DNA of 64,000 bases from Microbacterium sp. Leaf288. GTDB lineage: Bacteria > Actinomycetota > Actinomycetes > Actinomycetales > Microbacteriaceae. Both the position numbers and the translations under genes were made by a program. Below, piece after piece: positions 1 to 64,000 of the stretch (positions are counted from its first letter, which is position 1; the number at the start of each line of letters is the position of its first letter). The notes under the pieces were generated by a model. It was not told the origin of the DNA, searched no databases, and was given only the letters and a program-made list of their open reading frames with translations. The stretch spans positions 62,345 through 126,344 of the forward strand of contig NZ_LMNI01000012.1 in the NCBI RefSeq assembly GCF_001422925.1, given 5' to 3'.

Positions 1-486
1 GCCGTCGGCCACGTAGAACTGGAACATCGCATGGCACGGCGCGAGCGCCATGTCGGGGATGTCGGCGGGGTTCCACGCCGACACGATCAGCCGACGCGAA
101 TCGGGGTTCGCGCGGATCTGGTCGAGCACGAGCGCGATCTGGTCGATGTGGTCGCCCGACGGCGTCGGCCACGACCGCCACTGCACCCCGTAGACCGGAC
201 CCAGCTCGCCCGCAGCATCCGCCCACTCGTCCCAGATGGTGACCCCGTTCTCCTGCAGCCACGCCACATTCGACTCGCCGCGGAGGAACCACAGCAGCTC
301 ATATGCGATCGACTTGAAGTGCACGCGCTTGGTCGTGATGAGCGGGAAGCCCTGTGCGAGGTCGAACCGGATCTGCCGGCCGAACGCACTGGTCGTGCCG
401 GTGCCGGTGCGGTCGTCCTTGTGGGTGCCGTGCTCGAGCACGTCTCGCAGAAGGTCTTCGTACGGGGTCGGGATCGGCGTCGTCAC
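1..486 (-). CDS. thyA: Thymidylate synthase ThyA (3' part outside window)
   Basis: Converts dUMP to dTMP with methylene-tetrahydrofolate in the cytoplasm. The visible 162 codons hold the family landmarks: the DRTGTGT phosphate loop near residue 22, the [10 protein letters not shown] segment, and the nucleophile Cys151 in [11 protein letters not shown]. About 100 C-terminal residues lie beyond the window edge (E. coli ThyA has 264). I chose the GTG at 486 rather than the in-frame GTG at 495, because a TATCGT -10 box (494-499, minus strand) sits seven bases upstream, the spacing of a leaderless mRNA. The identity is clear from the motifs; the start is an inference. Confidence 0.96.
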
Positions 487-493
487 GGCTGCC

Positions 494-499
494 ACGATA
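494..499 (-). promoter_or_regulatory. -10 box TATCGT of leaderless thyA
   Basis: On the minus strand TATCGT is followed by a seven-base spacer and the GTG at 486. This matches the TANNNT -10 motif placed for transcription to begin at the start codon. No -35 is obvious. Confidence 0.5.
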
Positions 500-622
500 C
501 CCGCGCCCCGGGACATCCCGGCCGTGCCCGCACCGTGTGCTCTCCTCACAGCGCCGAGTCGCCTTCTGTTACATCGATCGCGTCATATTCGCCGATTCGG
601 CCTCCATTCAGGTGAAAGGGGT

Positions 623-628
623 TAGCCT
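623..628 (+). promoter_or_regulatory. -10 box TAGCCT upstream of thioredoxin gene
   Basis: TAGCCT lies eight bases before the GTG at 637. There is no Shine-Dalgarno sequence between them, so a leaderless transcript is likely. Confidence 0.45.
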
Positions 629-636
629 GATCTGCT

Positions 637-1074
637 GTGACCCTGGTCGGAGCCCTCATCGCCCTCGCCGTGCTGCTTGCGGCGACGGTGGCACTCGGTG
701 TCTTCCTGAACTGGCGACAGTCGCAGGCCCGCCGCAACGTCGAGCACGAGGTCGTCGAACCTCACCGCCTCGGCGCCGACGGGCTCGGCGAGGTCGCCAC
801 CCTCTTGCAGTTCAGCACCGAGCTCTGCGCCCGCTGTCCGGGTGTGCACCGCACGCTCGCGGCCATCGCCGACGACCACGAGGGCGTGCGCCACCTCGAC
901 GTCGACCTGACCCATCGCCCCGACATCGCGAAGCACTTCCACGTCCTCCAGACGCCGACCACGCTCGTGCTCGACCGCAACGGCGTCGTGCAGACGCGCT
1001 TCGGCGGCGCCCCGGGTCGCGACGTGCTCGAGCTCGAGCTCAACCGGCTGATCGCGGAGGACGCGAATGTCTGA
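637..1074 (+). CDS. Membrane-anchored thioredoxin-family protein
   Basis: A 145-residue protein with one N-terminal membrane segment (about residues 2-25) followed by a thioredoxin-like fold. The redox motif is CARC in ELCARCPGVHR near residue 65, and QTPTTLVLDRNG supplies the cis-proline side of the active site. The C-terminal domain should act in thiol-disulfide exchange at the membrane; which side it faces cannot be read with certainty. The gene overlaps the following DUF4395 gene by 8 nt, and OsmC follows, so the three probably serve peroxide or thiol stress together. The GTG start is supported by the -10 box eight bases upstream. Confidence 0.85.
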   Translation: MTLVGALIALAVLLAATVALGVFLNWRQSQARRNVEHEVVEPHRLGADGLGEVATLLQFSTELCARCPGVHRTLAAIADDHEGVRHLDVDLTHRPDIAKHFHVLQTPTTLVLDRNGVVQTRFGGAPGRDVLELELNRLIAEDANV

Positions 1075-1609
1075 GCGACGGGATGCTGCGACCCCGCGTG
1101 GCATCGACCCCCGCGGTCCGCGCTTCGCGGCCGGCATCACCGCCGTGCTCCTCTTGATCGTCGTGTTCCTCGGGCTCACCGGCCTCTCGACGGCGCAGAC
1201 GGCCGAAGGATGGGCGATCTCCGCGGCGAGCGTGGCCCAGCGGATCCTCGACCCCGCCTTCCTCCTGCTGCTCGTGACGACCCTGCTCTTCCTGTGGGGC
1301 GTCGTCTCGCCGCGCACCGCGCCGTGGGGCGCGCTCTACCGCGCGGTCGTGGCGCCGCGCCTGTCGGCTCCGACCGAGCTCGAGGACCCGCGCCCGCCGC
1401 GCTTCGCGCAGGGCGTCGGCCTGTTCGTGTCGGCTCTCGGTCTCGTGCTGCAGCTGTTCGGCGTGCCGTGGGCATTGACGATCGCCGCCTCGGCGGCCTT
1501 CATCGCCGCGTTCCTCAACGCCGTGTTCGGGCTCTGCCTCGGCTGCCAGCTGTACCTCCTCCTGCAGCGCGCCGGCATCGTCGGCCGCACCCGCCCGGCG
1601 TCGGCCTGA
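1067..1609 (+). CDS. DUF4395 integral membrane protein
   Basis: A 180-residue multi-pass protein with four hydrophobic stretches, at about residues 23-45, 60-82, 113-130 and 133-160. The second half (PRPPRFAQGVG, then NAVFGLCLGCQLY with a CLGC pair) is the DUF4395 signature. It is translationally coupled to the thioredoxin gene through an 8-nt overlap. In actinobacteria DUF4395 proteins regularly sit beside thioredoxin or sulfurtransferase genes. The CLGC cysteines within or near the membrane are plausible partners for the CARC of the upstream protein; that pairing is inference, and no biochemical function is established. Confidence 0.85.
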   Translation: MSERRDAATPRGIDPRGPRFAAGITAVLLLIVVFLGLTGLSTAQTAEGWAISAASVAQRILDPAFLLLLVTTLLFLWGVVSPRTAPWGALYRAVVAPRLSAPTELEDPRPPRFAQGVGLFVSALGLVLQLFGVPWALTIAASAAFIAAFLNAVFGLCLGCQLYLLLQRAGIVGRTRPASA

Positions 1610-1685
1610 CGCCGCGTCGGCCGTCCGCGGACCGAGGGGCGCAGCATCCGGTGTCAACCCATCGCGGTGCGGCAGCCCGACGCCA

Positions 1686-1691
1686 TAGGCT
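1686..1691 (+). promoter_or_regulatory. Candidate -10 TAGGCT for osmC-family gene
   Basis: TAGGCT lies 48 bases upstream of the osmC-family ATG in a 130-base intergenic stretch. Transcription from it would give a leader of about 40 nt carrying the GAGGAGG ribosome-binding site. Confidence 0.35.
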
Positions 1692-1739
1692 GACGCGAGA
1701 CGCCCGGCACGCGGGCGCCCCGCCAGCGAGGAGGCCCAC

Positions 1740-2165
1740 ATGACCGTCACGAGCGAAGCAACCACGGTATGGAAGGGCGGTCTGTTCGACGGCTCCGGCG
1801 AGACCACGTTCGTGTCGTCCGGCCTCGGGACCTTCCCCGTCAACTGGAAGGCGCGCAGCGAGGGCTCCACGTCGGTCACGACGCCGGAGGAGCTGATCGC
1901 GGCCGCGCACGCTTCGTGCTTCAGCATGGCGTTCTCCCTCGCGCTGGCCGAGAACGGCACTCCCCCGGAGTCGATCGACACCACCGCCTCGGTCACGTTC
2001 AAGCCGGGCACGGGCATCACCGGCAGCCACCTGAACGTCAACGCGGTCGTCCCGGGACTCGAGCCCGAGGACTTCGAGCGACTCGCCCAGAGCGCAAAGG
2101 CCGGATGCCCCGTCTCGCAGGCCCTGGCGGGCATCGAGATCACAATCGAGGCCACGCTTGCCTGA
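1740..2165 (+). CDS. OsmC/Ohr-family peroxiredoxin
   Basis: A 141-residue cytoplasmic protein of the OsmC superfamily, thiol peroxidases acting on organic hydroperoxides. The two redox cysteines are visible: one in AAAHASCFSMAFS (near residue 60) and one in KAGCPVSQAL (near residue 123), with the TTPEELIAAAHA lead-in typical of the OsmC branch rather than Ohr. A strong GAGGAGG ribosome-binding site precedes the ATG. The stop overlaps the TTG start of the next gene. Placement after the thioredoxin/DUF4395 pair supports a peroxide-defence role. Confidence 0.93.
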   Translation: MTVTSEATTVWKGGLFDGSGETTFVSSGLGTFPVNWKARSEGSTSVTTPEELIAAAHASCFSMAFSLALAENGTPPESIDTTASVTFKPGTGITGSHLNVNAVVPGLEPEDFERLAQSAKAGCPVSQALAGIEITIEATLA

Positions 2166-3087
2166 AGGCCCACCGGGCGGTGACCACGGTCGGCGGATCG
2201 TCGTCGCCGGGGCGTCCGGCCTGATCGGCCGGGCGCTCGTCGAGAGCCTCCGCGCCGACGGCGCCCAGGTGACGACCCTCGTGCGCCGGCCCGCCGCGGC
2301 CGCGCACGAAGTCGAGTGGCTCACGACGGCCGAGCCGCTGGATCCCGCGGTGCTCGAGGGGACGGACGCGGTCGTCGGGCTCAACGGCGCGAGCATCGGG
2401 CGCTTCCCCTGGACGCCGTCGTACAAGAGCACCCTGCTGTGGTCGCGCATCGCGCCGACACGCGCGCTCGCCCGCGCGGTGCGCGAGCTCGGTACAGCGG
2501 CCCCGCACTTCGTGTCGGCATCGGCCGTGGGCTACTACGGCTCGGTGCCGGGCGCGCGCCTCGCAGAGGACGCACCGCGCGGCGAGTCGTTCCTCGCGGA
2601 TCTCTGCGGCGAGTGGGAGGCCGCGGCGTACGGCGCGGGGACGGATGCTGCGGTGTCGGTGCTGCGCACCGCCCCGATCGTGCACGTCGACGGCGTGCTG
2701 AAGCCGCTGATGCTCCTGACCAAGCTCGGCCTCTCCGGCCCGATCGGCCGCGGGACGCAGGCATGGCCGTGGATCTCGCTCGAGGACGAGGTGCGCGCCA
2801 TCCGGCACGTGATCGACGCCCGCCTCACCGGTCCCGTGAACCTCTCCGGCCCCACCCGCGCCACCGCGAACGACCTCGGGTTCGCGCTCGCGGTGAGGAT
2901 GAACCGCCCGTTCCTTCTGCGCGCGCCGGTGTGGGGCATGAAGCTCGCGCTCGGCGCGGACGCCACGGAGGCGATCCTCACCGCAGATGCGCACGTGGTG
3001 CCACAGGCGCTCGAGACGTCGGGCTTCGTGTTCTCGCACCCGACGGTCGAGGACGCGGTCGCGGCGGCCGTGCCCGCGGCATCCTGA
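2158..3087 (+). CDS. TIGR01777-type NAD(P)-binding epimerase-like protein
   Basis: A 309-residue extended short-chain dehydrogenase. The Rossmann motif GASGLIG lies near residue 18, SASAVGYYG is the family hallmark of the TIGR01777 (YfcH/SDR39U1-like) group, and the WISLEDEVRAI and SGPTRATANDLG blocks follow in the expected order. Substrate is unknown for the family. The TTG start overlaps the osmC stop by 8 nt; no better-placed ATG or GTG precedes the Rossmann strand. It probably belongs to the same transcript as the osmC-family gene. Confidence 0.88.
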   Translation: MPEGPPGGDHGRRIVVAGASGLIGRALVESLRADGAQVTTLVRRPAAAAHEVEWLTTAEPLDPAVLEGTDAVVGLNGASIGRFPWTPSYKSTLLWSRIAPTRALARAVRELGTAAPHFVSASAVGYYGSVPGARLAEDAPRGESFLADLCGEWEAAAYGAGTDAAVSVLRTAPIVHVDGVLKPLMLLTKLGLSGPIGRGTQAWPWISLEDEVRAIRHVIDARLTGPVNLSGPTRATANDLGFALAVRMNRPFLLRAPVWGMKLALGADATEAILTADAHVVPQALETSGFVFSHPTVEDAVAAAVPAAS

Positions 3088-3100
3088 TCCGACGCCAGGT

Positions 3101-3550
3101 TCAGCCGGCGCGGTCGGCCTTCTCGAGCCGGATGGCGGCCCGCACCGCCTCTCGTGCGCGGCGGCGGTCGCCGGCGGCGTCGTAGGCGAGTCCGAGCCGG
3201 TACCACGCCCGCCAGTCATCGGGGTGGGCCTCGGCGGCGGCGCGATACGCAGGGAAGACGGCGTCGCCGTCCTCGCGCATCACGCGGCCGCTCGGACGCA
3301 CGGCGACCTCCTCCTGCGGCAGTGCGTCCTCGGCCTCGAGCCGCTTGCCGAGCTGCTGCGCGCGCACGCCGAACCACAGCTCGCGCCCGAGGGCCCACGC
3401 GGCGATGAGCGGCAGCACCACGAGCGCCGCGCCCATCGCGATGCCGACCGGGTCGCCGCTCACGAGCAGCAGCCACGCGCGCTGCCCGACGAGCACGATG
3501 TACAGCGCGAGCAGCGCCGCCATGACGGCGACGCCGATGCGCGCGCTCAT
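3101..3550 (-). CDS. Membrane protein with C-terminal TPR-like helices
   Basis: A 149-residue protein with two N-terminal membrane segments (about 5-28 and 37-60), then a soluble region ending in a helical pair whose pattern, WRAWYRLGLAYDAAGDRRRA, is that of a tetratricopeptide repeat. It starts inside the dapB stop (ATGA overlap), so it is co-translated with dapB. A small membrane TPR protein after dapB recurs in related genomes as far as I know, but its function is unknown. A role as scaffold is only a guess. Confidence 0.8.
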   Translation of the reverse strand: MSARIGVAVMAALLALYIVLVGQRAWLLLVSGDPVGIAMGAALVVLPLIAAWALGRELWFGVRAQQLGKRLEAEDALPQEEVAVRPSGRVMREDGDAVFPAYRAAAEAHPDDWRAWYRLGLAYDAAGDRRRAREAVRAAIRLEKADRAG

Positions 3551-4362
3551 GCCCCGGTCGTGCGGGCGACCTGGCCGGGCACGCCACCCTCGTCGACAGG
3601 CCGACCGTCGGGCTGCGCCGCGCGGCGACCGATGCCGATGTCGATCAGGCTGTCGAGGCCGACGGTGACACCCGACGCGTCGCGCGCGGCGGCGAGGGCG
3701 AGACGGATGCCGGGACCGTACGCCTGCGCCGGCTCCACAGTGTCGTGCACGATGGTGAGCGATTCCCCTGCCCCCGACAGGATCGTCTCCTGCCGGGCGA
3801 CGACGCCCGGGCGACGCAGCGAGTGGATCGGCACGCTCGCGACCTGCTGGCCGCGGGCACGCTGGTCGACGTGCGGCGACTCGACCGGGCCGACGCCGTC
3901 ACGCGCGGCCGCGATGAGCTCGGCCGTGCGCACGGCGGTGCCGCTGGGCGAGTCGATCTTGGTCTCGCGGTGCGCCTCGACGATCTCGATCGACGGGAAG
4001 AACGGCGCCGCGGCGGCCGCGAGCGCCGAGCCCAGCACGGAGCCGAGCGAGAAGTTGGGGACGAAGACGGCACCCGTGCCGGCGGCCTCGACGAGGGGAC
4101 GGACCAGCGCGATGCGCTCGGCCGACCAGCCGGAGGTGCCGATGAGCACGTTGATGCCGCGCTCGATCGCGGCACGGACGACGTCGATCGACACGGCGGG
4201 CGTCGATGCGTCCACCACCAGGTCTGCGCCGTCGAGCTCGGACAGTTCCGACCGGGACGACAGCACCCCGGCGACCTCGAATCCGGGTTCGGCGTCGACC
4301 ACGTCGCGGATGATCGCTCCGAGCTTTCCGGTGCCGCCGACGATGGCCACGCGTGTCGTCAT
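3547..4362 (-). CDS. dapB: 4-hydroxy-tetrahydrodipicolinate reductase DapB
   Basis: Reduces the DapA product on the way to diaminopimelate and lysine, using NAD(P)H, in the cytoplasm. The protein has 271 residues with the nucleotide-binding GGTGKLG near residue 9 and the catalytic block EAHRETKIDSPSGTA (His131, Lys135). The second His of the usual EAHH motif is Arg. About 20 extra residues extend the C-terminus beyond the usual actinobacterial length of about 245 and run into the next gene. The ATG is placed six bases after a TAGGAT -10 box, a leaderless arrangement. Confidence 0.96.
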   Translation of the reverse strand: MTTRVAIVGGTGKLGAIIRDVVDAEPGFEVAGVLSSRSELSELDGADLVVDASTPAVSIDVVRAAIERGINVLIGTSGWSAERIALVRPLVEAAGTGAVFVPNFSLGSVLGSALAAAAAPFFPSIEIVEAHRETKIDSPSGTAVRTAELIAAARDGVGPVESPHVDQRARGQQVASVPIHSLRRPGVVARQETILSGAGESLTIVHDTVEPAQAYGPGIRLALAAARDASGVTVGLDSLIDIGIGRRAAQPDGRPVDEGGVPGQVARTTGA

Positions 4363-4368
4363 GCCTCC

Positions 4369-4374
4369 ATCCTA
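4369..4374 (-). promoter_or_regulatory. -10 box TAGGAT of leaderless dapB
   Basis: TAGGAT, a six-base GGAGGC spacer, then ATG at 4362 on the minus strand. The spacer resembles a ribosome-binding site but is too close to the start codon to serve as one. Confidence 0.55.
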
Positions 4375-4420
4375 GGCGGGGGCCGGCGAGCGGCCGGGCC
4401 TGCCGACCGCGGCAGACGCC

Positions 4421-4426
4421 TACGCT
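4421..4426 (+). promoter_or_regulatory. -10 box TACGCT of leaderless GNAT gene
   Basis: TACGCT is followed by a seven-base spacer and GTG at 4434. It is divergent from the dapB -10 box, with about 45 bases between the two hexamers. Confidence 0.55.
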
Positions 4427-4433
4427 GGAGGCC

Positions 4434-4907
4434 GTGGTGACTCTCCGACCCTCCCCCGTCGACGCGCCCGATGCCCACGACCTCCTCGCCGAGTACTTCC
4501 GGACCCGCACCGAAGGATTCGCCGACCAGGGCGTCGCGTACCGGACGACCTTCCCCGATCCGGCGGCCTTCGCGCCGCCCGCCGGCGTCTTCGTCCTGCT
4601 CGACGACGACGCGGGCGTCGCACAGGGCTGCGGAGGCATCCGTCTCATCCCCGAAGGGCCGCTCGGCCCGCGGTACGAGCTGAAGCACCTGTACCTGCGG
4701 CCGGTCACACGCGGGCGGGGGTGGGGCCGCCTGCTCGTCGAGGGGCTCGTCGAGCGCGCCCGTGGATTCGGCGCCGCCGAGCTCGTGCTCGACACGCACC
4801 ACTCGCTCGAGGCCGCCGGCGCGCTCTACGCGCGCACCGGATTCGTCGCGATCGAGCCCTACAACGACAACCCGAACGCGTCCCGCTGGTACGGCAAGGT
4901 GCTCTGA
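4434..4907 (+). CDS. GNAT-family N-acetyltransferase
   Basis: A 157-residue acetyl-CoA-dependent acetyltransferase. The acetyl-CoA pyrophosphate loop is RGRGWGRLL (about residues 97-105), preceded by the strand LKHLYLRP and followed by the helix and YARTGF motif with SRWYGKVL at the end. The substrate cannot be told from sequence. A GTG start at 4434 is preferred because the -10 box fits a leaderless mRNA; a second GTG follows immediately at 4437. The gene is divergent from dapB. Confidence 0.88.
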   Translation: MVTLRPSPVDAPDAHDLLAEYFRTRTEGFADQGVAYRTTFPDPAAFAPPAGVFVLLDDDAGVAQGCGGIRLIPEGPLGPRYELKHLYLRPVTRGRGWGRLLVEGLVERARGFGAAELVLDTHHSLEAAGALYARTGFVAIEPYNDNPNASRWYGKVL

Positions 4908-4920
4908 ACGCGGAGGCGGA

Positions 4921-5523
4921 TCAGACGGGGTAGACCTCGGGCAGGCCGGTCCGCAGCTCGACCGGAAGGTGCGCGAGATCGTTGTGCGACAGGAGCGTCC
5001 ACGGGCGCCCCTGCTTCTGCGCGATCACGGTCAGGCCGCAGTGCGCCTGGTTGAGCGTCATCCAGCGCCAGTCGGGCGCCTGCAGCACCTCGCGCACGAA
5101 CCACCCGATCACGAAGTTGTGGGTGATCAGGAGTTCGTGCACCTCGCCGCGCTTGCGCGCCAGGAACTCGCTCGTCGCGTCAGACATCTGCGCACGGCCG
5201 GCTTCGACCTCGGCGTCGGTGACCGAACCGAAGAACGGCTCGAAGGCGGCGGGCGTCTCGTCGGTCATGCCCGTCGGCACGCAGTCGAACAGCAGCGCGG
5301 ACGGTTCGGGCGTGAGCGACGGCATCCGTTCGGCGACCGCGCGGGCCGTCTGGCTGGCGCGCTCGAGCGGCGAGTGCCACAGCGCGTCGAACGGCACCCC
5401 GGAGAGCCGGTCCGCCAGCAGTGCGGCCTGCCGGCGGCCGCGAGGCGACAGCGGCCCGTCGACGAGTCCGTGCTCGGCATCCTGATGTTCGCCATGCCGC
5501 ACGAGGTAGATGTAGTGCGTCAC
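4921..5523 (-). CDS. Histidine phosphatase (phosphoglycerate-mutase-like) family protein
   Basis: A 200-residue protein that opens with the phosphohistidine motif LVRHGEH and has ERASQTARAVAE and the later ITHNFVIGWF block carrying the second histidine, the two halves of the branch-1 histidine phosphatase site. Substrate is unknown. I place the start at the GTG at 5523, where a GGAG ribosome-binding site lies eight bases upstream; the GTG at 5532 has none. A TAGGCT -10 box at 5574-5579 on the minus strand would give a leader of about 45 nt. Confidence 0.9.
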   Translation of the reverse strand: MTHYIYLVRHGEHQDAEHGLVDGPLSPRGRRQAALLADRLSGVPFDALWHSPLERASQTARAVAERMPSLTPEPSALLFDCVPTGMTDETPAAFEPFFGSVTDAEVEAGRAQMSDATSEFLARKRGEVHELLITHNFVIGWFVREVLQAPDWRWMTLNQAHCGLTVIAQKQGRPWTLLSHNDLAHLPVELRTGLPEVYPV

Positions 5524-5573
5524 GCAGTTCACTCCGTCGGGGATCCCGTGCCCTGGGGAAAGGCACGATATCC

Positions 5574-5579
5574 AGCCTA
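5574..5579 (-). promoter_or_regulatory. Candidate -10 TAGGCT of histidine phosphatase gene
   Basis: TAGGCT on the minus strand about 50 bases upstream of the chosen GTG. It is the only clear TANNNT box in the short gap between this gene and the preceding one. Confidence 0.35.
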
Positions 5580-5638
5580 CGACACGTCGCCGGGGCGATT
5601 CAGCGACTGTGGACGGCGAGTCCCAAGCGCGGGTGCGA

Positions 5639-6691
5639 CTACTCCGAGGCGCGCCCGATGTCGGACAGCTGGCCGCGGCTGAGGCGGACGCCGACGCCCT
5701 GCACGAGCTCCTCGACGTGCTGCGGCGCGTACGCGTTCACGATGGGCGCCGTGACGAGCTTCTGCGAGAGCAGCCAGGCGACCGCGACGGCCGCATCGGG
5801 GACGCCGAGATCGGCGCCGACGGCGTCGAGCGCGCGCAGCGTCCGACTCCCCCGGCGGTTGAGGTTCGCCGCGAGCTGCGCGCCGCGCACCGAGAGGGCA
5901 CCACGGATCTTCGAGCGCTGCCGGCCGGCGAGGAACCCGTGCTCCAGCGCGTGCGACGGGGTCACCGCCATGCCCTGCGCCCCGGCGACGAGTCGCAGGT
6001 CGGCGTCGAACTCGTGGCGGCGCAGCACGTTGAACGGGACGTCGAGCACCGCGATCCGGGGGTAGCCCGCCGACGCGAAGATGCGCGCCTCGACGAGCTG
6101 CGCGGCGCTGTAGCCGATCGCGCCGAGCGCCCGCACCTTGCCGGTCTCGACGAGCCACTCCGCCGTGGCGAGCGTGTCTTCGAGCGACGATGCACGATCG
6201 GTGGTCGCGTCGAGGTAGAGGACGTCGATGCGGTCGGTGCGCAGGCGGGTCAGCGAAGCCTCGACGGCGCGCACGAGGTTGACCGGGCCCAGACCGGGGT
6301 TGTCGGCATGGCCGCCGACGCGAACGGCGAGGACGATGTCGTCGCGAAGGCCGCGGGACTGCAGCCACTGGCCGATGATGTGCTCGCTGCGACCGCTCGA
6401 GTAGCTGTCGGCCGTGTGCACGGCGTTGCCGCCCAGTTCGGCGTAGGTGTCGAGGATCGCGTGGCTCGACTCGAGGTCGACGTTCCACCCGAACTCGGCG
6501 GCGCCGAGGATCAGGGGGAAGATGTGCGAGCCGCTCTCACCGAGCGCGACGCGCACGTTGCTGCCGATCGAAGGGCCCTGCACGGGGATCGGAGCAGAGG
6601 GGTGCGGGCCGCGCACGACGGCGCCCGGCTGCGCGGGCGCGGCATCCGGACTCGACGACGGGAGCGTCGAGTCAACGCCGAAGTAAGCCAT
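5639..6691 (-). CDS. Aldo/keto-reductase-fold protein with degenerate catalytic tetrad
   Basis: A 350-residue protein with an unusual proline-rich N-terminal extension of about 50 residues, then an aldo/keto reductase barrel (ILGAAEFGWN, the SSGRSEHIIG turn, EASLTRLRTDRID, GKVRALGAIGYSA). The catalytic tetrad is mostly absent: the usual Asp of DTAxxY is His92, the Lys is Arg124 in LAVRVGG, and the His is Asp161 in LYLDATT; only Tyr97 remains. It is therefore probably not an ordinary oxidoreductase and may be a binding or regulatory protein. The ATG at 6691 has a GAGGGGG ribosome-binding site. Confidence 0.82.
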   Translation of the reverse strand: MAYFGVDSTLPSSSPDAAPAQPGAVVRGPHPSAPIPVQGPSIGSNVRVALGESGSHIFPLILGAAEFGWNVDLESSHAILDTYAELGGNAVHTADSYSSGRSEHIIGQWLQSRGLRDDIVLAVRVGGHADNPGLGPVNLVRAVEASLTRLRTDRIDVLYLDATTDRASSLEDTLATAEWLVETGKVRALGAIGYSAAQLVEARIFASAGYPRIAVLDVPFNVLRRHEFDADLRLVAGAQGMAVTPSHALEHGFLAGRQRSKIRGALSVRGAQLAANLNRRGSRTLRALDAVGADLGVPDAAVAVAWLLSQKLVTAPIVNAYAPQHVEELVQGVGVRLSRGQLSDIGRASE

Positions 6692-6850
6692 GTGCCACCC
6701 CCTCACGAGATCCCTTACGGGAGTCGTGATCACTATGCGCGCCCCCCGGCGCTTACACAAAGGGTAGGCCAGTCCGGACAGGGCGCCGTTCCCTGAGGCG
6801 AACTATGGATAAACATTACATAACGCTTTGGTCACGAAGGGCTGATCCCT

Positions 6851-6866
6851 AGGGGATATGTCCCCT
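6851..6866. repeat. Palindrome, possible operator
   Basis: Six-base arms AGGGGA/TCCCCT around TATG, about 160 bases upstream of the AKR-fold gene, next to the AT-rich promoter-like patch. It could be an operator; the protein that binds it is unknown. Confidence 0.3.
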
Positions 6867-6910
6867 GTTCGGCGGACACCATGCGCCAAGCACCTACCGG
6901 ACGACTTACG

Positions 6911-6946
6911 ACGGATGCCCGCCCCCTTTCGGGGACGGGCATCCGT
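6911..6946 (-). terminator. Hairpin terminator of pnp (GGATGC-core stem)
   Basis: Near-perfect stem of about 15 bp: ACGGATGCCCG plus CCCC pairs with GGGG plus CGGGCATCCGT around CTTTC, with one bulged base. It lies 35 bases past the pnp stop. Confidence 0.65.
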
Positions 6947-6980
6947 GATTCCAGACCGGCTATCACCGGACGGCGAGGAG

Positions 6981-9260
6981 TCAGCCTTCGGCGGGAGCCT
7001 CCGGGCCCTCGCTGGCCGCAGCGCGACCCTCCTGGTCAGCAGCCTCCTCGAGCACCGGCTCGAGCGAGAGCTTGCCGCGGTCGTCGATCTTCGTGATCTT
7101 GACGAGCAGCTTCTGACCCACAGAGAGCACATCCTCGACGTTCTCCACGCGCTTGCCACCGGCGAGCTTGCGGACCTCGCTGACGTGCAGCAGGCCGTCC
7201 TTGCCGGGCAGCAGCGAGATGAAGGCGCCGAACGTCGCGATCTTGACGACCGTTCCGAGGAACTGCTCGCCGACCTCCGGGTTGGTGGGGTTGGCGATGG
7301 CGTTCACCTGAGCGCGGGCCGCCTCGGCCGAGGGGCCGTCGGTCGCACCGATGTAGACGGTGCCGTCCTCCTCGATGGAGATCTGCGCGCCGGTCTCGTC
7401 CTGGATCGCGTTGATCGTCTTGCCCTTCGGGCCGATCAGCTCGCCGATCTTGTCGACCGGGATCTGCACGCTGATGACGCGCGGGGCGGTCGGAGCCATC
7501 TCGTCCGGGCCGTCGATCGCGGCGTTGAGCACGCCCAGGATCGTGAGGCGCGCGTCCTTGGCCTGCGTGAGCGCCGCGGCGAGCACCGACGACGGGATGC
7601 CGTCGAGCTTCGTGTCGAGCTGGATCGCGGTGACGAACTCACTCGTGCCGGCCACCTTGAAGTCCATGTCGCCGAGGGCGTCCTCGGCGCCGAGGATGTC
7701 GGTCAGCGCGGCGTAGCGCGTCTGGCCGTCGACCTCGTCCGACACGAGACCCATCGCGATGCCGGCGACGGGAGCGCGCAGCGGCACGCCCGCGTTCAGC
7801 AGCGACAGGGTCGAGGCGCACACCGAGCCCATCGACGTCGAGCCGTTCGAGCCGAGAGCCTCGGACACCTGACGGATCGCGTACGGGAACTCCTCGCGGC
7901 TGGGCAGCACCGGCACGAGTGCGCGCTCGGCCAGGAAGCCGTGCCCGATCTCGCGACGCTTCGGGCTGCCGACACGGCCGGTCTCACCGGTCGAGTAGGG
8001 CGGGAAATTGTAGTGGTGCATGTAGCGCTTGCTCGTGACCGGCGACAGCGAGTCGATCTGCTGCTCCATCTTGAGCATGTTCAGCGTGGTGACGCCCAGG
8101 ATCTGGGTCTCGCCGCGCTGGAAGATCGCCGAGCCGTGGACGCGCGGGATGACCTGCACCTCCGCGTCGAGCGGACGGATGTCGGCCAGGCCACGACCGT
8201 CCATGCGGACGCCCTCGGCGAGGATGCGACCGCGGACGATCTTCTTGGTGACCGACTTGTAGGCGGCAGAGAACTCGATCGTCGCGACGGCCGGGAGCTC
8301 GCCCGCCTCGACGGCGGCGAGGAGCTCCGCCTTGACGGCGTCCTTCAGCTCGTCGTCGGCGTTCTGGCGGTCCTGCTTGTCGGCGATCTGGTAGATCGGG
8401 ACGAGCTTGTCGTACGCGCGGTGCGCGACGAAGTCGTACGTCTCCTGGCTGTACGGCAGGAAGACAGGGAACTCCTTGATCTCCTTCGCCGCGGTGTTGG
8501 CGACGACGTTCTGCGCCGCGACGAGCTCCTTGATGAAGGGCTTCGAGGCCTCGAGGCCCTGCGCGACGATCTCCTCGTTCGGCTTGGTGGCCCCCGCCTT
8601 GATGAGGTTCCAGCTGTGCTCGGTGGCCTCGGCCTCGACCATCATGATCGCGACATCGCCGTCGGGCAGGACGCGACCGGCGACGATGAGGTCGAACACG
8701 GCCTCCTCGAGCTGGGTGACCGTCGGGAACGCGATCCACTGGTCGGCGTGCTCGCCGTGACCCGGGATGAGCGCGAGGCGCACACCGGCGATCGGGCCCG
8801 AGAACGGCAGACCCGAGATCTGGGTCGACAGCGAGGCAGCGTTGATCGCGAGCGCGTCGTAGAACTCGCCCGGCGCGATCGAGAGCACCGTGACGACGAT
8901 CTGCACCTCGTTGCGGAGACCGTCGACGAACGACGGGCGCAGCGGGCGGTCGATGAGACGGCAGACGAGGATCGCCTCGGTCGAGGGACGGCCCTCGCGA
9001 CGGAAGAACGAACCGGGGATCTTGCCCGCGGCATACGAACGCTCTTCGACGTCGACGGTCAGCGGGAAGAAGTCGAAGCCCTCACGAGGCGACTTGCCGG
9101 CGCTGGTCGCCGACAGGAGCATCGTCTCCTCGTCGAGGTACGCGGCGACGGCACCCTGTGCCTGCTGCGCGAGTCGTCCGGTCTCGAACCGGACGGTACG
9201 GGTGCCGAAGCGGCCGTTGTCGAGAACGGCCTCAGCGGCGGTGATTTCAGGACCTTCCAA
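6981..9260 (-). CDS. pnp: Polyribonucleotide nucleotidyltransferase (PNPase)
   Basis: A 759-residue phosphorolytic 3'-5' exoribonuclease, a core RNA-decay enzyme. Two RNase PH-like domains (about residues 10-240 and 345-570) flank an all-helical linker. Then come a KH domain with [17 protein letters not shown] (about residue 620) and an S1 domain ([20 protein letters not shown], near residue 690). Actinobacterial members are also called guanosine pentaphosphate synthetase. The start is TTG at 9260 with an AAGGAGAG ribosome-binding site. rpsO, the usual upstream neighbour of pnp, is not here but 26 kb away. The leader contains a strong hairpin that could be used for autoregulation. Confidence 0.98.
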
Positions 9261-9282
9261 GAGGTCTCTCCTTCTTTGTTTA

Positions 9283-9310
9283 GGCTCGCACGCGCGTTTC
9301 GCGCACGAGC
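9283..9310 (-). promoter_or_regulatory. Stem-loop in the pnp 5' leader
   Basis: On the minus strand GCTCGTGCGCG pairs with CGCGTGCGAGC (two G-U wobbles) around a short AAAC-type loop, about 25-50 bases before the pnp start. A competing small hairpin (CGCAC/GTGCG) overlaps it upstream. E. coli pnp is autoregulated through a leader hairpin; whether this one acts likewise is inference. Confidence 0.4.
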
Positions 9311-9496
9311 TTGTGCGAAGGAGCAGGAACAGGCAGATCTCGGCGCGCGGGAGTGCCGCGGGGTTCGCCAGCGCTGGTCACCAGTAGAAGATCACCCGAC
9401 GTCGTCCGGCGGGGAATCCACCACAGGGGACCAGCTTCCTGCCGGCCTGCTCCACAGTGCCCATTTGAAGCACAGTGCTCACATGTGGAATTGAGC

Positions 9497-9514
9497 GGTT
9501 GCCACACGGCAACC
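9497..9514. repeat. Inverted repeat GGTTGCC-ACAC-GGCAACC
   Basis: Perfect seven-base arms in the pnp/DUF5302 divergent region, about 75 bases upstream of the DUF5302 start. It could be an operator or a small hairpin. No factor is known to me. Confidence 0.35.
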
Positions 9515-9577
9515 CGCCCAAGCCTATCAGCAGCATGCCCGCTGACCCCCACCCTGGCGAGCGTCGGATGCCGCGCC

Positions 9578-9583
9578 TAGGGT
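9578..9583 (+). promoter_or_regulatory. -10 box TAGGGT of leaderless DUF5302 gene
   Basis: TAGGGT, six-base GGGGGC spacer, ATG at 9590. The same spacer occurs at the FAH-family gene (40885-40890). Confidence 0.55.
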
Positions 9584-9589
9584 GGGGGC

Positions 9590-9772
9590 ATGAGCACCGA
9601 CGAGAAGCCGGCGTCTGCGGCATCCGATGAGATGAAGCGCAAATTCAAGGAAGCACTCGACAAGAAGAACGCGAATCACCGCGAGGGCGAGGCCCACATG
9701 GATGGCGACTCCGCGATCCACGGCACGCACGGCGCGGTCACGAAGCGCGAGTTCCGTCGCAAGAGCGGATAG
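9590..9772 (+). CDS. DUF5302 small protein
   Basis: A 60-residue hydrophilic protein matching the DUF5302 pattern: a helical KRKFKEALDKKNA core, then GDSAIHGTHGAVTKREFRRKSG with a basic end. The family is small and actinobacterial, of unknown function. The FRRKSG tail resembles that of small cytoplasmic housekeeping proteins and carries no membrane or secretion signal. It is probably leaderless and forms a run with the two acidic mini-genes that follow. Confidence 0.85.
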   Translation: MSTDEKPASAASDEMKRKFKEALDKKNANHREGEAHMDGDSAIHGTHGAVTKREFRRKSG

Positions 9773-9781
9773 GAGCAGGCC

Positions 9782-9916
9782 ATGGTCTTCGACCCGACGT
9801 TCCACGAGATCTCGAACGAGGCCGACGAGCTGCCCGACCTGGACGGTCAGGACGACGCCCCTCCCCTCGCGGGCGAGATCGAGGAAGACGAGCTGCCGCC
9901 GTACGGCGAGCAGTGA
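9782..9916 (+). CDS. 44-residue acidic mini-protein, unknown
   Basis: A very small gene with an AGGAGCAGG ribosome-binding site directly before the ATG, nine bases after the DUF5302 stop. The product has many Asp and Glu residues and few basic ones (MVFDPTFHEISNEADELP at the start, DELPPYGEQ at the end). I do not recognise a family. Its regular spacing between two other small genes and its own ribosome-binding site support it as real; its base composition is like that of its neighbours. Confidence 0.6.
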   Translation: MVFDPTFHEISNEADELPDLDGQDDAPPLAGEIEEDELPPYGEQ

Positions 9917-9929
9917 TCGCGAGCAGGCC

Positions 9930-10115
9930 ATGAGCGACTTCCGAGAGCGGATCCCCGACGACGAGCGCGACGTGCCCGTCGACGACGGCGTGGAGTTCGA
10001 GCTCCCGCCGCCGACCATCGACCCGCTCGAAGCGGTCGAGGAGGACGTCGACGAGCTCGAACTCGAGGAGCGCGAGTCGGCGATCGAAGCCGGCGAGATC
10101 GCGCCGGACGACTGA
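9930..10115 (+). CDS. 61-residue acidic protein, unknown
   Basis: Starts 13 bases after the previous mini-gene with nearly the same upstream sequence (GAGCAGGCCATG), as though the ribosome-binding site had been duplicated. The product is strongly acidic (DDERDVPVDDGVEFELPPP, then EEDVDELELEERES) and probably partly helical. No family recognised. Acidity alone could suit a partner of a basic protein such as the tail of DUF5302, but that is speculation. Confidence 0.65.
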   Translation: MSDFRERIPDDERDVPVDDGVEFELPPPTIDPLEAVEEDVDELELEERESAIEAGEIAPDD

Positions 10116-10152
10116 ACGGGCGGGCGCGGGTCCGACCCGCGCCCGCCCGTTC
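10114..10152. terminator. Bidirectional terminator hairpin
   Basis: Perfect 18-base arms starting GAACGGGCGGGCGCGGG, three-base loop CCG, between the acidic protein gene and convergent dctA. The stem begins inside the TGA of the acidic gene. Confidence 0.75.
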
Positions 10153-10159
10153 CGTCCGC

Positions 10160-11611
10160 TCAGCGCGACAGCAGCTGCTCGCGTTCGCGGGCGCGGCGCT
10201 CCTTGGCTTCCGCCTCCGTGACGGCGGCCTCTTCGAGTCCCTGCACGCCGACCGCGTCCGCGGCGCGCGACATCCCGTCGTGACCGTCGCCCGACAAGGT
10301 CGTCTCGTCGAACGGCAGCTCCCCGGCGAGCACGCGGCGCGCGCGGGAGGCGTCGAACTCCTTCGTCCACGTGCCGATCAGCACCGTCGCGACGGCGTTG
10401 CCGGTGAAGTTCGTGAGCGCGCGGCCCTCCGACATGAACCGGTCGATGCCGACGATGACGCCGACGCCGTTCACGAGGTCGGGCCGGTACGCCTGCAGAC
10501 CGCCGGCGAGCGTCGCCAGGCCCGCACCGGTGACGCCGGCCGCACCCTTCGAGGCGATGATCATGAAGACGAGAAGGCCGATCTGCTGGCCGATCGACAT
10601 CGGGGCGCCCATGCCGCTCGCGATGAACAGTGAGGCCATCGTCAGGTAGATCGCCGTGCCGTCGAGGTTGAACGAGTAGCCGGTCGGCACGGTGATGCCC
10701 ACCACCGGCTTCGAGACGCCGAGGTGCTCCATCTTCGCGATGAGGCGGGGCAGCGCCGATTCGGAGGAGGACGTGCCGACGATGAGCAGGTACTCGCGGG
10801 CCAGGTACTTGATGAGGCTGAAGATGTTCACGCGGGTGACGGCGTACAGCAGGGTGCCGAGGACGCCCACGATGAAGAGCACGCACGTGATGTAGAACGC
10901 GATCATCAGCGTGCCGAGAGCCCAGATCGCGGCGATGCCGGTGTTGCCGACCACGGCGGCGATGGCGCCGAACGCTCCGATCGGCGCGAGCCACAGGATC
11001 ATGCCGAGGATGCGGAAGACCAGCGCCTGCAGGTGCTTCACCGCGTTCATGATCGGCGCCCCCTTGTCGCCCATCTGCTGCAGCGCGAAGCCGACGAGCA
11101 GGGCGATGAACAGGACCTGCAGCACGCTCTCACCGGTGAAGGCCGAGAAGAACGTCGTCGGGATGATGCCGAGGATGAACTCCTGGGTCGTCTTCGCCTC
11201 GGCGGTCGCCTCGTAGGTGGCGCTCGCCATGTTCAGGCCCTCGCCCGGGTGCAGCAGGTTGCCGACGACGAGGCCGATGGCGAGCGCGAATGTCGACATC
11301 ACCATGAAGTACAGCAGCGCGAGACCGCCGATCTTGCCGACGGTGGCCGCTTTCGCGATGGATCCGACACCCACCACGATCGTGCAGAAGATGATCGGCG
11401 CGATCATCATCTTGATGAGCGCGACGAAGCCCTCGCCGAGCGGCTTGAGCGCGACGCCGACGTCGGGCCAGACCAGCCCGACGATCGCGCCGAGGACGAC
11501 GGCGGCGATGACCGAGAGGTAGAGCCAGGTGTGCTTGTCCCACGCCTGCTTGCCACGTCTCCAGTTGAAGCCGGGGAGCGTGAAGGACGTGGTGCGGGTC
11601 GAGAGAGCCAT
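10160..11611 (-). CDS. dctA: C4-dicarboxylate:cation symporter DctA
   Basis: A 483-residue membrane carrier of the dicarboxylate/amino acid:cation symporter family, taking up succinate, fumarate, malate or aspartate. Visible hallmarks: about eight membrane helices, the first region HTWLYLSVIAAVVLGAIVG, the serine-rich reentrant loop GTSSSESALPRL (near residue 285) and the NLDGTAIYLTMA block (near residue 315). Two ATGs are adjacent; the second (11611) has the better distance from AGGAGG. A DcuS/DcuR-like two-component system is divergently encoded, which strongly suggests the substrate class and the regulation. Confidence 0.94.
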   Translation of the reverse strand: MALSTRTTSFTLPGFNWRRGKQAWDKHTWLYLSVIAAVVLGAIVGLVWPDVGVALKPLGEGFVALIKMMIAPIIFCTIVVGVGSIAKAATVGKIGGLALLYFMVMSTFALAIGLVVGNLLHPGEGLNMASATYEATAEAKTTQEFILGIIPTTFFSAFTGESVLQVLFIALLVGFALQQMGDKGAPIMNAVKHLQALVFRILGMILWLAPIGAFGAIAAVVGNTGIAAIWALGTLMIAFYITCVLFIVGVLGTLLYAVTRVNIFSLIKYLAREYLLIVGTSSSESALPRLIAKMEHLGVSKPVVGITVPTGYSFNLDGTAIYLTMASLFIASGMGAPMSIGQQIGLLVFMIIASKGAAGVTGAGLATLAGGLQAYRPDLVNGVGVIVGIDRFMSEGRALTNFTGNAVATVLIGTWTKEFDASRARRVLAGELPFDETTLSGDGHDGMSRAADAVGVQGLEEAAVTEAEAKERRAREREQLLSR

Positions 11612-11794
11612 CATTGCCTCCTGCGGGATGAAACGGCGGTGTTTCCGCGGTGCCGCTCGAGAGTGCGGCGTGTGACACAGCGTGCGCGCCGCGGCGGCAA
11701 CCGGCGATTTACGGTCGTATTGGTCGCACCCGCGGACTCCCCCCGGCGCCCTCGACGGGCGAGGATGGAGGCGGCGGCATCGATGAGGAGGGCC
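11612..11794. promoter_or_regulatory. Divergent control region dctA / sensor kinase
   Basis: 183 bases between dctA and the kinase gene, with a lower-GC patch around 11706-11726. As dctA is the likely target of the adjacent response regulator, its operator is expected here, but I see no clear repeat to name as the site. Confidence 0.35.
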
Positions 11795-13060
11795 ATGTCA
11801 GCGAGGACGCAGCACGGCAGCGCGGCATCGCGCGTGTTCGTCGTCGTCGCCGTCTCGGCGGCCGTGATCGTCGCCGCCCTCGCCGCCGTGCTCGTGCTCG
11901 ACGCGGAGCGCTCCGAACGCAATGAGGCGGAGGAGGTGACGCGGGCCGTCGCCTCGTCTCTCGCGTCACTGCCCGAGGTGGCGGAGTCCCTGAGCGCGCC
12001 CGACCCTTCGGCAGCGCTGCAGCCGCTCGCGGCCGACGTGATGGCACAGACAGGCCTCGACTTCGTCACGATCATGACCCCGGACGGCATCCGCGTCAGC
12101 CACCGCGACCCCGCCGAGATCGGCCGGCACTACCTCGGCACGATCCCGAGCACGCCGAGCGTCTTCACCGAGGAGTTCACGGGCACGCTGGGCCCGTCGG
12201 TGCGGACGATCGTGCCGGTGACCGCCGAGGGCGGAGTCGTCGGCTGGGTCTCGGTCGGCGTCACGATTGGCAGCATCTGGTCGAAGATCCTGCCGCGGTT
12301 GCCCTTCGTCGTGTCGATCGCCCTCGCCCTCCTCGCTGCGGGCCTCGTGGGCGCGTGGCTCGCCCGTCGCACGACGCGGCGCGTCGCGGGCGACCTGCCC
12401 GCCGGGACGATCCGCGACGCGGTCGCGTCGTACGAGTCCGTGCGGACGCTCGGCGAGGCGCTGCGCGCGCAGACCCACGAGCACGGCAACCGCATGCACA
12501 CCGCGGTGTCGCTGCTCGAGCTCGGCCGCACGAGCGAGGCGATCGAGATCCTCACCGAGACGTCTCGGCAGAGCCAGGAGCTCGTCGACCAGGTGGCCGC
12601 CCGGCGCGGCGGCGACCCCACCGTGGGGGCGCTGCTGCTGGGCAAGGCGGCCCAGGCGCGTGAGCGCGGCATCGAGTGGTCGGCCGAGATCGACCCGGAT
12701 GCGCCACGAAGCGTGCTGTCGCCCGTCGACGCGGTATCGGTGGTCGGCAACCTCATCGACAATGCGATGGATGCCGCGGCCGCGGCGGAGCCGCCTCGCT
12801 GGGTGCGCGTCGTGTTCGGGAAGACGCCCTCCTCCCCTGCCGCCCTGCGGCTGGAGGTGTCGGACAGCGGCACCGGCGTGCCCGAGGCGCTGCGCGAGCG
12901 CATCTACGAGCATGGCTTCACCACCAAGCCGGGCGGAGCCGAGGGACGCGGGGTGGGCCTCGCGCTCGTGCGCTCGATCGTGGCGAGCGCCGGCGGTCAC
13001 GTGGAGCTGCGCGACGACCCCACGGTCTTCGTGGTCACCCTTCCGGCGAGGGCGACATGA
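11795..13060 (+). CDS. DcuS/CitA-type sensor histidine kinase
   Basis: A 421-residue membrane kinase. TM1 (about 11-33), a periplasm-side sensor domain (about 34-160) with the carboxylate-sensor motif RVSHRDPAEIG, TM2 (about 168-188), then the H-box THEHGNRMHT with phosphoacceptor His228, N-box NLIDNAMDAA, and G-boxes DSGTGVP and GRGVGLAL. Only about 40 residues separate TM2 from the H-box, so the cytoplasmic PAS domain normal for this family is missing. It overlaps the response regulator by ATGA. The ATG at 11795 has a GAGGAGGG ribosome-binding site. Target: probably dctA. Confidence 0.92.
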   Translation: MSARTQHGSAASRVFVVVAVSAAVIVAALAAVLVLDAERSERNEAEEVTRAVASSLASLPEVAESLSAPDPSAALQPLAADVMAQTGLDFVTIMTPDGIRVSHRDPAEIGRHYLGTIPSTPSVFTEEFTGTLGPSVRTIVPVTAEGGVVGWVSVGVTIGSIWSKILPRLPFVVSIALALLAAGLVGAWLARRTTRRVAGDLPAGTIRDAVASYESVRTLGEALRAQTHEHGNRMHTAVSLLELGRTSEAIEILTETSRQSQELVDQVAARRGGDPTVGALLLGKAAQARERGIEWSAEIDPDAPRSVLSPVDAVSVVGNLIDNAMDAAAAAEPPRWVRVVFGKTPSSPAALRLEVSDSGTGVPEALRERIYEHGFTTKPGGAEGRGVGLALVRSIVASAGGHVELRDDPTVFVVTLPARAT

Positions 13061-13749
13061 TCCGTGTCCTCCTCGTCGACGACGACGCGCTCACGCTCGA
13101 GCTGCACCGGGACTACCTCGCGCGCCTGGACGACTTCGAGTCCGTCGGCGAGTGCACGGGCGCTCGTGCCGCGATCGAGGCCGTGCTGGAGCGCGGGAAC
13201 GAGATCGACCTCGTGCTGCTGGACGTCACGATGCCGGACGGCACGGGGCTGGACGTGCTGCGGCATGTGCGCGCCCGCGGCGCCGCCGTCGATGTCATCG
13301 CGATAACCGGTGTCCGCGACGCCGACGTCGTGCGGCAGATGGTGTCGCTCGGCGTCGCGCAGTACGTCGTCAAGCCGTTCACCTTCGCGGTCTTCCGCGA
13401 GCGCCTGGAGCAGTACCGCGAGTTCCGTCGACGCGCGGCCGAAGCCGCGGGCGCGCCGACGCAGGCCGAGATCGACGCGCTCCTCGGGGCGCTGCGTCCG
13501 GCGACGCCGGTCGCGCTGCCGAAGGGCCTCTCGGCCGACACACTCGCCCGCATCAGCGACGAGGTGCGCGAGCGCGGCCCTGTCTCGGCCGCGGAGGCCG
13601 CGGAGCGGCTGGGGATGTCGCGCGTCGCCGCTCGTCGCTACCTCGAGCACCTCGTGGCCGAGGGTCGAGCGCAGCGCGCGGCGCGCTACGGCACGCGCGG
13701 CCGGCCGGAGTCCGAGTACGCGTGGGCGCAGCATCCGTCCCCTCCGTAG
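13057..13749 (+). CDS. DcuR/CitB-type response regulator
   Basis: A 230-residue two-component regulator. The receiver domain has acidic DDD at 8-10, phospho-acceptor Asp56 in LVLLDVTMPDG, and the VKPF lysine near residue 106. The C-terminal half carries a winged-helix-like segment with VSAAEAAERLGMSRVAARRYLEHL, the HTH of the CitB/DcuR class. It starts within the kinase stop codon (4-nt overlap). By family it should activate C4-dicarboxylate or citrate uptake genes, here most likely dctA. Confidence 0.94.
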   Translation: MIRVLLVDDDALTLELHRDYLARLDDFESVGECTGARAAIEAVLERGNEIDLVLLDVTMPDGTGLDVLRHVRARGAAVDVIAITGVRDADVVRQMVSLGVAQYVVKPFTFAVFRERLEQYREFRRRAAEAAGAPTQAEIDALLGALRPATPVALPKGLSADTLARISDEVRERGPVSAAEAAERLGMSRVAARRYLEHLVAEGRAQRAARYGTRGRPESEYAWAQHPSPP

Positions 13750-13913
13750 GAGAACAGCGACCGAACATCGCCCTCTCACGCGATCCAGGGGATGACGGCG
13801 CGACCTCAGCGGTATAGCTTCGGCACCGAAGGGACCGATCGGGGCGCGGTGGACTGGGCATCGCAGGCCCCGAGGCGCGCCCGCGCGACAGGCCCGCAAG
13901 CGACGGAGGATGC

Positions 13914-15281
13914 ATGTACCAGGACGAAGCGCTCCAGCCCACCTTCACACGCGCCGGGGAGGCGACGACCGCGAGGTACAACGTCATCCCCGAGGGCGAG
14001 ATGCTGCCCGAGACGGCGTACCGCGTGATCCGCGACCAGACGATGCTGGACGGCAACGCCCGGCTGAACCTCGCCACCTTCGTCGGCACATGGATGGACG
14101 ACTACGCCAACAAGCTCGCCGTCGACTCCGCCGACAAGAACATGATCGACAAGGACGAGTACCCGGCCACGGCCGCCATCGAGGAGTGCTGCTGGCGAAT
14201 CCTCGGCGACCTGTGGAACGTCCCCGACAACGACGACGTGATCGGCACGTCGACGATCGGCTCGTCCGAGGCGTGCATGCTCGGCGGCCTCGCGCTCAAG
14301 CGCCGCTGGCAGCACGCACGCCGCGCGGCGGGGAAGTCCACCGAGAAGCCGAACCTCATCATGAGCTCGGCGGTCCAGGTGTGCTGGGAGAAGTTCTGCA
14401 ACTACTTCGACGTCGAGATGCGGCTGGTGCCCGTGACCGCGGAGCACCCGCTGATGGACGGCATCGGGCTCGAGGACTACGTCGACGAGAACACGATCGG
14501 CGTCGTCGCGATCGTGGGCGTCACCTACACGGGCGCGTACGAGCCGGTGAAGGCCATCGCCGCGAAGCTCGACGAGATCCAGGAGAAGACGGGGCTCGAC
14601 ATCCCGATGCACGTCGACGGCGCGTCGGGTGCCATGATCGCGCCGTTCCTGCAGCCCGACCTCGAGTGGGACTTCCGCGTGGAGCGCGTGCAGTCCATCA
14701 ACACGTCGGGGCACAAGTACGGGCTCGTGTACCCGGGCGTCGGCTGGGTGGTGTGGCGCAACGCCGCGGCGCTGCCCGACGACCTCGTCTTCAAGGTGAG
14801 CTACCTGGGTGGCTCGATGCCGACCTTCGCGCTCAACTTCTCCCGGCCCGGCACGCAGGTGCTGCTGCAGTACTTCCGGTTCCTGCGCCTCGGTCGCGCC
14901 GGCTACACCGCGATCCAGCAGGCCTCGCAGAACGTCGCGGTGTACCTCTCGTCGGCGATCGCCGAGCTCGACGCGTTCGAGCTGCTCAGCGACGGCACCG
15001 ACATCCCCGTGTTCGCGTGGCGGCTCAAGGAGGGCCACACCGACAAGTGGACGCTGTACCACCTGTCCGAGCGACTGCGGATCAAGGGATGGCTCGTCCC
15101 CGCGTATCCGCTGTCGGGCGAGTTGTCGGATCAGACCGTGATGCGCATCGTGTGCCGCAACGGGCTCAGTCGCGACCTCGCCGAGGACCTCATGAAGGAC
15201 ATCAAGAACGAGACCGAGTTCCTCGACTCGCTCGACAGCCCCATGCCCCACCCCGGCATCGGCCCCAGCTTCCACCATTGA
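13914..15281 (+). CDS. gadB: Glutamate decarboxylase
   Basis: A 455-residue PLP enzyme converting glutamate to GABA with proton consumption, a means of acid resistance. The PLP-binding lysine is Lys268 in NTSGHKYG; HVDGASGA, TSTIGSSEA and the GWVVWRN region are family hallmarks, and the length is near that of E. coli GadB (466). A GGAGG ribosome-binding site precedes the ATG. No glutamate/GABA antiporter gene is nearby. The TTG of the next gene overlaps its stop, implying co-expression. Confidence 0.96.
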   Translation: MYQDEALQPTFTRAGEATTARYNVIPEGEMLPETAYRVIRDQTMLDGNARLNLATFVGTWMDDYANKLAVDSADKNMIDKDEYPATAAIEECCWRILGDLWNVPDNDDVIGTSTIGSSEACMLGGLALKRRWQHARRAAGKSTEKPNLIMSSAVQVCWEKFCNYFDVEMRLVPVTAEHPLMDGIGLEDYVDENTIGVVAIVGVTYTGAYEPVKAIAAKLDEIQEKTGLDIPMHVDGASGAMIAPFLQPDLEWDFRVERVQSINTSGHKYGLVYPGVGWVVWRNAAALPDDLVFKVSYLGGSMPTFALNFSRPGTQVLLQYFRFLRLGRAGYTAIQQASQNVAVYLSSAIAELDAFELLSDGTDIPVFAWRLKEGHTDKWTLYHLSERLRIKGWLVPAYPLSGELSDQTVMRIVCRNGLSRDLAEDLMKDIKNETEFLDSLDSPMPHPGIGPSFHH

Positions 15282-15934
15282 GCGCGCGACGACCGCTGGA
15301 CCCGGCCGCGCGGCGGATCCGGCGACTCCGGCGGGAGTCCTGGGGCTTCGCGGTCGGGTCGGCGCTGTTCTTCGTCGGCGTCGTCCCGGCCTACGCCGCG
15401 TGGGCGGGTCCGGTCGGCGCGAACGTCACGTTCTTCGCCGGATCGATCTTCTTCACCACGGCGGGTCTCATCCAGCTGCTGCTGAGCGGGCGCCGCACGC
15501 CGGACGCGCGCATGAACCGGGCCGACCGCTTCGACTGGTGGGCCGCCGCCATCCAGTTCGCCGGCACGCTCCTGTTCAACGTGTCGACCGCCGCCGCCCT
15601 CATCGCCGCGATCGCGGATCCGGACTACGTCGGGGCCGGATGGCGGCCTGACGCATGGGGCTCCGCGGCCTTCCTCGTCTCCAGCGTCCTGGCGGTCGCG
15701 GCGACGAAGGACCGGGGGACGCTGTGGGATCGCGACGCGCGCACGTGGCACGGCACCGGCCTCAACCTGCTGGGTTCGATCGCCTTCGGGGTGTCGGCGG
15801 TCGCGGCGTTCGTGGTGCCGTCGACCGGCGAGCTGTTGAGCCCGCTGTGGGCGAACCTCGGCACGGGCGTCGGCGCGCTCTGCTTCTTCGCGGCCGCGCT
15901 GCTGGCCCGGCGCACGATCGGCGAGGCGGACTGA
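15278..15934 (+). CDS. Multi-pass membrane protein (YrhK-like)
   Basis: A 218-residue protein with about six hydrophobic helices, arranged as repeated pairs (WGFAVGSALFFVGVVPAY, VTFFAGSIFFTTAGLIQLL, then two similar blocks further on). The GSxxFxxGS-type pairing resembles the YrhK domain; I make this assignment from pattern only. The start is TTG at 15278, inside the gadB stop, with no better candidate ahead of the first helix. Linkage to gadB suggests a membrane role in acid or glutamate/GABA physiology, which is inference. Confidence 0.72.
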   Translation: MSARRPLDPAARRIRRLRRESWGFAVGSALFFVGVVPAYAAWAGPVGANVTFFAGSIFFTTAGLIQLLLSGRRTPDARMNRADRFDWWAAAIQFAGTLLFNVSTAAALIAAIADPDYVGAGWRPDAWGSAAFLVSSVLAVAATKDRGTLWDRDARTWHGTGLNLLGSIAFGVSAVAAFVVPSTGELLSPLWANLGTGVGALCFFAAALLARRTIGEAD

Positions 15935-15952
15935 AGAGACGGAACGGATGCC

Positions 15953-17938
15953 TCAGCCGGCGTGCACGCGAGCAGGCACGTCGCCCGGACCGCCGATGAG
16001 CACGTAGTCCGTGTGCTTGGCGACGAGCCCGTCGCCGGCCGTGCGTCCGTGGAGGCGTCGCCACACCCACGGCAGGGCGTCGCGGCGCAGCCACGTGCCC
16101 GGAAGCACCGGGTCGTCGTCGGCGTGCAGACTCGCGTCGAGCTCGCCGAGGGCCTCGGCGTCGGGCACCCCGAGCGCCTCGGCCGCGCGGTACGCGAGGT
16201 ACCGGTGGCCGCGCGGGCGAAGGTGCACCTTGTCGTCGGCCCAGAGGTCGAGGTCGCCGATGGCGGGGAGCCCGCGCGCGTCGAGGAACGCGTCGGTGTC
16301 GAGCAGCACCGCGCCGGTGGATGCGGCGATCCGGCGCAGTTCGGACGAGAACACCGCGAACCGGCGGCCGAACAGCCGCGCAGGGCGCCGACGCGGGAGG
16401 AAGGGCGTCACGAGGAGCACGTCGATGCCGGCTGCGCGCAGCTGCTCCACGGATTTCTCGAGGTTGCGCGCGACGGCGATCGGATCGACGCGGCGCGCGA
16501 CGAGGTCGTTGGCCCCGATGAGGATCGAGACCAGCTGCGGCCGCAGTGCCAGCGCCTGCGGCACCTGCTCACTGACGACGTGCCGTACCCGACGGCTGCG
16601 CACCGCGAGGTTGGCGTAGCGGAACGGCTCGCCGGAGCCGCCGGCGTGCGCGAGCAGCTGTGCGAGCCGGTCCGCCCACCCGCGGTACCGCCCGGTCGGC
16701 ATCCGCGAGGCGTCGCAGAGCCCCTCGGTGATCGAGTCGCCGAGCGCGACGAACCGCGACCACGAGCGCGGCGGAGCGGGCGTCGGAACCGCCGGCCGGG
16801 TCGCCGCACGCTGAGGCTGCGCGTCGTCGATGGGCCGCAGCATCCGTGCCTCGTCGTAATGCTCCACCAGGCGGCTGCAGACGGCGTGCCACGTGCGCTC
16901 GCTCACCGACTCGCGGGCAGCCGCAGCGAACGCGCGGCGCTTGCCGTCGTCGCCGACGAGATCGGCGACCCGCGCGCGCAGGTCGACCAGGTCTCCGGGC
17001 CGGTACAGCCAGCCGTCGACCGACGATCGCACCAGGTCGACGGGTCCGCCGACACCGGTCGCGACGACCGGCACGCCGCTGGCGAGCGCCTCCTGGATCG
17101 TCTGCCCGAACGTTTCGCTCTCGCCGGGGTGCACGAACACGTCGAAGCTCGCGAGCGCCTCGGCGAGCGCGGCTCCGGCGAGGTGCCCGGTGAAGACGGC
17201 GTCGGGCAGCGCGCGCTCGAGCGCCGGACGTGAGGGTCCGTCGCCGACGATCACGAGGCGCGTCCCCGGGAGCCCGGCGAGCGCCGCGAGATCCTCGACC
17301 TGCTTCTCGGGGGCGAGGCGGCCGACGTAGCCGACGATCGCCTGACCCCGCGCCACCTGCGCACGCCAGCCGTCGCTGCGCCGCTCGGGACCGAAGCGCA
17401 GGGCGTCGACGCCGCGCCCCCAGCGACGCAGGCGGTCGACGCCGAGGCCCTCCAGCTGCTGCAGCGACGCCGTCGACGGCGCGAGGGTGAGTGTCGCCCG
17501 TCGGTGCAGCCGCCCGATGTGGCGTCCGACGAGCGCGGCGGCCTGCGGCATCCCGTACTTCTCCGCGTACGCGACCACGTCGGTCTGGTACACGGCGACG
17601 GAGGGCACGCGCAGCGCGTCGGCGGCCGCGAGACCCTGCCAGCCGAGGACGAACGGCGACGCCAGATGCACGACATCCGGCCGGAACTCGCGGAGGATCG
17701 CCGTCAGCCGGGCGGCGCGCGCGAACACCACGCGCACCTCGGGATACGACGGCAGGGGCGCCGAGCGCAGCAGCTCGGTGCGGGCGCCGTGGAGATCGGT
17801 GGTGATCTCCCCGGCACGCGGTGCGATGACGAGGGTCTCGTGTCCTTCGGCGGCCAGATGCCGGAGGACCTGGAGCACCGACCCCGTCACCCCGTTCATG
17901 TGGGGCAGGAACGATTCGGCGAGCAGTGCGACTCTCAC
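15953..17938 (-). CDS. Fusion: GT4 glycosyltransferase + SGNH/GDSL hydrolase
   Basis: A 661-residue two-domain protein. Residues about 1-375 form a retaining GT-B glycosyltransferase of the MgtA/PimB type (start motif VRVALLAESFLPHMNGVTG, GRLAPEKQVEDL, and the ESETFGQTIQEAL donor-binding block). Residues about 390-600 form an SGNH hydrolase (block I FVALGDSITEG, block III IGANDL, block V DKVHLRPRGH). Together they suggest transfer of a sugar to a lipid and removal or rearrangement of an acyl group on the product, in envelope glycolipid synthesis. GTG 17938 matches the usual family start; the GGAGG before it is too close to serve as a normal ribosome-binding site. Confidence 0.9.
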   Translation of the reverse strand: MRVALLAESFLPHMNGVTGSVLQVLRHLAAEGHETLVIAPRAGEITTDLHGARTELLRSAPLPSYPEVRVVFARAARLTAILREFRPDVVHLASPFVLGWQGLAAADALRVPSVAVYQTDVVAYAEKYGMPQAAALVGRHIGRLHRRATLTLAPSTASLQQLEGLGVDRLRRWGRGVDALRFGPERRSDGWRAQVARGQAIVGYVGRLAPEKQVEDLAALAGLPGTRLVIVGDGPSRPALERALPDAVFTGHLAGAALAEALASFDVFVHPGESETFGQTIQEALASGVPVVATGVGGPVDLVRSSVDGWLYRPGDLVDLRARVADLVGDDGKRRAFAAAARESVSERTWHAVCSRLVEHYDEARMLRPIDDAQPQRAATRPAVPTPAPPRSWSRFVALGDSITEGLCDASRMPTGRYRGWADRLAQLLAHAGGSGEPFRYANLAVRSRRVRHVVSEQVPQALALRPQLVSILIGANDLVARRVDPIAVARNLEKSVEQLRAAGIDVLLVTPFLPRRRPARLFGRRFAVFSSELRRIAASTGAVLLDTDAFLDARGLPAIGDLDLWADDKVHLRPRGHRYLAYRAAEALGVPDAEALGELDASLHADDDPVLPGTWLRRDALPWVWRRLHGRTAGDGLVAKHTDYVLIGGPGDVPARVHAG

Positions 17939-18077
17939 GCCTCCAGGGTGACGGGACGAAGGAGGACGGATGCCGCGAACCGGCGTCCGTGCGCAAGAGT
18001 TCACCGGATGCACCGCGGCGGGTCACCGGACGTGCCCCGTTCCGTCGCCGTTCACCGCAGGCGGCTACCAAGAAGAC

Positions 18078-18686
18078 ATGGTCGAGGACCTGCTCACCAG
18101 CATCGCGTCGAGCGCGTGGGCGTTGCCGCTGCTGTTCGTGCTGGTGCTGGGCGACGCGTTCCTGGTGGTGATACCGGGCGAGGCGGCCGTCACCGCGCTC
18201 GGGGCGCTGGCGGTGTCTCAGGGCGAGCCGGCGCTGGCCGCGATCGTGCTCGTGGCAGCCGCGGCCGCATTGACCGGCGATGTCGCGTGCTATCTCGTGG
18301 GCCGCACGATCGGCCTCGAGCGCTGGCGCTGGATGCGCGCACCCCGCGCGCAGGCCGCGTTCGCATGGGCCCGGCTGCGGCTCGAGCGCCGTGCGGCGCT
18401 CGTGCTCTTCACCGCCCGGTTCATCCCGTTCGCACGACTCGCGGTCAACCTGACGGCGGGAGCCACCCGGCTTCCGGCGCCGCGCTACCTCGCGGTGGCG
18501 GGCCTCGCCGCGCTCGCGTGGGCGATCTACCAGGCTCTGATCGGGGCGCTCGTCGCGACGCTGGTGCCCGGCGGCCCGGTCGTCGCGGTCGTGGTCTCGG
18601 TGGTCTTCGCGGTCGGCCTCGGGCTGGCCATCGACGCGGTGCTCGCGCGCCGGCTGCGAGCCCGGCGGGCGACGGGCGATGAGTGA
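18078..18686 (+). CDS. DedA/SNARE-associated family membrane protein
   Basis: A 202-residue membrane protein of the DedA family. Hallmarks: an acidic residue in the re-entrant part VVIPGEAAVTALGAL, the GDVACYLVGRTIG segment, and the conserved arginine motif FTARFIPFARLAVNLTAGA. DedA proteins act as phospholipid (undecaprenyl-phosphate or aminophospholipid) flippases in several bacteria; the substrate here is not known. A TACCAA hexamer six bases before the ATG makes a leaderless start possible but weakly supported. Confidence 0.88.
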   Translation: MVEDLLTSIASSAWALPLLFVLVLGDAFLVVIPGEAAVTALGALAVSQGEPALAAIVLVAAAAALTGDVACYLVGRTIGLERWRWMRAPRAQAAFAWARLRLERRAALVLFTARFIPFARLAVNLTAGATRLPAPRYLAVAGLAALAWAIYQALIGALVATLVPGGPVVAVVVSVVFAVGLGLAIDAVLARRLRARRATGDE

Positions 18687-18731
18687 CGCGTGGCAACGCG
18701 CGGTGTCGCCCGCGCAGACCAGGATGGAGTC

Positions 18732-19556
18732 GTGGCAGACGTGATCTCGGACGCGTACGACGACGGCTTCCTCGGCATCCCGCTCCCCCTCCCGCATCCG
18801 GCGGACGGGCGCGCGGTGCGCGAGCTGACCTACCCCCGGTTCACGGTGCTCCTCGATCCGCAGCGCCGGCTCGCGGTCGTCACCGGCGTGAACATCGACG
18901 GGGCGACGCTGCAGGACCTCCCGCGCACCGGCGACTGGGAGCTCGACGCGCGCGTTCCCGCGACCGAGCAGGCCGGGCCCGCCGTCTACGCCTCCAACGA
19001 CCTCGATCGGGGGCACCTGGTGCGCCGGCGGGATCCGGGCTGGGGCTCGGCCGCCGAGGCGCGGCGCGCGACCGAGGCGACGTTCACGTATCCGAATGCG
19101 GCGCCGCAGGCGAGCGGGTTCAACCAGTCCAAAGAGCTGTGGCTCGGCCTCGAGGACCACGTGCTCGAGTTCGCCGAGACGACCGACGAACGCCTCAGCG
19201 TCTTCACCGCACCGGTGCTGCACGACGACGATCCGCCGTACCGCGGCATCCGTGTTCCGCGACGATTCTTCAAGGTCGCCGCGTGGGCGACACCGCACGA
19301 CGACGGAGAGCCGCGGCTTGCGGCGGCAGGCTTCGTGCTCGACCAGTCGCAGCTGATCGACCTGAGCGAGGGCGTGCTCGGGGTGCCGGTGCTGGGCGCG
19401 TTCCGCACGTTCCAGGTGCCGATCGGCGACATCGAGGAGCTCGCGGGCGTCGATCTCGGCCCGCTCGTGGAGGCCGATGTGCTCCCCCGCACGACAGTGC
19501 GCGGAGAGGACGCGTGGCGTCCCCTCCGCGCCCCGGAGGATGTCGTTCTCGGCTGA
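18732..19556 (+). CDS. DNA/RNA non-specific endonuclease
   Basis: A 274-residue beta-beta-alpha-metal nuclease (NUC1/EndoG family). The active site is visible as NDLDRGHLVRRRD, where the His is the general base, with the metal-ligand Asn in FNQSKELWLGLEDHV about 35 residues later. No signal peptide is seen, so it may act inside the cell or leave by another route; no immunity gene is adjacent. GTG 18732 is preferred; an in-frame GTG at 18690 would add 14 residues. Its 3' end is only 3 bases from a convergent gene. Confidence 0.88.
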   Translation: MADVISDAYDDGFLGIPLPLPHPADGRAVRELTYPRFTVLLDPQRRLAVVTGVNIDGATLQDLPRTGDWELDARVPATEQAGPAVYASNDLDRGHLVRRRDPGWGSAAEARRATEATFTYPNAAPQASGFNQSKELWLGLEDHVLEFAETTDERLSVFTAPVLHDDDPPYRGIRVPRRFFKVAAWATPHDDGEPRLAAAGFVLDQSQLIDLSEGVLGVPVLGAFRTFQVPIGDIEELAGVDLGPLVEADVLPRTTVRGEDAWRPLRAPEDVVLG

Positions 19557-19559
19557 GGG

Positions 19560-20210
19560 CTACTCCCCCGCGAGACCGCCGAGCAGATGGCCGAACGAAC
19601 GGTCCTCACCGAGGTAGTTGGCGGGGTCGAACGGATCGGCATCGGTGGCCGGCTCACGGCGCGCGATCGCCTCGGCGAGCTCCCGGGCGCCGCGGTCGAT
19701 CCGCTCGCCCAGCGGGGCGATGTTGTCGGCCGACGCACCCCAGTCGCTGGATGCGGCGAACACTCCGGTCGAGACGGGCTCGGCGTGCAGGTACGTGAAC
19801 AGCGGCCGGATCGCATAGTCGATCGCGAGCGAGTGGCGCGCGGTGCCGGCGTTCGCGCCGATCAGCACGGGCTTGCCGGTGAGGGCGTCGGGGTCGAGCA
19901 CGTCGATGAACGACTTGAAGAGTCCCGAGTAGCTCGTCGAGAAGATCGGCGTGACCGCGATGACCGCGTCGGCCGACACGACCGCGTTGATCACCGATTC
20001 GAGCGCCGCAGGCGCGAACCCCGTGAGGAGGTTGTTCGTGATGTCGTGCGCGTAGTCGCGCAGCTCGAACACGTCGGCCTCGACCTCGATGCCGCGCTCG
20101 GAGAGCTGCTTCGCGGTGGCTGCGGCGAGCCGGTCGGCCAGCATGCGGGTCGACGACGGGTTCGACAGTCCGGCCGAGATCACTGCGATGCGGCGTGCGG
20201 AGCTGGTCAT
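19560..20210 (-). CDS. NAD(P)H-dependent FMN reductase, CE1759 family
   Basis: A 216-residue flavodoxin-like reductase (RRIAVISAGLSNPSSTRMLADRL start, PIFSTSYSGLFKSFIDVLD flavin-binding block, IGANAGTARHS). It starts one base past the stop of the LLM-class monooxygenase, with a GGAGG ribosome-binding site inside that gene's end. The two-gene unit matches the known pairing of a CE1758-type LLM oxidoreductase with a CE1759-type FMN reductase, where the reductase delivers FMNH2 to its partner. Substrate of the pair is unknown. Confidence 0.9.
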   Translation of the reverse strand: MTSSARRIAVISAGLSNPSSTRMLADRLAAATAKQLSERGIEVEADVFELRDYAHDITNNLLTGFAPAALESVINAVVSADAVIAVTPIFSTSYSGLFKSFIDVLDPDALTGKPVLIGANAGTARHSLAIDYAIRPLFTYLHAEPVSTGVFAASSDWGASADNIAPLGERIDRGARELAEAIARREPATDADPFDPANYLGEDRSFGHLLGGLAGE

Positions 20211-20211
20211 G

Positions 20212-21438
20212 TCACGCCTCCTTCCGGCCGAGACCGAACGCCGCGCCCGCGGGGGCGGGGGTGTCGGCGTAGGGGCTCGCGCCCACGAGGTTGTCGCCGC
20301 GGTTCGCGCCGGGAACGGCCTGGCGCGGCGCCTCGTCGCCGTACTTCGCGGTCACGAGATTCGCGTGCGTCGGGGCATCCGGAACGTCCGCCGGCCGGTT
20401 CTTCTGCAGCTCCTTGCGCAACACCGGAACCACCTCGCCGCCCAGGATGTCGAGCTGCTCGAGCACGGTCTTGAGGGGCAGACCGGCGTGATCCATGAGG
20501 AACAGTTGGCGCTGGTAGTCGCCGTACGTCTCCCGCATCGCGGCGTATCGGTCGATCACCTGCTGGGGCGATCCCACCGTGAGCGGCGTCATCTCGCTGA
20601 AGTCCTCGAGCGACGGGCCGTGGCCGTAGACCGGCGCATTGTCGAAGTACGGGCGGAACTGCTTCACCGCGTCCTGGGAGTTCGCAGCCATGAAGACCTG
20701 CCCCCCGAGGCCGACGATCGCCTGCTCGGGCGTGCCGTGACCGTAGTGCGCGAAGCGCTGGCGGTAGAGCTGGATCAGGCGCTGGTAGTGCTCCTTGGGC
20801 CAGAAGATGTTGTTCGCGAAGAAGCCGTCACCGTAGTACGCGGCCTGCTCGGCGATCTCGGGGGTGCGGATCGAGCCGTGCCACACGAAGGGCGCGACGC
20901 CGTCGAGGGGACGCGGGGTCGAGGTGAACCCCTGCAGCGGCGTGCGGAACTGGCCCTCCCAGTCGACGACGTCCTCGCGCCAGAGGCGGTGCAGCAGGTT
21001 GTAGTTCTCGATCGCGAGGGGCAGGCCCTGGCGGATGTCCTTTCCGAACCACGGGTACACCGGGCCGGTGTTGCCGCGCCCGATCATGAGGTCGGCGCGG
21101 CCATCCGACACGTGCTGCAGCATCGCGTAGTCCTCGGCGATCTTCACCGGGTCGTTCGTGGTGATGAGCGTCGTGGCGGTCGAGAGGATGAGGCGCTCGG
21201 TCTGCGCCGCGATGTACGCGAGCGTCGTGGTCGGCGACGACGACCAGAACGGCGGGTTGTGGTGCTCGCCGAGCGCGAAGACGTCCAGGCCCACCTCCTC
21301 GGCGTGCTGGGCGATCTTCAGGGTCGCCTTGATCCGCTCCGCCTCACTGGGCGTGGTGCCGTCGGTCGGGTCCTGGGTGATGTCGGACACCGTGAAGATG
21401 CCGAACTGCATACCCGACCACGTGGTGCTCTCGCTCAC
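20212..21438 (-). CDS. LLM-class flavin-dependent oxidoreductase, CE1758 family
   Basis: A 408-residue luciferase-like monooxygenase. The N-terminal strand MQFGIFTVSD, the barrel blocks FALGEHHNPPFWSSSP and VSDGRADLMIGRGN and the SPQQVIDRY tail are typical. A C-terminal proline/alanine-rich stretch of about 45 residues extends past the barrel. GTG 21438 has a GGAG ribosome-binding site 8 bases away; longer forms lack one. It is the first gene of a two-gene operon with the FMN reductase, and is probably transcribed from TTGGTG-N18-TACATT upstream. Confidence 0.92.
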   Translation of the reverse strand: MSESTTWSGMQFGIFTVSDITQDPTDGTTPSEAERIKATLKIAQHAEEVGLDVFALGEHHNPPFWSSSPTTTLAYIAAQTERLILSTATTLITTNDPVKIAEDYAMLQHVSDGRADLMIGRGNTGPVYPWFGKDIRQGLPLAIENYNLLHRLWREDVVDWEGQFRTPLQGFTSTPRPLDGVAPFVWHGSIRTPEIAEQAAYYGDGFFANNIFWPKEHYQRLIQLYRQRFAHYGHGTPEQAIVGLGGQVFMAANSQDAVKQFRPYFDNAPVYGHGPSLEDFSEMTPLTVGSPQQVIDRYAAMRETYGDYQRQLFLMDHAGLPLKTVLEQLDILGGEVVPVLRKELQKNRPADVPDAPTHANLVTAKYGDEAPRQAVPGANRGDNLVGASPYADTPAPAGAAFGLGRKEA

Positions 21439-21498
21439 GATCGCTTCTCCGCTCTTTCGCCGTGCGGGTTCTCCGTCGTGCGAATCCATGCAAATGAA

Positions 21499-21528
21499 TG
21501 TATCTCGTGCAACGTGTGCGCACCAAGA
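21499..21528 (-). promoter_or_regulatory. Promoter of LLM/FMN reductase operon
   Basis: Minus strand: TTGGTG, 18-base spacer, TACATT, upstream of the GTG at 21438. An 18-bp perfect palindrome lies just beyond it. Confidence 0.45.
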
Positions 21529-21536
21529 ATATTCCG

Positions 21537-21554
21537 GACCGTTTCGAAACGGTC
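21537..21554. repeat. 18-bp perfect palindrome, operator or terminator
   Basis: GACCGTTTCGAAACGGTC. On the minus strand it lies 29 bases past the ROK regulator stop and is followed by an AT-rich run, so it could end that transcript. It also lies just upstream of the -35 of the flavin operon, where a repressor could bind. Sequence cannot decide between them. Confidence 0.5.
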
Positions 21555-21582
21555 GCCGTGGGCCCTCGCGCGCGAGAGTGCG

Positions 21583-22698
21583 TCAGTCGAACTGCAGGCT
21601 GTCGACCGCGGCCTGGATCGCGACGGCTGCGGCACCCCGGGCCCAGGCGGTGAATCCGGAGTCGTCGACGAACAGCTGCACGGGCTGCGCTCGCGGGTCC
21701 CGACCCGCCGAGATCGCGGCGCGGATCCGATCCTCGACGATCGGGAACAGCCCGATGCCGTCGCCCGCCAGCACCGCCGCGCTCTGGAATGTCAGGTTGG
21801 CCGCCAGCGCGATGAACCTGCCCAGCGCATCGGCCGCGGCATCGACCACCGCGGCGGCGGCCGGCTCACCGGCGATCGCCAGCGCGAGGACCTCGTCATA
21901 GGTGACCGTGCGCTGCAGTGCCGCCGACACCTGCGCGGCGATCGAACCCGATGTCAGCATCGCCTGCGAGCATCCGCGGTGCCCCTCCTGGCAGAGCGGG
22001 CCGGTGTCGCTCAGCGGGATATGCCCCCCGAGGCCGAGACCCGCTTCCGCGGAGTGGACCACCTCGCCGTGGACGACGAGCCCGTAGCCGACGCCCACTC
22101 CGATCGTCAGGACGACGAAACCCGGGATGCCTCGGCCGAGGCCGAACCAGCGCTCAGCCTCGGTCAGCGCGACGAGATCGTTCTCCAGCGTCACGGGGAC
22201 GCCGACTTCACGCTCGAGGATCGACGCGAAGTCCACCCCCTCCCACCCGAGGAACGGGGCATAACGCACCGTGCCGTCGGCGACAGCACCGCCGAGGGCG
22301 GCACCGACACCGACGAGGGAGTCGTCCGTCATGGCGCGGAGCGCTCCGGCGATCACTGCTGCGACTCCTTCGGGTTCATGCGTGGCGAGCGGGACCGTCC
22401 GCTGAGCGACGAGACCGGCACGGACGTCCGTGACCACCGCATGGACGGCGTCGCCGGTGATCTTGACGCCCGCGAAGACTCCGAGGCCGGGTGCGACGTC
22501 GAGCGGTCGCACCGGGCGCCCCACCGTGCCGTCGGCCAGATCGTCGAGCTCGACGAGGTAGCCACGATCGAGGAACGGCTTCGCCAGCCGTGTGAGGCTC
22601 GCCGGCGACAGGCCGAGCCGGTTGGTGAGCGCGCTGCGAGCGATCGGGCCATGGATGAGCACGGCCCGCGCGAGGGCGCGCTCGCTGTCCGTCAGCAT
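21583..22698 (-). CDS. ROK-family transcriptional regulator
   Basis: A 371-residue repressor of the ROK family. An N-terminal winged helix (IARSALTNRLGLSPASLTRL, about residues 18-40) is followed by a sugar-kinase-like domain with ALGGAV near residue 133, ENDLVALTEAE and the zinc-site variant CQEGHRGCSQ (usual CxCGxxGCxE). It is divergent from the alpha-galactosidase/ABC operon and very likely controls it, released by a galactoside or its breakdown product. Two short inverted repeats lie in the intergenic region between them. Confidence 0.93.
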   Translation of the reverse strand: MLTDSERALARAVLIHGPIARSALTNRLGLSPASLTRLAKPFLDRGYLVELDDLADGTVGRPVRPLDVAPGLGVFAGVKITGDAVHAVVTDVRAGLVAQRTVPLATHEPEGVAAVIAGALRAMTDDSLVGVGAALGGAVADGTVRYAPFLGWEGVDFASILEREVGVPVTLENDLVALTEAERWFGLGRGIPGFVVLTIGVGVGYGLVVHGEVVHSAEAGLGLGGHIPLSDTGPLCQEGHRGCSQAMLTSGSIAAQVSAALQRTVTYDEVLALAIAGEPAAAAVVDAAADALGRFIALAANLTFQSAAVLAGDGIGLFPIVEDRIRAAISAGRDPRAQPVQLFVDDSGFTAWARGAAAVAIQAAVDSLQFD

Positions 22699-22723
22699 CG
22701 TCGGCGATCTCCCCCCACATCCC

Positions 22724-22737
22724 TAATGGTTTCATTA
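22724..22737. promoter_or_regulatory. Inverted repeat TAATG-GTTT-CATTA, candidate operator of ROK gene
   Basis: Perfect five-base arms, 26 bases upstream of the ROK start. It overlaps a CATAAT-like -10 sequence on the minus strand, so binding would block ROK gene transcription (autoregulation, inferred). Confidence 0.45.
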
Positions 22738-22810
22738 TGGCACGAATACCCCTTCAAGCGCCGATGGCGCGACCGTTTCGCTTCCTCTTGTGGGACTCAT
22801 TACTTCCGTG

Positions 22811-22826
22811 ATAAAACTAACTTTAT
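22811..22826. promoter_or_regulatory. Inverted repeat ATAAAACTAACTTTAT, candidate ROK operator
   Basis: Arms ATAAA/TTTAT around ACTAAC, reaching into the ATG of the alpha-galactosidase gene. With no ribosome-binding site in front of that ATG, the mRNA is probably leaderless and this sequence would cover its promoter. ROK repressors are known to bind AT-rich inverted repeats of this general type. Confidence 0.5.
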
Positions 22827-24990
22827 GCACAGCACCGACCGGTTGCTCGACGCCGAGCGCACCTCTCCGTCCGCCGAGCCTCGCGTGCTCCACCTCAGCC
22901 GCGGAGGAACGAGCGTCGTCGTCGACCTCGACGCGACGCCCGGACCGGCGATCGTGCACTGGGGCGAGGCGCTCACGGGCTCCACTCCTGACACGCTGCG
23001 CTCACTCGCGGTGGCCGCGCGCGGCCAGCGCGTGTCCGGCGGCCTCGACACGACGCCTGCCCTCACACTCGTGCCCACCGGCGCCGAAGGATGGTTCGCC
23101 GCCCCGGGACTCGAGGGGCACCGCGAGGGTGCGGGTGTCAGCATCCGTCTCTCTCTCGCCGACGTGCAGGCCGGCGAGCACCGCGCGAGCCTGGCCCTCG
23201 TCGACGCCGAGGCGGGTCTCGCCGTGCGCGTCGAGGTGCGCATCGGGCCGAGCGGCCTGCTCCACCAGCGGGTGACGGTGCGCAACGCCGGCGCGACGCC
23301 GTACACACTGCAGGCCACGCACCCCACCTTCCCCCTCCCCTGGGATGCCACCGAGGTGCTCGACACCACGGGACACCACCTCCGCGAGCGGTCGCCGCAG
23401 CGGCGCGACCTCGGCATCGGCGTCCATGTCCGTGAGAGCCGTCGCGGCCGGACCGGGGCCGACTCCACGATCCTCCTCGCGGCCGGCCGGCCGGGGTTCG
23501 GCTTCGAGAGAGGCCGGGTCCACGGCATCCACGTGGCCTGGAGCGGCAACCACCGCGTTCTCGCCGAGCGCACGACCACCGGAGACGCCTTCCTCGCGGG
23601 CGGCGAACTGCTGCTGCCCGGCGAGGTGGTGCTGGCGGCCGGTGCGGCGTACAGCTCCCCCTGGGTGATCGGCTCGTGGGGCGACGGGCTGACGGCGCTG
23701 TCCGCGCGCTTCCACGACGAGTGGCGCGCCCGGCCGCAGCATCCGCGTCGGCCCCGGCCGGTCACGCTGAACACCTGGGAGGCGGTCTACTTCGACCACT
23801 CGCTCGATCGGCTCACCGCACTCGCCGACGCCGCAGCATCCGTCGGCGTCGAGCGGTTCGTCCTCGACGACGGCTGGTTCGAGGGCCGCCGCGATGACAC
23901 CGCGGGGCTCGGCGACTGGACGGTCGACACCGCCGTCTGGCCCCGGGGCCTTCACCCCCTCGTCGACCACGTGCGAGGGCTCGGGATGGAGTTCGGCCTC
24001 TGGGTCGAACCCGAGATGGTCAACCCCGACAGCGACCTTGCGCGGCAGCACCCGGACTGGCTCCTGCGGGGACGGATGTCGCTGCCGCCGTCCGCTCGCC
24101 AGCAGCAGGTGGTGGACCTCTCGCAGCCGGAGGCGTACGCCCACATTGCCGGGCGTCTGCATGCCCTGCTGGACGAGTACCCGATCGCCTACCTCAAGTG
24201 GGATCACAACCGCGATCTCGTCGACGCCGCGAGCGGACCCGCGGGGGGCGCCCGCGTGCACGAGCACACGCTCGCGGTCTACCGGCTGATCGACGACCTC
24301 AAGGCAGCCCATCCCGGGCTCGAGATCGAGAGCTGCGCCTCCGGCGGCGCACGTGTGGATCTCGGCATCCTGGATCGCACCGATCGCGTGTGGACCAGCG
24401 ACAGCCTCGATCCGCTCGAGCGGCTCGACAACCAGAAGCACACCGGCATCGTGGTGCCCCCCGAGATGCTCGGCATGCACCTGACGAGTCCCGTCGTCCA
24501 TTCGTCGGGGCGGACCGTCTCGCTCGGTCTGAGCGGCGCCGTCGCGCTGCTCGGCCATTTCGGCATCGAATGGGATCTGACCAGCCTCGATGACACCCGT
24601 CGTGCCGAGATCGCGGAGTGGGTCGCCCTCGCCAAGCGCCTGCGCCCCCTCATCGCGTCGGGTCGCGTCATCCACGTCGACGGCACCGACCCGGGAATCG
24701 ACGTGCGCGGGGTGGTGGGAGCGGATGCCGCATCCGCCGTCTTCACGATCGTCCAGACCGCGACCAGCGCCGCGTATCCGCCAGGTCGCGTTCGCATGCC
24801 CGGACTCGATCCCGCCCGTGCCTACCGGCTCCGCGTCCTGATCCGGGACGACGACGCCGGGCAGTCGGCCCTCGAATGGGCCGAGTCCGACATCGTGCTG
24901 ACCGGCCTGCAACTGGCCGAAGTGGGCGTGCGCCCACCCGTGCAGCGCCCGCAGCAGGCGATGGTCGTCGAGCTCACCGCCGAGAACTGA
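22825..24990 (+). CDS. Alpha-galactosidase (GH36)
   Basis: A 721-residue glycoside hydrolase cleaving terminal alpha-galactosyl residues from melibiose, raffinose or larger galactosides. N-terminal beta-sandwich (about 20-320), then a (beta/alpha)8 barrel with LNTWEAVYFDH, the LDDGWFEGRR block, nucleophile Asp460 in YLKWDHNRD and acid/base Asp526 in VWTSDSLDPLERLDNQ. No signal peptide, so substrates are taken up intact by the ABC importer encoded downstream. The ATG has no ribosome-binding site. Length is as usual for bacterial GH36 (about 700-750). Confidence 0.96.
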   Translation: MHSTDRLLDAERTSPSAEPRVLHLSRGGTSVVVDLDATPGPAIVHWGEALTGSTPDTLRSLAVAARGQRVSGGLDTTPALTLVPTGAEGWFAAPGLEGHREGAGVSIRLSLADVQAGEHRASLALVDAEAGLAVRVEVRIGPSGLLHQRVTVRNAGATPYTLQATHPTFPLPWDATEVLDTTGHHLRERSPQRRDLGIGVHVRESRRGRTGADSTILLAAGRPGFGFERGRVHGIHVAWSGNHRVLAERTTTGDAFLAGGELLLPGEVVLAAGAAYSSPWVIGSWGDGLTALSARFHDEWRARPQHPRRPRPVTLNTWEAVYFDHSLDRLTALADAAASVGVERFVLDDGWFEGRRDDTAGLGDWTVDTAVWPRGLHPLVDHVRGLGMEFGLWVEPEMVNPDSDLARQHPDWLLRGRMSLPPSARQQQVVDLSQPEAYAHIAGRLHALLDEYPIAYLKWDHNRDLVDAASGPAGGARVHEHTLAVYRLIDDLKAAHPGLEIESCASGGARVDLGILDRTDRVWTSDSLDPLERLDNQKHTGIVVPPEMLGMHLTSPVVHSSGRTVSLGLSGAVALLGHFGIEWDLTSLDDTRRAEIAEWVALAKRLRPLIASGRVIHVDGTDPGIDVRGVVGADAASAVFTIVQTATSAAYPPGRVRMPGLDPARAYRLRVLIRDDDAGQSALEWAESDIVLTGLQLAEVGVRPPVQRPQQAMVVELTAEN

Positions 24991-25024
24991 ACACTCCCCA
25001 CCCCCACGCGCAAGGAGGCGCACG

Positions 25025-26311
25025 ATGAGAACCATTCACCGACGATGGATCCGGCCGCTCGCGGTCGCCGTCATCGCCGCGACCGCCGTCGCCGTCGGCG
25101 GCTGCGCCCAGAACCCCGCCGACGGCGTGACGACCCTGAACTTCTTCCAGTTCAAGGGCGAGGCGCTCGAGGACTTCAACGAGATCATCGCGGGCTTCGA
25201 GGCGGAGAACCCCGACATCAAGGTGGTGCAGAACCAGGTCGCGGACGCCGACACCGCCATCCGCACGCTGTTGGTGAAGGATCGCATCCCCGATGTCATC
25301 ACCCTCAACGCGAACGGCAACTTCGGCCGGCTCGCACAGGCCGGCGTGTTCTACGACTTCTCGAACGAGCCGGTGCTCGAGACCATCAACCCCGCCGTGC
25401 AGGACATCCTCGCCGACCTCGGCTCCTACGGCGACGAGGTGAACGGTCTCGGCTACGTCAACAACGCCAACGGCGTCATCTACAACCAGGACATCTTCGA
25501 GGAACAGGGCCTCGAGGTCCCCCAGACCTGGGACGAGTTCATCGCGGTCTGCGACGCGCTGGTCGACGCCGGCATCCAGCCCTTCTACGGCACGCTCGCG
25601 GACTCGTGGACCGGCATCCCGTCGTGGAACGCCCTCGGCGCCTACCCCGCCCAGAACGGCTTCTTCGACAAGATGCGCGAGGAGGGCGAGAACGTCGGCC
25701 CTGACTCCGAGGTGTCCTTCGAGAAGGACTTCGTCGAAGCGATGGACCGCCAGTACCAGCTGTACTCGTACATGCAGGAGGGCTACCGCGGCAAGACGTA
25801 CGACGACGGCAACGCAGCCTTCGCGCGCGGCGAGTCGGCGATGCTGCTCCAGGGCATCTGGGCCACCAACCCGATCAAGCAGGTGAATCCCGACATCCGG
25901 ATGGGGATCTTCCCCTACCCCACCGACGAGCCCGGCGAGAGCCTGCTCGTGTCCGGCGTCGATGTCGTCTTCACGCTCGGCAAGGACAGCCCCAAGCACG
26001 ACGCGGCGATGCGCTTCATCGACTACGTGTTCCAGCCCGAGGTGATCGAGAAGTTCGCCGCGTCGCAGAACATGGTCCCGTCGGTCGAGGGCGCCGAACT
26101 CAGCGACGATCCCGCGCTGCAGTCGGTGCGGCCGTACTTCGAAGACCGGCGCATCACGGGCTTCATCGACCACCAGATCCCGCCTGCGCTCCCCCTCATC
26201 CCCACCGATCAGCAGTTCCTCTTCGACGGTGATGCCGAGAAGGCGCTGAAGACCCTCGACCGCGAGTGGGCCAAGGTGGCCGCCCGCACGATCCCCGTGA
26301 CGGGAGAATGA
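25025..26311 (+). CDS. Sugar ABC transporter substrate-binding lipoprotein
   Basis: A 428-residue family-1 extracellular solute-binding protein. The signal peptide ends in the lipobox VGGC (Cys about residue 28), so it is anchored on the outer face of the membrane. The mature part shows LNFFQFKGEALEDFNEIIAGFE, NNANGVIYNQDIFEEQG and the WDEFIAVCDAL segment common to MalE/MsmE-like proteins. It has an AAGGAGG ribosome-binding site and follows the alpha-galactosidase by 34 bases, so it should bind alpha-galactosides (raffinose or melibiose type). Confidence 0.94.
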   Translation: MRTIHRRWIRPLAVAVIAATAVAVGGCAQNPADGVTTLNFFQFKGEALEDFNEIIAGFEAENPDIKVVQNQVADADTAIRTLLVKDRIPDVITLNANGNFGRLAQAGVFYDFSNEPVLETINPAVQDILADLGSYGDEVNGLGYVNNANGVIYNQDIFEEQGLEVPQTWDEFIAVCDALVDAGIQPFYGTLADSWTGIPSWNALGAYPAQNGFFDKMREEGENVGPDSEVSFEKDFVEAMDRQYQLYSYMQEGYRGKTYDDGNAAFARGESAMLLQGIWATNPIKQVNPDIRMGIFPYPTDEPGESLLVSGVDVVFTLGKDSPKHDAAMRFIDYVFQPEVIEKFAASQNMVPSVEGAELSDDPALQSVRPYFEDRRITGFIDHQIPPALPLIPTDQQFLFDGDAEKALKTLDREWAKVAARTIPVTGE

Positions 26312-26312
26312 C

Positions 26313-27251
26313 ATGGCCACCACCCTCACCCAAGCCGTTCGGTCCACTCCGGTCGGCACCGCGCGCAAGCGTGCGTCCCGCACGCGCAGCGACTCCTCGC
26401 GTGCCCTCCCCGCCTACTACTGGATGGTGTGGCCCGCGGTCATCGCGTTCGCCGCGTTCCACACCCTGCCGGTCGTGGTGGGCATCTTCTTCAGCTTCAC
26501 GAACTATGCCGGCTATGGCGCCTGGAACTTCGTGGGTCTGTCGAACTACCTCAACCTGTTCAAGGACGACCGCGTCCTGCAGGCCTATGGCTTCTCGTTC
26601 CTGTTCGCCATCGTCGCCACGATCCTGACGAACGTGTTCTCGCTGGCGATCGCCCTCGGACTGAACGCGAAGATCAAGGCGCGGAACTTCTGGCGCGGCG
26701 TGTACTTCGTGCCCTACATCCTGGCGATCCTCGTGATCGGCTACGTGTTCCAGTTCTTCTTCTCGAACTCGCTGCCGAAGATCCTCTCGGGCATCCCGCT
26801 GTTCCGCGACAACATCCTCACGAACGAGACGTGGGCGTGGACCGCGATCGTCGCGCTCGCCGTCTGGCAGGCGTGCGCCTTCGCGATCATCATCTACCTT
26901 TCGGGGCTGCAGACGATTCCGTCGGAGCTCTACGAGGCGTCGTCCCTCGACGGCGCCAGCCCGTGGCGGCAGTTCCGATCGATCACCTTCCCTCTCATCG
27001 GGGCGTTCTTCACCATCAACGTGGTACTGAGCCTCAAGGGATTCCTTCAGGTCTTCGACCCGATCGTCGCCCTCACCAACGGCGGACCGGGCACGTCGAC
27101 CGAATCAGTGACGCTGCTCATCTTCCGGGGCGGCTTCTCAGGCGGAGAGTTCGCCTACCAGACGGCCAACGCGGTGATCTTCTTCATCGTGATCACGGTC
27201 GTCTCACTCCTGCAGTTCCGGGTCCTTCAGCGCAGAGAGGCCGATTTCTGA
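26313..27251 (+). CDS. Sugar ABC transporter permease (MalF-type)
   Basis: A 312-residue inner-membrane permease with six helices; the cytoplasmic EAA loop reads YEASSLDGASPWRQF (about residue 208). Located one base after the binding-protein stop and overlapping the second permease by one base (TGATG). It forms the channel with the next protein. The basic N-terminus of about 30 residues is cytoplasmic. Confidence 0.95.
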   Translation: MATTLTQAVRSTPVGTARKRASRTRSDSSRALPAYYWMVWPAVIAFAAFHTLPVVVGIFFSFTNYAGYGAWNFVGLSNYLNLFKDDRVLQAYGFSFLFAIVATILTNVFSLAIALGLNAKIKARNFWRGVYFVPYILAILVIGYVFQFFFSNSLPKILSGIPLFRDNILTNETWAWTAIVALAVWQACAFAIIIYLSGLQTIPSELYEASSLDGASPWRQFRSITFPLIGAFFTINVVLSLKGFLQVFDPIVALTNGGPGTSTESVTLLIFRGGFSGGEFAYQTANAVIFFIVITVVSLLQFRVLQRREADF

Positions 27252-28168
27252 TGACCACCATGACCAACACCGCGTCCCAGCTCGAGCAGGAGGTCGACGC
27301 CGTCACGGCGAACAACCGCCGCAAGCGTCGCAGCGAGCCCGACGACGACACGCGCAAGACCAATTGGTGGGCCACCGCGCTCATCGCGGTGTGCTCGCTC
27401 ACCGTGCTGATCCCGCTCTACCTGGCGGTCGTCGTCGCCCTCAAGACGCCGGATCAGCTGACCGAGGGCACCGGGTTCGAACTGCCGAACCCGATCCGCT
27501 GGGAGAACTTCGCCGACGCCTGGGTGCGCACGAGCTTTCCGCAGGCGCTGCTGAACACGGCGATCATCACCGTCGGCTCCGTGGCGTTCACACTGCTGAC
27601 GAGCTCGATCGTGGCGTACGCGCTGGCACGCAACATCCACCGCCCGTTCTTCAAGGGCGTGTTCTTCTACCTGCTGGCTGCGCTATTCATCCCGTTCCCG
27701 ATCATCATGCTGCCGCTCGTCAAGCAGACGTCGATCCTGGGACTCGACAACCAGGCCGGCATGATCATCCTGTACACGATCTACGGGCTGTCGCTGAACA
27801 TCTTCATCTACACGGCGTACATCCGCTCGATTCCGATCGAGCTCGAAGAGGCCGCACGCGTCGACGGCGCCTCGACGTGGAGGGTGTTCTGGCAGGTGAT
27901 CTTCCCGCTGCTCATGCCGATGAACGCGACGGTCGGCATCCTCACGTGCGTGTGGGCGTGGAACGACTTCATCATGCCGCTCGTCGTGCTCACAGAGCCC
28001 TCGGCGCGGACGCTCTCGCTCGCGCAGTACGTCTTCCAGGGGCAGTTCAACACCGACTACACGGTGGCGTTCGCGTCCTACCTGATGGCGATGGCACCGC
28101 TGCTGATCGTCTACATCTTCAGCCAGCGCTGGGTGATCTCTGGCGTCACGCGAGGCTCGATCAAGTGA
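27251..28168 (+). CDS. Sugar ABC transporter permease (MalG-type)
   Basis: A 305-residue permease with six helices and the EAA loop EEAARVDGASTWRVFWQVI (about residue 197). A charged N-terminal stretch of about 40 residues precedes the first helix. No ATPase gene follows; in actinobacteria such importers commonly share one ATPase (MsiK/MsmK type) encoded elsewhere. It is the last gene of the alpha-galactoside operon, followed by a terminator. Confidence 0.95.
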   Translation: MTTMTNTASQLEQEVDAVTANNRRKRRSEPDDDTRKTNWWATALIAVCSLTVLIPLYLAVVVALKTPDQLTEGTGFELPNPIRWENFADAWVRTSFPQALLNTAIITVGSVAFTLLTSSIVAYALARNIHRPFFKGVFFYLLAALFIPFPIIMLPLVKQTSILGLDNQAGMIILYTIYGLSLNIFIYTAYIRSIPIELEEAARVDGASTWRVFWQVIFPLLMPMNATVGILTCVWAWNDFIMPLVVLTEPSARTLSLAQYVFQGQFNTDYTVAFASYLMAMAPLLIVYIFSQRWVISGVTRGSIK

Positions 28169-28178
28169 GATGAGGAGA

Positions 28179-28205
28179 GTGGATGCCGCGGGCTGCGGCA
28201 TCCAC
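28179..28205. terminator. Terminator of the galactoside operon (GGATGC-core stem)
   Basis: Perfect 11-base arms GTGGATGCCGC/GCGGCATCCAC with a five-base loop, between the MalG-type permease and the convergent alpha/beta hydrolase gene; it can serve both. Confidence 0.75.
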
Positions 28206-28210
28206 CCCTC

Positions 28211-29092
28211 TCACTGCGCGTCGGCGAAGAGTCGCAGCATGTCGCGCGCGAGCTGGTGCGGAGCGGTCTCGCAGGGCGCGTGCCCCGTGGGGTACGTCGC
28301 GACACGGGCGCCGATGCGCGCGGCGTAGGCATCGTGCTGCGCCTGCGGCCAGAGGTCCTGGTCGCCGACGGCGATGAGCTTCGGGATGCCCGTGGCCGCG
28401 ACGGCGTCGGCGAAGTCGGGCGTCGACATCATGAGTCCGACGACGTCGTCGATGCAGGCGCGGCCCGTGACGCCGAGCCGCTCGCGCACGAAGGCGATGC
28501 GGCCGGGAGGCGTGCGGTTGAGGTTGTACCGGATGCCCCACAGGATGAGCCCCGCGGCGCGGTGCGGCGACATGTCGGAGATCGGCCCGATGTGCTTCAC
28601 GCCACGGAAGACCTGGCCGGTCGCGGGCGGCGCAGCCATGAGCGTGAGGCTCCGGAACAGGTCGGGACGCTCGACGAGCGCGAGCTCGGTGACCAGGCCC
28701 GCGAAGCTGTAGCCGAGCACGTGGGCGGGGCTGCCGTCCTCGAGGATCGCGATGAGATCGTCGACGAACAGCGCATAGTCGTATTGCTCGCGCGGCGGGT
28801 CGAGGTGCTGCGGGCCGGCCTCCACCGACTCGTAGTGGCCGGCGATGTCGTACGACTCGACGCGGTACCCGGCGGCGGCGAGCAGCGGGAACAGCAGCAC
28901 GAAGTCCTCCTTCGACCCCGCCACGCCGGGGACGAGCACGACCCTCGGCGCGTCGTGGTCACCCAGGCGCACCCGCGCGAGACCGCCACTGGGGGCGCGG
29001 AACTCATCGCGCTCCGTGCCGCCCGGGAACACATGCCAATCGAGGTCGCCAATGGCCTGGTCGCGCTGCAGCGCGTCGTCGATCGTCGTCAT
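28211..29092 (-). CDS. Alpha/beta hydrolase
   Basis: A 293-residue alpha/beta-hydrolase-fold protein. VVLVPGVAGSKEDF supplies the oxyanion-hole strand (about residue 48), the nucleophile elbow is GYSFAG (about residue 125), and VGDQDLWP and TGHAPCETAP carry the Asp and His regions. Substrate unknown. I chose the ATG at 29092, where the conserved part begins; an extended reading upstream would run into the neighbouring esterase gene. Confidence 0.85.
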   Translation of the reverse strand: MTTIDDALQRDQAIGDLDWHVFPGGTERDEFRAPSGGLARVRLGDHDAPRVVLVPGVAGSKEDFVLLFPLLAAAGYRVESYDIAGHYESVEAGPQHLDPPREQYDYALFVDDLIAILEDGSPAHVLGYSFAGLVTELALVERPDLFRSLTLMAAPPATGQVFRGVKHIGPISDMSPHRAAGLILWGIRYNLNRTPPGRIAFVRERLGVTGRACIDDVVGLMMSTPDFADAVAATGIPKLIAVGDQDLWPQAQHDAYAARIGARVATYPTGHAPCETAPHQLARDMLRLFADAQ

Positions 29093-29105
29093 CGCGCCTG
29101 CGAGA

Positions 29106-30602
29106 CTACCCCTCGGGAAGACCGTCGAGCTCGTTCTGACGCGGCGCGTAGTCGATGTGCCCGCCGTCGGCATCGAACGCCTGCACCGGCCGCCGCGCCG
29201 ACCATGCCTCCCAGCCCGGATCGCCGTCGACAACGAACGACACCCACGCTCGATGCATCGCGTCGGCGAGGGCCTGGGGCCCGTCCGGACCCCCGATGCC
29301 GATCGCGTCGGGCTCGCCGAGCCGGTCGAACACGAAGCCGAGCTCCATGACGTGCGCGGCGCCGAGCCCGTCGACGGGGCTCCGCCACCGGAACTCGTAC
29401 ACCCACGTCGGCGATTCCGTCGACTCGACCCGACTGTCGGCGAAGCGCGTGATCGGGCCGCGCAGCAGCATGTCGCCGATCACCTCGCCCAGCACCTCCC
29501 CCGGCTTCGCGTCGGGGCGGCGCGCGCGGTGAGCCCGCACGATCCGCGCCGGCACGCGCGCGGCCAGCCGCGCGACGGTCACCGTGAGCCAGCTCGCCTT
29601 GTCGACCGCCCCGGACGGGACGAGCCAGAGCCGGTACTCCTCGCTGGTGGAGCCGATCAGCACCGGGATGCCTCGACCCGCGCCCGCGAGCAGAGCATCG
29701 AGCGGGCTGCGAGGCACGGCCTCGCCCCCGATCACCAGCGCGACCGTCGGCCCGCCGCCGAGCGGGGAGCCGCCCGCGGCGAGCGCGGTCTGCTGCGAGA
29801 CGAGCTCATCCGCAGGGACGCCGGAGAATCCCGCACGCGTGGTGGCGACCTTGAGGCGCTGCGCGATCTCGCGGGTCATACGGCCCGCCTTCTTGGGCGG
29901 CCGCGCCTCGAGCGGGCCGGACTGCAGGATCGCCCGGTCGAACAGCTCCTTCGCGTGCGGGAGGGCGAGGAGAGCCGTGAGCGTGTTGGCACCGGCCGAA
30001 TGCCCCATGACCGTGACGCGGGCGGGGTCTCCACCGAAGGCGGCGATCTCGCGGCGCACCCAGCGCAGAGCGAGCTCCTGGTCGAGCACGCCGAGGTTCC
30101 GGGGCACGTCGTCGAGCACCGCGAAGCCCTCCTGGCCCAGCCGATACTGGATCGACGCGTACACGATGCCATGCCGCGCGAACCGCTCGCCGTCGTAGGT
30201 GGGGAGCGCGGTCGTGCCGCGCGTGAGCGCGCCGCCGTGCACGAACACCAGCACGGGCAGCGCGGCGTCCGGTGCGCGATCGGCGGGCGTCCACACGTTC
30301 ACCGTGAGGATGTCGTCGCCGGGCACCTCGACGGAGGCGAGGTACTTCGCGATCGCCGGACTGTACGGACGCTGCGGCGCGGTCGGGCCGAAGGCCGAGG
30401 CATCCCGCTCCCCCACCCACGCCGCGGCAGGCTCGGGAGCCCGGAAGCGGCGCTCACCCACCGGCGGGGCGGCGTACGGGATGCCGAGGAAGCGGTCGAG
30501 CGCACCCTCCCGGGTTCCGCGGATCACCCCGGTGCTCACTGCGACGAAGGGCCGATCGGTCGCCGAGCTCGACCAGCCGGCGTGGGTCGCAGCATCCCTC
30601 AT
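29106..30602 (-). CDS. Type-B carboxylesterase family protein
   Basis: A 498-residue esterase of the carboxylesterase/para-nitrobenzyl-esterase family. Motifs: FLGIPYAAPPVGERRF near the start, oxyanion hole FVHGGALTRG, nucleophile elbow GHSAGAN with the AFGGDPARVTV lead-in (type-B signature), and a C-terminal histidine region near MELGFVFDRLGEP. No signal peptide, so it is cytoplasmic. ATG 30602 is preferred to 30653 because a GGGAGG ribosome-binding site lies 10 bases before it. The alpha/beta hydrolase gene lies 13 bases downstream, perhaps in one transcript. Confidence 0.92.
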   Translation of the reverse strand: MRDAATHAGWSSSATDRPFVAVSTGVIRGTREGALDRFLGIPYAAPPVGERRFRAPEPAAAWVGERDASAFGPTAPQRPYSPAIAKYLASVEVPGDDILTVNVWTPADRAPDAALPVLVFVHGGALTRGTTALPTYDGERFARHGIVYASIQYRLGQEGFAVLDDVPRNLGVLDQELALRWVRREIAAFGGDPARVTVMGHSAGANTLTALLALPHAKELFDRAILQSGPLEARPPKKAGRMTREIAQRLKVATTRAGFSGVPADELVSQQTALAAGGSPLGGGPTVALVIGGEAVPRSPLDALLAGAGRGIPVLIGSTSEEYRLWLVPSGAVDKASWLTVTVARLAARVPARIVRAHRARRPDAKPGEVLGEVIGDMLLRGPITRFADSRVESTESPTWVYEFRWRSPVDGLGAAHVMELGFVFDRLGEPDAIGIGGPDGPQALADAMHRAWVSFVVDGDPGWEAWSARRPVQAFDADGGHIDYAPRQNELDGLPEG

Positions 30603-30702
30603 CGGTGAATCCCTCCCGGCGACCGCCGTCGGCACGCTCGCACTCAGATTCATCCAGCGTGGGACTCGGTGTCAAGCGAGAGCGCCGCCCGGCGCACGCG
30701 GC

Positions 30703-30708
30703 TAGTCT
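30703..30708 (+). promoter_or_regulatory. -10 box TAGTCT of acyltransferase gene
   Basis: TAGTCT about 28 bases upstream of the ATG at 30736; the short leader would contain a GAGAGG ribosome-binding site. It is divergent from the carboxylesterase gene. Confidence 0.4.
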
Positions 30709-30735
30709 GGTCTGCGCCCCCGGCGAGAGGTGACG

Positions 30736-31917
30736 ATGACCGGCAGCAGCGTTCCGCCCACGGCGACGACCACCACCCCGACGGGATCCATCGCCCGTCC
30801 GCGGCGGCGCACGCCGTTCTGGGACAACGCGCGCTTCGCGTGCATCGTGTTCGTGGTGCTCGGTCACGCCGTGCAGCGGCTGACGTACGACTCCGACATC
30901 GCGCTGGGCCTGTACCTCGTCATCTACGCGTTCCACATGCCGGCGTTCGCGATCATCTCGGGCTACTTCTCGAAGTCGGACGCCCCGACCAAGACGCAGA
31001 TGGCACGCGTGATCACCGACATCCTGGTGCCGTACATCGTGTTCGAGGGACTGTGGACCCTCACCAAGTGGATCGTCGAGGGACAGGCGAACCCCAACAT
31101 CACCCAGCCCTCCTGGACGCTGTGGTTCCTGCTCGCGCTCGGCATCTTCCGAGTCGTGCTCCCCTATCTGGCGCTGCTGCGCTGGCCGCTGCTGTGGACC
31201 ATCGTGATCTCGATCGGCGCCGGCTACCTGCCGAACATCGGCTCGACGTTCTCGCTGTCGCGCACGCTCGGGCTGCTGCCGTTCTTCACGCTCGGCTGGT
31301 GGCTGCGCGAGCACGACGTCGTCGCACGGCTTCGACTCCTCGACCGCCGGCCCTGGTGGGTGCTGGCCGGCGCGCTCGGACTCTTCGCCGTCACCGGATG
31401 GGCGGCGTGGTTCTTCGTCGACGACTGGCGCGCGATGAACCTGCGCGAGTGGCTGTTCTACGACGAGAATTACGCGTCGATCGGCGGCACGCAGTGGTGG
31501 GCGGGCGGTGTGCGCCTCGCGCTGATGGTCGTGGCAGTGGTGCTGTCGACCGCGTTCTTCGCGCTCGTGCCGCGCGACACGCACTGGTGGACGCACTTCG
31601 GCCAGTACACGATGTACGTCTATCTGCTGCATTCGTTCGTGCTCTACCCGTTCCGCGAGAACGGCCTGCTGCGCAACGCCGAGCCGACGTGGCTGTGGCT
31701 GCCACTCGTGATCATCGGATCCGTGCTGATCGCTCTCGGGCTCGCGACGAAACCCGTGCGCCGCGTCTTCCGCCCGCTGGTCGAGCCGCGTCCGACCTGG
31801 CTGTTCGCCGATCGCACCCTCGCCCGCCGCGAGGGACGGCGCAACGATCCCACGGGATCGCGCCGGCCGCGGGAGGAACCGCGGATGCCCCGACCCGATC
31901 CGCGCCAGAACGGCTGA
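30736..31917 (+). CDS. Acyltransferase family 3 membrane protein (fucose 4-O-acetylase-like)
   Basis: A 393-residue membrane acyltransferase with about ten helices. FWDNARFACIVFVVLGHAVQRL carries the catalytic-type histidine in the first helix, FHMPAFAIISGYFSK the family motif in the second, and WTLWFLLALGIFR follows. Such proteins O-acetylate sugars on polysaccharides or glycolipids, with acetyl-CoA from the cytoplasm. The basic C-terminal tail of about 60 residues is cytoplasmic. ATG 30736 has a ribosome-binding site; GTG 30730 would add two residues. Confidence 0.88.
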   Translation: MTGSSVPPTATTTTPTGSIARPRRRTPFWDNARFACIVFVVLGHAVQRLTYDSDIALGLYLVIYAFHMPAFAIISGYFSKSDAPTKTQMARVITDILVPYIVFEGLWTLTKWIVEGQANPNITQPSWTLWFLLALGIFRVVLPYLALLRWPLLWTIVISIGAGYLPNIGSTFSLSRTLGLLPFFTLGWWLREHDVVARLRLLDRRPWWVLAGALGLFAVTGWAAWFFVDDWRAMNLREWLFYDENYASIGGTQWWAGGVRLALMVVAVVLSTAFFALVPRDTHWWTHFGQYTMYVYLLHSFVLYPFRENGLLRNAEPTWLWLPLVIIGSVLIALGLATKPVRRVFRPLVEPRPTWLFADRTLARREGRRNDPTGSRRPREEPRMPRPDPRQNG

Positions 31918-31926
31918 CCCCGTTCC

Positions 31927-31951
31927 GAAACCCCTGGACATCAGGGGGTTG
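31927..31951. terminator. Hairpin after the acyltransferase gene
   Basis: AACCCCTG pairs with CAGGGGGTT (one bulged base) around GACAT, ten bases beyond the stop. A weak terminator is likely. Confidence 0.45.
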
Positions 31952-31977
31952 TGCGGCGCGCCCGCACCACATATGTT
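31949..31977 (+). promoter_or_regulatory. Promoter TTGTGC-N17-TATGTT of the MpaB/Lcp-like gene
   Basis: -35 TTGTGC and -10 TATGTT at 17 bases spacing, about 100 bases upstream of the ATG at 32079. The leader is long for this genome and may contain control elements I cannot identify. Confidence 0.45.
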
Positions 31978-32078
31978 AACGGCGAATCACATTCGTCCTG
32001 GATGGATCGACACGCGGGAACCGGCGTCGAGGATGTCGCCGGGCGTGATCCGTCCCCCGTCGGGAAGCAGGTACCCCC

Positions 32079-33290
32079 ATGCCCGAAATGACCAGACGTT
32101 CCGTCCTGACGCTGGGGGCCGCGCTCGGTCTCGCCGGCGTCGCCATCCCCACAGCGGCCTGGTCGTGGTCGCCCGCGGGGTCGGTGCTCGGCACCGGCTC
32201 CGGCGTCGATCCGCAGTGGGTGTGGGACGACGACCTCGACCGCATCATGGCCTCCGTCATCTCCAGCGGTCAGACCGCTGCGGTCAACGACGCGATCCTG
32301 CCGTGGGTCAACAACTGGCAGCCGGTGCCCACCGGCCTTCCGCCGGAGCTGGCAGGCTTCCTCCAGGGTTCGACCCAGCTGCCCTCCTGGGCCGACCGGA
32401 CCAAGCTGCGCCGCGCGGCGGACTTCAACCGCCGCAAGGACACCTACCTCTTCATGATCTACGGAATCGGCGGCGGCATCATGAGCACCGTCATCCCGCG
32501 TGAGGCACGGTCCGTGTACCACTCGAAGGGCGGCGCCGACATGCAGGACCGCGCAGCGAAGACGTTCAGCTTCGGCTACGACCTGAGCGACATCAACGCG
32601 TTCGAGACGACGGGCGAGTTCATGGTGACCTCGAACAAGACGCGCATGGTGCACTCCGCCGTCCGCCACCTCCTGCCGCAGTCGCCGCACTGGCAGCAGA
32701 GCGGTCACGACGAGCAGATCCCGATCAGCAACCACGACATCCTCGTCACCTTCCACAGCACCGGCACCTTCGCGCACAAGAAGCTCAAGGAGTGGCGGGT
32801 GCCGATGTCGACGGCCGACCAGGACGCCTTCCTGCACTCGTGGCAGGTGGCGCTGCACTTCCTCGGCGTCCGCGACGAGTACATCCCCGCGACCTGGGAC
32901 GCCGCACACGCCCAGGCCGCGCAGATCCTCACGCCCAAGCTCGCGTGGACGCCCGAGGGCCAGGAGCTCGCCGAGACGCTCCTCGGGCTCACTGCGCAGG
33001 TCGACCTCGGGGTCACGCGCGGCTTCCTCAACGAGTTCGTCCGCTACCAGCTCGGCAACGAGATCGGCGACTGGCTCGGCCTCCCCCGCGACTATGTGTC
33101 GGCCGCCACCATCCGGGTCGGCTGGCCGAGCTACATCGCGTTCCGCGAGGGGCTCCTTCCGCTCATGCCGGCGAACTTCTACCTGTTCGACCAGCTCCTC
33201 CGCGGCATCGCGATGGCCTTCCTGAACCGCGGCGCATCGGGGACGACCACCCCGATCACCATCCCCGACATGAACCGCCCCACCTCCTGA
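32079..33290 (+). CDS. Tat-exported oxygenase of the MpaB/latex-clearing protein (DUF2236) family
   Basis: A 403-residue secreted heme oxygenase candidate. A twin-arginine signal (TRRSVLTLGAALGLAG) opens the protein. The residues that define latex-clearing protein are spaced as in the Streptomyces enzyme: Arg158, Lys161, Thr162 (RAAKT) and the proposed proximal heme ligand His192 in MVHSAVRHLLP, each six positions lower than R164/K167/T168/H198. Lcp cleaves polyisoprene outside the cell. Length agrees with Lcp (about 400). Whether rubber or another polyprenoid is the substrate is open. It is a single-gene unit with its own promoter. Confidence 0.88.
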   Translation: MPEMTRRSVLTLGAALGLAGVAIPTAAWSWSPAGSVLGTGSGVDPQWVWDDDLDRIMASVISSGQTAAVNDAILPWVNNWQPVPTGLPPELAGFLQGSTQLPSWADRTKLRRAADFNRRKDTYLFMIYGIGGGIMSTVIPREARSVYHSKGGADMQDRAAKTFSFGYDLSDINAFETTGEFMVTSNKTRMVHSAVRHLLPQSPHWQQSGHDEQIPISNHDILVTFHSTGTFAHKKLKEWRVPMSTADQDAFLHSWQVALHFLGVRDEYIPATWDAAHAQAAQILTPKLAWTPEGQELAETLLGLTAQVDLGVTRGFLNEFVRYQLGNEIGDWLGLPRDYVSAATIRVGWPSYIAFREGLLPLMPANFYLFDQLLRGIAMAFLNRGASGTTTPITIPDMNRPTS

Positions 33291-33333
33291 GGATCGCCGA
33301 TGGCCGGGCCGCGCGCCCGGCCATCGTCCGGCG

Positions 33334-34182
33334 TCAGGGCCGCGGGGACGGGAACTGGGCGCGCAGCACACGCTCGAACGTCCGCTCCGGCAGCACGCGG
33401 CGCAGCGACAGCATGATCGTCGCCGACGGCGCGACCCGGTAGCGGGCCCGCGGCCGCTGAGACTCTGCTGCGCGCACCACGCGCTCGGCGACATCGCGCG
33501 GCGAGCAGGCGAGCCGGGCGCGCGGCCCCGCGTCCCACGTGAGCGTCAGCTCCGACACGCGGGCCGTGAAGTCCGCCCACTGCGGGTCGTCTTCGGAGCT
33601 GTCGCTGCGCCGCGCCGCCGAATGGCCGAACCCTGTCGTCACCATGCCGGGCGCGATGAGCGAGACCTCGATGCCGAAGGGCCGGAGCTCGTAGCGGAGG
33701 GCGTCGCTGAACGCCTCGAGCGCGTGCTTGGTGGCGGCGTACGATCCCATGCCCGGCATCATCCAGCGACCGTTCATCGAGCCGATGTTCACGATGCGCC
33801 CGGCGCCGCGCGTGCGCATGCCCGGGACCACGAGCTGCGTCAGGCTCAGCATGCCGAAGACGTTGGTCGCGAACATCCGCTCCACGTGTGCCACCGGCAT
33901 GGCCGCCGTCGCGCCGAGCTCACTGATGCCGGCGTTGTTCACCAGCACGCCGACCGCGCCCTCGGCCGCCATGACCGCGTCGACGGCGGCGGCCCGCGAA
34001 GCCTCATCGGTCACGTCGAGCTCGAGGAGGCGGCATCCATGCCTCTCGAGATCCGCGATGGCGTCGAGACGGCGAGCCGTCGCGTAGACGCGCCAGCCGC
34101 GCCGGGCGAGGACGGATGCCGCCTGGCGGCCGATACCGGTGGAACAGCCGGTCACGAGCACGTTGCGTGGGGGACGCGTCAT
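33334..34182 (-). CDS. Short-chain dehydrogenase/reductase
   Basis: A 282-residue classical SDR. TGCSTGIG binds the cofactor, VNNAG stabilises the sheet, and the catalytic Ser/Tyr/Lys are in NIGSMNG and YAATK. The VYATARR segment after the second strand suggests NADP(H) preference. The C-terminal extension of about 80 residues past the fold is like that of retinol-dehydrogenase-like SDRs. Substrate unknown. It is divergent from the 2OG oxygenase gene. Confidence 0.92.
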   Translation of the reverse strand: MTRPPRNVLVTGCSTGIGRQAASVLARRGWRVYATARRLDAIADLERHGCRLLELDVTDEASRAAAVDAVMAAEGAVGVLVNNAGISELGATAAMPVAHVERMFATNVFGMLSLTQLVVPGMRTRGAGRIVNIGSMNGRWMMPGMGSYAATKHALEAFSDALRYELRPFGIEVSLIAPGMVTTGFGHSAARRSDSSEDDPQWADFTARVSELTLTWDAGPRARLACSPRDVAERVVRAAESQRPRARYRVAPSATIMLSLRRVLPERTFERVLRAQFPSPRP

Positions 34183-34303
34183 GCGTCCAGCAGACCGGAC
34201 GACGGTCGCGGGCGCAACGGGTGCGCGTCAGCCGCCGATTCGGCATCGGCGCGGACCGCGCGAAACCGAAGGCAACAAACGGGACGGATGCGGCGCAGCC
34301 GCC

Positions 34304-34309
34304 TACTCT
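34304..34309 (+). promoter_or_regulatory. -10 box TACTCT of leaderless oxygenase gene
   Basis: TACTCT, six-base spacer, ATG at 34316. No ribosome-binding site is present. Confidence 0.55.
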
Positions 34310-34315
34310 CGCACC

Positions 34316-35350
34316 ATGACCGACCTCAACCTGCCGATCCTCGACCTCTCCCGGCTCGACGCGGGCCCGGAGGCAGCCGCGCAGTTCCGCAGCGACCTGC
34401 GCGCCGCGACCCACGACGTCGGCTTCTTCTACCTGACCGGCACGGGCGTGACCCCCGACCTGGAGGCGCGACTGCACCAGGCCGCGCGCGACTTCTTCGC
34501 CCTCCCCGAGGCCGACAAGCTCGCCATCGAGAACGTCAACAGCCCGCACTTCCGCGGGTACACCCGCGTCGGCGGCGAGCGCACGCAGGGCAAGGTCGAC
34601 TGGCGCGAGCAGATCGATATCGGACCCGAACGCGAGGCGATCGCCGACCCGGCGGCCCCCGACTTCGCACGCCTCATCGGACCCAACCTCTGGCCGGCAG
34701 CCCAGCCCGAGCTGCGCGAGGTCGTCTCAGAGTGGCACGACCACCTGTCGGGGGTCGCGCGCAAGCTCCTGCGCGCGTGGGCGCTGTCGCTCGGCGCCGC
34801 GGAGAACTACTTCGACGAGCACTTCGGCGAGCCCTCGACGCTCATCAAGATCGTGCGCTACCCCGGCAAGGAGGACCCGACGCCGCAGCAGGGCGTCGGC
34901 GCCCACAAGGATTCCGGCGTGCTGACGCTCCTGTGGGTCGAACCGGGCAAGGGCGGCCTGCAGGTCGAGAGGGACGGAGAGTGGGTCGACGCTCCCCCGG
35001 TACCCGGTGCGTTCGTCGTCAACATCGGCGAGCTCCTCGAGTACGCGACGCAGGGCTACCTCATCGCGACGAAGCACCGCGTGATCTCTCCCCGCTCCCC
35101 CGACGACCGCATCTCGGTGCCGTTCTTCTTCAACCCGGCCCTCGACAAGCGCCTCCCGCTCATCGAGCTTCCGGCCGAGCTCGCGGCGCAGGCCCGCGGG
35201 GTCACGCAGGATCCGTCCAACCCGATCCATGCGCTGTACGGCGAGAACGCGCTGAAGTCGCGCCTGCGCGCGCACCCCGACGTGGCCGAGATCCACCACG
35301 CGGATCTGGTCGCCGCCCGGGTCGAGGCATCCGCTCGCCCGTCGCGTTGA
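34316..35350 (+). CDS. 2-oxoglutarate/Fe(II)-dependent oxygenase (isopenicillin N synthase-like family)
   Basis: A 344-residue non-heme iron dioxygenase. The N-terminal DIOX_N region (LPILDLSRLD, GFFYLTGTG, DFFALPEADKLAIEN) precedes the jelly-roll core with iron ligands in AHKDSG (His and Asp) and ATKHRVIS (His), and the 2OG-binding RISVPFFFNP. Members oxidise small metabolites; the substrate here is unknown. The leaderless start at 34316 is well supported by the -10 box. Confidence 0.93.
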   Translation: MTDLNLPILDLSRLDAGPEAAAQFRSDLRAATHDVGFFYLTGTGVTPDLEARLHQAARDFFALPEADKLAIENVNSPHFRGYTRVGGERTQGKVDWREQIDIGPEREAIADPAAPDFARLIGPNLWPAAQPELREVVSEWHDHLSGVARKLLRAWALSLGAAENYFDEHFGEPSTLIKIVRYPGKEDPTPQQGVGAHKDSGVLTLLWVEPGKGGLQVERDGEWVDAPPVPGAFVVNIGELLEYATQGYLIATKHRVISPRSPDDRISVPFFFNPALDKRLPLIELPAELAAQARGVTQDPSNPIHALYGENALKSRLRAHPDVAEIHHADLVAARVEASARPSR

Positions 35351-35366
35351 CGCGTCCGGGAATGAC

Positions 35367-35397
35367 GAAGGCCTCCCCACACCGTAGGGAGGCCTTC
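35367..35397. terminator. Bidirectional terminator, oxygenase gene / rpsO
   Basis: Perfect 11-base arms GAAGGCCTCCC/GGGAGGCCTTC with a nine-base loop, between two convergent genes; followed on the plus strand by an AT-rich stretch containing TTTT. Confidence 0.75.
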
Positions 35398-35434
35398 CAA
35401 GAATGTTTTGCGCGATTGAACGCTGGTCGATGCC

Positions 35435-35704
35435 TTATCGACGGAGACCGAGGCGCTCGATGAGCGAGCGGTAACGGTTGATGTCGATGTCCTGCAGGTA
35501 ACCCAGCAGGCGGCGGCGCTGACCGACGAGCAGGAACAGCCCACGACGCGAGTGGTGGTCGTGCTTGTGCTCCTTGAGGTGCTCGGTGAGGTCCTTGATG
35601 CGCTGCGTCAGCATCGCGACCTGCACCTCGGGGGATCCGGTGTCACCGGGGTGCGTCGCGTACTCTTCGATGATCGCCTTCTTGACGTCTGCTTCCAGTG
35701 CCAT
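35435..35704 (-). CDS. rpsO: 30S ribosomal protein S15
   Basis: An 89-residue protein of the small ribosomal subunit that binds 16S rRNA. The usual start [16 protein letters not shown], the [17 protein letters not shown] segment, [20 protein letters not shown] and the C-terminal [13 protein letters not shown] are all canonical. A GAGAGGGG ribosome-binding site lies ahead of ATG 35704. In most bacteria pnp follows rpsO directly; here the gene stands alone, about 26 kb from pnp. Confidence 0.99.
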
Positions 35705-35844
35705 AGGTGATCCCCTCTCTGCTTGTTGCGCGGTGCTCGTCACCCGATGTGCGAGCTCTCTTTCTCCGCGGCCGATCCAACGGCAACCTGAAGAGTCTAC
35801 CAGCGAACGGATGCCCCGGCGAACCGGCTGCCCCTGAGCCCGGG

Positions 35845-35850
35845 TACGCT
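35845..35850 (+). promoter_or_regulatory. -10 box TACGCT ahead of leader mini-ORF
   Basis: TACGCT, seven-base spacer, GTG at 35858, the spacing of a leaderless start. The mini-ORF it serves overlaps the MFS gene. Confidence 0.5.
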
Positions 35851-35857
35851 CGAATCC

Positions 35858-35884
35858 GTGCAGGACACCGAGGCCGGCGAGTGA
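35858..35884 (+). CDS. Eight-codon leaderless leader peptide (candidate)
   Basis: GTG-CAG-GAC-ACC-GAG-GCC-GGC-GAG-TGA. The start lies seven bases after a -10 box, and the TGA overlaps the GTG of the MFS gene (GTGA), so ribosomes finishing the mini-ORF could restart on the transporter gene. Conservation would be needed to show that it is translated. Confidence 0.35.
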
Positions 35885-37191
35885 GCGCCGGAGAGCATCG
35901 CAGCCACTTCATCGACCTGCGGCCCTTCCGCGCCAGTCCCCCGTTCACGCGCATGTGGATCGGCTCGACGCTCGCCGGCCTCGGCGGGCAGCTCACGATC
36001 GTCGCGATCATGCTGCAGATGTACGACCTGACCGGGTCCACCTTCGCGGTGTCGATGATCGCGGTCGCGGGCCTCGTGCCGATGATCTTCGCCGGCATCT
36101 ACGGCGGCATGCTCGCCGACGCCTTCGACCGCCGGGCGGTGGCCCTCATCGCCGCGACCGTCACGTTCGCCTCGACCGCGCTGCTCGCGGTGCTGACCTG
36201 GGCGCAACTCGAGACCGTGTGGTGGCTCTACGCGCTCAGCATCGTCAACTCGTCGGCGAACTCGATCGTGTTCGCCTCGCGCCAGGCGATCGTTCCGCGC
36301 CTGCTTCCGCGTGAGCTGCTGCCCGCGGCGTCGGCGCTGGGCGGCATCACGGTCGGGATCATGGTGATGGCGGGGCCCGCCCTCGCGGGCGTGCTGGTCG
36401 CGCTGACCGGCTACGCGTGGACCTACACACTCGACGTCGTGCTCATGACCTCGCTCTTCCTCGGGCTGTGGACCCTTCCGAATCTCCGCCCCGAGGGTGA
36501 GATCGTGCGGCCGGGCCTCGAGTCGCTCCGCGATGGCTGGCGCTTCCTGAAGCGCGCGTCGAACATCCGGCTCCAGTTCATCCTCGACATCATCGCGATG
36601 ACGTTCGGCCAGCCGCTCTCGCTCTTCCCCGCGATCGGCGCGGTGCTGCTCGGCGGCGGGCCGATCACGACGGGCGTGCTGACCGCCTCGGTGGCGGCAG
36701 GCGCCTTCGCCTCCAGTCTGTTCTCGGGCCGGGTCGGCGGCATCCGGCGTCAGGGCGTCGGGATCGAGCGCGCGATCCTCGCGTACGGCAGCTCGATCGC
36801 CGCGCTGGGGCTCGTCCTGGGCGCCGCCGCGCTCGGGTGGTTCGCGCCGGACGGCGTGGACGCCGACACCCCGAACCTGGTGCTCATCGCACTCGCGTGC
36901 CTCGTGCTCGCGGTCTCGGGCGCCGCCGACAACATCAGCTCGATCTTCCGCAACACGATGGTGCAGTCCGCCGTGCCCGACACGATCCGCGGCCGCCTGC
37001 AGGGGATCTTCATCGTCGTGGTGACGGGCGGCCCGCGCCTCGGCGCCCTGTACGCGGGCACGCTGGCGACGCTCACCGCACTGTGGTTCCCGCCGCTGCT
37101 GGGCGGCTTCATCATCATCGGCCTGGTCGCGACGCTGGTGCGGCTCACGCCGCGGTTCCGCGCATACGACGCCGAGAATCCCGTCCCCTGA
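35881..37191 (+). CDS. MFS transporter (EntS-like group)
   Basis: A 436-residue major facilitator with 12 predicted helices. The loop 2-3 motif appears as [16 protein letters not shown], and the half-way loop carries [22 protein letters not shown], typical of the MFS_3 branch to which the enterobactin exporter EntS belongs. Substrate unknown, efflux likely. GTG 35881 has a GAGG ribosome-binding site inside the leader mini-ORF. Single gene, no regulator beside it. Confidence 0.88.
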
Positions 37192-37274
37192 GCTGCGCCG
37201 TAGCCTGACGGCCGCACATCGGCGGATTTCGGACGTCGCATCCTCTCCCGGGCCCGGGCGTCGGCGGGTGGGCG

Positions 37275-37280
37275 TACGGT
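37275..37280 (+). promoter_or_regulatory. -10 box TACGGT of leaderless DMT transporter gene
   Basis: TACGGT, seven-base spacer, GTG at 37288. It selects this GTG over the one at 37279, which overlaps the hexamer. Confidence 0.5.
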
Positions 37281-37287
37281 GGCGACC

Positions 37288-38235
37288 GTGACCTCGACAA
37301 GAACGGCTCCGCCGGCACTGCGTGCGCAGCGGCTGCCGTCCCCGCGCTGGATCACGGTGCAGTTCGTGCTCGCCGGGATCGTGTGGGGCGCGAGCTTCCT
37401 CTTCATGAAGGTGTCGCTCACCGGCATCTCCCCCGCGCAGGTCGCGTGGACCCGCATCCTCCTCGGCGCGCTGACCCTCGGCGCACTCGTCCTCCTGCGG
37501 CGTGAGCACCTGACCCGCAGCCTCAAGGTGTGGGCGCACCTGACCGTGCTCGGGCTCACGTTCTGCGTCATCCCGTTCCTGCTGTTCTCGTGGGCGCAGC
37601 AGCACGTCAGTTCGGGCGTCGCCAGCATCTTCAACGCGACCACGCCGATCATGACCGCGATCATGGCGTGGCTGGTCTTCCGCGTCGAGCGGCTCAAGGC
37701 CCTGCAGGTCCTCGGGATCGGCGTCGGCATCCTCGGCGTCGTGGTGATCATCGCCCCGTGGCAGGGCATCGCCCTCGACGGAAGCCTCGTCGCCGAGCTC
37801 GCCATCCTCGGTGCGACCGCGAGCTACGGCTTCAGCTTCGCCTACATGCGGCGCTTCGTCTCGAACACCGGGATGTCGGCGCTCGCATTCACGTTCGGCT
37901 ACATCGCGATGGCCGGCGTCGTCATGGCACTGCTGACGCCGTTCCTCGTGCTGACGCCCGTGCGCCTCGACGTCCCGATCGTGGTGAGCCTGGTGCTCCT
38001 CGGGTGCCTCGGCACCGGCATCGCGTACGTGTGGAACCAGAACACCGTGCGCGCGTGGGGGCCGACGCGCGCCTCGACCGTGACCTACATCACCCCGGTC
38101 GTCGGCGTGATCCTCGGCATCCTGATCCTCGGCGAGACGATCACGTGGAACGAGCCGATCGGCGCGCTCGTCGTGTTCCTCGGCATCCTGCTCGCTCAGG
38201 ATCGGCTGCGTGCGCGAAGAGCGGATGCCTCGTGA
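37288..38235 (+). CDS. EamA-family (DMT superfamily) transporter
   Basis: A 315-residue drug/metabolite transporter with ten helices in two EamA repeats (FVLAGIVWGASFLFMKVSL and, in the second half, AILGATASYGFSFAYMRRF). Family members export amino acids or other metabolites. The last codons and the stop lie within the terminator hairpin, the TGA in its loop. The start is set by the -10 box. Confidence 0.9.
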   Translation: MTSTRTAPPALRAQRLPSPRWITVQFVLAGIVWGASFLFMKVSLTGISPAQVAWTRILLGALTLGALVLLRREHLTRSLKVWAHLTVLGLTFCVIPFLLFSWAQQHVSSGVASIFNATTPIMTAIMAWLVFRVERLKALQVLGIGVGILGVVVIIAPWQGIALDGSLVAELAILGATASYGFSFAYMRRFVSNTGMSALAFTFGYIAMAGVVMALLTPFLVLTPVRLDVPIVVSLVLLGCLGTGIAYVWNQNTVRAWGPTRASTVTYITPVVGVILGILILGETITWNEPIGALVVFLGILLAQDRLRARRADAS

Positions 38236-38252
38236 TCGAGGCATCCGCTCTT
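38217..38252. terminator. Terminator overlapping the DMT gene stop (GGATGC-core stem)
   Basis: Perfect 16-base arms AAGAGCGGATGCCTCG/CGAGGCATCCGCTCTT with loop TGAT, the loop containing the TGA stop codon. Convergent yceI-family gene on the other side, so it can act in both directions. Confidence 0.8.
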
Positions 38253-38269
38253 CTTCCGCATGCGGAAGG

Positions 38270-38833
38270 TCAGTCCTGCTGGAGCGCGCCCTGCAGGTCG
38301 AGCGTGATGGTGACGTCCTTGCCGACCAGCACTCCACCGGTCTCGAGGGCGGCATTCCAGGTGAGGCCGAAGTCCTCGCGGTTCACGACCGTCTTCGCCG
38401 TCGCGCCCGCCTTGTAGTTGCCCCAGGGGTCGGTGCCGAAGCCGCCGAACTCGAACTCGAACGACACGGGCTTGGTGACGCCGCGGATGGTGAGGTCGCC
38501 GTCCACGAAGAACTCGCCGTCCTTCACGTGGGCGCCGGTCGAGACGAACTCCATGGTGGGGTGGTTCTCGACGTCGAAGAAGTCAGCGGAGCGCAGGTGG
38601 TTGTCGCGGCCCTCGTCCTTGGTGTCGACGGAGGTGACGTCGACCGATGCCTCCACCTTGGCGTCGAGCGGGTTCTCGGGGGCGACGAGGGTCGCGCTCT
38701 TCATGCCGAAGGTGCCGCGCACCTTCGAGATCATCATGTGGCGCACGCTGAAGGTGACCTCGCTGTGCGCGGGGTCGAGCACCCAGGTGCCCGCCTTGTA
38801 GCCGGGAACGTCGATCGTGGTGGAGTCGGTCAT
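38270..38833 (-). CDS. YceI-family protein
   Basis: A 187-residue lipocalin-like beta-barrel protein that binds polyisoprenoid-type lipids in characterised members. Hallmarks: WVLDPAHSEVTFSVRHMM at the start, VRGTFG, RSADFFDVENHPTMEF and the GDLTIRGVTKPV block. No signal peptide, as usual for actinobacterial members, so it is cytoplasmic. A GAAGGA ribosome-binding site precedes ATG 38833. Single gene between two hairpins. Confidence 0.94.
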   Translation of the reverse strand: MTDSTTIDVPGYKAGTWVLDPAHSEVTFSVRHMMISKVRGTFGMKSATLVAPENPLDAKVEASVDVTSVDTKDEGRDNHLRSADFFDVENHPTMEFVSTGAHVKDGEFFVDGDLTIRGVTKPVSFEFEFGGFGTDPWGNYKAGATAKTVVNREDFGLTWNAALETGGVLVGKDVTITLDLQGALQQD

Positions 38834-38958
38834 GGTCGTCCTTCGTGTTTCAGGTCCGTGTGGGGCCGCCCGAGGGGACGGGCATACGTGGTCCAACACA
38901 GCCTCGCAGATGTTCTATTCCCGTGAATGCAAATTACGCGCGAACTCCTGGGAACGAA

Positions 38959-38990
38959 GGAGGGACGGATGCCGCAGCATCCGTCCCTCC
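38959..38990. terminator. Terminator of FKBP gene (GGATGC-core stem)
   Basis: Perfect 14-base arms GGAGGGACGGATGC/GCATCCGTCCCTCC around CGCA, 33 bases past the FKBP stop (minus strand). Confidence 0.75.
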
Positions 38991-39022
38991 GGACGATCGG
39001 GGTGGGTCAGGCTTCGACGAGC

Positions 39023-39391
39023 TCAGCCGACCTTGATGAGGTCGATGACGAAGATGAGCGTCTTGCCGCCGAGGAAGTGGCCGCCGGCCGGACCGTAAGC
39101 GAGGTGCGGCGGGATGACGAGCTCGCGGCGACCGCCCTCCTTCATGCCCGGGATGCCGTCCTGCCAGCCCTGGATGAGGCCGCGGAGCGGGAACTGGATG
39201 CTCTCGCCGCGGTTCCACGACGAGTCGAACTCTTCGCCGGTCTCGTACTCGACGCCCACGTAGTGGACGGTCACGGTGTCGCCGGGCTTCGCCTCGGCAC
39301 CCTCACCCACGACGATGTCGCGGACGACGAGGTCGGCCGGCGCCGGGCCGGCGGGTGCGTCGATCTCGGGCTTGGTACGGTCGTCAGTCAT
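39023..39391 (-). CDS. FKBP-type peptidyl-prolyl cis-trans isomerase
   Basis: A 122-residue cytoplasmic rotamase. The FKBP core is complete: VTVHYVGVEYETGEEFDSSW, GLIQGWQDGIPGMKEGGRR, LVIPPHLAYG and LIFVIDLIKV, about residues 25-122. The first 25 residues are a charged, proline/alanine-rich lead. ATG 39391 is chosen; upstream TTG 39403 lies in the TTGGAT hexamer that may be a weak -10 box six bases before the ATG. Confidence 0.95.
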   Translation of the reverse strand: MTDDRTKPEIDAPAGPAPADLVVRDIVVGEGAEAKPGDTVTVHYVGVEYETGEEFDSSWNRGESIQFPLRGLIQGWQDGIPGMKEGGRRELVIPPHLAYGPAGGHFLGGKTLIFVIDLIKVG

Positions 39392-39504
39392 GCCTCCATC
39401 CAACCATCCGAAGTCCGCGAGCGCCGAGCGAGTTCGCCGTCAGGGGAACCGCCGGGGTTCTCTTGACACCCGCGCAGCCCGCCCGGCATGCTGGGGGCAG
39501 ACCA

Positions 39505-39555
39505 ACTCAGCGCTCGGTTGACACGCAGGCATCGCCGCGGCACCGAGCGCTGAGT
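39505..39555. repeat. 14-bp inverted repeat with 23-base loop
   Basis: Arms ACTCAGCGCTCGGT/ACCGAGCGCTGAGT are perfect; the loop holds a smaller GGC-ATC-GCC hairpin and a TTGACA. On the plus strand the repeat is followed by CTTTGTCT. It lies between PrsW and FKBP genes (both minus strand). It may end the PrsW transcript, or it may be a small RNA read from the promoter-like TTGACA at 39463-39468 on the plus strand. Confidence 0.45.
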
Positions 39556-39577
39556 CTTTGTCTCCGGGGTTCTCCGG

Positions 39578-40804
39578 TCACGGCGCGAACATCGCGGTGC
39601 GGGTCGCGGCGGTCTTCGCGAGCAGGTCCCGCTCCTCGCCCGCCGCCTGCGGATCACGCCCGGTGATCGCCCGTTGACGCGTCGCGGCGAGGGCCGTGGC
39701 ATCGGTGATGAAGGTCTTCATGAGCGCCGTGCGGTCCCCCCGCAGCGTCCGCGCCCACGCGAGGGCGGCCTTGCGCCCCGCCGAGGTCGCGAGCATGTCG
39801 ACCTCCTGCGGGGTGAACCAGCCGGCCGACGCGTACTCGCCGAGCCGGCGTCGCGTGAGCCGCGACTCCTCTCGCCGGAGCGCCACGACACCGAGGATGA
39901 ACCCGATGAAGAGCGGCACCTGCAGCGTCAGGTAGAGGAAGAAGAAGTCCCCGAACATGGCGGAGCCGTTCCAGAACGCGTGCAGCGCGATCGCGCCCGC
40001 CAGCCCGAGCAGCCCGGGGCCGATCGCCTGACCGGTCGACAGCCCGCGGCGCGCGGCGAGACCGAGCGCGAAGCCGGTGACGCTCGTGAACATGACATGG
40101 GCGAACGGCGACAGGATGCCGCGCAGGAAGAACGTCGTGGTGGTCTCGGTCGCACCGCCCTCGATGAAGCTCACGGCGAAGTACTGGATGTTCTCGGTGA
40201 ACGCGAAGCCGGCACCGACCAGCGCGCCGTAGACGATGCCGTCGATCGGGCCGTCGAACGCGCGCCGGGCGGTCGCGAAGATGAGGAAGACGCCGAGTCC
40301 CTTCGCGAACTCCTCGACGACCGGTGCCTGGACGACGGTCTGCAGCACCTCACGGGACCCGGTCGCCGGGCCGAACACCATCGACAGCAGCAGGTCGACG
40401 CCGAGCGCGATGCCGACGGCGGCGATCGCACCCCACGCGATCGCGAGGATGAGCAGTCCGCGGGGCTCGGGTTCCCAGCGGTCGACGATGCGCACCGCGA
40501 AGAGAACGCCGACGAGCGGCACCACCGCCAGCACCATCCCGATGAGCGACGCCGCCGGGCCGAGCGCGGTCAGGAAGTAGGCCACCAGCACGATCAGCAC
40601 GAGCACGAGGATGCCGATGATCCAGACCGACGCACCGCGTCCGCGATGCGACGCGGCGGCGGTCGGGATCTGCACGGGTGCGGGTGCGGATGACGGGGGC
40701 GTGATCGCCGCGGGGGCCGCGACGCGGGGCTGCGCGAGCGCGGAGGCGAACTCCGGCGGCGTGAGCGAGGGCCGGGGGCGGGAGGCACCGGGGTCGAGCG
40801 TCAT
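39578..40804 (-). CDS. PrsW-family intramembrane metalloprotease
   Basis: A 408-residue membrane protease. After a proline-rich cytoplasmic N-terminus (about 60 residues) come eight or so helices carrying the PrsW motifs VVEEFAKG (glutamates), GAGFAFTENIQY (E/N), SPFAHVMFTSVTG (His) and IALHAFWN (His). In Bacillus PrsW cleaves the anti-sigma factor RsiW; no anti-sigma gene is near here, so the target is unknown. ATG 40804 is six bases after a TAGGCT box (leaderless). A C-terminal soluble region of about 90 residues follows the last helix. Confidence 0.92.
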   Translation of the reverse strand: MTLDPGASRPRPSLTPPEFASALAQPRVAAPAAITPPSSAPAPVQIPTAAASHRGRGASVWIIGILVLVLIVLVAYFLTALGPAASLIGMVLAVVPLVGVLFAVRIVDRWEPEPRGLLILAIAWGAIAAVGIALGVDLLLSMVFGPATGSREVLQTVVQAPVVEEFAKGLGVFLIFATARRAFDGPIDGIVYGALVGAGFAFTENIQYFAVSFIEGGATETTTTFFLRGILSPFAHVMFTSVTGFALGLAARRGLSTGQAIGPGLLGLAGAIALHAFWNGSAMFGDFFFLYLTLQVPLFIGFILGVVALRREESRLTRRRLGEYASAGWFTPQEVDMLATSAGRKAALAWARTLRGDRTALMKTFITDATALAATRQRAITGRDPQAAGEERDLLAKTAATRTAMFAP

Positions 40805-40810
40805 GCGCAC

Positions 40811-40816
40811 AGCCTA
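40811..40816 (-). promoter_or_regulatory. -10 box TAGGCT of leaderless prsW-family gene
   Basis: Minus strand TAGGCT, six-base spacer GTGCGC, ATG at 40804. It is divergent from a second leaderless promoter 65 bases away. Confidence 0.55.
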
Positions 40817-40878
40817 TGGGTGCAGAACGCTCACCCGTCATCAGGGCTGTGGACGGCCCGCGCGCGCATCCCGGCGGC

Positions 40879-40884
40879 TAGGTT
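40879..40884 (+). promoter_or_regulatory. -10 box TAGGTT of leaderless FAH-family gene
   Basis: TAGGTT, GGGGGC spacer, ATG at 40891. Confidence 0.55.
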
Positions 40885-40890
40885 GGGGGC

Positions 40891-41754
40891 ATGCGCTTCG
40901 CCCATGTCGTGCCACCGGAGTCGGGCGAGCCGAGGCTCGCACTCGTCGATGGCGACGAGGTGGCGATCGTCGAGGAGCTGTTCGACGGAGCGCCCCGCGT
41001 GCTCGAGGAGCTCATCGCCGGTGGCGACGAGCTGCTCGCACGCGTGCGGGATGCCGCCGACCGTGGCACGCGGCATCCGATCGAGGGGCTGGGCTTCGCG
41101 TCCGCGGTGCTCGCGCCCCCGGTGATCCTCGCGATCGGCCTCAACTACGCCGCGCACTCGAGCGAGCTCGGGCTGAAGACGGACTCGACGCCGACGGTGT
41201 TCGTGCTCTGGCCGAACTCGCTCGCCGGGCACGACCACACCACGATCTGGCCGCGGTCCCTCAGCGAGTCCGTCGACTACGAGGCCGAGCTGGGCGTCAT
41301 CATCGGCACTCCCGCGAAGGACGTCTCCCCCGAGGACGCGCTCGACCACGTCTGGGGCTACACGGTGGTCAACGACATCACCGCGCGCGACATCCAGTAC
41401 TCCGAGGCGCAGTGGTCGCGCTGCAAGTCCTTCGACGGCTTCACGCCGACCGGTCCTTTCGTGATCACCGCCGACGAAGTGCCCGACCCGCAGGATCTCC
41501 ACATCTGGACGGTGCTCGACGGCACGACGCTGCAGGATGCGACCACGGGTCAGATGGTGCGCCCGGTCGCCACGCTCATCTCGCATCTGTCGAAGTCGGC
41601 CACGCTGCTGCCGGGGACGCTCATCTCGACGGGCAGCCCGGGCGGCGCCGGGTACTCGCGGGACCCGCAGGTGTTCCTGCGCGACCGCTCCACCGTCACC
41701 GTCGGGATCGACGGCATCGGCGCGCTCACCACGCACTGCCGCATCCTCGACTGA
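40891..41754 (+). CDS. Fumarylacetoacetate hydrolase family protein
   Basis: A 287-residue metal-dependent hydrolase/isomerase of aromatic or acylpyruvate catabolism. Metal ligands are visible in the block DYEAELGVIIG (Glu-x-Glu) and the downstream Asp in VVNDITARDIQ, with KSFDGFTPTGPF and STGSPGG completing the family pattern. The natural substrate (fumarylpyruvate, acylpyruvate or oxaloacetate) cannot be settled. Single leaderless gene, followed by a hairpin. Confidence 0.92.
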   Translation: MRFAHVVPPESGEPRLALVDGDEVAIVEELFDGAPRVLEELIAGGDELLARVRDAADRGTRHPIEGLGFASAVLAPPVILAIGLNYAAHSSELGLKTDSTPTVFVLWPNSLAGHDHTTIWPRSLSESVDYEAELGVIIGTPAKDVSPEDALDHVWGYTVVNDITARDIQYSEAQWSRCKSFDGFTPTGPFVITADEVPDPQDLHIWTVLDGTTLQDATTGQMVRPVATLISHLSKSATLLPGTLISTGSPGGAGYSRDPQVFLRDRSTVTVGIDGIGALTTHCRILD

Positions 41755-41810
41755 TTTCCTCCCGCGGCGCGGGTGTGGAGGCGGATCGCCGCTCCCGCCG
41801 CGTACGACGA

Positions 41811-41840
41811 ACGGCGGGCGCCCCGTGGGGCACCCGCCGT
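41811..41840. terminator. Bidirectional terminator, FAH gene / DUF4190 gene
   Basis: ACGGCGGG-c-GCCCC pairs with GGGGC-a-CCCGCCGT around GT, between convergent genes. Confidence 0.7.
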
Positions 41841-41853
41841 CTGCGATGTCAGG

Positions 41854-42390
41854 TCAATTCGAGACCGTGGCGCAGTCGACCGGCAGACCGCGGACCTCGA
41901 CGGTCCCGGTGAAGCCGGCCTCCTGGCACGCCTGCAGCACTTCCCCGGAGAAGGTCAGCAGCGGGAGCACGATCGCGAAAAACAGGATAATGCCGAGGAG
42001 CATCAGCACCGCCGAGATGATGATCGCGGCTACAGCCCAGCCGTTTTTGACGCCCGCCTTGCGGCTCTGCACGAGTGCCACGATGCCGAGGATGAGCGCC
42101 ACGAGCTGGACGAAGAACGACAGCACGAACGCGACGATGCCGAGCGTCTTGCCGGGCACCGGGCCGTCGGCCGGGGCGCCGTACGCGGCGGGCGGAGCCG
42201 AGCCGTACGCGGGCGAGGCGGCCGGGTAGGAGGGCGGAGCCGCCCCGTACTCGGGTCGAGGAGCCGGCGGCGGGTAGTCCGATGGTCCCGTGCCGGACGG
42301 GGCGTCGGCGGCGGGCGGCTGAGGCGCAGTGGGCTGCGACGCGGGCTGCTGCGGCGGCTCGGGTGCGGCCGGGTTCTGCGGATCGGTCAT
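41854..42390 (-). CDS. DUF4190 membrane protein with proline-rich N-terminus
   Basis: A 178-residue protein. Residues 1-85 are a Pro/Ala/Gln/Tyr-rich disordered region; then come two membrane helices (GIVAFVLSFFVQLVALILGIVAL and the helix after NGWAVAAII), the DUF4190 pattern, and a short C-terminal part with two cysteines (CQEAGFTGTVEV and VDCATVSN) likely to face the outside. The function is unknown for the family; proline-rich tails of this sort are common in actinobacterial envelope and division proteins. An AAAGG ribosome-binding site precedes the ATG. Confidence 0.85.
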   Translation of the reverse strand: MTDPQNPAAPEPPQQPASQPTAPQPPAADAPSGTGPSDYPPPAPRPEYGAAPPSYPAASPAYGSAPPAAYGAPADGPVPGKTLGIVAFVLSFFVQLVALILGIVALVQSRKAGVKNGWAVAAIIISAVLMLLGIILFFAIVLPLLTFSGEVLQACQEAGFTGTVEVRGLPVDCATVSN

Positions 42391-42452
42391 TTCTCGCCTT
42401 TCGTTCGAGTCTCCCTGACGTTATCGATCGGGAGCCGCCCGCGGCAACCGGC

Positions 42453-43934
42453 TCAGCGCGTGTCTGCCGGCGCCTCCTCGACGACGTCCTCGGGCGCCGC
42501 CACGACCGGGATCGCGGCGGTGATGGTTTCGAGTCCCGAAAGGCGGGCGGGCGAGAGCTGCTTGACGACTTCCTCGCGCGACATGAGGCCCGCCTCGACG
42601 ACGAGGTCGGCGACGCCGTGCCCGGTCAGCAGGGCGGTCTTGGCGAGGGCTGCGGCCGCCGCGTAGCCGATGAACGGGGTGAGTGCGGTGATCACGCCGA
42701 CGGACGAGCCGACCATCGCACCGAGCCGCTCGCGGTTCGCGGTGATGCCGTCGACGCAGTTGACACGCAGGGTGTACATCGCCTGACGCAGCCACGTGAT
42801 CGACTGGAAGATCGAGTGCGCGATGACGGGCTCGAACGCGTTCAGCTGCAGCTGCCCGCCCTCGACCGCCATCGTGACGGTGAGGTCGGCGCCTGCGACC
42901 GAGAACGCGACCTGGTTGACGACCTCGGGGATGACGGGGTTCACCTTGCCGGGCATGATGCTGGACCCCGCCTGCCGCGCGGGCAGGTTGATCTCGCCGA
43001 ATCCGGCCTGGGGGCCGGACGACAGCAGTCGCAAGTCGTTGCAGATCTTCGACAGCTTGATCGCGTTGCGCTTGAGCGACGCCGAGAACGACATGAACGA
43101 GCCGGTGTCGCTGGTCGCCTCGACCAGGTCGGAGGCGGTGTCGAGGTCGAGGCCCGAGATCTCGCGCAGGTGGCGCAGCACGGCCTTCGCGTACGCGGGA
43201 TGCGTCGTGATGCCGGTGCCGATCGCGGTCGCACCCATGTTGACCTCGTACAGGAGGTAGGCATTCTCGGTGAGGCGCTGGTGATCGTAGCCGAGTGTCG
43301 TGGCGAACCCGTGGAATTCCTGGCCGAGCGTCATCGGCACCGCGTCCTGCAGCTGGGTGCGGCCGACCTTCAGCACGTCGTGGAACTCGACCGCCTTCGC
43401 CAGGAACGCGCGGCGCAGCAGGTCGAGCTCCTCGAGCAGCGTCTTCAGGTCGAGACCCAGGCCCACCTTGATGGCGGTCGGATAGACGTCGTTCGTCGAC
43501 TGGCTGCGGTTGGTGTCGTCGATCGGCGACAGGAAGTCGTAGTCGCCCTTGGGGCGTCCGGCGAGCTCGAGCGCGATGTTGGTGATGACCTCGTTCGCGT
43601 TCATATTGGTCGACGTGCCGGCGCCGCCCTGGATCACGCCCACGACGAACTGGTCGTGGTAGTCGCCGTCGATGACCAGCTGCGAGGCACGGTCGATGAG
43701 GTCCGCCTTGGCGGGGTCGAGCACCCCGATCTCGCGATTCGCGCGGGCCGACGCCTGCTTCACCATCGCGAGCGCCCGCACCAGGTCGGGGTAGACCGAG
43801 ATCGGCCTCTTCGAGATCGGGAAGTTCTCGAGCGCGCGGGCGGTGTGGATGCCCCAATACGCGTCGGAGGGGATCTCCAGGGATCCCAGGGAGTCGGTCT
43901 CGATGCGGGTTCGCGTCATTGCGTCCAGAGCCAT
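42453..43934 (-). CDS. aspA: Aspartate ammonia-lyase
   Basis: A 493-residue enzyme splitting aspartate to fumarate and ammonia. The superfamily signature is GSSIMPGKVNPVIPEVVNQV (about residue 320), and RTQLQDAVPMTLGQEF, GGAGTSTNMNANEV and the SPIDDTNRSQSTNDV region favour aspartase over fumarase. A C-terminal tail of about 20 acidic residues is extra. ATG 43934 has a GAGGA ribosome-binding site. Fumarate formed here is a substrate class for DctA and its two-component system, encoded 32 kb away. A near-palindrome lies upstream of the promoter. Confidence 0.93.
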   Translation of the reverse strand: MALDAMTRTRIETDSLGSLEIPSDAYWGIHTARALENFPISKRPISVYPDLVRALAMVKQASARANREIGVLDPAKADLIDRASQLVIDGDYHDQFVVGVIQGGAGTSTNMNANEVITNIALELAGRPKGDYDFLSPIDDTNRSQSTNDVYPTAIKVGLGLDLKTLLEELDLLRRAFLAKAVEFHDVLKVGRTQLQDAVPMTLGQEFHGFATTLGYDHQRLTENAYLLYEVNMGATAIGTGITTHPAYAKAVLRHLREISGLDLDTASDLVEATSDTGSFMSFSASLKRNAIKLSKICNDLRLLSSGPQAGFGEINLPARQAGSSIMPGKVNPVIPEVVNQVAFSVAGADLTVTMAVEGGQLQLNAFEPVIAHSIFQSITWLRQAMYTLRVNCVDGITANRERLGAMVGSSVGVITALTPFIGYAAAAALAKTALLTGHGVADLVVEAGLMSREEVVKQLSPARLSGLETITAAIPVVAAPEDVVEEAPADTR

Positions 43935-43982
43935 GTGTTGCAGTCCTCGTGGGTCGTTCACAGCGGTGTGCGGGATGCTTCG

Positions 43983-43988
43983 AGCCTA
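43983..43988 (-). promoter_or_regulatory. -10 box TAGGCT of aspA
   Basis: TAGGCT on the minus strand about 50 bases before ATG 43934; the candidate operator at 44006-44031 lies at the -35 position. Confidence 0.4.
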
Positions 43989-44005
43989 CCCGCGGGGCCC
44001 GCCCA

Positions 44006-44031
44006 CCGGGTTGTACACGGCGTACACCCGG
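44006..44031. promoter_or_regulatory. 26-base near-palindrome upstream of aspA, candidate operator
   Basis: CCGGGT-TGTAC-ACGGC-GTACA-CCCGG, symmetric but for one extra base. It contains GTAC twice, 11 bases apart, and covers the expected -35 region of the aspA promoter, a typical repressor position. Confidence 0.45.
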
Positions 44032-44048
44032 CTCCGCCTCCACGTACA

Positions 44049-44085
44049 TGACGGCGGTCAGCATTCGGTGAGGAGACCGCCGTCA
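44049..44085 (-). terminator. Hairpin at the end of the phosphoesterase gene
   Basis: Perfect 11-base arms TGACGGCGGTC/GACCGCCGTCA with a 15-base loop; the stem begins at the stop codon of the phosphoesterase gene. Confidence 0.6.
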
Positions 44086-44994
44086 GCGGCGCTTGCGTGA
44101 GAACGCCTCGAGTCGCTCCTCTGGCGTGAGTCGCGACATCCGCTCGACCCATTCGGCGGAGAAGACATCGCCGGTCGGCGCGTCGACGACGGGCACGACG
44201 GCGTGGGTGATCGTGTCGTCGTAGACGTGCACGAGGTGGAACGACTGGCCGGCGTCCATGCCGTTGACGTCCGCCGCGGGGCGCGCCAGGTTCATCGTGT
44301 AGCAGGTGGCTGCAGCCACGCTCACCGGGACGCCCGCGAACGTGCCGCTCGTCGAGTAGTGCAGGTGGCCCGCGAGGATCGCGCGCACATCGGTGCCGGC
44401 GATCACGTCGGCGAGTCGCCCCTGTTCCCGAAGCTCGAGGATGTCGAACAGCGGCACGTGCGACGGCAGCGGCGGGTGGTGCAGCGCAAGGATCGTGCCC
44501 AGCGGCGCCGGCGTCGCGAGCTCACGGCGCAGCCACTCGAGCTGCCCGTGGTCGAGATCGCCGTGATGCCAGCCGGGCACCGTCGAGTCGAGACCGATCA
44601 GCCGCAGCCCGCCGAGATCCCATACGCCGGTCACGGGCTCCTCGGTCGGCTCCAGCCCGAGGAGGTCGCGCCGCAGCGCCGGGCGCTCGTCGTGGTTGCC
44701 GGCGACCCACACCACCGGGGCTCCCAGTCGCTCCGCCACCGGCCCCACCGCGGCGCGCAGAGCGGTGTACGCCTCGGGCTCGCCGAGATCCGTCAAGTCG
44801 CCGGTGAACACGATCGCGTCGGGACGGATGCCGGTGGCCTCTGCCGCCTCGAGCGTCCGGGCGAGGTTCGCCGCGGTGTCGAAACGGCCGCCGAGCGGCG
44901 CGTTGCCCGCGAGCAGGTGCGTGTCGCTCACGTGCAGCAGCGTGCGCCGCGCAGGCGGGTACTGACCGAACTGGACGGGTGCGGCGGTGGCCAT
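44083..44994 (-). CDS. Class III cyclic-nucleotide-type metallophosphoesterase
   Basis: A 303-residue calcineurin-like phosphoesterase of the CpdA/Rv0805 group. Metal-binding motifs occur in order: LHVSDTHL, VFTGDLTDLG, AGNHDER, LALHHPPLP and LAGHLHYSTSG. Such enzymes hydrolyse cAMP or other cyclic nucleotides and 2',3'-phosphates; the exact substrate is undetermined. ATG 44994 lies seven bases after a TAGACT -10 box, which rejects longer readings. The next gene upstream ends 10 bases away. Confidence 0.92.
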   Translation of the reverse strand: MATAAPVQFGQYPPARRTLLHVSDTHLLAGNAPLGGRFDTAANLARTLEAAEATGIRPDAIVFTGDLTDLGEPEAYTALRAAVGPVAERLGAPVVWVAGNHDERPALRRDLLGLEPTEEPVTGVWDLGGLRLIGLDSTVPGWHHGDLDHGQLEWLRRELATPAPLGTILALHHPPLPSHVPLFDILELREQGRLADVIAGTDVRAILAGHLHYSTSGTFAGVPVSVAAATCYTMNLARPAADVNGMDAGQSFHLVHVYDDTITHAVVPVVDAPTGDVFSAEWVERMSRLTPEERLEAFSRKRR

Positions 44995-45001
44995 GCGGCC
45001 G

Positions 45002-45007
45002 AGTCTA
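45002..45007 (-). promoter_or_regulatory. -10 box TAGACT of leaderless phosphoesterase gene
   Basis: Minus strand TAGACT, seven-base spacer, ATG at 44994. The box lies within the stop codon region of the preceding large regulator gene. Confidence 0.5.
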
Positions 45008-48000
45008 TTCGGGCAGCGCGGACGGAGCGCCCTTCGAGCAAGCGGGGTCATGTGGTCGGTCCGCGAAGACCTCCTGCCACTCTTCCTCGCTGAGGCCGCG
45101 CCCGGCGATCGCACAAGCCCGTTCGACCCAGATGTCAGGGTCGTCGGCGGAGACCCTCACGTGCCCGCCGTTAGGGAGAGCGTAGGTGAGGGCGCGCTCA
45201 TCCCTCAGGGAAGGCTGGCCGCTGAGATCCCGAATCACGCGGAACGACTCGGTCCAATCGTCCAGCGCCCAGGTGAACAGTGCTCCGTCCTTGCCTGCCG
45301 TCACAAGTTCGCCCGTCGAACGGAACGCCAGCGCCCGGACGATGCCGCGATGGCCGGCGAGGACCTCCAGCAGGTCGCCGGTGCGCGCTCGCCAGAGCCA
45401 CGCTCGGTCCCCCGAGGCGGTGGCGACGTCGGTGCCGTCGGGGCTGAATGCGCCGTCCACGACGTCGGCATCCATCTCGAGAAGACGGGACCGAGACGGA
45501 TCCGCGAGGTCGACGATGCGCGCCGCCTGGCGGCCCTCGCGCAGGAGAAGGGTCTGCCCGTCGGGGCTGACCGCGAGCAGACCGTCGCCTTCGATCTCGT
45601 CGAGGAGCGCGCCGTCCGCCGTATCGAAAACGGCGGTCGGGCCGAATCCGCTCGCGTACAGCCGCGTGCCATCGGCGGAGAACCGCACGCGTCCGAACGA
45701 GTTCGCCCAGCTCGGTGGTCCTGGGTTGGTCCCCGCCTGCGGGAGCCGGAGCAGCAGCGGCTCGTCCGGCGTGTCGACCCGCCAGACGGCGACGTTCGCA
45801 CCTTCCGCCATCCACGGGAGCGGCGCGATCATCGCCGCCAGCGACTCGTCGCGCGAGTACTCGATGTCGAGCACCTCCGAACCGAACACGGGAAACGTCA
45901 GCTCGCGAGCACTCCCGCGGCCGATGTCGAAAGTGCGGAGGTCGGGCGCCTCGCACCAGCCGCTGCCCCCGCAGTCGCCCTGCATCACGCTCAGCGCGAT
46001 CCCCCCGCCGGGTCCCTCGGCGGCGTCCAGGACGATCCCTCCCCCGACATCGGCGACGGCGATCGGGGCTCGCTCATCGAGGTCGATGACACCGGCGGTG
46101 ATCGTGTCGTCGATGACCAGCACAGTGGAGTCGTCGCGACCGAGCATCATCGTCTCGATGCCCATGTTGTCGCCCAGTCGCGTCACGCTCGCGATGCGCG
46201 GGCTGCGCTCCATGATGTCCAGGAGAGACCTGCGTGTCGCCGGCGCATCCCAGAGGCGGATCGCCTCCACCGCCATGAGGAGCGCGCGTTCGTACACGGG
46301 CTCCGCGGCGGCGAGAGCGGCGACCCGACGCGCATCGTCCATCACGGCCCGCTCGTTGGCCACCGACGTCTGCACCGCCGCGAGGGCCCCCGCCGCGAGC
46401 GCCACCACGGCGAGCGCGGCGGTCGCGCCGGCCAGCCAACGCAGGCGCCGGACGGAGCGTCGCTCCCGCTGCAGCTGATCCCGCGTGGCATCGAGATCAG
46501 CCGCATCTCGCTCGACCGAGGCGTCCAGGAACGCGACCTCGACCGGGGCGAGCACCGGCTGCGCCGACTCCCGCCACTGAACGGCGGCGCTCAGTCGGCC
46601 GCCACGGTAGAGCTCGCTGTCGGGTCGACTCATCTCCTCCCATGCGGTCGCTGCGGCGTTGAGATGACGCATGGTCCGCTGCCCCTCGACATCGTCGGCG
46701 AGCCACTCCTGCAGACGGGGCCATTCACGGGCGACAGCCTCGTGCGCCAGCTGGAAGGAGTCCTCGTCGCTGGTCACCAGGCGGGCATCCACCAACCGCT
46801 CGGCCACGCGCGCGTGAGACTCGTCGACCGCGACCGTCGCGCGGTCCACACGCTGACAGATGACTCCACCGCCGCGGGAAGGCTCCACGAGCCGGAGCAG
46901 GATGTCGCGTGCCAGTCCTGCGCCCTCGTGCGACAGATCAGCGAACATCTCCTCGGCCGTCTGCGCGACGGCGCCGTCGATCTCCCCCGACGCGTGGTAG
47001 CCGTCGATGCTCAGCACCCGTCCCTCGCGTCGCTGCCACACCTGGTACAGCGCGTGCGACAGAAGCGGCAGACTCCGCCCGTCCGCGTCACGCACCAGGA
47101 CTTCCACCAGCCCCGGCTCGAGGATGAGTCCTGCCTGCCGCGCGGGCTTCTCGATCGCTGCACGCAGACCGTCAGCCGAGAGCGGACCCAGCATCATCAG
47201 GTGAGACTGGATGAGCCCCGCGAAGCCGTGGTGGTCGGCGAGATCGCCCAGCCGGTCCGCGCGGATCACCATCACGAGCGGACCCTGGAACACCAGTCGG
47301 CCCATTTCCTCGAAGAACCGACGGGTCTGATCCCGATCGTCGATCGCGAACGCCTGCTCGCACTGGTCGACGATCAACAGCGACTCGCCGTCATGCCGCG
47401 TGAGCTCGCGCAGCACCTCGAGCGGACGCTCTCCGGGCGTGACGACCGTCACCCGCCTGCCGCGCGCCGCGTAGTGCGCTGCGATCCCGGCGCGGACGAA
47501 CGACGACTTTCCGACCCCCGACGACCCCGAGACGACCAGCACGGCGTGCCGTTCCAGCTCCTGAAGCGCGCGGTCGAGCTCGTCTTCACGCCCGAAATAG
47601 CGCTCCCCGTCGTCCGCGCCGGCGGGTGGGAGGCCGAAGTACGGACACTCCGCGCTCGCCGTGCGAAACGCGGCCGCCGACTGCAGTTCGGGGTCCTGCC
47701 GGAGGATCGCCTGCTCGAGCGTGGCGAGCTCGGCGCACGGGTCGAGGCCGAGCTCGGTCGCGAGCAGCTCGCGTCCACGACGGATCGTGGCGAGTGCGTC
47801 CGCCTGACGTCCCTGGCGATACTGCGCGAGCCCGAGGATCACCCAGCGGCGCTCCCGCATCGGCGATTCCGCGACACGGGCGCGCGCTTCGGCGGCCGCG
47901 TCGACCAGGTCACCCGACTGCAACCGCGCCTCCAGCAGAGATTCCTCCGCCGCAAGGCGGATCTCGTCCAGCCGATCGGACTCGATGCGCGCGGGCTCCC

Positions 48001-48409
48001 AATCCTGCAGCTCGGCGAACGGCTGTCCTCGCCAGAATCCGAGTGCCTCCGAGAGAGAGTGGGCCGCGCGATCCGGCTCATTCAACTCGAGCAGCCGCGA
48101 GCCGCGCTCGACGAGCCGCACGAATTGCGCGGCGTCGAGTTCGACCGCCGCGGGTGCGAGGGTGTACCCGGCCGCCGTCGTTGCGATCGCGGCTTTCGGC
48201 AGTTCTCTGCGCAGACGCATGATGCAGCCCGGGATCACCTTCGACCACGACGCGGGCAGCGCGTCACCCCACACCGCGGTCGCGATCGCCTCGACTGTGA
48301 CCGCTCTGCCGATCCGTGCGGCGAGTGCTCCCAGCACGAGACGATCACGAGGGGGGAGCGCGATCCGGCCTTCGTCGAGTGTCAACGCCCCCAGTACACG
48401 GAGGTCCAT
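45005..48409 (-). CDS. Large regulator: BTAD + STAND NTPase + membrane helix + WD40-like repeats
   Basis: A 1134-residue multidomain protein. Residues about 1-90: OmpR-like winged helix (DLRVLGALTLDEG); about 95-240: bacterial transcriptional activation domain (TPR-like, RGQPFAEL); about 270-560: STAND NTPase with Walker A VSGSSGVGKSS (near 300) and Walker B SLLIVDQCEQAF; about 656-680: one hydrophobic helix; about 700-1080: beta-propeller-like repeats (ISPDG-type strands such as AVSPDGQTLLL and AFSPDGTDVATAS); the WVERACAIAGR tail is typical. AfsR-type regulators resemble its N-terminal half. The helix would anchor a DNA-binding protein to the membrane, an odd design. Ligand and targets are unknown. 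Confidence 0.9.
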   Translation of the reverse strand: MDLRVLGALTLDEGRIALPPRDRLVLGALAARIGRAVTVEAIATAVWGDALPASWSKVIPGCIMRLRRELPKAAIATTAAGYTLAPAAVELDAAQFVRLVERGSRLLELNEPDRAAHSLSEALGFWRGQPFAELQDWEPARIESDRLDEIRLAAEESLLEARLQSGDLVDAAAEARARVAESPMRERRWVILGLAQYRQGRQADALATIRRGRELLATELGLDPCAELATLEQAILRQDPELQSAAAFRTASAECPYFGLPPAGADDGERYFGREDELDRALQELERHAVLVVSGSSGVGKSSFVRAGIAAHYAARGRRVTVVTPGERPLEVLRELTRHDGESLLIVDQCEQAFAIDDRDQTRRFFEEMGRLVFQGPLVMVIRADRLGDLADHHGFAGLIQSHLMMLGPLSADGLRAAIEKPARQAGLILEPGLVEVLVRDADGRSLPLLSHALYQVWQRREGRVLSIDGYHASGEIDGAVAQTAEEMFADLSHEGAGLARDILLRLVEPSRGGGVICQRVDRATVAVDESHARVAERLVDARLVTSDEDSFQLAHEAVAREWPRLQEWLADDVEGQRTMRHLNAAATAWEEMSRPDSELYRGGRLSAAVQWRESAQPVLAPVEVAFLDASVERDAADLDATRDQLQRERRSVRRLRWLAGATAALAVVALAAGALAAVQTSVANERAVMDDARRVAALAAAEPVYERALLMAVEAIRLWDAPATRRSLLDIMERSPRIASVTRLGDNMGIETMMLGRDDSTVLVIDDTITAGVIDLDERAPIAVADVGGGIVLDAAEGPGGGIALSVMQGDCGGSGWCEAPDLRTFDIGRGSARELTFPVFGSEVLDIEYSRDESLAAMIAPLPWMAEGANVAVWRVDTPDEPLLLRLPQAGTNPGPPSWANSFGRVRFSADGTRLYASGFGPTAVFDTADGALLDEIEGDGLLAVSPDGQTLLLREGRQAARIVDLADPSRSRLLEMDADVVDGAFSPDGTDVATASGDRAWLWRARTGDLLEVLAGHRGIVRALAFRSTGELVTAGKDGALFTWALDDWTESFRVIRDLSGQPSLRDERALTYALPNGGHVRVSADDPDIWVERACAIAGRGLSEEEWQEVFADRPHDPACSKGAPSALPE

Positions 48410-48415
48410 GACGAC

Positions 48416-48444
48416 ACTGTGAAACTCGCGCCGGTATCCGTCAA
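48416..48444 (-). promoter_or_regulatory. Promoter TTGACG-N17-CACAGT of the STAND regulator
   Basis: Minus strand: -35 TTGACG (48439-48444), 17-base spacer, -10 CACAGT (48416-48421), then six bases to ATG 48409, which suggests a leaderless mRNA. The palindrome pair lies 10 bases beyond the -35. Confidence 0.45.
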
Positions 48445-48450
48445 GGACCC

Positions 48451-48498
48451 CGATATCAGGCTGATACCCGCGCGAGCTCGACCGATATCAGATTGATA
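48451..48498. promoter_or_regulatory. Two palindromes, 32 bases apart (candidate activator sites)
   Basis: CGATATCAGGCTGATA at 48451-48466 and CGATATCAGATTGATA at 48483-48498: direct copies that are themselves palindromic (TATCAG-G-CTGATA; TATCA-GAT-TGATA). Their 32-base centre spacing is about three helical turns, so both face one side of the DNA, upstream of the -35. SARP/BTAD proteins bind direct repeats in this position, so the gene's own product is a plausible ligand. Confidence 0.55.
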
Positions 48499-48550
48499 GA
48501 TGCTGCTCGCGGAATGACGATGCCGGCGGCCTGGTTGCAGGCATCCGTCC

Positions 48551-48880
48551 TCAGTGGTTGAAGATGATGAGCAGCAGTCCGCCGAGCACGGCCGCGGCGC
48601 AGACCGCGAAGCACGCGTAGGCGCCTGCGAGCGCGAACCGCTTCTGGCCGACGGTCAGCGGGCTGCGCTTGGCCGCCTTCGCGGCGGCCTTCTCGGCGCG
48701 CCGCGCCTCCTTCTCGGAGATGACGGTGATGGCGTCGGTGAACTCCGCGGGGGCCACCACGGGAGCGCGGCCGGCGCGGACGAGCAGTCGCAGGCCGAGC
48801 GCGTAGAAGGAGACGACCACGATGGCCGAGATGAACGCCGCGAGGAACACCTGAACGAAGGCGAGCCAGTTGATGATCAT
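48551..48880 (-). CDS. Small membrane protein co-translated with PiT transporter
   Basis: A 109-residue protein with two membrane helices (about 3-28 and 83-106) joined by a charged, alanine/lysine-rich helix (EKEARRAEKAAAKAAK). It starts inside the stop codon of the phosphate transporter gene (ATGA overlap). I do not recognise a named family; the tight coupling suggests a role with the phosphate transporter. The central helix resembles the lysine/alanine-rich C-terminal tail of that transporter. Confidence 0.75.
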   Translation of the reverse strand: MIINWLAFVQVFLAAFISAIVVVSFYALGLRLLVRAGRAPVVAPAEFTDAITVISEKEARRAEKAAAKAAKRSPLTVGQKRFALAGAYACFAVCAAAVLGGLLLIIFNH

Positions 48881-50172
48881 CGCGGGCCTCCGTCCTTCGG
48901 ACGGTTCTCGGATCGCCCGGCCGCCTTGGCGGCCTTCTTCGCGGCCGCTTCCACCGCGGCCACGCGCCGCGCCTCGTCGCGCGCGAGCGCGCGCTGTCGG
49001 CGCGTGGGCGGCGGGTTGCGCTTGACCTTGACGGCCCGACCGGAGTCTGCCACTTCGCTCATCGCGTTCGACGCCGTGACCTCGTCGCGGCGCGAGCGCA
49101 TGAAGAGGAAGAGGATGATGACGACGGCGAGGACCGCGTCGATGATGACGCCCCACACCGGCAGCCACACCACAATGAGCGCGGCAGCGGCGCCGACGGC
49201 GCCCGCGGCCGGGAGCGTGAGGATCCAGCCGACCATGATCCGGCCCGCGGTGCGCCACCGCACCTGGGAGCCGCGACGACCGAGGCCCGAGCCGATGACC
49301 GACCCCGAGGCGACCTGCGTGGTCGACAGCGCGAAGCCGAGGGCGCTCGAGGCGAGGATCGTGGACGCCGTCGACGCCTCGGCCGAGAAGCCCTGCGCCG
49401 GCTTGACCTCGGTGAGGCCCTTGCCGAGGGTGCGGATGATGCGCCAGCCGCCCATGTAGGTGCCGAGTGCGATCGTGATCGCGCACGCGAACACCACCCA
49501 AGTCTGCGGCTCAGGGTTCGAGGCCGACTGCAGACCCGAGGTGATGAGGAGGAGGGTGATGATGCCCATCGTCTTCTGCGCGTCGTTCGTGCCGTGAGCG
49601 AGGGCCACCAGCGACGACGTGAAGATCTGGCCGAACCGGAATCCGTCGCGGCCGTCGGGCTTGCTGTCGTAGCGGCGCGTGAGGACGTACGCGAGTTTCG
49701 TGGCGGTGAACGCGATGACGCCGGCCGTGACGGGCGCGATGAACGCCGGGAGGATCACCTTCGACATCACCACGCCGAAGTTGACGGCGGTGAAGCCGAC
49801 GCCCACGATCGTCGCGCCGATCAGGCCGCCGAAGAGAGCGTGCGACGACGACGACGGAAGGCCCAGCAGCCACGTGAGCATGTTCCACGTGATGGCGCCG
49901 ATCAGGCCGGCGAGGATGATCTCCGGGAAGATGTCGTGGGAGATCTGCTCCTCGTTGATGATCCCGCCCGAGATCGTCTGGGCGACCTCCGTCGACAGGA
50001 ACGCGCCGACCAGGTTCAGGACGGCGGCGAGGAGCACTGCGGTCTTGGGCTTGAGCGCGCCGGTGGCGATGGGCGTCGCCATCGCGTTCGCGGTGTCGTG
50101 GAAGCCGTTCGTGAAGTCGAAGAACAGCGCCAGCGCGATCACCAGAACGATGATGAGGGTTGCGGTTTCCAC
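48877..50172 (-). CDS. Inorganic phosphate transporter, PiT family
   Basis: A 431-residue low-affinity phosphate:cation symporter. The two inverted-repeat signatures are visible: ALFFDFTNGFHDTANAMAT near the start and VALAHGTNDAQKTMGI in the middle, with GLPSSSSHAL between. About 55 C-terminal residues form a basic alanine-rich cytoplasmic tail. The start is GTG 50172, just ahead of the first helix; a GAAAG is the only ribosome-binding-site-like sequence. A pair of Pho-box-like 11-mers lies 67-88 bases upstream. Confidence 0.94.
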   Translation of the reverse strand: METATLIIVLVIALALFFDFTNGFHDTANAMATPIATGALKPKTAVLLAAVLNLVGAFLSTEVAQTISGGIINEEQISHDIFPEIILAGLIGAITWNMLTWLLGLPSSSSHALFGGLIGATIVGVGFTAVNFGVVMSKVILPAFIAPVTAGVIAFTATKLAYVLTRRYDSKPDGRDGFRFGQIFTSSLVALAHGTNDAQKTMGIITLLLITSGLQSASNPEPQTWVVFACAITIALGTYMGGWRIIRTLGKGLTEVKPAQGFSAEASTASTILASSALGFALSTTQVASGSVIGSGLGRRGSQVRWRTAGRIMVGWILTLPAAGAVGAAAALIVVWLPVWGVIIDAVLAVVIILFLFMRSRRDEVTASNAMSEVADSGRAVKVKRNPPPTRRQRALARDEARRVAAVEAAAKKAAKAAGRSENRPKDGGPR

Positions 50173-50238
50173 CGTTCGCTTTCGGGGAGGAGGAGTGGAG
50201 AAAGAGTGTGCCGACGAGATCGACGCGACGAACGAACA

Positions 50239-50260
50239 GTTCACCAAGAGTTCAGGAACC
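50239..50260. promoter_or_regulatory. Candidate Pho box: two tandem 11-mers GTTCANNNNNN
   Basis: GTTCACCAAGA followed at once by GTTCAGGAACC. PhoP of Streptomyces binds tandem 11-base units of the GTTCA type. The position between the PiT gene and the divergent oligopeptidase gene suits control of the phosphate transporter; the orientation alone does not decide which gene. Confidence 0.45.
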
Positions 50261-50295
50261 GGCAACCGGCCAGGAAGAATCCTACATCGGCGACC

Positions 50296-50325
50296 CTGAC
50301 GGTCAACTCAGCAGGCGACTAGCGT
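50296..50325 (+). promoter_or_regulatory. Promoter CTGACG-N18-TAGCGT of leaderless oligopeptidase gene
   Basis: -35 CTGACG (50296-50301), -10 TAGCGT (50320-50325), then six bases to GTG 50332. No ribosome-binding site. Confidence 0.5.
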
Positions 50326-50331
50326 GGAACG

Positions 50332-52455
50332 GTGACTCTCAGCGACTCCGCACCCGCCCCGTCCGCCCCTGTCGCCGGCATCCGTCCGATCGTCCGATCC
50401 CATCACGGCGACGACGTCGAAGACCGCTACGAGTGGTTCCGCGAGAAGGAGGATTCCGCCGTCATCGCGCACCTGGAAGCCGAGAACGCGTACACGCAGC
50501 AGCGCACCGCGCACCTCGACGCTCTGCGCGAGCGCATCTTCGGCGAGATCAAGGGCCGCACGCTCGAGACCGACCTCTCGGTGCCGACCCGCCGGGGCGA
50601 GTGGTGGTACTACGGCCGCACGCTCGAGGGCAAGCAGTACGGCATCCAGTGCCGCGCTCCGCTCGCGTCCGCCGACGACTGGACGCCCCCTGAGCTCTCC
50701 CCCGGCGTCGAGGTCGCAGGCGAGCAGATCCTCCTCGACGGCAACGTCGAGGCCGAGGGCCACGAGTTCTTCTCGCTCGGAAGCTTCGAGGTCTCCAACG
50801 ACGGCACGCTGATGCTCTACGGCGTCGACGTCGCGGGCGACGAGCGCTACACGGTGCGCGTGCGCAACCTCGTGACGGGCGAGCAGCTCCCCGACGAGAT
50901 CCCCGACACCTTCGCAGGCGCGACCTTCTCGCCCGACGGCCGCTTCATCGTCTACACGACCGTCGACGACGCGTGGCGTCCCGACACCGTCTGGCTGCAT
51001 GAGCTCGGCACGGCCGTCGACGACGACGCGAAGCTCTTCCATGAGCCCGACGAGAAGTACTGGGTGGGCGCCGGGTTCACGCGCAGCGACCGCTTCCTCG
51101 TGATCGGTCTCGGCTCTTCGATCACGAGCGAGGAATGGCTGCTGGATGCCGACGACCTCCGTGGCAAGCCGCGCGTGGTGTGGCCTCGCACCGAGGGGGT
51201 CGAATACGACTCCGAGCACGCCGTCGTCGACGGCGAGGACGTGCTGTTCGTCCTCCACAACGACGGAGCCCTCGATTTCGAGCTCGTGCGGGTGGCAGCA
51301 TCCGATCCGTCCGGCGACCGTGCTGTCGTGATCCCCCATCGTCCCGGCGAGCGCCTGCTCGGCGTCTCGACGTTCCGCGACTGGGGCGTCGTGGGCTACC
51401 GCCGCGGTGGCCTCGCCCGCCTCGGCATGCTCGACTACGCGACGGGCGCCGTCGACGAGATCACGTTCGACGAGCCGCTGTACTCGGTGGGCACCGGCGG
51501 CAACCCGGAGTGGGCTCCTCCCCTGCTGCGCCTCGGCTACGGCTCGTTCGTCACCCCCGGCACCGTCTACGACCTCGACATCGCCACGCGCGAGCTGTAC
51601 CTGCGCAAGCGTCAGCCGGTGCTCGGCGGCTACGAGCCCGACGACTACGCGCAGGCCCGCGTGTGGGCGACCGCCCAGGACGGCACGCAGATCCCGATCT
51701 CGCTCGTCTACAAGCGCTCGTTCGGCGACGCGGGCGTGGCGCCGCGCCCGGTGCACCTGTACGGCTACGGCTCGTACGAGCACTCCATCGAGCCCGGCTT
51801 CTCGGTGCCGCGCCTGTCGGAGCTCGACCGCGGCGTCGTCTTCGCCGTCGCCCACGTGCGTGGGGGTGGCGAGATGGGGCGCCAGTGGTACGAGGACGGA
51901 AAGCTCCTCAACAAGCGCAACACCTTCACGGACTTCGTCGACAGCGCACTGCACCTCATCGACAACGGCTACACGACGGCGTCGCAACTTGTCGCCGAGG
52001 GCGGCTCGGCCGGCGGCCTCCTCATGGGCGCGGTCGCCAACATCGCGCCCGAGCTCTTCGCGGGTGTGCTCGCCGATGTGCCGTTCGTCGACGCGCTGAC
52101 CACGATCCTCGACCCGTCTCTGCCGCTCACGGTGATCGAGTGGGACGAGTGGGGCGACCCGCTGCACAACCCCGACGTCTACGCCTACATGAAGTCGTAC
52201 TCGCCGTACGAGAACGTGCGGACGGATGCTGCATACCCGCGCATCCTCGCCGTCACATCGCTCAACGACACCCGGGTCCTGTACGTCGAGCCTGCGAAGT
52301 GGGTCGCGCGCCTGCGCGAAGTCGGCGCCGACGCGCTGCTCAAGTGCGAGATGGTCGCCGGCCACGGCGGCGTCTCGGGCCGCTACAACGCGTGGCGCGA
52401 GCGCGCGTTCGAGCTGGCGTGGCTCCTGGACGTGCTGGGCGTCGCCGACGCCTGA
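50332..52455 (+). CDS. Oligopeptidase B (protease II, prolyl oligopeptidase family)
   Basis: A 707-residue cytosolic serine peptidase cutting short peptides after Arg or Lys in characterised members. N-terminal seven-bladed propeller (about 70-400) and C-terminal alpha/beta hydrolase domain with Ser559 in EGGSAGGLLMG, the Asp region near TSLNDTRV and His678 in AGHGGVSGRYN. The acidic pair DWTPPEL and REKEDSAVIAHLEAEN near the start are typical for PtrB. Length equals the family norm (about 690-720). Leaderless GTG start. Confidence 0.94.
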   Translation: MTLSDSAPAPSAPVAGIRPIVRSHHGDDVEDRYEWFREKEDSAVIAHLEAENAYTQQRTAHLDALRERIFGEIKGRTLETDLSVPTRRGEWWYYGRTLEGKQYGIQCRAPLASADDWTPPELSPGVEVAGEQILLDGNVEAEGHEFFSLGSFEVSNDGTLMLYGVDVAGDERYTVRVRNLVTGEQLPDEIPDTFAGATFSPDGRFIVYTTVDDAWRPDTVWLHELGTAVDDDAKLFHEPDEKYWVGAGFTRSDRFLVIGLGSSITSEEWLLDADDLRGKPRVVWPRTEGVEYDSEHAVVDGEDVLFVLHNDGALDFELVRVAASDPSGDRAVVIPHRPGERLLGVSTFRDWGVVGYRRGGLARLGMLDYATGAVDEITFDEPLYSVGTGGNPEWAPPLLRLGYGSFVTPGTVYDLDIATRELYLRKRQPVLGGYEPDDYAQARVWATAQDGTQIPISLVYKRSFGDAGVAPRPVHLYGYGSYEHSIEPGFSVPRLSELDRGVVFAVAHVRGGGEMGRQWYEDGKLLNKRNTFTDFVDSALHLIDNGYTTASQLVAEGGSAGGLLMGAVANIAPELFAGVLADVPFVDALTTILDPSLPLTVIEWDEWGDPLHNPDVYAYMKSYSPYENVRTDAAYPRILAVTSLNDTRVLYVEPAKWVARLREVGADALLKCEMVAGHGGVSGRYNAWRERAFELAWLLDVLGVADA

Positions 52456-52474
52456 ACCGGACCCACGCATCGAC

Positions 52475-52498
52475 GGCGGGATCTCTGCGGAGCCCGCC
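52475..52498. terminator. Terminator between oligopeptidase and LAL regulator genes
   Basis: GGCGGG-AT-CTC pairs with GAG-CCCGCC around TGCG, 20 bases beyond the oligopeptidase stop and immediately before the convergent regulator stop. Confidence 0.6.
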
Positions 52499-52499
52499 C

Positions 52500-55439
52500 T
52501 CAGTCGTGTGCGGGCGCAGCCGGCGCGCGAGCACGGGCGAAGGCGGCGGCCTCCGTGCGGTTGGCCACGCCGAGCTTCGTGAGGATCGAGGACACGTGGA
52601 TCGACGCCGTCTTCGGGCTGATGAAGAGCTCACGGCCGATCTGCGGATTGGTCATGCCACGCGCGACGAGCTCGAGGACCTGTGACTCGCGTTCGGTGAG
52701 GGACGCGATCCTCGAGCCCGGGTCGCCGCCCAGACCGGCGCGGGCCGCGAGCTGCGCGGCCCACCGCGCGACGAGCGCGTCGCCCTCGGCGCGGGCGGAA
52801 GCACCCAGCTCCGCGAGCGTCGCCTCCGCGCCGGCGCGGTCGCCGCACTCGACGAGCGCCTCCGCGAGGCGGAGCGTCGCCAGGTGCACGAACTGGACCG
52901 CGAGGCCTTCGCCCGCGCGCACCCCGGCGAGCACCGCACGCCACGCGGCGAGGCGGGACTCGACGGCGGCATCCGCCGTCGACTCGGCTGCGACGAAGTC
53001 CACGAGCACCGCAGCGACGCCGCGAATCGTCGGCGGTGACACCAGCGCCATGACGTCGTCCCTGATCTGGGAGATCCCGTGGTCCAGTGACGGGTCGGCG
53101 CCGCTGACACGGCGGCCTTCTGCCACCAGCCACGCGCGGATCGGCAGCGACCACGGCCGCACCCACGGCTGCGTCTCGGCGGCGCGCAGCGCGGACTCCC
53201 GCGAGACGCCGGCGCGCACCAGCTCGAGCCTGCGGCGGTCGTCGGGCTCATCGGCGATGCGGACGAGCGCCTCCAAGAGATCGAGCCGCCGCCATCCGTA
53301 GTCCTCGTCCGGCACGTCGAGGACGTCGGGCATCTCGTCGTCGATCACACGCCGCTTCTCGGCGTAGGCCGCCGGTCGATCGCCCCACAGGTCGCCCTCC
53401 GCGAGGACGCGAAGGGCCGCCGACCGGTCGAACGGCACCACCAGGAGCTGCAGCGCGCGCTGCGCGTGAGCCTCGCTCTCTCCGAGCCGTCCGACAGGGA
53501 TCAGCGTGTGCGCCAGGCCCACGGTCGCGATGGCTCCGTGTCCGTGCTCACGCCCGATCTCGAGGGCCTCGCGACGCATCTTCTCGAAGCCCTCGGCGGC
53601 CTCCCGATAGCGTGCCTCGAAGAGAGCGATGCCGGCGAGCACCAGCAGGGCACGGTGCCTTCCGCCCGCGCGCGGCGTCACCTCGAGCGCCGCGTGCGCG
53701 GCGGCGGCGGCGAGTTCGTCGTCGCCGTCGTGCACGCGGCGAACCGCCAGATTCGTCAGGCAGATCGCGAGCGTCTCGGCATCGCCGGAGTCGCGTGCGA
53801 TCGACACGGCGTCCTCCAGCGAGGCGATGTCGTGCCGGCCGCTGATGCTGCGCACGCGCGCGAGCTGCGCCAGCGCGGCCGAATCCGTGCGGCCGACGAG
53901 CAGCGCGTCCGCTTCGGCGAGTGCCTGTTCATCGGCTCGGATGCTGATCCAGCCTTCGCACATCACGAGCCACCAGAGTGCCGTCGCGCGTTCGACCGGG
54001 TCGCTCGGTCCGGGAAGCGCGAGCGCTGCGGTGACCACCGAACGCGCCTCGAGGTAGTCGCCGGCGTGCCAGAGGTACTCCGCCGCACGTCGCAGCACCT
54101 CCATGCGCGACGCACCGCCGACCCGGTCTTGCGCGTCGGGGACGTCATCCCACCACTCGGCGAGGCGGCGCCAGAGCGCTGCTGTCGTCGACGGCGCGAG
54201 TTCGGAGCCGGGCTGGGCGAGACACCGCACCGTGGCGTCGAACGCAGCAGGCACGTCCCCGGACCTCGCCCGATGCTCCGCGACCGCGGCCAGGGTCGAG
54301 AACGACGCGCCGGCGCGCTCGAGCGCATCGGCGTAGGCCCGGTGGGCGTCACGACGCACGCCGGGCAGCACGTCGCCGTACACCGCCTCGCGCAGCAGCG
54401 CGTGGCGGAAGCCGTATCCGGTCGCCGTGACCGTGATGAGCCCTCGCTCGAGCGCCTCCCGGACGCCGTCGTCGAGGACGGTGCGGTCCCCTCCCGACAC
54501 CCGCAGGAGGATGTCGTGGTCGACGTCGTCGCCGCCGACGGAGAGCAGTGCGACGATCTGCCGTGCCCCGGGCGAGGTGCCGCGGTACCGGAGCAGCAGC
54601 AGGTCGCGCAATGGCCCCGGCAGCTCCTCCGCCTCGAGCGACACGAGCTCCTCGACGAAGAACGGCACCCCGCCGCTGCGCGCGGCGATCGCGTCGGTGT
54701 CCGCACGGGAGAACCGGCCCGGCGCGATCGCCTCGATCTGGCTGCCGACCTCCGCGCCGGAGAGCCGCGCGAGCTCCAGGTGCTCGATGTCGCGGCGGCC
54801 CTCGAGCGCCACGACGCCCGACAGCATGGTCCGGCGCGCCACCTCATCGGACCGGTAGGTCAGCACGACGGTGAGATGGCGACCACGACGGGTCATCGCG
54901 AGCAGCGTGGCGAAGGATGCAGTGAGGGCGTCCGCCCAGTGCAGGTCCTCGACGACGACCACGACATGGAACCTCTCGCTGAGGCGCTCCACGACGGTCT
55001 CGATCGTGTCCGAGACGAGGTCGGAGGAAGGCTCGATCGATTCGGGCGCGACCGTCGCCGAGGCTTCCGCGAGTTCCGGAACCAGCACGCCCAGAGTGCG
55101 CAGCACACCCGGTGATGCCGATGCGACGTCGAGCAGCCCGTCCCCCACGCCGGCCCGCAGATCACGGAGCAATCCCCGCAGCGCGTGGAACGGCGGTGCA
55201 CCGTCACCACCGTCGACGCACTGCGCCGTCGCCACCACCACAGGCGGATCGTCTGCCGCCGCGTCGGCTCGCAACGCCCGGATCGCCTCCTGGACGAGCC
55301 GGGTCTTGCCGATCCCCGCCTCGCCCCGGATCACCATCGCGCGCGGAACCCCGCCTCTGCCGTCCGCGAGCGCGCGGCGCAGCGCCTCGAACTCCCCCTG
55401 GCGTCCGATCAGCACGGGACTCACGGCCACCCCAGCCAC
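52500..55439 (-). CDS. LuxR-type large ATP-binding regulator (LAL, MalT-like)
   Basis: A 979-residue transcription factor. N-terminal AAA-type ATPase: Walker A RGEAGIGKTR (near 40), Walker B VVVVVEDLHWAD (near 160). A long TPR-like helical region follows (about 350-880). The C-terminal LuxR HTH is canonical: LTERESQVLELVARGMTNPQIGRELF, then SPKTASIHVSSILTKLGV. LAL proteins sense a ligand through the middle region; the ligand and regulon are unknown. The GTG at 55439 or that at 55424 may be the start; neither has a clear ribosome-binding site. It stands alone between convergent and tandem genes. Confidence 0.92.
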   Translation of the reverse strand: MAGVAVSPVLIGRQGEFEALRRALADGRGGVPRAMVIRGEAGIGKTRLVQEAIRALRADAAADDPPVVVATAQCVDGGDGAPPFHALRGLLRDLRAGVGDGLLDVASASPGVLRTLGVLVPELAEASATVAPESIEPSSDLVSDTIETVVERLSERFHVVVVVEDLHWADALTASFATLLAMTRRGRHLTVVLTYRSDEVARRTMLSGVVALEGRRDIEHLELARLSGAEVGSQIEAIAPGRFSRADTDAIAARSGGVPFFVEELVSLEAEELPGPLRDLLLLRYRGTSPGARQIVALLSVGGDDVDHDILLRVSGGDRTVLDDGVREALERGLITVTATGYGFRHALLREAVYGDVLPGVRRDAHRAYADALERAGASFSTLAAVAEHRARSGDVPAAFDATVRCLAQPGSELAPSTTAALWRRLAEWWDDVPDAQDRVGGASRMEVLRRAAEYLWHAGDYLEARSVVTAALALPGPSDPVERATALWWLVMCEGWISIRADEQALAEADALLVGRTDSAALAQLARVRSISGRHDIASLEDAVSIARDSGDAETLAICLTNLAVRRVHDGDDELAAAAAHAALEVTPRAGGRHRALLVLAGIALFEARYREAAEGFEKMRREALEIGREHGHGAIATVGLAHTLIPVGRLGESEAHAQRALQLLVVPFDRSAALRVLAEGDLWGDRPAAYAEKRRVIDDEMPDVLDVPDEDYGWRRLDLLEALVRIADEPDDRRRLELVRAGVSRESALRAAETQPWVRPWSLPIRAWLVAEGRRVSGADPSLDHGISQIRDDVMALVSPPTIRGVAAVLVDFVAAESTADAAVESRLAAWRAVLAGVRAGEGLAVQFVHLATLRLAEALVECGDRAGAEATLAELGASARAEGDALVARWAAQLAARAGLGGDPGSRIASLTERESQVLELVARGMTNPQIGRELFISPKTASIHVSSILTKLGVANRTEAAAFARARAPAAPAHD

Positions 55440-55481
55440 GACGCCATCGTGGCACGCCTGCGAGCCGCACGTCAGGGGTGC

Positions 55482-55512
55482 GGACGGATGCCTCGGATCG
55501 AGGCATCCGTCC
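55482..55512 (-). terminator. Terminator of pfkA (GGATGC-core stem)
   Basis: Perfect 14-base arms GGACGGATGCCTCG/CGAGGCATCCGTCC with a three-base loop, 24 bases beyond the pfkA stop. Confidence 0.75.
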
Positions 55513-55535
55513 CCTGAGACCTGGCGACGACGAAC

Positions 55536-56564
55536 TCAGCCGAACAGCGCGGCGGCCTCTTCGTAGCGGTAGAGGGGAACGGTGTTGAGCTCGCCGAGCG
55601 CGTCGGCGAACGGGACGCGCACGATGTCGGTGCCGCGCATCGCGACCATCTGACCCCACGCTCCGTCGACGACGGCGTCGGCGGCGTGCAGGCCGAGGCG
55701 TGTCGCGAGCACCCGGTCGAAGCCCGACGGCGAGCCGCCGCGCTGGATGTGGCCGAGCACCGTCGCGCGGGTCTCGATGCCCGTGATGCGCTCGATCTCA
55801 GGCGCGAGGATCTCGCTGATGCCGCCGAGGCGCGGGCGGTTGAAGGCGTCGAGCCCCTTGTCGCTGTAGGCCTCGTCCATGCCGGTGAGGGTGAAGCCCT
55901 CCGACACGACCACGAGCGGCGCGCGGCCGCGGTCGTGGGCCTTGGAGACCAGCGCCGTGATCTCGTCGATCGACATCGGCACCTCGGGGATGCAGATGGC
56001 ATGGGCGCCCGCGGCCATGCCGGCGTGCAGGGCGATCCAGCCGACGTGGCGGCCCATCACCTCGGCGACCATGCACCGCTGGTGCGAGTCGCCGGTGGTG
56101 CGCAGGCGGTCCATCGCGTCGGTCGCGATGTTGACGGCGGTGTCGAAGCCGAACGAGTAGTCGGTGGCGCGCAGGTCGTTGTCGATCGTCTTCGGGACGC
56201 CGAGCACGTTGATGCCGTCGTTGGAGAGGCGGTTCGCGGCCGCGAGGGTTCCCTCGCCGCCGATCGCGATGATGCCGTCGAGGCGGTGGCCGTACATCGT
56301 CTTGGCGATGTTCTCGGCGCCGCCGCGCGGTCCTTCGTACGGATTCGTGCGCGAGGTGCCGAGGATCGTGCCGCCGACCTTCGACAGGCCCTTCACCTCG
56401 TGCCGGGTCAGCGGGAAGAAGTCGCCGTCGACCGCACCGCGCCAGCCGTCGCGGATGCCGACGAACTCGAGGTCGTAGGTCGTCGTGCCCTTGAGCACGA
56501 CGCCACGGATGACCGCGTTGAGCCCGGGGCAGTCGCCGCCGCTCGTCAGGATGCCGATCTTCAT
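55536..56564 (-). CDS. pfkA: 6-phosphofructokinase
   Basis: A 342-residue glycolytic kinase forming fructose-1,6-bisphosphate. GILTSGGDCPGLNAVIRG, IGGEGTLAAANRL, PKTIDNDL and the MGRHVGWIALHAG block are complete. At the two cofactor-determining positions it has Gly (GGEG, the ATP type) with Lys (PKTIDND, as in PPi enzymes), the combination of the actinobacterial group III enzymes; ATP is the likely donor. ATG 56564, single gene, with a hairpin after it. Confidence 0.96.
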   Translation of the reverse strand: MKIGILTSGGDCPGLNAVIRGVVLKGTTTYDLEFVGIRDGWRGAVDGDFFPLTRHEVKGLSKVGGTILGTSRTNPYEGPRGGAENIAKTMYGHRLDGIIAIGGEGTLAAANRLSNDGINVLGVPKTIDNDLRATDYSFGFDTAVNIATDAMDRLRTTGDSHQRCMVAEVMGRHVGWIALHAGMAAGAHAICIPEVPMSIDEITALVSKAHDRGRAPLVVVSEGFTLTGMDEAYSDKGLDAFNRPRLGGISEILAPEIERITGIETRATVLGHIQRGGSPSGFDRVLATRLGLHAADAVVDGAWGQMVAMRGTDIVRVPFADALGELNTVPLYRYEEAAALFG

Positions 56565-56677
56565 TGCTGTGTTCCTCGCTGTCGGGTCGGTGAAGAGGGT
56601 CGGCGTCGCTGCCTCCCCTGACACTAGTGCCGGATGGCCCGGCCTGCCACACGGGGCGCTCCGCCTCGGCCCGCACA

Positions 56678-56716
56678 CGACGAGGGGCGGCGCGAAACCC
56701 GCACCGCCCCTCGTCG
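56678..56716 (-). terminator. Terminator of the SNF2 helicase gene
   Basis: Perfect 13-base arms CGACGAGGGGCGG/CCGCCCCTCGTCG with a 13-base loop, ten bases beyond the helicase stop (minus strand), ahead of pfkA. Confidence 0.7.
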
Positions 56717-56725
56717 AATCGCCTG

Positions 56726-58879
56726 TTACGCGGCGCCGAGCGCCTGACGCAGCAGGTGCATGAGCGCCGACAGCTGCACCGAGTCGCTCGACTGCGGGTC
56801 GACGGCCTCGCCGTCGAGCGCGCGGGCCGCGAGGCCCTGCTTCGAGTCGATGAGCTCGGCGATCTTGGTGTCGATCGTGTGGGCGGCGATGATGCGCCAC
56901 GCGGTCACGGGTTCGTCCTGGCCGATGCGGTGCACGCGGTCGATCGCCTGCGTCTGCTCGGCGGCCGTCCACGACAGCTCGGCGAGCACGACGTTCGACG
57001 ACGCCTGCATGTTCACGCCGACGCCTGCCGCGGTGAGCGAGCAGACCGCGATGCCGACCTCGGGGTCGTTGTTGAACGCATCGATCGCCTGCTGGCGGGC
57101 CGTGGTGGCCTGGTCGCCGCGCAGCGAGACGGTCTTGAGCCCTGCGGCGGCGAAGTGCGCCTCGGCGGTGTCCATGACATCGATGTGCTTGGCGAAGAAC
57201 ACGACCTTGCCGACCGAGCGCTGCAGCTGCACGGCGTAGTCGGCGGCGAGCACCGCCTTGGCCTGGCCGATCTTGCGCACCATCGTGAAGACGTTCTCGG
57301 AGCCGGTGCCGGCGGCCTTCGACTCCTCGAGCTCGTTGTGCGCCACCAGGCGGACGATGTCCTCGTCGATGTGGCCCGGGCCGTAGCCGCGATCGCCGCG
57401 CGCCTCGATGATGCGCCGGTACTTCGCGGCGAGCCGCTGGCCGAGCTCGCGCTCGGCCTGGCGGATCGACCGGCCGAACTCGTCGTCGAGCTCCACGGGG
57501 AGGTCGGCGATGAGCTTGTCGGGCAGGTCGGCGGCGACGTCCTTCTTCTTGCGTCGCACGATGCCCATCGAGATCACCGCGTCGCGCGCCTCGGGATAGA
57601 ACGACTTGTCGGCCGGTGTGAGGCCCGTCTCGTCGAGCTTCTCCATGAGCGCGGGGCCGGGCTTCTCGCCGGTTGTCCAGCCGAGGAAGCGCCAGATCGC
57701 GTCGAAGTCCTCGACGTCGTTGATCAGCGGCGTACCGGTGAGGGCGAGCAGCAACGGGTTGGGCACCTGCTCGCGGATGCGCGTCGCCAGCGCCAGCACG
57801 TTCTGCGACCGCTGCGACGTGAGGTTCTTGATGAAGTGCGCCTCGTCGACGACCATGCCCTTCAGGCCGATCGAGCTGAGCCACGACAGGTGCCGGTCGA
57901 GGATCTCGTAGTTGACGATGAACACGTCGGCGAACGCGTCGATGTTCTCGCCGTCGCCGTGGATCACGGTCGCACGACGCTGCGGGGTCCAGCGCTCGAC
58001 CTCGCGCGCCCAGTTCATCTTGACGACGTTCGGCACGACCGCGAGGAGCGGGTACGCGTTCGCGACGGATGCTGCGAGCACCGACTCCGCCGTCTTGCCG
58101 AGGCCCGGCTCGTCGGCGAGGAGGAACGTGCGGTGACCGGCGCGCACCGACTCGAGGAACCGCGACTGGTGCGGCATGACCTCGAGGCCCTTGGGCGACA
58201 GGCGGTCGAACTCGGGAACGGGCGGAAGATCCATCGAGGCGGTCGCGCCGCCGGCGCCGGTCTCGAACGCCTTGTACAGCGGGCCCATGAGCTCCCAGCT
58301 GTCGAGGCGGCGGCGGGGCGTCTGCTTCGGCGCGCGGATCGTGAGGTCGGGGGCGAGGAAGGGGTTGGAGTCACGGCGGGCCACGACCTGCGGCGGCACG
58401 ACCTGGCGCTCGGCGAGGGCGGCGGGCACGACGGGCGCGACGACCGGGGCGACATCGGTGATGATGAGCTCGTCGGGCGCCAGCTCGGCGCCCGACTCGA
58501 GCAGCCAGTCGCGGCGCATCCGTCGGGCGACGGGAGAAGTGGCCTGGTCGACCTCGAGCAGCTGGATGAGCGACGTGTCGCGCGCAGCGGTCTTCGCGAG
58601 GATGGTGGCGACGCCGTCGAGCCGCTTCAGCAACTCGGCGCGCGCAGCATCCGTCAGCTCGGAGTCGCCCTTCACCCGCGCGCGCTCCTCGCGCACCAGG
58701 AACGCGATGACCTGGAACTTGACGCGGTTGGTCGGCCCGAGCTTGCCGCGCTGGGCCTTCGCCTCGACCTCGCGGACCTTGCGGGCGAGGATCGGGATGA
58801 TGGGGGCCTCGTCGTCGCGGCGCGCGGACGAGGACTTGCGGCGACGCTGCGCCGTCTGGGCGGGTGCCGTGGTCGGCAT
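56726..58879 (-). CDS. SNF2-family DNA-dependent ATPase/helicase
   Basis: A 717-residue superfamily-2 protein of the SMARCAL1/HARP-like bacterial type. Motif I DEPGLGKTAESVLAA, motif II VVDEAHFIKN (DEAH), motif III ALTGTPLIND, motif V CSLTAAGVGVNMQ and motif VI QAIDRVHRIGQ are in order between residues about 270 and 660. The first 170 residues are a charged, helical region without a recognised domain. It probably remodels nucleic-acid structures or displaces proteins; the partner is unknown. ATG 58879 has an AGGAGGA ribosome-binding site. Confidence 0.92.
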   Translation of the reverse strand: MPTTAPAQTAQRRRKSSSARRDDEAPIIPILARKVREVEAKAQRGKLGPTNRVKFQVIAFLVREERARVKGDSELTDAARAELLKRLDGVATILAKTAARDTSLIQLLEVDQATSPVARRMRRDWLLESGAELAPDELIITDVAPVVAPVVPAALAERQVVPPQVVARRDSNPFLAPDLTIRAPKQTPRRRLDSWELMGPLYKAFETGAGGATASMDLPPVPEFDRLSPKGLEVMPHQSRFLESVRAGHRTFLLADEPGLGKTAESVLAASVANAYPLLAVVPNVVKMNWAREVERWTPQRRATVIHGDGENIDAFADVFIVNYEILDRHLSWLSSIGLKGMVVDEAHFIKNLTSQRSQNVLALATRIREQVPNPLLLALTGTPLINDVEDFDAIWRFLGWTTGEKPGPALMEKLDETGLTPADKSFYPEARDAVISMGIVRRKKKDVAADLPDKLIADLPVELDDEFGRSIRQAERELGQRLAAKYRRIIEARGDRGYGPGHIDEDIVRLVAHNELEESKAAGTGSENVFTMVRKIGQAKAVLAADYAVQLQRSVGKVVFFAKHIDVMDTAEAHFAAAGLKTVSLRGDQATTARQQAIDAFNNDPEVGIAVCSLTAAGVGVNMQASSNVVLAELSWTAAEQTQAIDRVHRIGQDEPVTAWRIIAAHTIDTKIAELIDSKQGLAARALDGEAVDPQSSDSVQLSALMHLLRQALGAA

Positions 58880-59117
58880 GCTCCTCCTGAGCGTGAATGC
58901 CGGATAGGGGGTCCGGCGGGGATCGGATGACACCGATGGTTCTGCGTGCTCCCGCGGGCGGCGCGAACGCCGTCGCGAACGCGGGATCAGGGATTGGCCG
59001 CCGGCGGTCGCGGGCACTCGCTTCTGCGAGCTGCGACATCGTCAGCGGTTCCCCGCGCACCAGTCTAGGGGAACGGGCCCCGGAACGGGGCATTCCCGCG
59101 CGGGATGACCGCCGGAC

Positions 59118-59756
59118 TCAGCCCCAGAGCGTCGCCACGATGTCTTCGGTGTACCTCTCAGGGGCGAAGTTGATCCACGCCGTCGTCACGAGTCCGCCCC
59201 CGCCGACGTAGTGGGTCTCGCCGCGGGTGTACTCCTCGTCGTCGAGCGTCACGCCCCTCTGCTCGATGCGGCACACGGTGCCGTCGCCGAGCGCCTCGCA
59301 GCCGAAGCCCGCCGCGGGCAGCGCCGCCAGCACGGCCTTCTCCTGCTCGGCGTCGACCGCGGTCACGTTGGTCGCGAGCCCGACCTCGCTCGGCTGCCCC
59401 CACGAGCAGCGCAGCGTCGGCGCTCCGCCGTGGATGAGCTCGAGCAGATCGGCGTTCTCCGTCGACAGCATCGTCACGCCGGGGTCGTTGAGAGGCGGGT
59501 TCGCCGACTGCAGCTGCGCGAGCATCGCCGCGGAGTAGATCTCCTCGCACCCGCCGGGCACCTCGAAACCGGCCTGGGGCTTCTCCGTCTCGACCGGGGT
59601 CGCAGACGGATCCGGCGTCTGGTCCTTCATCGTGATCGAGGGACTGCTCGAGGGCGTCGCCTCGGACTCGGGCCGGCATCCGGTCACGACAGCCGCCAGG
59701 GCCGTGAGCGCGACGCACCCGATCACGATCCGCGTCAACCGGCTCTGCACGACCAT
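59118..59756 (-). CDS. Putative secreted lipoprotein, unknown function
   Basis: A 212-residue protein with a signal peptide (RIVIGCVALTALAAVVTGC) ending in the lipobox VTGC, so it is likely lipid-anchored outside the membrane. After a Ser/Thr/Pro-rich linker (residues 30-60) comes a compact domain with four cysteines (GGCEEIYSA, LRCSWG, FGCEALGDGTVCR), probably forming disulfides. I do not recognise a named family; the pattern of Cys pairs and overall size recall small DUF3558-like lipoproteins, a weak resemblance. ATG 59756 is preferred. Confidence 0.78.
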   Translation of the reverse strand: MVVQSRLTRIVIGCVALTALAAVVTGCRPESEATPSSSPSITMKDQTPDPSATPVETEKPQAGFEVPGGCEEIYSAAMLAQLQSANPPLNDPGVTMLSTENADLLELIHGGAPTLRCSWGQPSEVGLATNVTAVDAEQEKAVLAALPAAGFGCEALGDGTVCRIEQRGVTLDDEEYTRGETHYVGGGGLVTTAWINFAPERYTEDIVATLWG

Positions 59757-59867
59757 TCCCACGCCACCCCTCGCGCGCCGCGGAAGACGGAAGGGCGACG
59801 CGCCTTCGACCCTAACGAGACAGGCGGACGGATGCCGCGGGCCACGCCGCGCGCGCGAGCACAGCCG

Positions 59868-60764
59868 TCACGGGCCGGCGTAGACGCTCTGCCACTCCGA
59901 CAGCGTGTGCGGGTCGTCGGTGACGATGCCGTCGACGCCGAGGGCCGTGACCTCGTCCCACTGGGAGTCGTCGTTGAGGGTGTAGACGACCACGCGCGCA
60001 CCCGCGGCGTGCAGCTCATCGACGATGCCCGGCCGCGCGAGCACCGCCTTGCGGTTCACGACGACACCGCGCGCTCCGGCCTCGGCGACCGCGCTCACGA
60101 CGTCCGACGGGAGCTGCTTCAGGATGAGCAGCCGCGACAGCACGTCCGACCCGGCCGCGGCGAGCGCGAGCGTCCGCGCATCGAAGCTCGCGAAGACGAT
60201 GCGGCGCTCGAGGCCGCGCGCGGCGACATCGGCGACCGCCGCGTCGACGGCCGCGGCATCCCATTCGCCCTTCAGCTCCACGATCGCGCGCCCGTCGGCG
60301 GCGACGAGCGCGTCGAGGAACTCCACGAAGGTGGGGACCGGGGTGCCGGTGAAGCCGCGGTCGAACCAGGCGCCGGCGTCGAGGGCCTTCACCTCGGCCA
60401 GGCTGAGGGAGGCGAGACGCCCGTGACCGTCGGTGGTGCGATCGACCGTCTTGTCGTGCATGAGCACCGGCTGCCGGTCGGCGGTGAGCGCGACGTCGAC
60501 CTCGACGTAGTCGAACCCGGCGGCGAGCGCGGCGGTGATGGCGGGCAACGTGTTCTCGGGCGCCGTCGCCGCTCCGCCGCGATGACTGGCGATGAACGCG
60601 GCTTCTCCCGGCGTCCGTTCGTCCCCCATCAGCTCGCGCGAACTCACGCGCGCAGGGGTGGCACCGAGGAAGGCGATCACCAGACTCGCGATCGCGAGGA
60701 CGCACATGACGGACAGAGCGTGGATCCGGTCGCGGGCGCGATCGGATGCCGCGGAGTAGGGCAT
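59868..60764 (-). CDS. Glycerophosphodiester phosphodiesterase, membrane-anchored
   Basis: A 298-residue GDPD-family protein releasing glycerol-3-phosphate from deacylated phospholipids. One N-terminal membrane helix (about 18-38, VMCVLAIASLVIAFLGA) anchors it, with the catalytic domain outside. Motifs: ASHRGGAATAPENTLPA (His/Glu), YVEVDVALTADRQPVLMHDKT with the second His, and VVYTLNDDSQWDEVTALGVDGIVTDDP at the end. ATG 60764 has a GGAGG ribosome-binding site ten bases upstream. Confidence 0.94.
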   Translation of the reverse strand: MPYSAASDRARDRIHALSVMCVLAIASLVIAFLGATPARVSSRELMGDERTPGEAAFIASHRGGAATAPENTLPAITAALAAGFDYVEVDVALTADRQPVLMHDKTVDRTTDGHGRLASLSLAEVKALDAGAWFDRGFTGTPVPTFVEFLDALVAADGRAIVELKGEWDAAAVDAAVADVAARGLERRIVFASFDARTLALAAAGSDVLSRLLILKQLPSDVVSAVAEAGARGVVVNRKAVLARPGIVDELHAAGARVVVYTLNDDSQWDEVTALGVDGIVTDDPHTLSEWQSVYAGP

Positions 60765-60844
60765 CGGGCATGTCCTCCGGGGGTCGTACCCCACGTCATC
60801 GTCGACGTGGTGCGGACCACTCTACATGCGCCGTTACTTATTCG

Positions 60845-62080
60845 TTACTTTGTTTTGGCTTGGCTTTCACGCACCATGCGGATCGCGTCCCAGAGGGCCT
60901 CGGCGACGTCTTCTTTGGTCCCCCGCCGGGCACCGATGACCTCGCCGTCCGCGCCGATGATCGTGACGGCGTTGTCGGCCGCCTCGAATCCCTTCGACCA
61001 GCCCACCTCGTTCACCGCGAGCAGATCGGCTCCCTTGCGCGCTGCCTTGCGGCGCCCTCGGTCGAGGAGGGTCTCGCCGTCGCCTGGCGTCTCGGCCGCG
61101 AATCCGACGATCGTCTGACCCTCGCGCCTGCGCCGGACGAGCCCCGCGAGGATGTCGTCGTTCTCGATCAGGTCGAGCGTGATGCCGCCGACCGGAGCCG
61201 ACTCCTTGGAGCGCTTGAGCGGCGACACCTCGGCCACGCGGTAGTCGGCGACGGCGGCCGCCATCACGATGACGTCGGCCCCTCCGGCCTCCGCCGCAAC
61301 GGCCTCGCCGAGCTCCGCCGCGGTTCCCGCGCGCACCACCCGCAGACCCGGACGAGCCGATGCCGCGGCCAGCACCCCGTCGTCGACGTGGGCGGCGACG
61401 AGCACGACGTCGGCTCCACGCTCTGCCGCCGACAGCGCGACGGCGACGCCCTGCCGTCCGCTGGAGCGGTTGCCGATGTAGCGGACGGGATCGATCGGCT
61501 CGCGGGTGCCGCCGGCGCTCACGACGACCCGCAGTCCGCGCAGGTCGCCGGCGCCGCCCTCGGCAGCGGCGAGCGCGGCGGCGACGATGACCTCGGGCTC
61601 CGACATCCGTCCCGGTCCGCTGTCCCCGCCGGTGAGCTCGCCGTCCTCCGGGCCGACCACGATGACGCCGCGCTCGCGCAGCACCGCCATGTTGTGGACC
61701 GTCGAGGGGTGCCGCCACATCTCGGTGTGCATGGCCGGGGCCACGACGACCGGTGCCGTGGTGGCGAGTAGGGTCGTTCCGAGGAGGTCGTCCGCGAGCC
61801 CCGCGGTCATCTTCGCCAGCGTGTTCGCCGTCGCGGGCGCCACGATCACGAGGTCGGCCGCCTGGCCGAGCGCGACGTGACGAACGCGTGCGACGTCGTC
61901 GTGGACGGAGGTCGTCACGGGGTGACGGCTGATCGCCTCCCAGGTCGGCATCCCCACGAAGCGCAGCGCGTCCTCCGTGGGAACGACGTGGACCTCGTGC
62001 CCGTCCTTGACGAGCAGGCGCACGAGCTGAACCGCTTTGTAGGCGGCGATGCCACCGGTGACCCCGACCACGACGAACAC
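60845..62080 (-). CDS. coaBC: Bifunctional phosphopantothenoylcysteine decarboxylase / phosphopantothenate-cysteine ligase
   Basis: A 411-residue coenzyme A biosynthesis enzyme. CoaC half (about 1-180): VGVTGGIAAYKAVQLVRLL, His in SRHPV, the PATANTLAKMTAGLADDLL flavin/substrate block and PAMHTEMW. CoaB half (about 190-411): VSAGGTREPIDPVRYIGNRSSG, AAAVADYRV and the VGFAAETP motif. The GTG at 62080 begins the conserved sequence; a CAAGAT hexamer lies six bases before it, so a leaderless mRNA is possible. The gene is divergent from the NRDE gene. Confidence 0.96.
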   Translation of the reverse strand: MFVVVGVTGGIAAYKAVQLVRLLVKDGHEVHVVPTEDALRFVGMPTWEAISRHPVTTSVHDDVARVRHVALGQAADLVIVAPATANTLAKMTAGLADDLLGTTLLATTAPVVVAPAMHTEMWRHPSTVHNMAVLRERGVIVVGPEDGELTGGDSGPGRMSEPEVIVAAALAAAEGGAGDLRGLRVVVSAGGTREPIDPVRYIGNRSSGRQGVAVALSAAERGADVVLVAAHVDDGVLAAASARPGLRVVRAGTAAELGEAVAAEAGGADVIVMAAAVADYRVAEVSPLKRSKESAPVGGITLDLIENDDILAGLVRRRREGQTIVGFAAETPGDGETLLDRGRRKAARKGADLLAVNEVGWSKGFEAADNAVTIIGADGEVIGARRGTKEDVAEALWDAIRMVRESQAKTK

Positions 62081-62150
62081 CCTCCGATCTTGGCACGACT
62101 GCCCGAACACCCGGCCCACCGGCCGTACGAACCACCCGAGGAGCGCCGCA

Positions 62151-62867
62151 ATGTGCACCGTCGTGATCCGCGTCCCCGAGTCGCCGGACGAACCCACGCG
62201 CGTGCTCGCGATCCGCGACGAGGACCCCGAACGGCCGTGGAACCCGCTCGGCCGCTGGTGGCCCGAGGCGCACGACGGCGTCGTCGGCGTGCGCGATGTG
62301 CGCGCGGGCGGCGCCTGGCTCGCGGCCGATCCGGCGGCCGGCCGCCTCGCGGTGCTCCTCAACCGCGCAGACGAGTCGACGCGCCCCGAATCCGAGCTCG
62401 TCTCGCGCGGCGGCATCGTGCTCGACGCGGTGGCCGGCCGCTCCCCCGCCGGCGAACCACGGACTCACGGGTTCAACCTCGTGGAGGTCGATGGACCGCA
62501 GGCCCGCGTGCTCACGTGGGACGGCATCACCCTCCGGGCGACCGAGCTCGAGCCCGGCACGCACATGATCGCCCACGACGACGTCGACGACAGCGGCACA
62601 CCCCGCATCGCCCGGTGGCTGGGCGAGTTCCGGGCTACGGAGCCTGCCGTGGACGGACGATGGTGGATGCCGTGGGTCGACGTCCTCGAGCGCTCGGCCG
62701 AGCTCGCGCCCACCGACGACGGCGCCATCATCCGCGACAACCGCCCGCTCGGCTACCCCACCCTGTCACTTCTGGCGTGCGTCGCCTCGGTGTCGGCCGA
62801 CGACGTCGACGTGCACTACGGCGAGCTGCGCGAGCCCGGCCAGTGGGGCGGCCTCGAACTCATCTAG
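62151..62867 (+). CDS. NRDE-family protein (TANGO2-like)
   Basis: A 238-residue protein of the NRDE (Asn-Arg-Asp-Glu) family, the bacterial relatives of TANGO2. It starts MCTVVIRV, so Cys2 becomes the N-terminal residue after methionine removal (Ntn-hydrolase-like), and continues VLAIRDEDPERPWNPLGRWWP and ARAGGAWLAAD-type motif (VRAGGAWLAADPAAGRLAVLLNR region). Biochemical activity of the family is not established. The ATG at 62151 is fixed by the conserved MCT and a GAGGAG ribosome-binding site. Confidence 0.88.
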   Translation: MCTVVIRVPESPDEPTRVLAIRDEDPERPWNPLGRWWPEAHDGVVGVRDVRAGGAWLAADPAAGRLAVLLNRADESTRPESELVSRGGIVLDAVAGRSPAGEPRTHGFNLVEVDGPQARVLTWDGITLRATELEPGTHMIAHDDVDDSGTPRIARWLGEFRATEPAVDGRWWMPWVDVLERSAELAPTDDGAIIRDNRPLGYPTLSLLACVASVSADDVDVHYGELREPGQWGGLELI

Positions 62868-62986
62868 GCGGCGCCTCGGCGTCCGACGCGCTGATCCGCT
62901 CGTACGCAACCGCGGATCCGCTCCTGCGGACGGACGGGCCGACACGCCGCTTCCGGGCTGTGCCGACCGGCGTGTCACACACAGCG

Positions 62987-63000
62987 TCCGCACGTGCGGA
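62987..63000. repeat. 14-bp perfect palindrome
   Basis: TCCGCACGTGCGGA, in a convergent intergenic region, where a promoter operator is not expected. Confidence 0.5.
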
Positions 63001-63048
63001 TCCGATTCTGCGAGCGGACGGGGATCGCCCGAGACCGGATGGCACGAC

Positions 63049-63091
63049 GGAGCGGGACGGATGCCTCGGCCCGAGGCATCCGTCCCGCTCC
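63049..63091. terminator. Long bidirectional terminator (GGATGC-core stem)
   Basis: Perfect 20-base arms (left arm GGAGCGGGACGGATGCCTCG) with a three-base loop GCC, between convergent genes. It is the longest of the stems sharing the ACGGATGCC core. Confidence 0.8.
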
Positions 63092-63113
63092 CGTCGTCGG
63101 CCGTCCCGCGCCG

Positions 63114-63977
63114 TTACACCAGGCTCTTCGGGTGCCAGACGGTCTTGGTCTCGGTGAACGCGGTGATGCGGGCGAGGCTCGGGGCCGCAGCATCCGTTCC
63201 GTTCTCGGGAGGGAGCACGCGCGTCAGCGTCTCGGCCGCGGCGATCTGGAGGTCGATCCAGTCGAGGTCGCCGGCGCCGACGAGGTCGAGCGCGTGCACA
63301 TCGGGGTGCGACGCGAGCCACGGCGCGATCTCGGCGGGTGAGCCGGTGAGCACATTCACGACTCCCCCGGGCACGTCGCTCGTCGCCAGCACCTCGGCGA
63401 GGGAGATCGCCGACAGCGGGTAGCGCTGCGACGCCACCACGACGACCGAGTTGCCGGTCACGAGCGCGGGCGCGATGGCCGACACGAGACCGACGAGAGC
63501 CGTGTCCTGCGGGGCGATGACGCCCACGACCCCGGTCGGCTCGGGCACCGAGATGTTGAAGTACGGACCGGCGACGGGGTTGCCGTTGCCGGCGACCTGG
63601 CCGAACTTGTCGCACCAGCCGGCGTACCAGACCCAGCGATCGATCGACTCGTCGACCTCGGCTGCGGCGACCGCGGCAGAGACGCCCGTCTGCTGCACGA
63701 TCTCGTCCACGAACTGCGCCCGACGACCCTCGAGGATCTCGGCGACACGGTAGAGGACCTGACCGCGGTTGTACGCGGTGGCGCCCGACCAGCCCTTCAC
63801 GGCGCCGCGCGCCGAGACGACGGCATCCCGTGCGTCCTTGCGGGAGGCGAGCGCGGCGTTCGCGAGGAAGTCGCCCTTCGGCGTCGCCACCTCGTACGTG
63901 CGGCCCGATTCGCTGCGCGGGAAGGCGCCTCCGATGTAGAGCTTGTACGTCTTGGGAACGGTCAGTCGCTTGCTCAT
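63114..63977 (-). CDS. Short aldehyde dehydrogenase paralogue lacking the catalytic domain
   Basis: A 287-residue protein covering only the N-terminal, cofactor-binding part of the ALDH fold: YIGGAFPRSESGRTYEV, VLYRVAEILEGRRAQFV, PTGVVGVIAPQD and LVTGNSVVVVAS. The domain with the catalytic Cys (VFxxxGQxC) is absent, and the reading frame ends in an intact stop with its own C-terminal sequence (ETKTVWHPKSLV), so it is not simply broken. As I recall, actinobacteria often encode such a short ALDH after a full-length one near deoC; that neighbour would lie beyond the window. An AAGGAGG ribosome-binding site precedes the ATG. Confidence 0.85.
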   Translation of the reverse strand: MSKRLTVPKTYKLYIGGAFPRSESGRTYEVATPKGDFLANAALASRKDARDAVVSARGAVKGWSGATAYNRGQVLYRVAEILEGRRAQFVDEIVQQTGVSAAVAAAEVDESIDRWVWYAGWCDKFGQVAGNGNPVAGPYFNISVPEPTGVVGVIAPQDTALVGLVSAIAPALVTGNSVVVVASQRYPLSAISLAEVLATSDVPGGVVNVLTGSPAEIAPWLASHPDVHALDLVGAGDLDWIDLQIAAAETLTRVLPPENGTDAAAPSLARITAFTETKTVWHPKSLV

Positions 63978-64000
63978 GCCGAGACCTCCTTCTTCGAACG

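Follow-up and report, generated by a model that had tools for sequence, protein, structure and literature searches.

In the 64,000 nucleotides of Microbacterium sp. Leaf288 DNA analysed here (the window), a gene for a large multidomain protein is preceded by two near-identical sites of palindromic appearance. A first-pass annotation had proposed a self-contained sensing and transcription device, with a DNA-binding half, a STAND NTPase, a membrane helix and a propeller, behind two phased palindromes in a setting suited to SARP-type activators. The locus raises the question of what these sites are, whether the protein is likely to act on them, and whether it acts on anything else.

Results

Architecture and predicted topology

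The regulator gene is an intact frame that begins with ATG and encodes 1134 amino acids (open reading frame list and translation), and the proposed domain order was borne out by Pfam, hydropathy and a structure model searched with Foldseek (Table 1). The N-terminal half belongs to the SARP domain family, with an OmpR-type, Trans_reg_C-like wHTH at residues 15-77 (25.9 bits, just below the Pfam cut-off of 26.2) followed by BTAD, and it aligns to AfsR with an E value of 3.1e-22, the AfsR and EmbR matches covering residues 10-245. The central domain scores 301 bits against the nSTAND1 profile (cut-off 27.1), which places it in the nSTAND1 clade of STAND NTPases, and its Walker A-like GSSGVGKS (residues 295-302) and LLIVDQCE (344-351) are kept among the 12 orthologues of alignment A2, in which the protein is 85% identical to that of locus L026. 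In the predicted structure, the C-terminal part forms a WD40-type propeller whose top bacterial fold match is the WD40 domain of PkwA (5yzv_C; Foldseek E 3.8e-15, TMt 0.82), and Pfam gives a WD40 match at residues 1012-1047 (25.8 bits, cut-off 27); model confidence is poor (pLDDT < 50) for the STAND part and for the membrane helix.

One hydrophobic stretch stands out, at residues 661-679, with a net charge of +5 over the 15 residues before it and -1 over the 15 after it. Such positive-inside charge recurs in 19 of 19 proteins, in all of which the number of cysteines after the helix is even, while before the helix it is odd in 14 and even in five. The propeller-side cysteines of the window protein are residues 813, 819, 1099 and 1124, and in L033 both cysteines of one pair are absent together. 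The charge and the even cysteine counts therefore place the propeller outside, in agreement, at the level of prediction, with the membrane helix and the sensing at the membrane or outside proposed at first pass. The predicted layout is that of a membrane one-component regulator, with a single helix, the DNA-binding half inside and the sensor outside.

Table 1. Features of the regulator gene and its promoter (window coordinates)
Feature	Position	Strand	Basis
Direct repeat 1 (CTATCAAT), most upstream	48493..48500	-	sequence; register from lag analysis of relatives' promoters
Direct repeat 2 (GATATCGG), 11 bp after repeat 1	48482..48489	-	sequence; register from lag analysis
Direct repeat 3 (GGTATCAG), 21 bp after repeat 2	48461..48468	-	sequence; lag analysis
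Direct repeat 4 (GATATCGG), 11 bp after repeat 3	48450..48457	-	sequence; lag analysis
-35 element TTGACG, exactly -35 from start codon	48439..48444	-	conserved in orthologues
Conserved spacer element GATACCGG	48431..48438	-	alignments A3, A4
-10-like CACAGT, 6 nt before ATG	48416..48421	-	sequence; no SD-like string
Regulator gene, wHTH-BTAD-nSTAND1-membrane helix-propeller	45005..48409	-	ORF, translation, Pfam, orthologue alignment A2 of 12
Recognition helix region, residues 57-68 (KVIPGCIMRLRR)	48206..48241	-	AfsR alignment; DNA contacts from PMC10936776; variation table
BTAD, residues 91-236	47702..48139	-	Pfam PF03704 E 2.2e-32; AfsR/EmbR matches
nSTAND1 NTPase, residues 256-597	46619..47644	-	Pfam PF20703 E 2.5e-89; alignment A2
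Membrane helix, residues 661-679	46373..46429	-	hydropathy script
WD40-like beta-propeller, about residues 736-1090, predicted outside	45140..46204	-	model, Foldseek, cysteine parity

The sites are direct repeats in front of the gene's own promoter

Two near-identical 16-mers, at 48451-48466 and 48483-48498, are spaced 32 bp apart. Their pattern occurs nowhere else in the window with up to one mismatch (0 of 100 shuffles), and exact matches to TATCAGNNTGATA in the 4.75-Mb genome are confined to these two sites. TATC recurs there at offsets of 0, 11, 32 and 43, and that of repeat 4 begins 11 bp ahead of the -35 element. The conserved spacer element, which reads GATGTCGG in most orthologues and lies 9 bp before the -10 (alignments A3 and A4), is possibly a degenerate further site. 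An SD-like string was sought at the regulator start and none was found; the transcript is apparently leaderless. A sigma-70 scan called no promoter because the -10 CACAGT matches at only three of six positions.

Judged from the window alone, the palindromic look is the stronger (6 of 6 pairs, P 0.024, versus 6 of 8 for a direct repeat, P 0.12), and it is the relatives' promoters that reverse it, so that we read the units as direct repeats. Lag analysis of 28 promoters gave peaks at 32, 11, 43 and 21 bp (z 9.2, 6.9, 6.3 and 6.0) in the 14 of the window's type and at 11 and 22 bp (z 6.9 and 5.8) in the 14 of paralogue type. TTGAC stands exactly at -35 in 27 of the 28, and the last repeat ends 11 or 22 bp before it across relatives. 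The repeats are clear in 12 of the 14 window-type promoters; L012 has a degenerate form of them and L011 has lost them. Gene and TTGAC are retained in both L011 and L018 despite the absence of repeats. Only three of the 28 promoters (the window, L026 and L037) have a perfect palindrome at the repeats. Judged by these lags, units of about 8 bp recur in the same direction at steps of 11 and 21-22 bp, and this spacing, 11 or 22 bp apart and upstream of TTGAC at -35, is a SARP signature. The SARP-type setting and the two phased sites of the first-pass annotation thus stand, but their palindromic form does not; the annotation would have been abandoned had the palindromes been absent upstream of orthologues, and what the orthologues keep is the sites as direct repeats, mostly without the symmetry.

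Duplicate loci were removed before counting (L007 is the same locus as the window, L033 as L011, L035 as L009, L036 as L010 and L038 as L031). For L024 the promoter-adjacent ATG was used, which opens an 8-codon frame only, the regulator's own start lying 38 bases further. A class search matched in 20 of 394 genomes and yielded 22 new loci, of which the nine with a match reaching the N-terminus had their promoters inspected. Five of these fit the repeat layout and were counted (L042, L043, L044, L046 and L060); L045, a later find left out of the counts, fits as well, with GGTATGC repeats 11 bp apart and 22 bp before TTGAC. In L047 and L061, both distant relatives, no repeat lies within 200 bp, and the start of the gene is ambiguous in L048.

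The putative operator is private and varies with the recognition helix

The promoter pattern was found in four of 148 genomes of the genus, with one match each, always at the regulator gene, whereas a control pattern gave none. In the window's own genome, TATC-N7-TATC-N7-TTGAC with up to two mismatches occurs at seven places, with zero mismatches at the window only. Because the pattern is met once per genome, at the regulator gene alone, we read the operator as private to the regulator, without a visible regulon; in the window's lineage its own promoter is the sole visible target. A regulon in this genome was rejected on the same pattern searches, and the genome-wide search for site pairs suggested at first pass led back to the regulator promoter alone. 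With up to one mismatch, TATCRGNNNGRTATCRG matches the two window pairs and one further place, C11:598750, which we took as a chance match and not as a second target. By eye, the sequence about 100 bases beyond that match resembles SRP RNA.

Regulator residues R65, R67 and R68 align with AfsR R92, R94 and K95, and G61 with AfsR T88, all given as DNA-contact positions in PMC10936776. The repeat differs with the residue at AfsR-88: G accompanies TATC(A/G); T accompanies GGTACT in 7 of 7 promoters that retain repeats; N accompanies ATATC (4/4); I accompanies GGTATCC (2/2, at two separate tree positions); and S accompanies GGTACA/GGTATA (n = 1). Helix and repeat classes track the tree with four changes, the minimum possible, so few independent events underlie the covariation. 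Six genomes carry at least two repeat classes, each regulator paralogue with its own repeat. Since the repeat varies with AfsR-88 even among paralogues within these genomes, control by the regulator of its own promoter is well supported by comparative sequence evidence, and each paralogue's own repeat sequence suggests that the circuits are insulated.

A divergent exported partner in relatives

At 25 of 33 loci, by our own reading, the product of a divergent gene is exported. This count is biased toward exported candidates, and the same crude export rule is passed by 32 of 99 control genes. The exported-protein families vary between regulator clades. The window's lineage has lost the partner, and no lipoprotein homologue was found in the window's own genome, but four repeats are retained in the window, L026 and L027; in L011 partner and repeats are both gone. 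The divergent lipoprotein was modelled with a PsbP/LpqN/Mog1-like fold (2xb3, E 6.2e-5; LpqN 6e5d, E 1.9e-3; Z 9.2 against both). A PDB sequence search with the lipoprotein gave no matches, and Pfam on five lipoproteins gave nothing except one weak match (E 0.38). L034, frame-shifted in regulator and lipoprotein, was used unchanged, and its row of lipoprotein alignment A1, out of frame for the first ~50 residues, is included in the model. This modelled likeness to LpqN/PsbP/Mog1 indicates no function.

Discussion

The closest known relative in layout is AfsR, the large SARP of Streptomyces coelicolor, which shares the OmpR-type wHTH and BTAD followed by a STAND-type NTPase, the 11-bp direct repeats and the helix residues aligned above. 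As described in PMC10936776, however, AfsR has NB-ARC/NOD and TPR parts and no membrane part, where the present protein has nSTAND1, a membrane helix and a predicted outside propeller, and the AfsR box overlaps the -35, whereas here the repeats lie upstream of it and the transcript is apparently leaderless. The AfsR equivalog model NF053617 (NCBIfam) scores 124.8 bits, below its cut-off of 1430. The general SARP rule, which puts the 3' repeat at a distance of 8 bp from the -10 and has the box overlap the -35, does not describe this promoter, whose last clear repeat is upstream of the -35. PimR departs from it as well, its repeats not overlapping the -35 (PMC10972967), and the departure therefore bars the name of canonical SARP promoter, not membership of the SARP domain family. 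SARP-LAL regulators such as PimR also join a SARP half to an ATPase half, but lack membrane helix and propeller and act in antibiotic clusters, unlike the regulator here. EmbR of Mycobacterium (wHTH-BTAD-FHA) shares the N-terminal fold (2fez, E 5.1e-22) but has FHA where the regulator has STAND, helix and propeller, and the likeness to PkwA of Thermomonospora, a kinase, is confined to the bacterial WD40 propeller. Membrane one-component regulators of the ToxR/CadC type have a cytoplasmic OmpR-type wHTH, one helix and an outside sensor. As generally described, they differ from the present protein in having neither BTAD nor an NTPase switch. Our search of the open-licence literature found no membrane SARP or BTAD-STAND-WD40 regulator, a weak negative given that scope.

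A reading of the pair as genuine palindromic operators, through which an unrelated dimeric protein of TetR- or LacI-like kind does no more than control this gene, is quite unlikely. Perfect symmetry of the TATCAGCCTGATA unit in the window and L026 (P 0.024 and 0.034) and the 32-bp spacing, which would fit two dimers, speak for such operators, but across most relatives this symmetry has disappeared and the direct repeat at 11 bp persists, the repeat sequence varies with the recognition helix of the regulator itself, and the site has no second copy in the genome; as the main reading it was rejected, since relatives keep the direct repeats and mostly not the symmetry. The first pass also mentioned defence and programmed death. 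Such a role found no support, and a STAND protein whose transcriptional output is directed against phage is very improbable here: although predicted conflict systems gave nSTAND1 its name (PMC8195603), the two matches in the 2023 PADLOC library are weak (E 0.0056, 13.5 bits; E 0.021, 12.3 bits), Pfam shows no effector domain, and the genes on either side look like housekeeping genes, with synteny kept in L026 and L027.

The missing partner bears on two further readings. That the gene is a relic in the window's lineage, its repeats echoing an older two-gene circuit, would agree with a genome devoid of lipoprotein homologue and of other sites and with the joint loss in L011; the intact frame, the identity to L026, the kept STAND motifs and the repeats that outlast the partner in three loci make it unlikely. 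We regard as possible, though on the doubtful side, that in relatives the lipoprotein works together with the sensor instead of being a target, as a subunit of the propeller that binds ligand or inhibits, with autoregulation only balancing amounts. Its co-location, export to the same face, modelled PsbP/LpqN-like fold and change of family between regulator clades would suit such a role, whereas the window's lineage keeps the regulator without it. The sensor-partner reading is compatible with our preferred explanation.

Taking together architecture, repeats, phasing, private distribution, covariation, topology signals and divergent partners, we consider that the regulator is probably a transmembrane one-component SARP/STAND device with an outside propeller, a STAND switch, its own 11-bp repeats and, in relatives, a divergent exported-protein gene, which lends support to the self-contained device of the first-pass annotation. 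From this we infer binding, activation, a signal and nucleotide gating. The propeller would sense a ligand or partner protein outside the membrane, and the signal would cross the single helix and reach the nSTAND1 NTPase; by analogy with AfsR and MalT, the nucleotide state of this domain could free or arm the wHTH-BTAD half. This half would bind the 11-bp-spaced GRTATCRG repeats head to tail, immediately ahead of the -35 of its own gene, and thereby control the leaderless transcript of that gene; in relatives it would also control the divergent exported-protein gene that shares the region. In the window's lineage, where that partner is gone, its own promoter would be the only visible target.

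Whether transmembrane STAND-SARP receptors of this kind form a family across the class Actinomycetes, each confined to its own promoter by a private 11-bp repeat that AfsR-88 sets (G, TATC-R; T, TACT; N and I, TATCC; S, TACA) and each with a divergent exported partner of varying family, we judge to be evenly balanced. If so, this would begin a recognition code for SARPs and supply membrane receptors insulated from one another, and SARP specificity would be directly testable by single-residue swaps, since helix and repeat covary naturally and one genome can hold several classes. The paired exported proteins offer a place to seek the signals of large SARPs. If our reading is right, the layout is intermediate between AfsR and CadC-type regulators, and actinobacterial STAND switches, besides their use in the cytosol, would serve as single-protein receptors that carry an outside signal to one promoter.

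Results

The regulator gene and its neighbours are listed in the table. The first-pass annotation had proposed a protein in which a SARP half (the N-terminal wHTH-BTAD part) is followed by a STAND part, a membrane helix and a propeller, and this order was borne out by the open reading frame, domain matches, hydropathy and a structure model. The genome (G000; 4.75 Mb) is Microbacterium-type, and the nearest orthologue of the regulator is found in M. ureisolvens (85% over the alignment). The AlphaFold2 model has a mean pLDDT of 60, with a poor STAND part and helix and a propeller mostly at 75-93; the modelled propeller part matches PkwA WD40 (TMt 0.82) and seven-bladed propellers.

Features and loci with their coordinates
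Feature	Location	Strand	Description
Regulator gene	window 45005-48409	-	1134 aa; wHTH + BTAD + nSTAND1 + one hydrophobic helix + WD40-like propeller
Antisense open frame	window 44987-48496	+	1169 aa; covers the entire regulator gene; appears to stem from coding bias at high G+C rather than to be a gene
LAL-type regulator (by eye)	window 52500-55439	-	979 aa; 4 kb from the regulator; N-terminal P-loop, LuxR-like C-terminus
Second membrane STAND-SARP protein of G000	L064 (C10:772000-786000), 6332-10564		1411 aa; 41% identical; GGTACT repeats; past its divergent 68-aa gene, a secreted protein of 1081 aa that has lamin-tail and metallophosphoesterase domains
Arthrobacter nitrophenolicus SJCon module	L034 4068-8352		Regulator and divergent lipoprotein both frame-shifted; either the draft is in error or the entire module has decayed
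Short frame ahead of a regulator	L065 (L024), near 5445		Leaderless ATG behind the promoter starts an 8-codon frame, closed ahead of the ATG of the regulator itself; may be an upstream reading frame
Extra repeat pair	L066 (in genome G087), ~1594	-	GGTACT repeat pair, then TTGACG, ahead of a partial frame at the edge; probably a third paralogue in tandem
Palindromic stretch TATCGCTAGCTTATCTAGCGA	G000:C11:661679-661705 and G000:C13:162705-162731		Occurs at each of the two positions; apparently belongs to something else, as operator or recombination site

One prominent helix, at ~652-681, was present in all 19 full-length proteins compared (12 of the window type, the regulator's closest orthologue group, and seven paralogues; being related, these are not independent), with a net charge of +2 to +6 ahead of it and -3 to +1 behind. 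Cysteines number 2, 4 or 6 behind the helix and are odd in none of the 19 proteins; ahead of it, 14 proteins have an odd number and 5 an even one. Because the count behind is always even, and because one relative with two cysteines there (L033) lost the two cysteines of the first pair together, we take the propeller to lie outside, with disulphides.

Two 16-mers stand upstream of the regulator, 32 bp apart (two matches were reached in 0 of 100 shuffles), and the promoter had been described as carrying two phased palindromes. Taken alone, it does score higher as a palindrome (P 0.024) than as a direct repeat (P 0.12). The direct-repeat reading comes from its relatives: a protein search of 149 genus genomes, 398 family genomes and further genome contigs yielded 28 promoters, 14 each of the window type and a paralogue type (~38-47% identity). 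Autocorrelation of the region up to the -35 peaked at 32, 11, 43 and 21 bp in the former; for the latter the peaks lay at 11 and 22 bp. An 8-bp direct repeat at lag 11 surpassed shuffles (P < 0.05) in 21 of 28 promoters, versus 3 of 28 (the window, L026 and L037) for a perfect palindrome of 13 bp located at the repeats; L023 has such a palindrome away from them, and in L011 and L018 the repeats are lost. Where a divergent gene is present, the upstream pair, TATC-N5-GATA, is legible on both strands, and part of the symmetry may therefore be functional.

In 27 of 28 promoters, TTGAC starts exactly 35 bases 5' of the start codon; with five class-wide loci included the figure is 31 of 33 (L034 and L046 are at -36, the latter with the hexamer TTGCGG). 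The last repeat begins 11 bp ahead of TTGAC in the window type and 22 bp ahead of it in most paralogues. Since the -10 (CACAGT or CACACT-like) lies 6 nt ahead of the start codon and 29 of 33 promoters have no SD-like string, the remaining four having it in the spacer or -10, the transcript reads as leaderless. An GATGTCGG-like element, conserved 9 bp ahead of the -10 in window-type promoters, falls near the place predicted for the 3' repeat by the SARP rule (PMC10936776), and is a candidate further site.

The search for further site pairs disclosed no visible regulon: within G000 no site outside the regulator promoter was found, weak matches aside. A 22-base promoter pattern, with two mismatches allowed, matched in 4 of 148 genus genomes, a single time in each and always at the orthologue's promoter (reversed control, 0 matches), although weaker targets would be missed by this and similar patterns. 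G101, whose repeats are lost, was not caught.

The alignment of the SARP half with AfsR is gap-free through the recognition helix; R92, R94 and K95 of AfsR correspond to R65, R67 and R68, and T88 to G61. Across 33 loci, the residue at AfsR position 88 was tabulated against the repeat: G (18 loci) accompanies TATC-A/G, with one locus lacking repeats and L013 and L012 deviating; T (8 loci, one without repeats) GGTACT; N (4) ATATC; I (2, in separate parts of the tree) GGTATCC; and S (1) GGTACA/GGTATA.

An intact divergent lipoprotein of ~240-246 aa, without a Pfam family and modelled with a PsbP/Mog1/LpqN fold, accompanies eight window-type regulators (L009, L010, L028-L032, L037) and is broken in L034. 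Unrelated exported products occupy this position elsewhere: membrane-anchored in L012, secreted in L013 and L044, and, in L020 and the N class, lipoproteins. L016, L017 and L021 have exported peptides of 52-54 aa, and L018 has a protein with a Tat-like signal, judged by eye; the class-wide loci have an exported product in 5 of 5. Four loci (L008, L014, L019, L023) encode a 68-69-aa protein without a signal, and four (the window, L026, L027, L011) lack a partner. No homologue of the lipoprotein was found in G000. In L009 and L028 it sits between the regulator and the same small membrane-protein gene, a synteny which shows that it was lost in the lineage of the window, L026 and L027.

Discussion

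The class labels require just four changes on the tree, the minimum possible, so few independent events lie behind the covariation of helix and repeat. But six genomes (G000, G045, G062, G087, G110, G709) hold at least two classes, and every such gene has a repeat of its own, which shared promoter ancestry alone does not explain well; these genomes are the strongest evidence that each protein would read its own promoter. By our reading an exported partner occurs in 25 of 33 loci, a count for which exported candidates were preferred; as 32 of 99 control genes also pass the crude export rule, the excess is only partly genuine, with support from SD sites that recur and from families that are conserved. 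In the tree, the window-type modules from Arthrobacter, Cellulomonas and Microbacterium are intermixed (L029, L030 and L032 against L009), which suggests horizontal transfer of a two-gene unit.

SARP, STAND and WD40 parts are known; in our open-licence literature search, neither a membrane SARP nor the wHTH-BTAD-nSTAND1-helix-propeller architecture was the subject of any paper found. According to PMC10936776, AfsR is restrained by its NTPase and TPR parts and freed by ATP binding. By analogy, the state of the STAND part would change when an outside signal acts on the propeller, and this could release the SARP half at the regulator's own promoter; since the repeats sit upstream of a good TTGAC, we favour activation of that promoter rather than repression.
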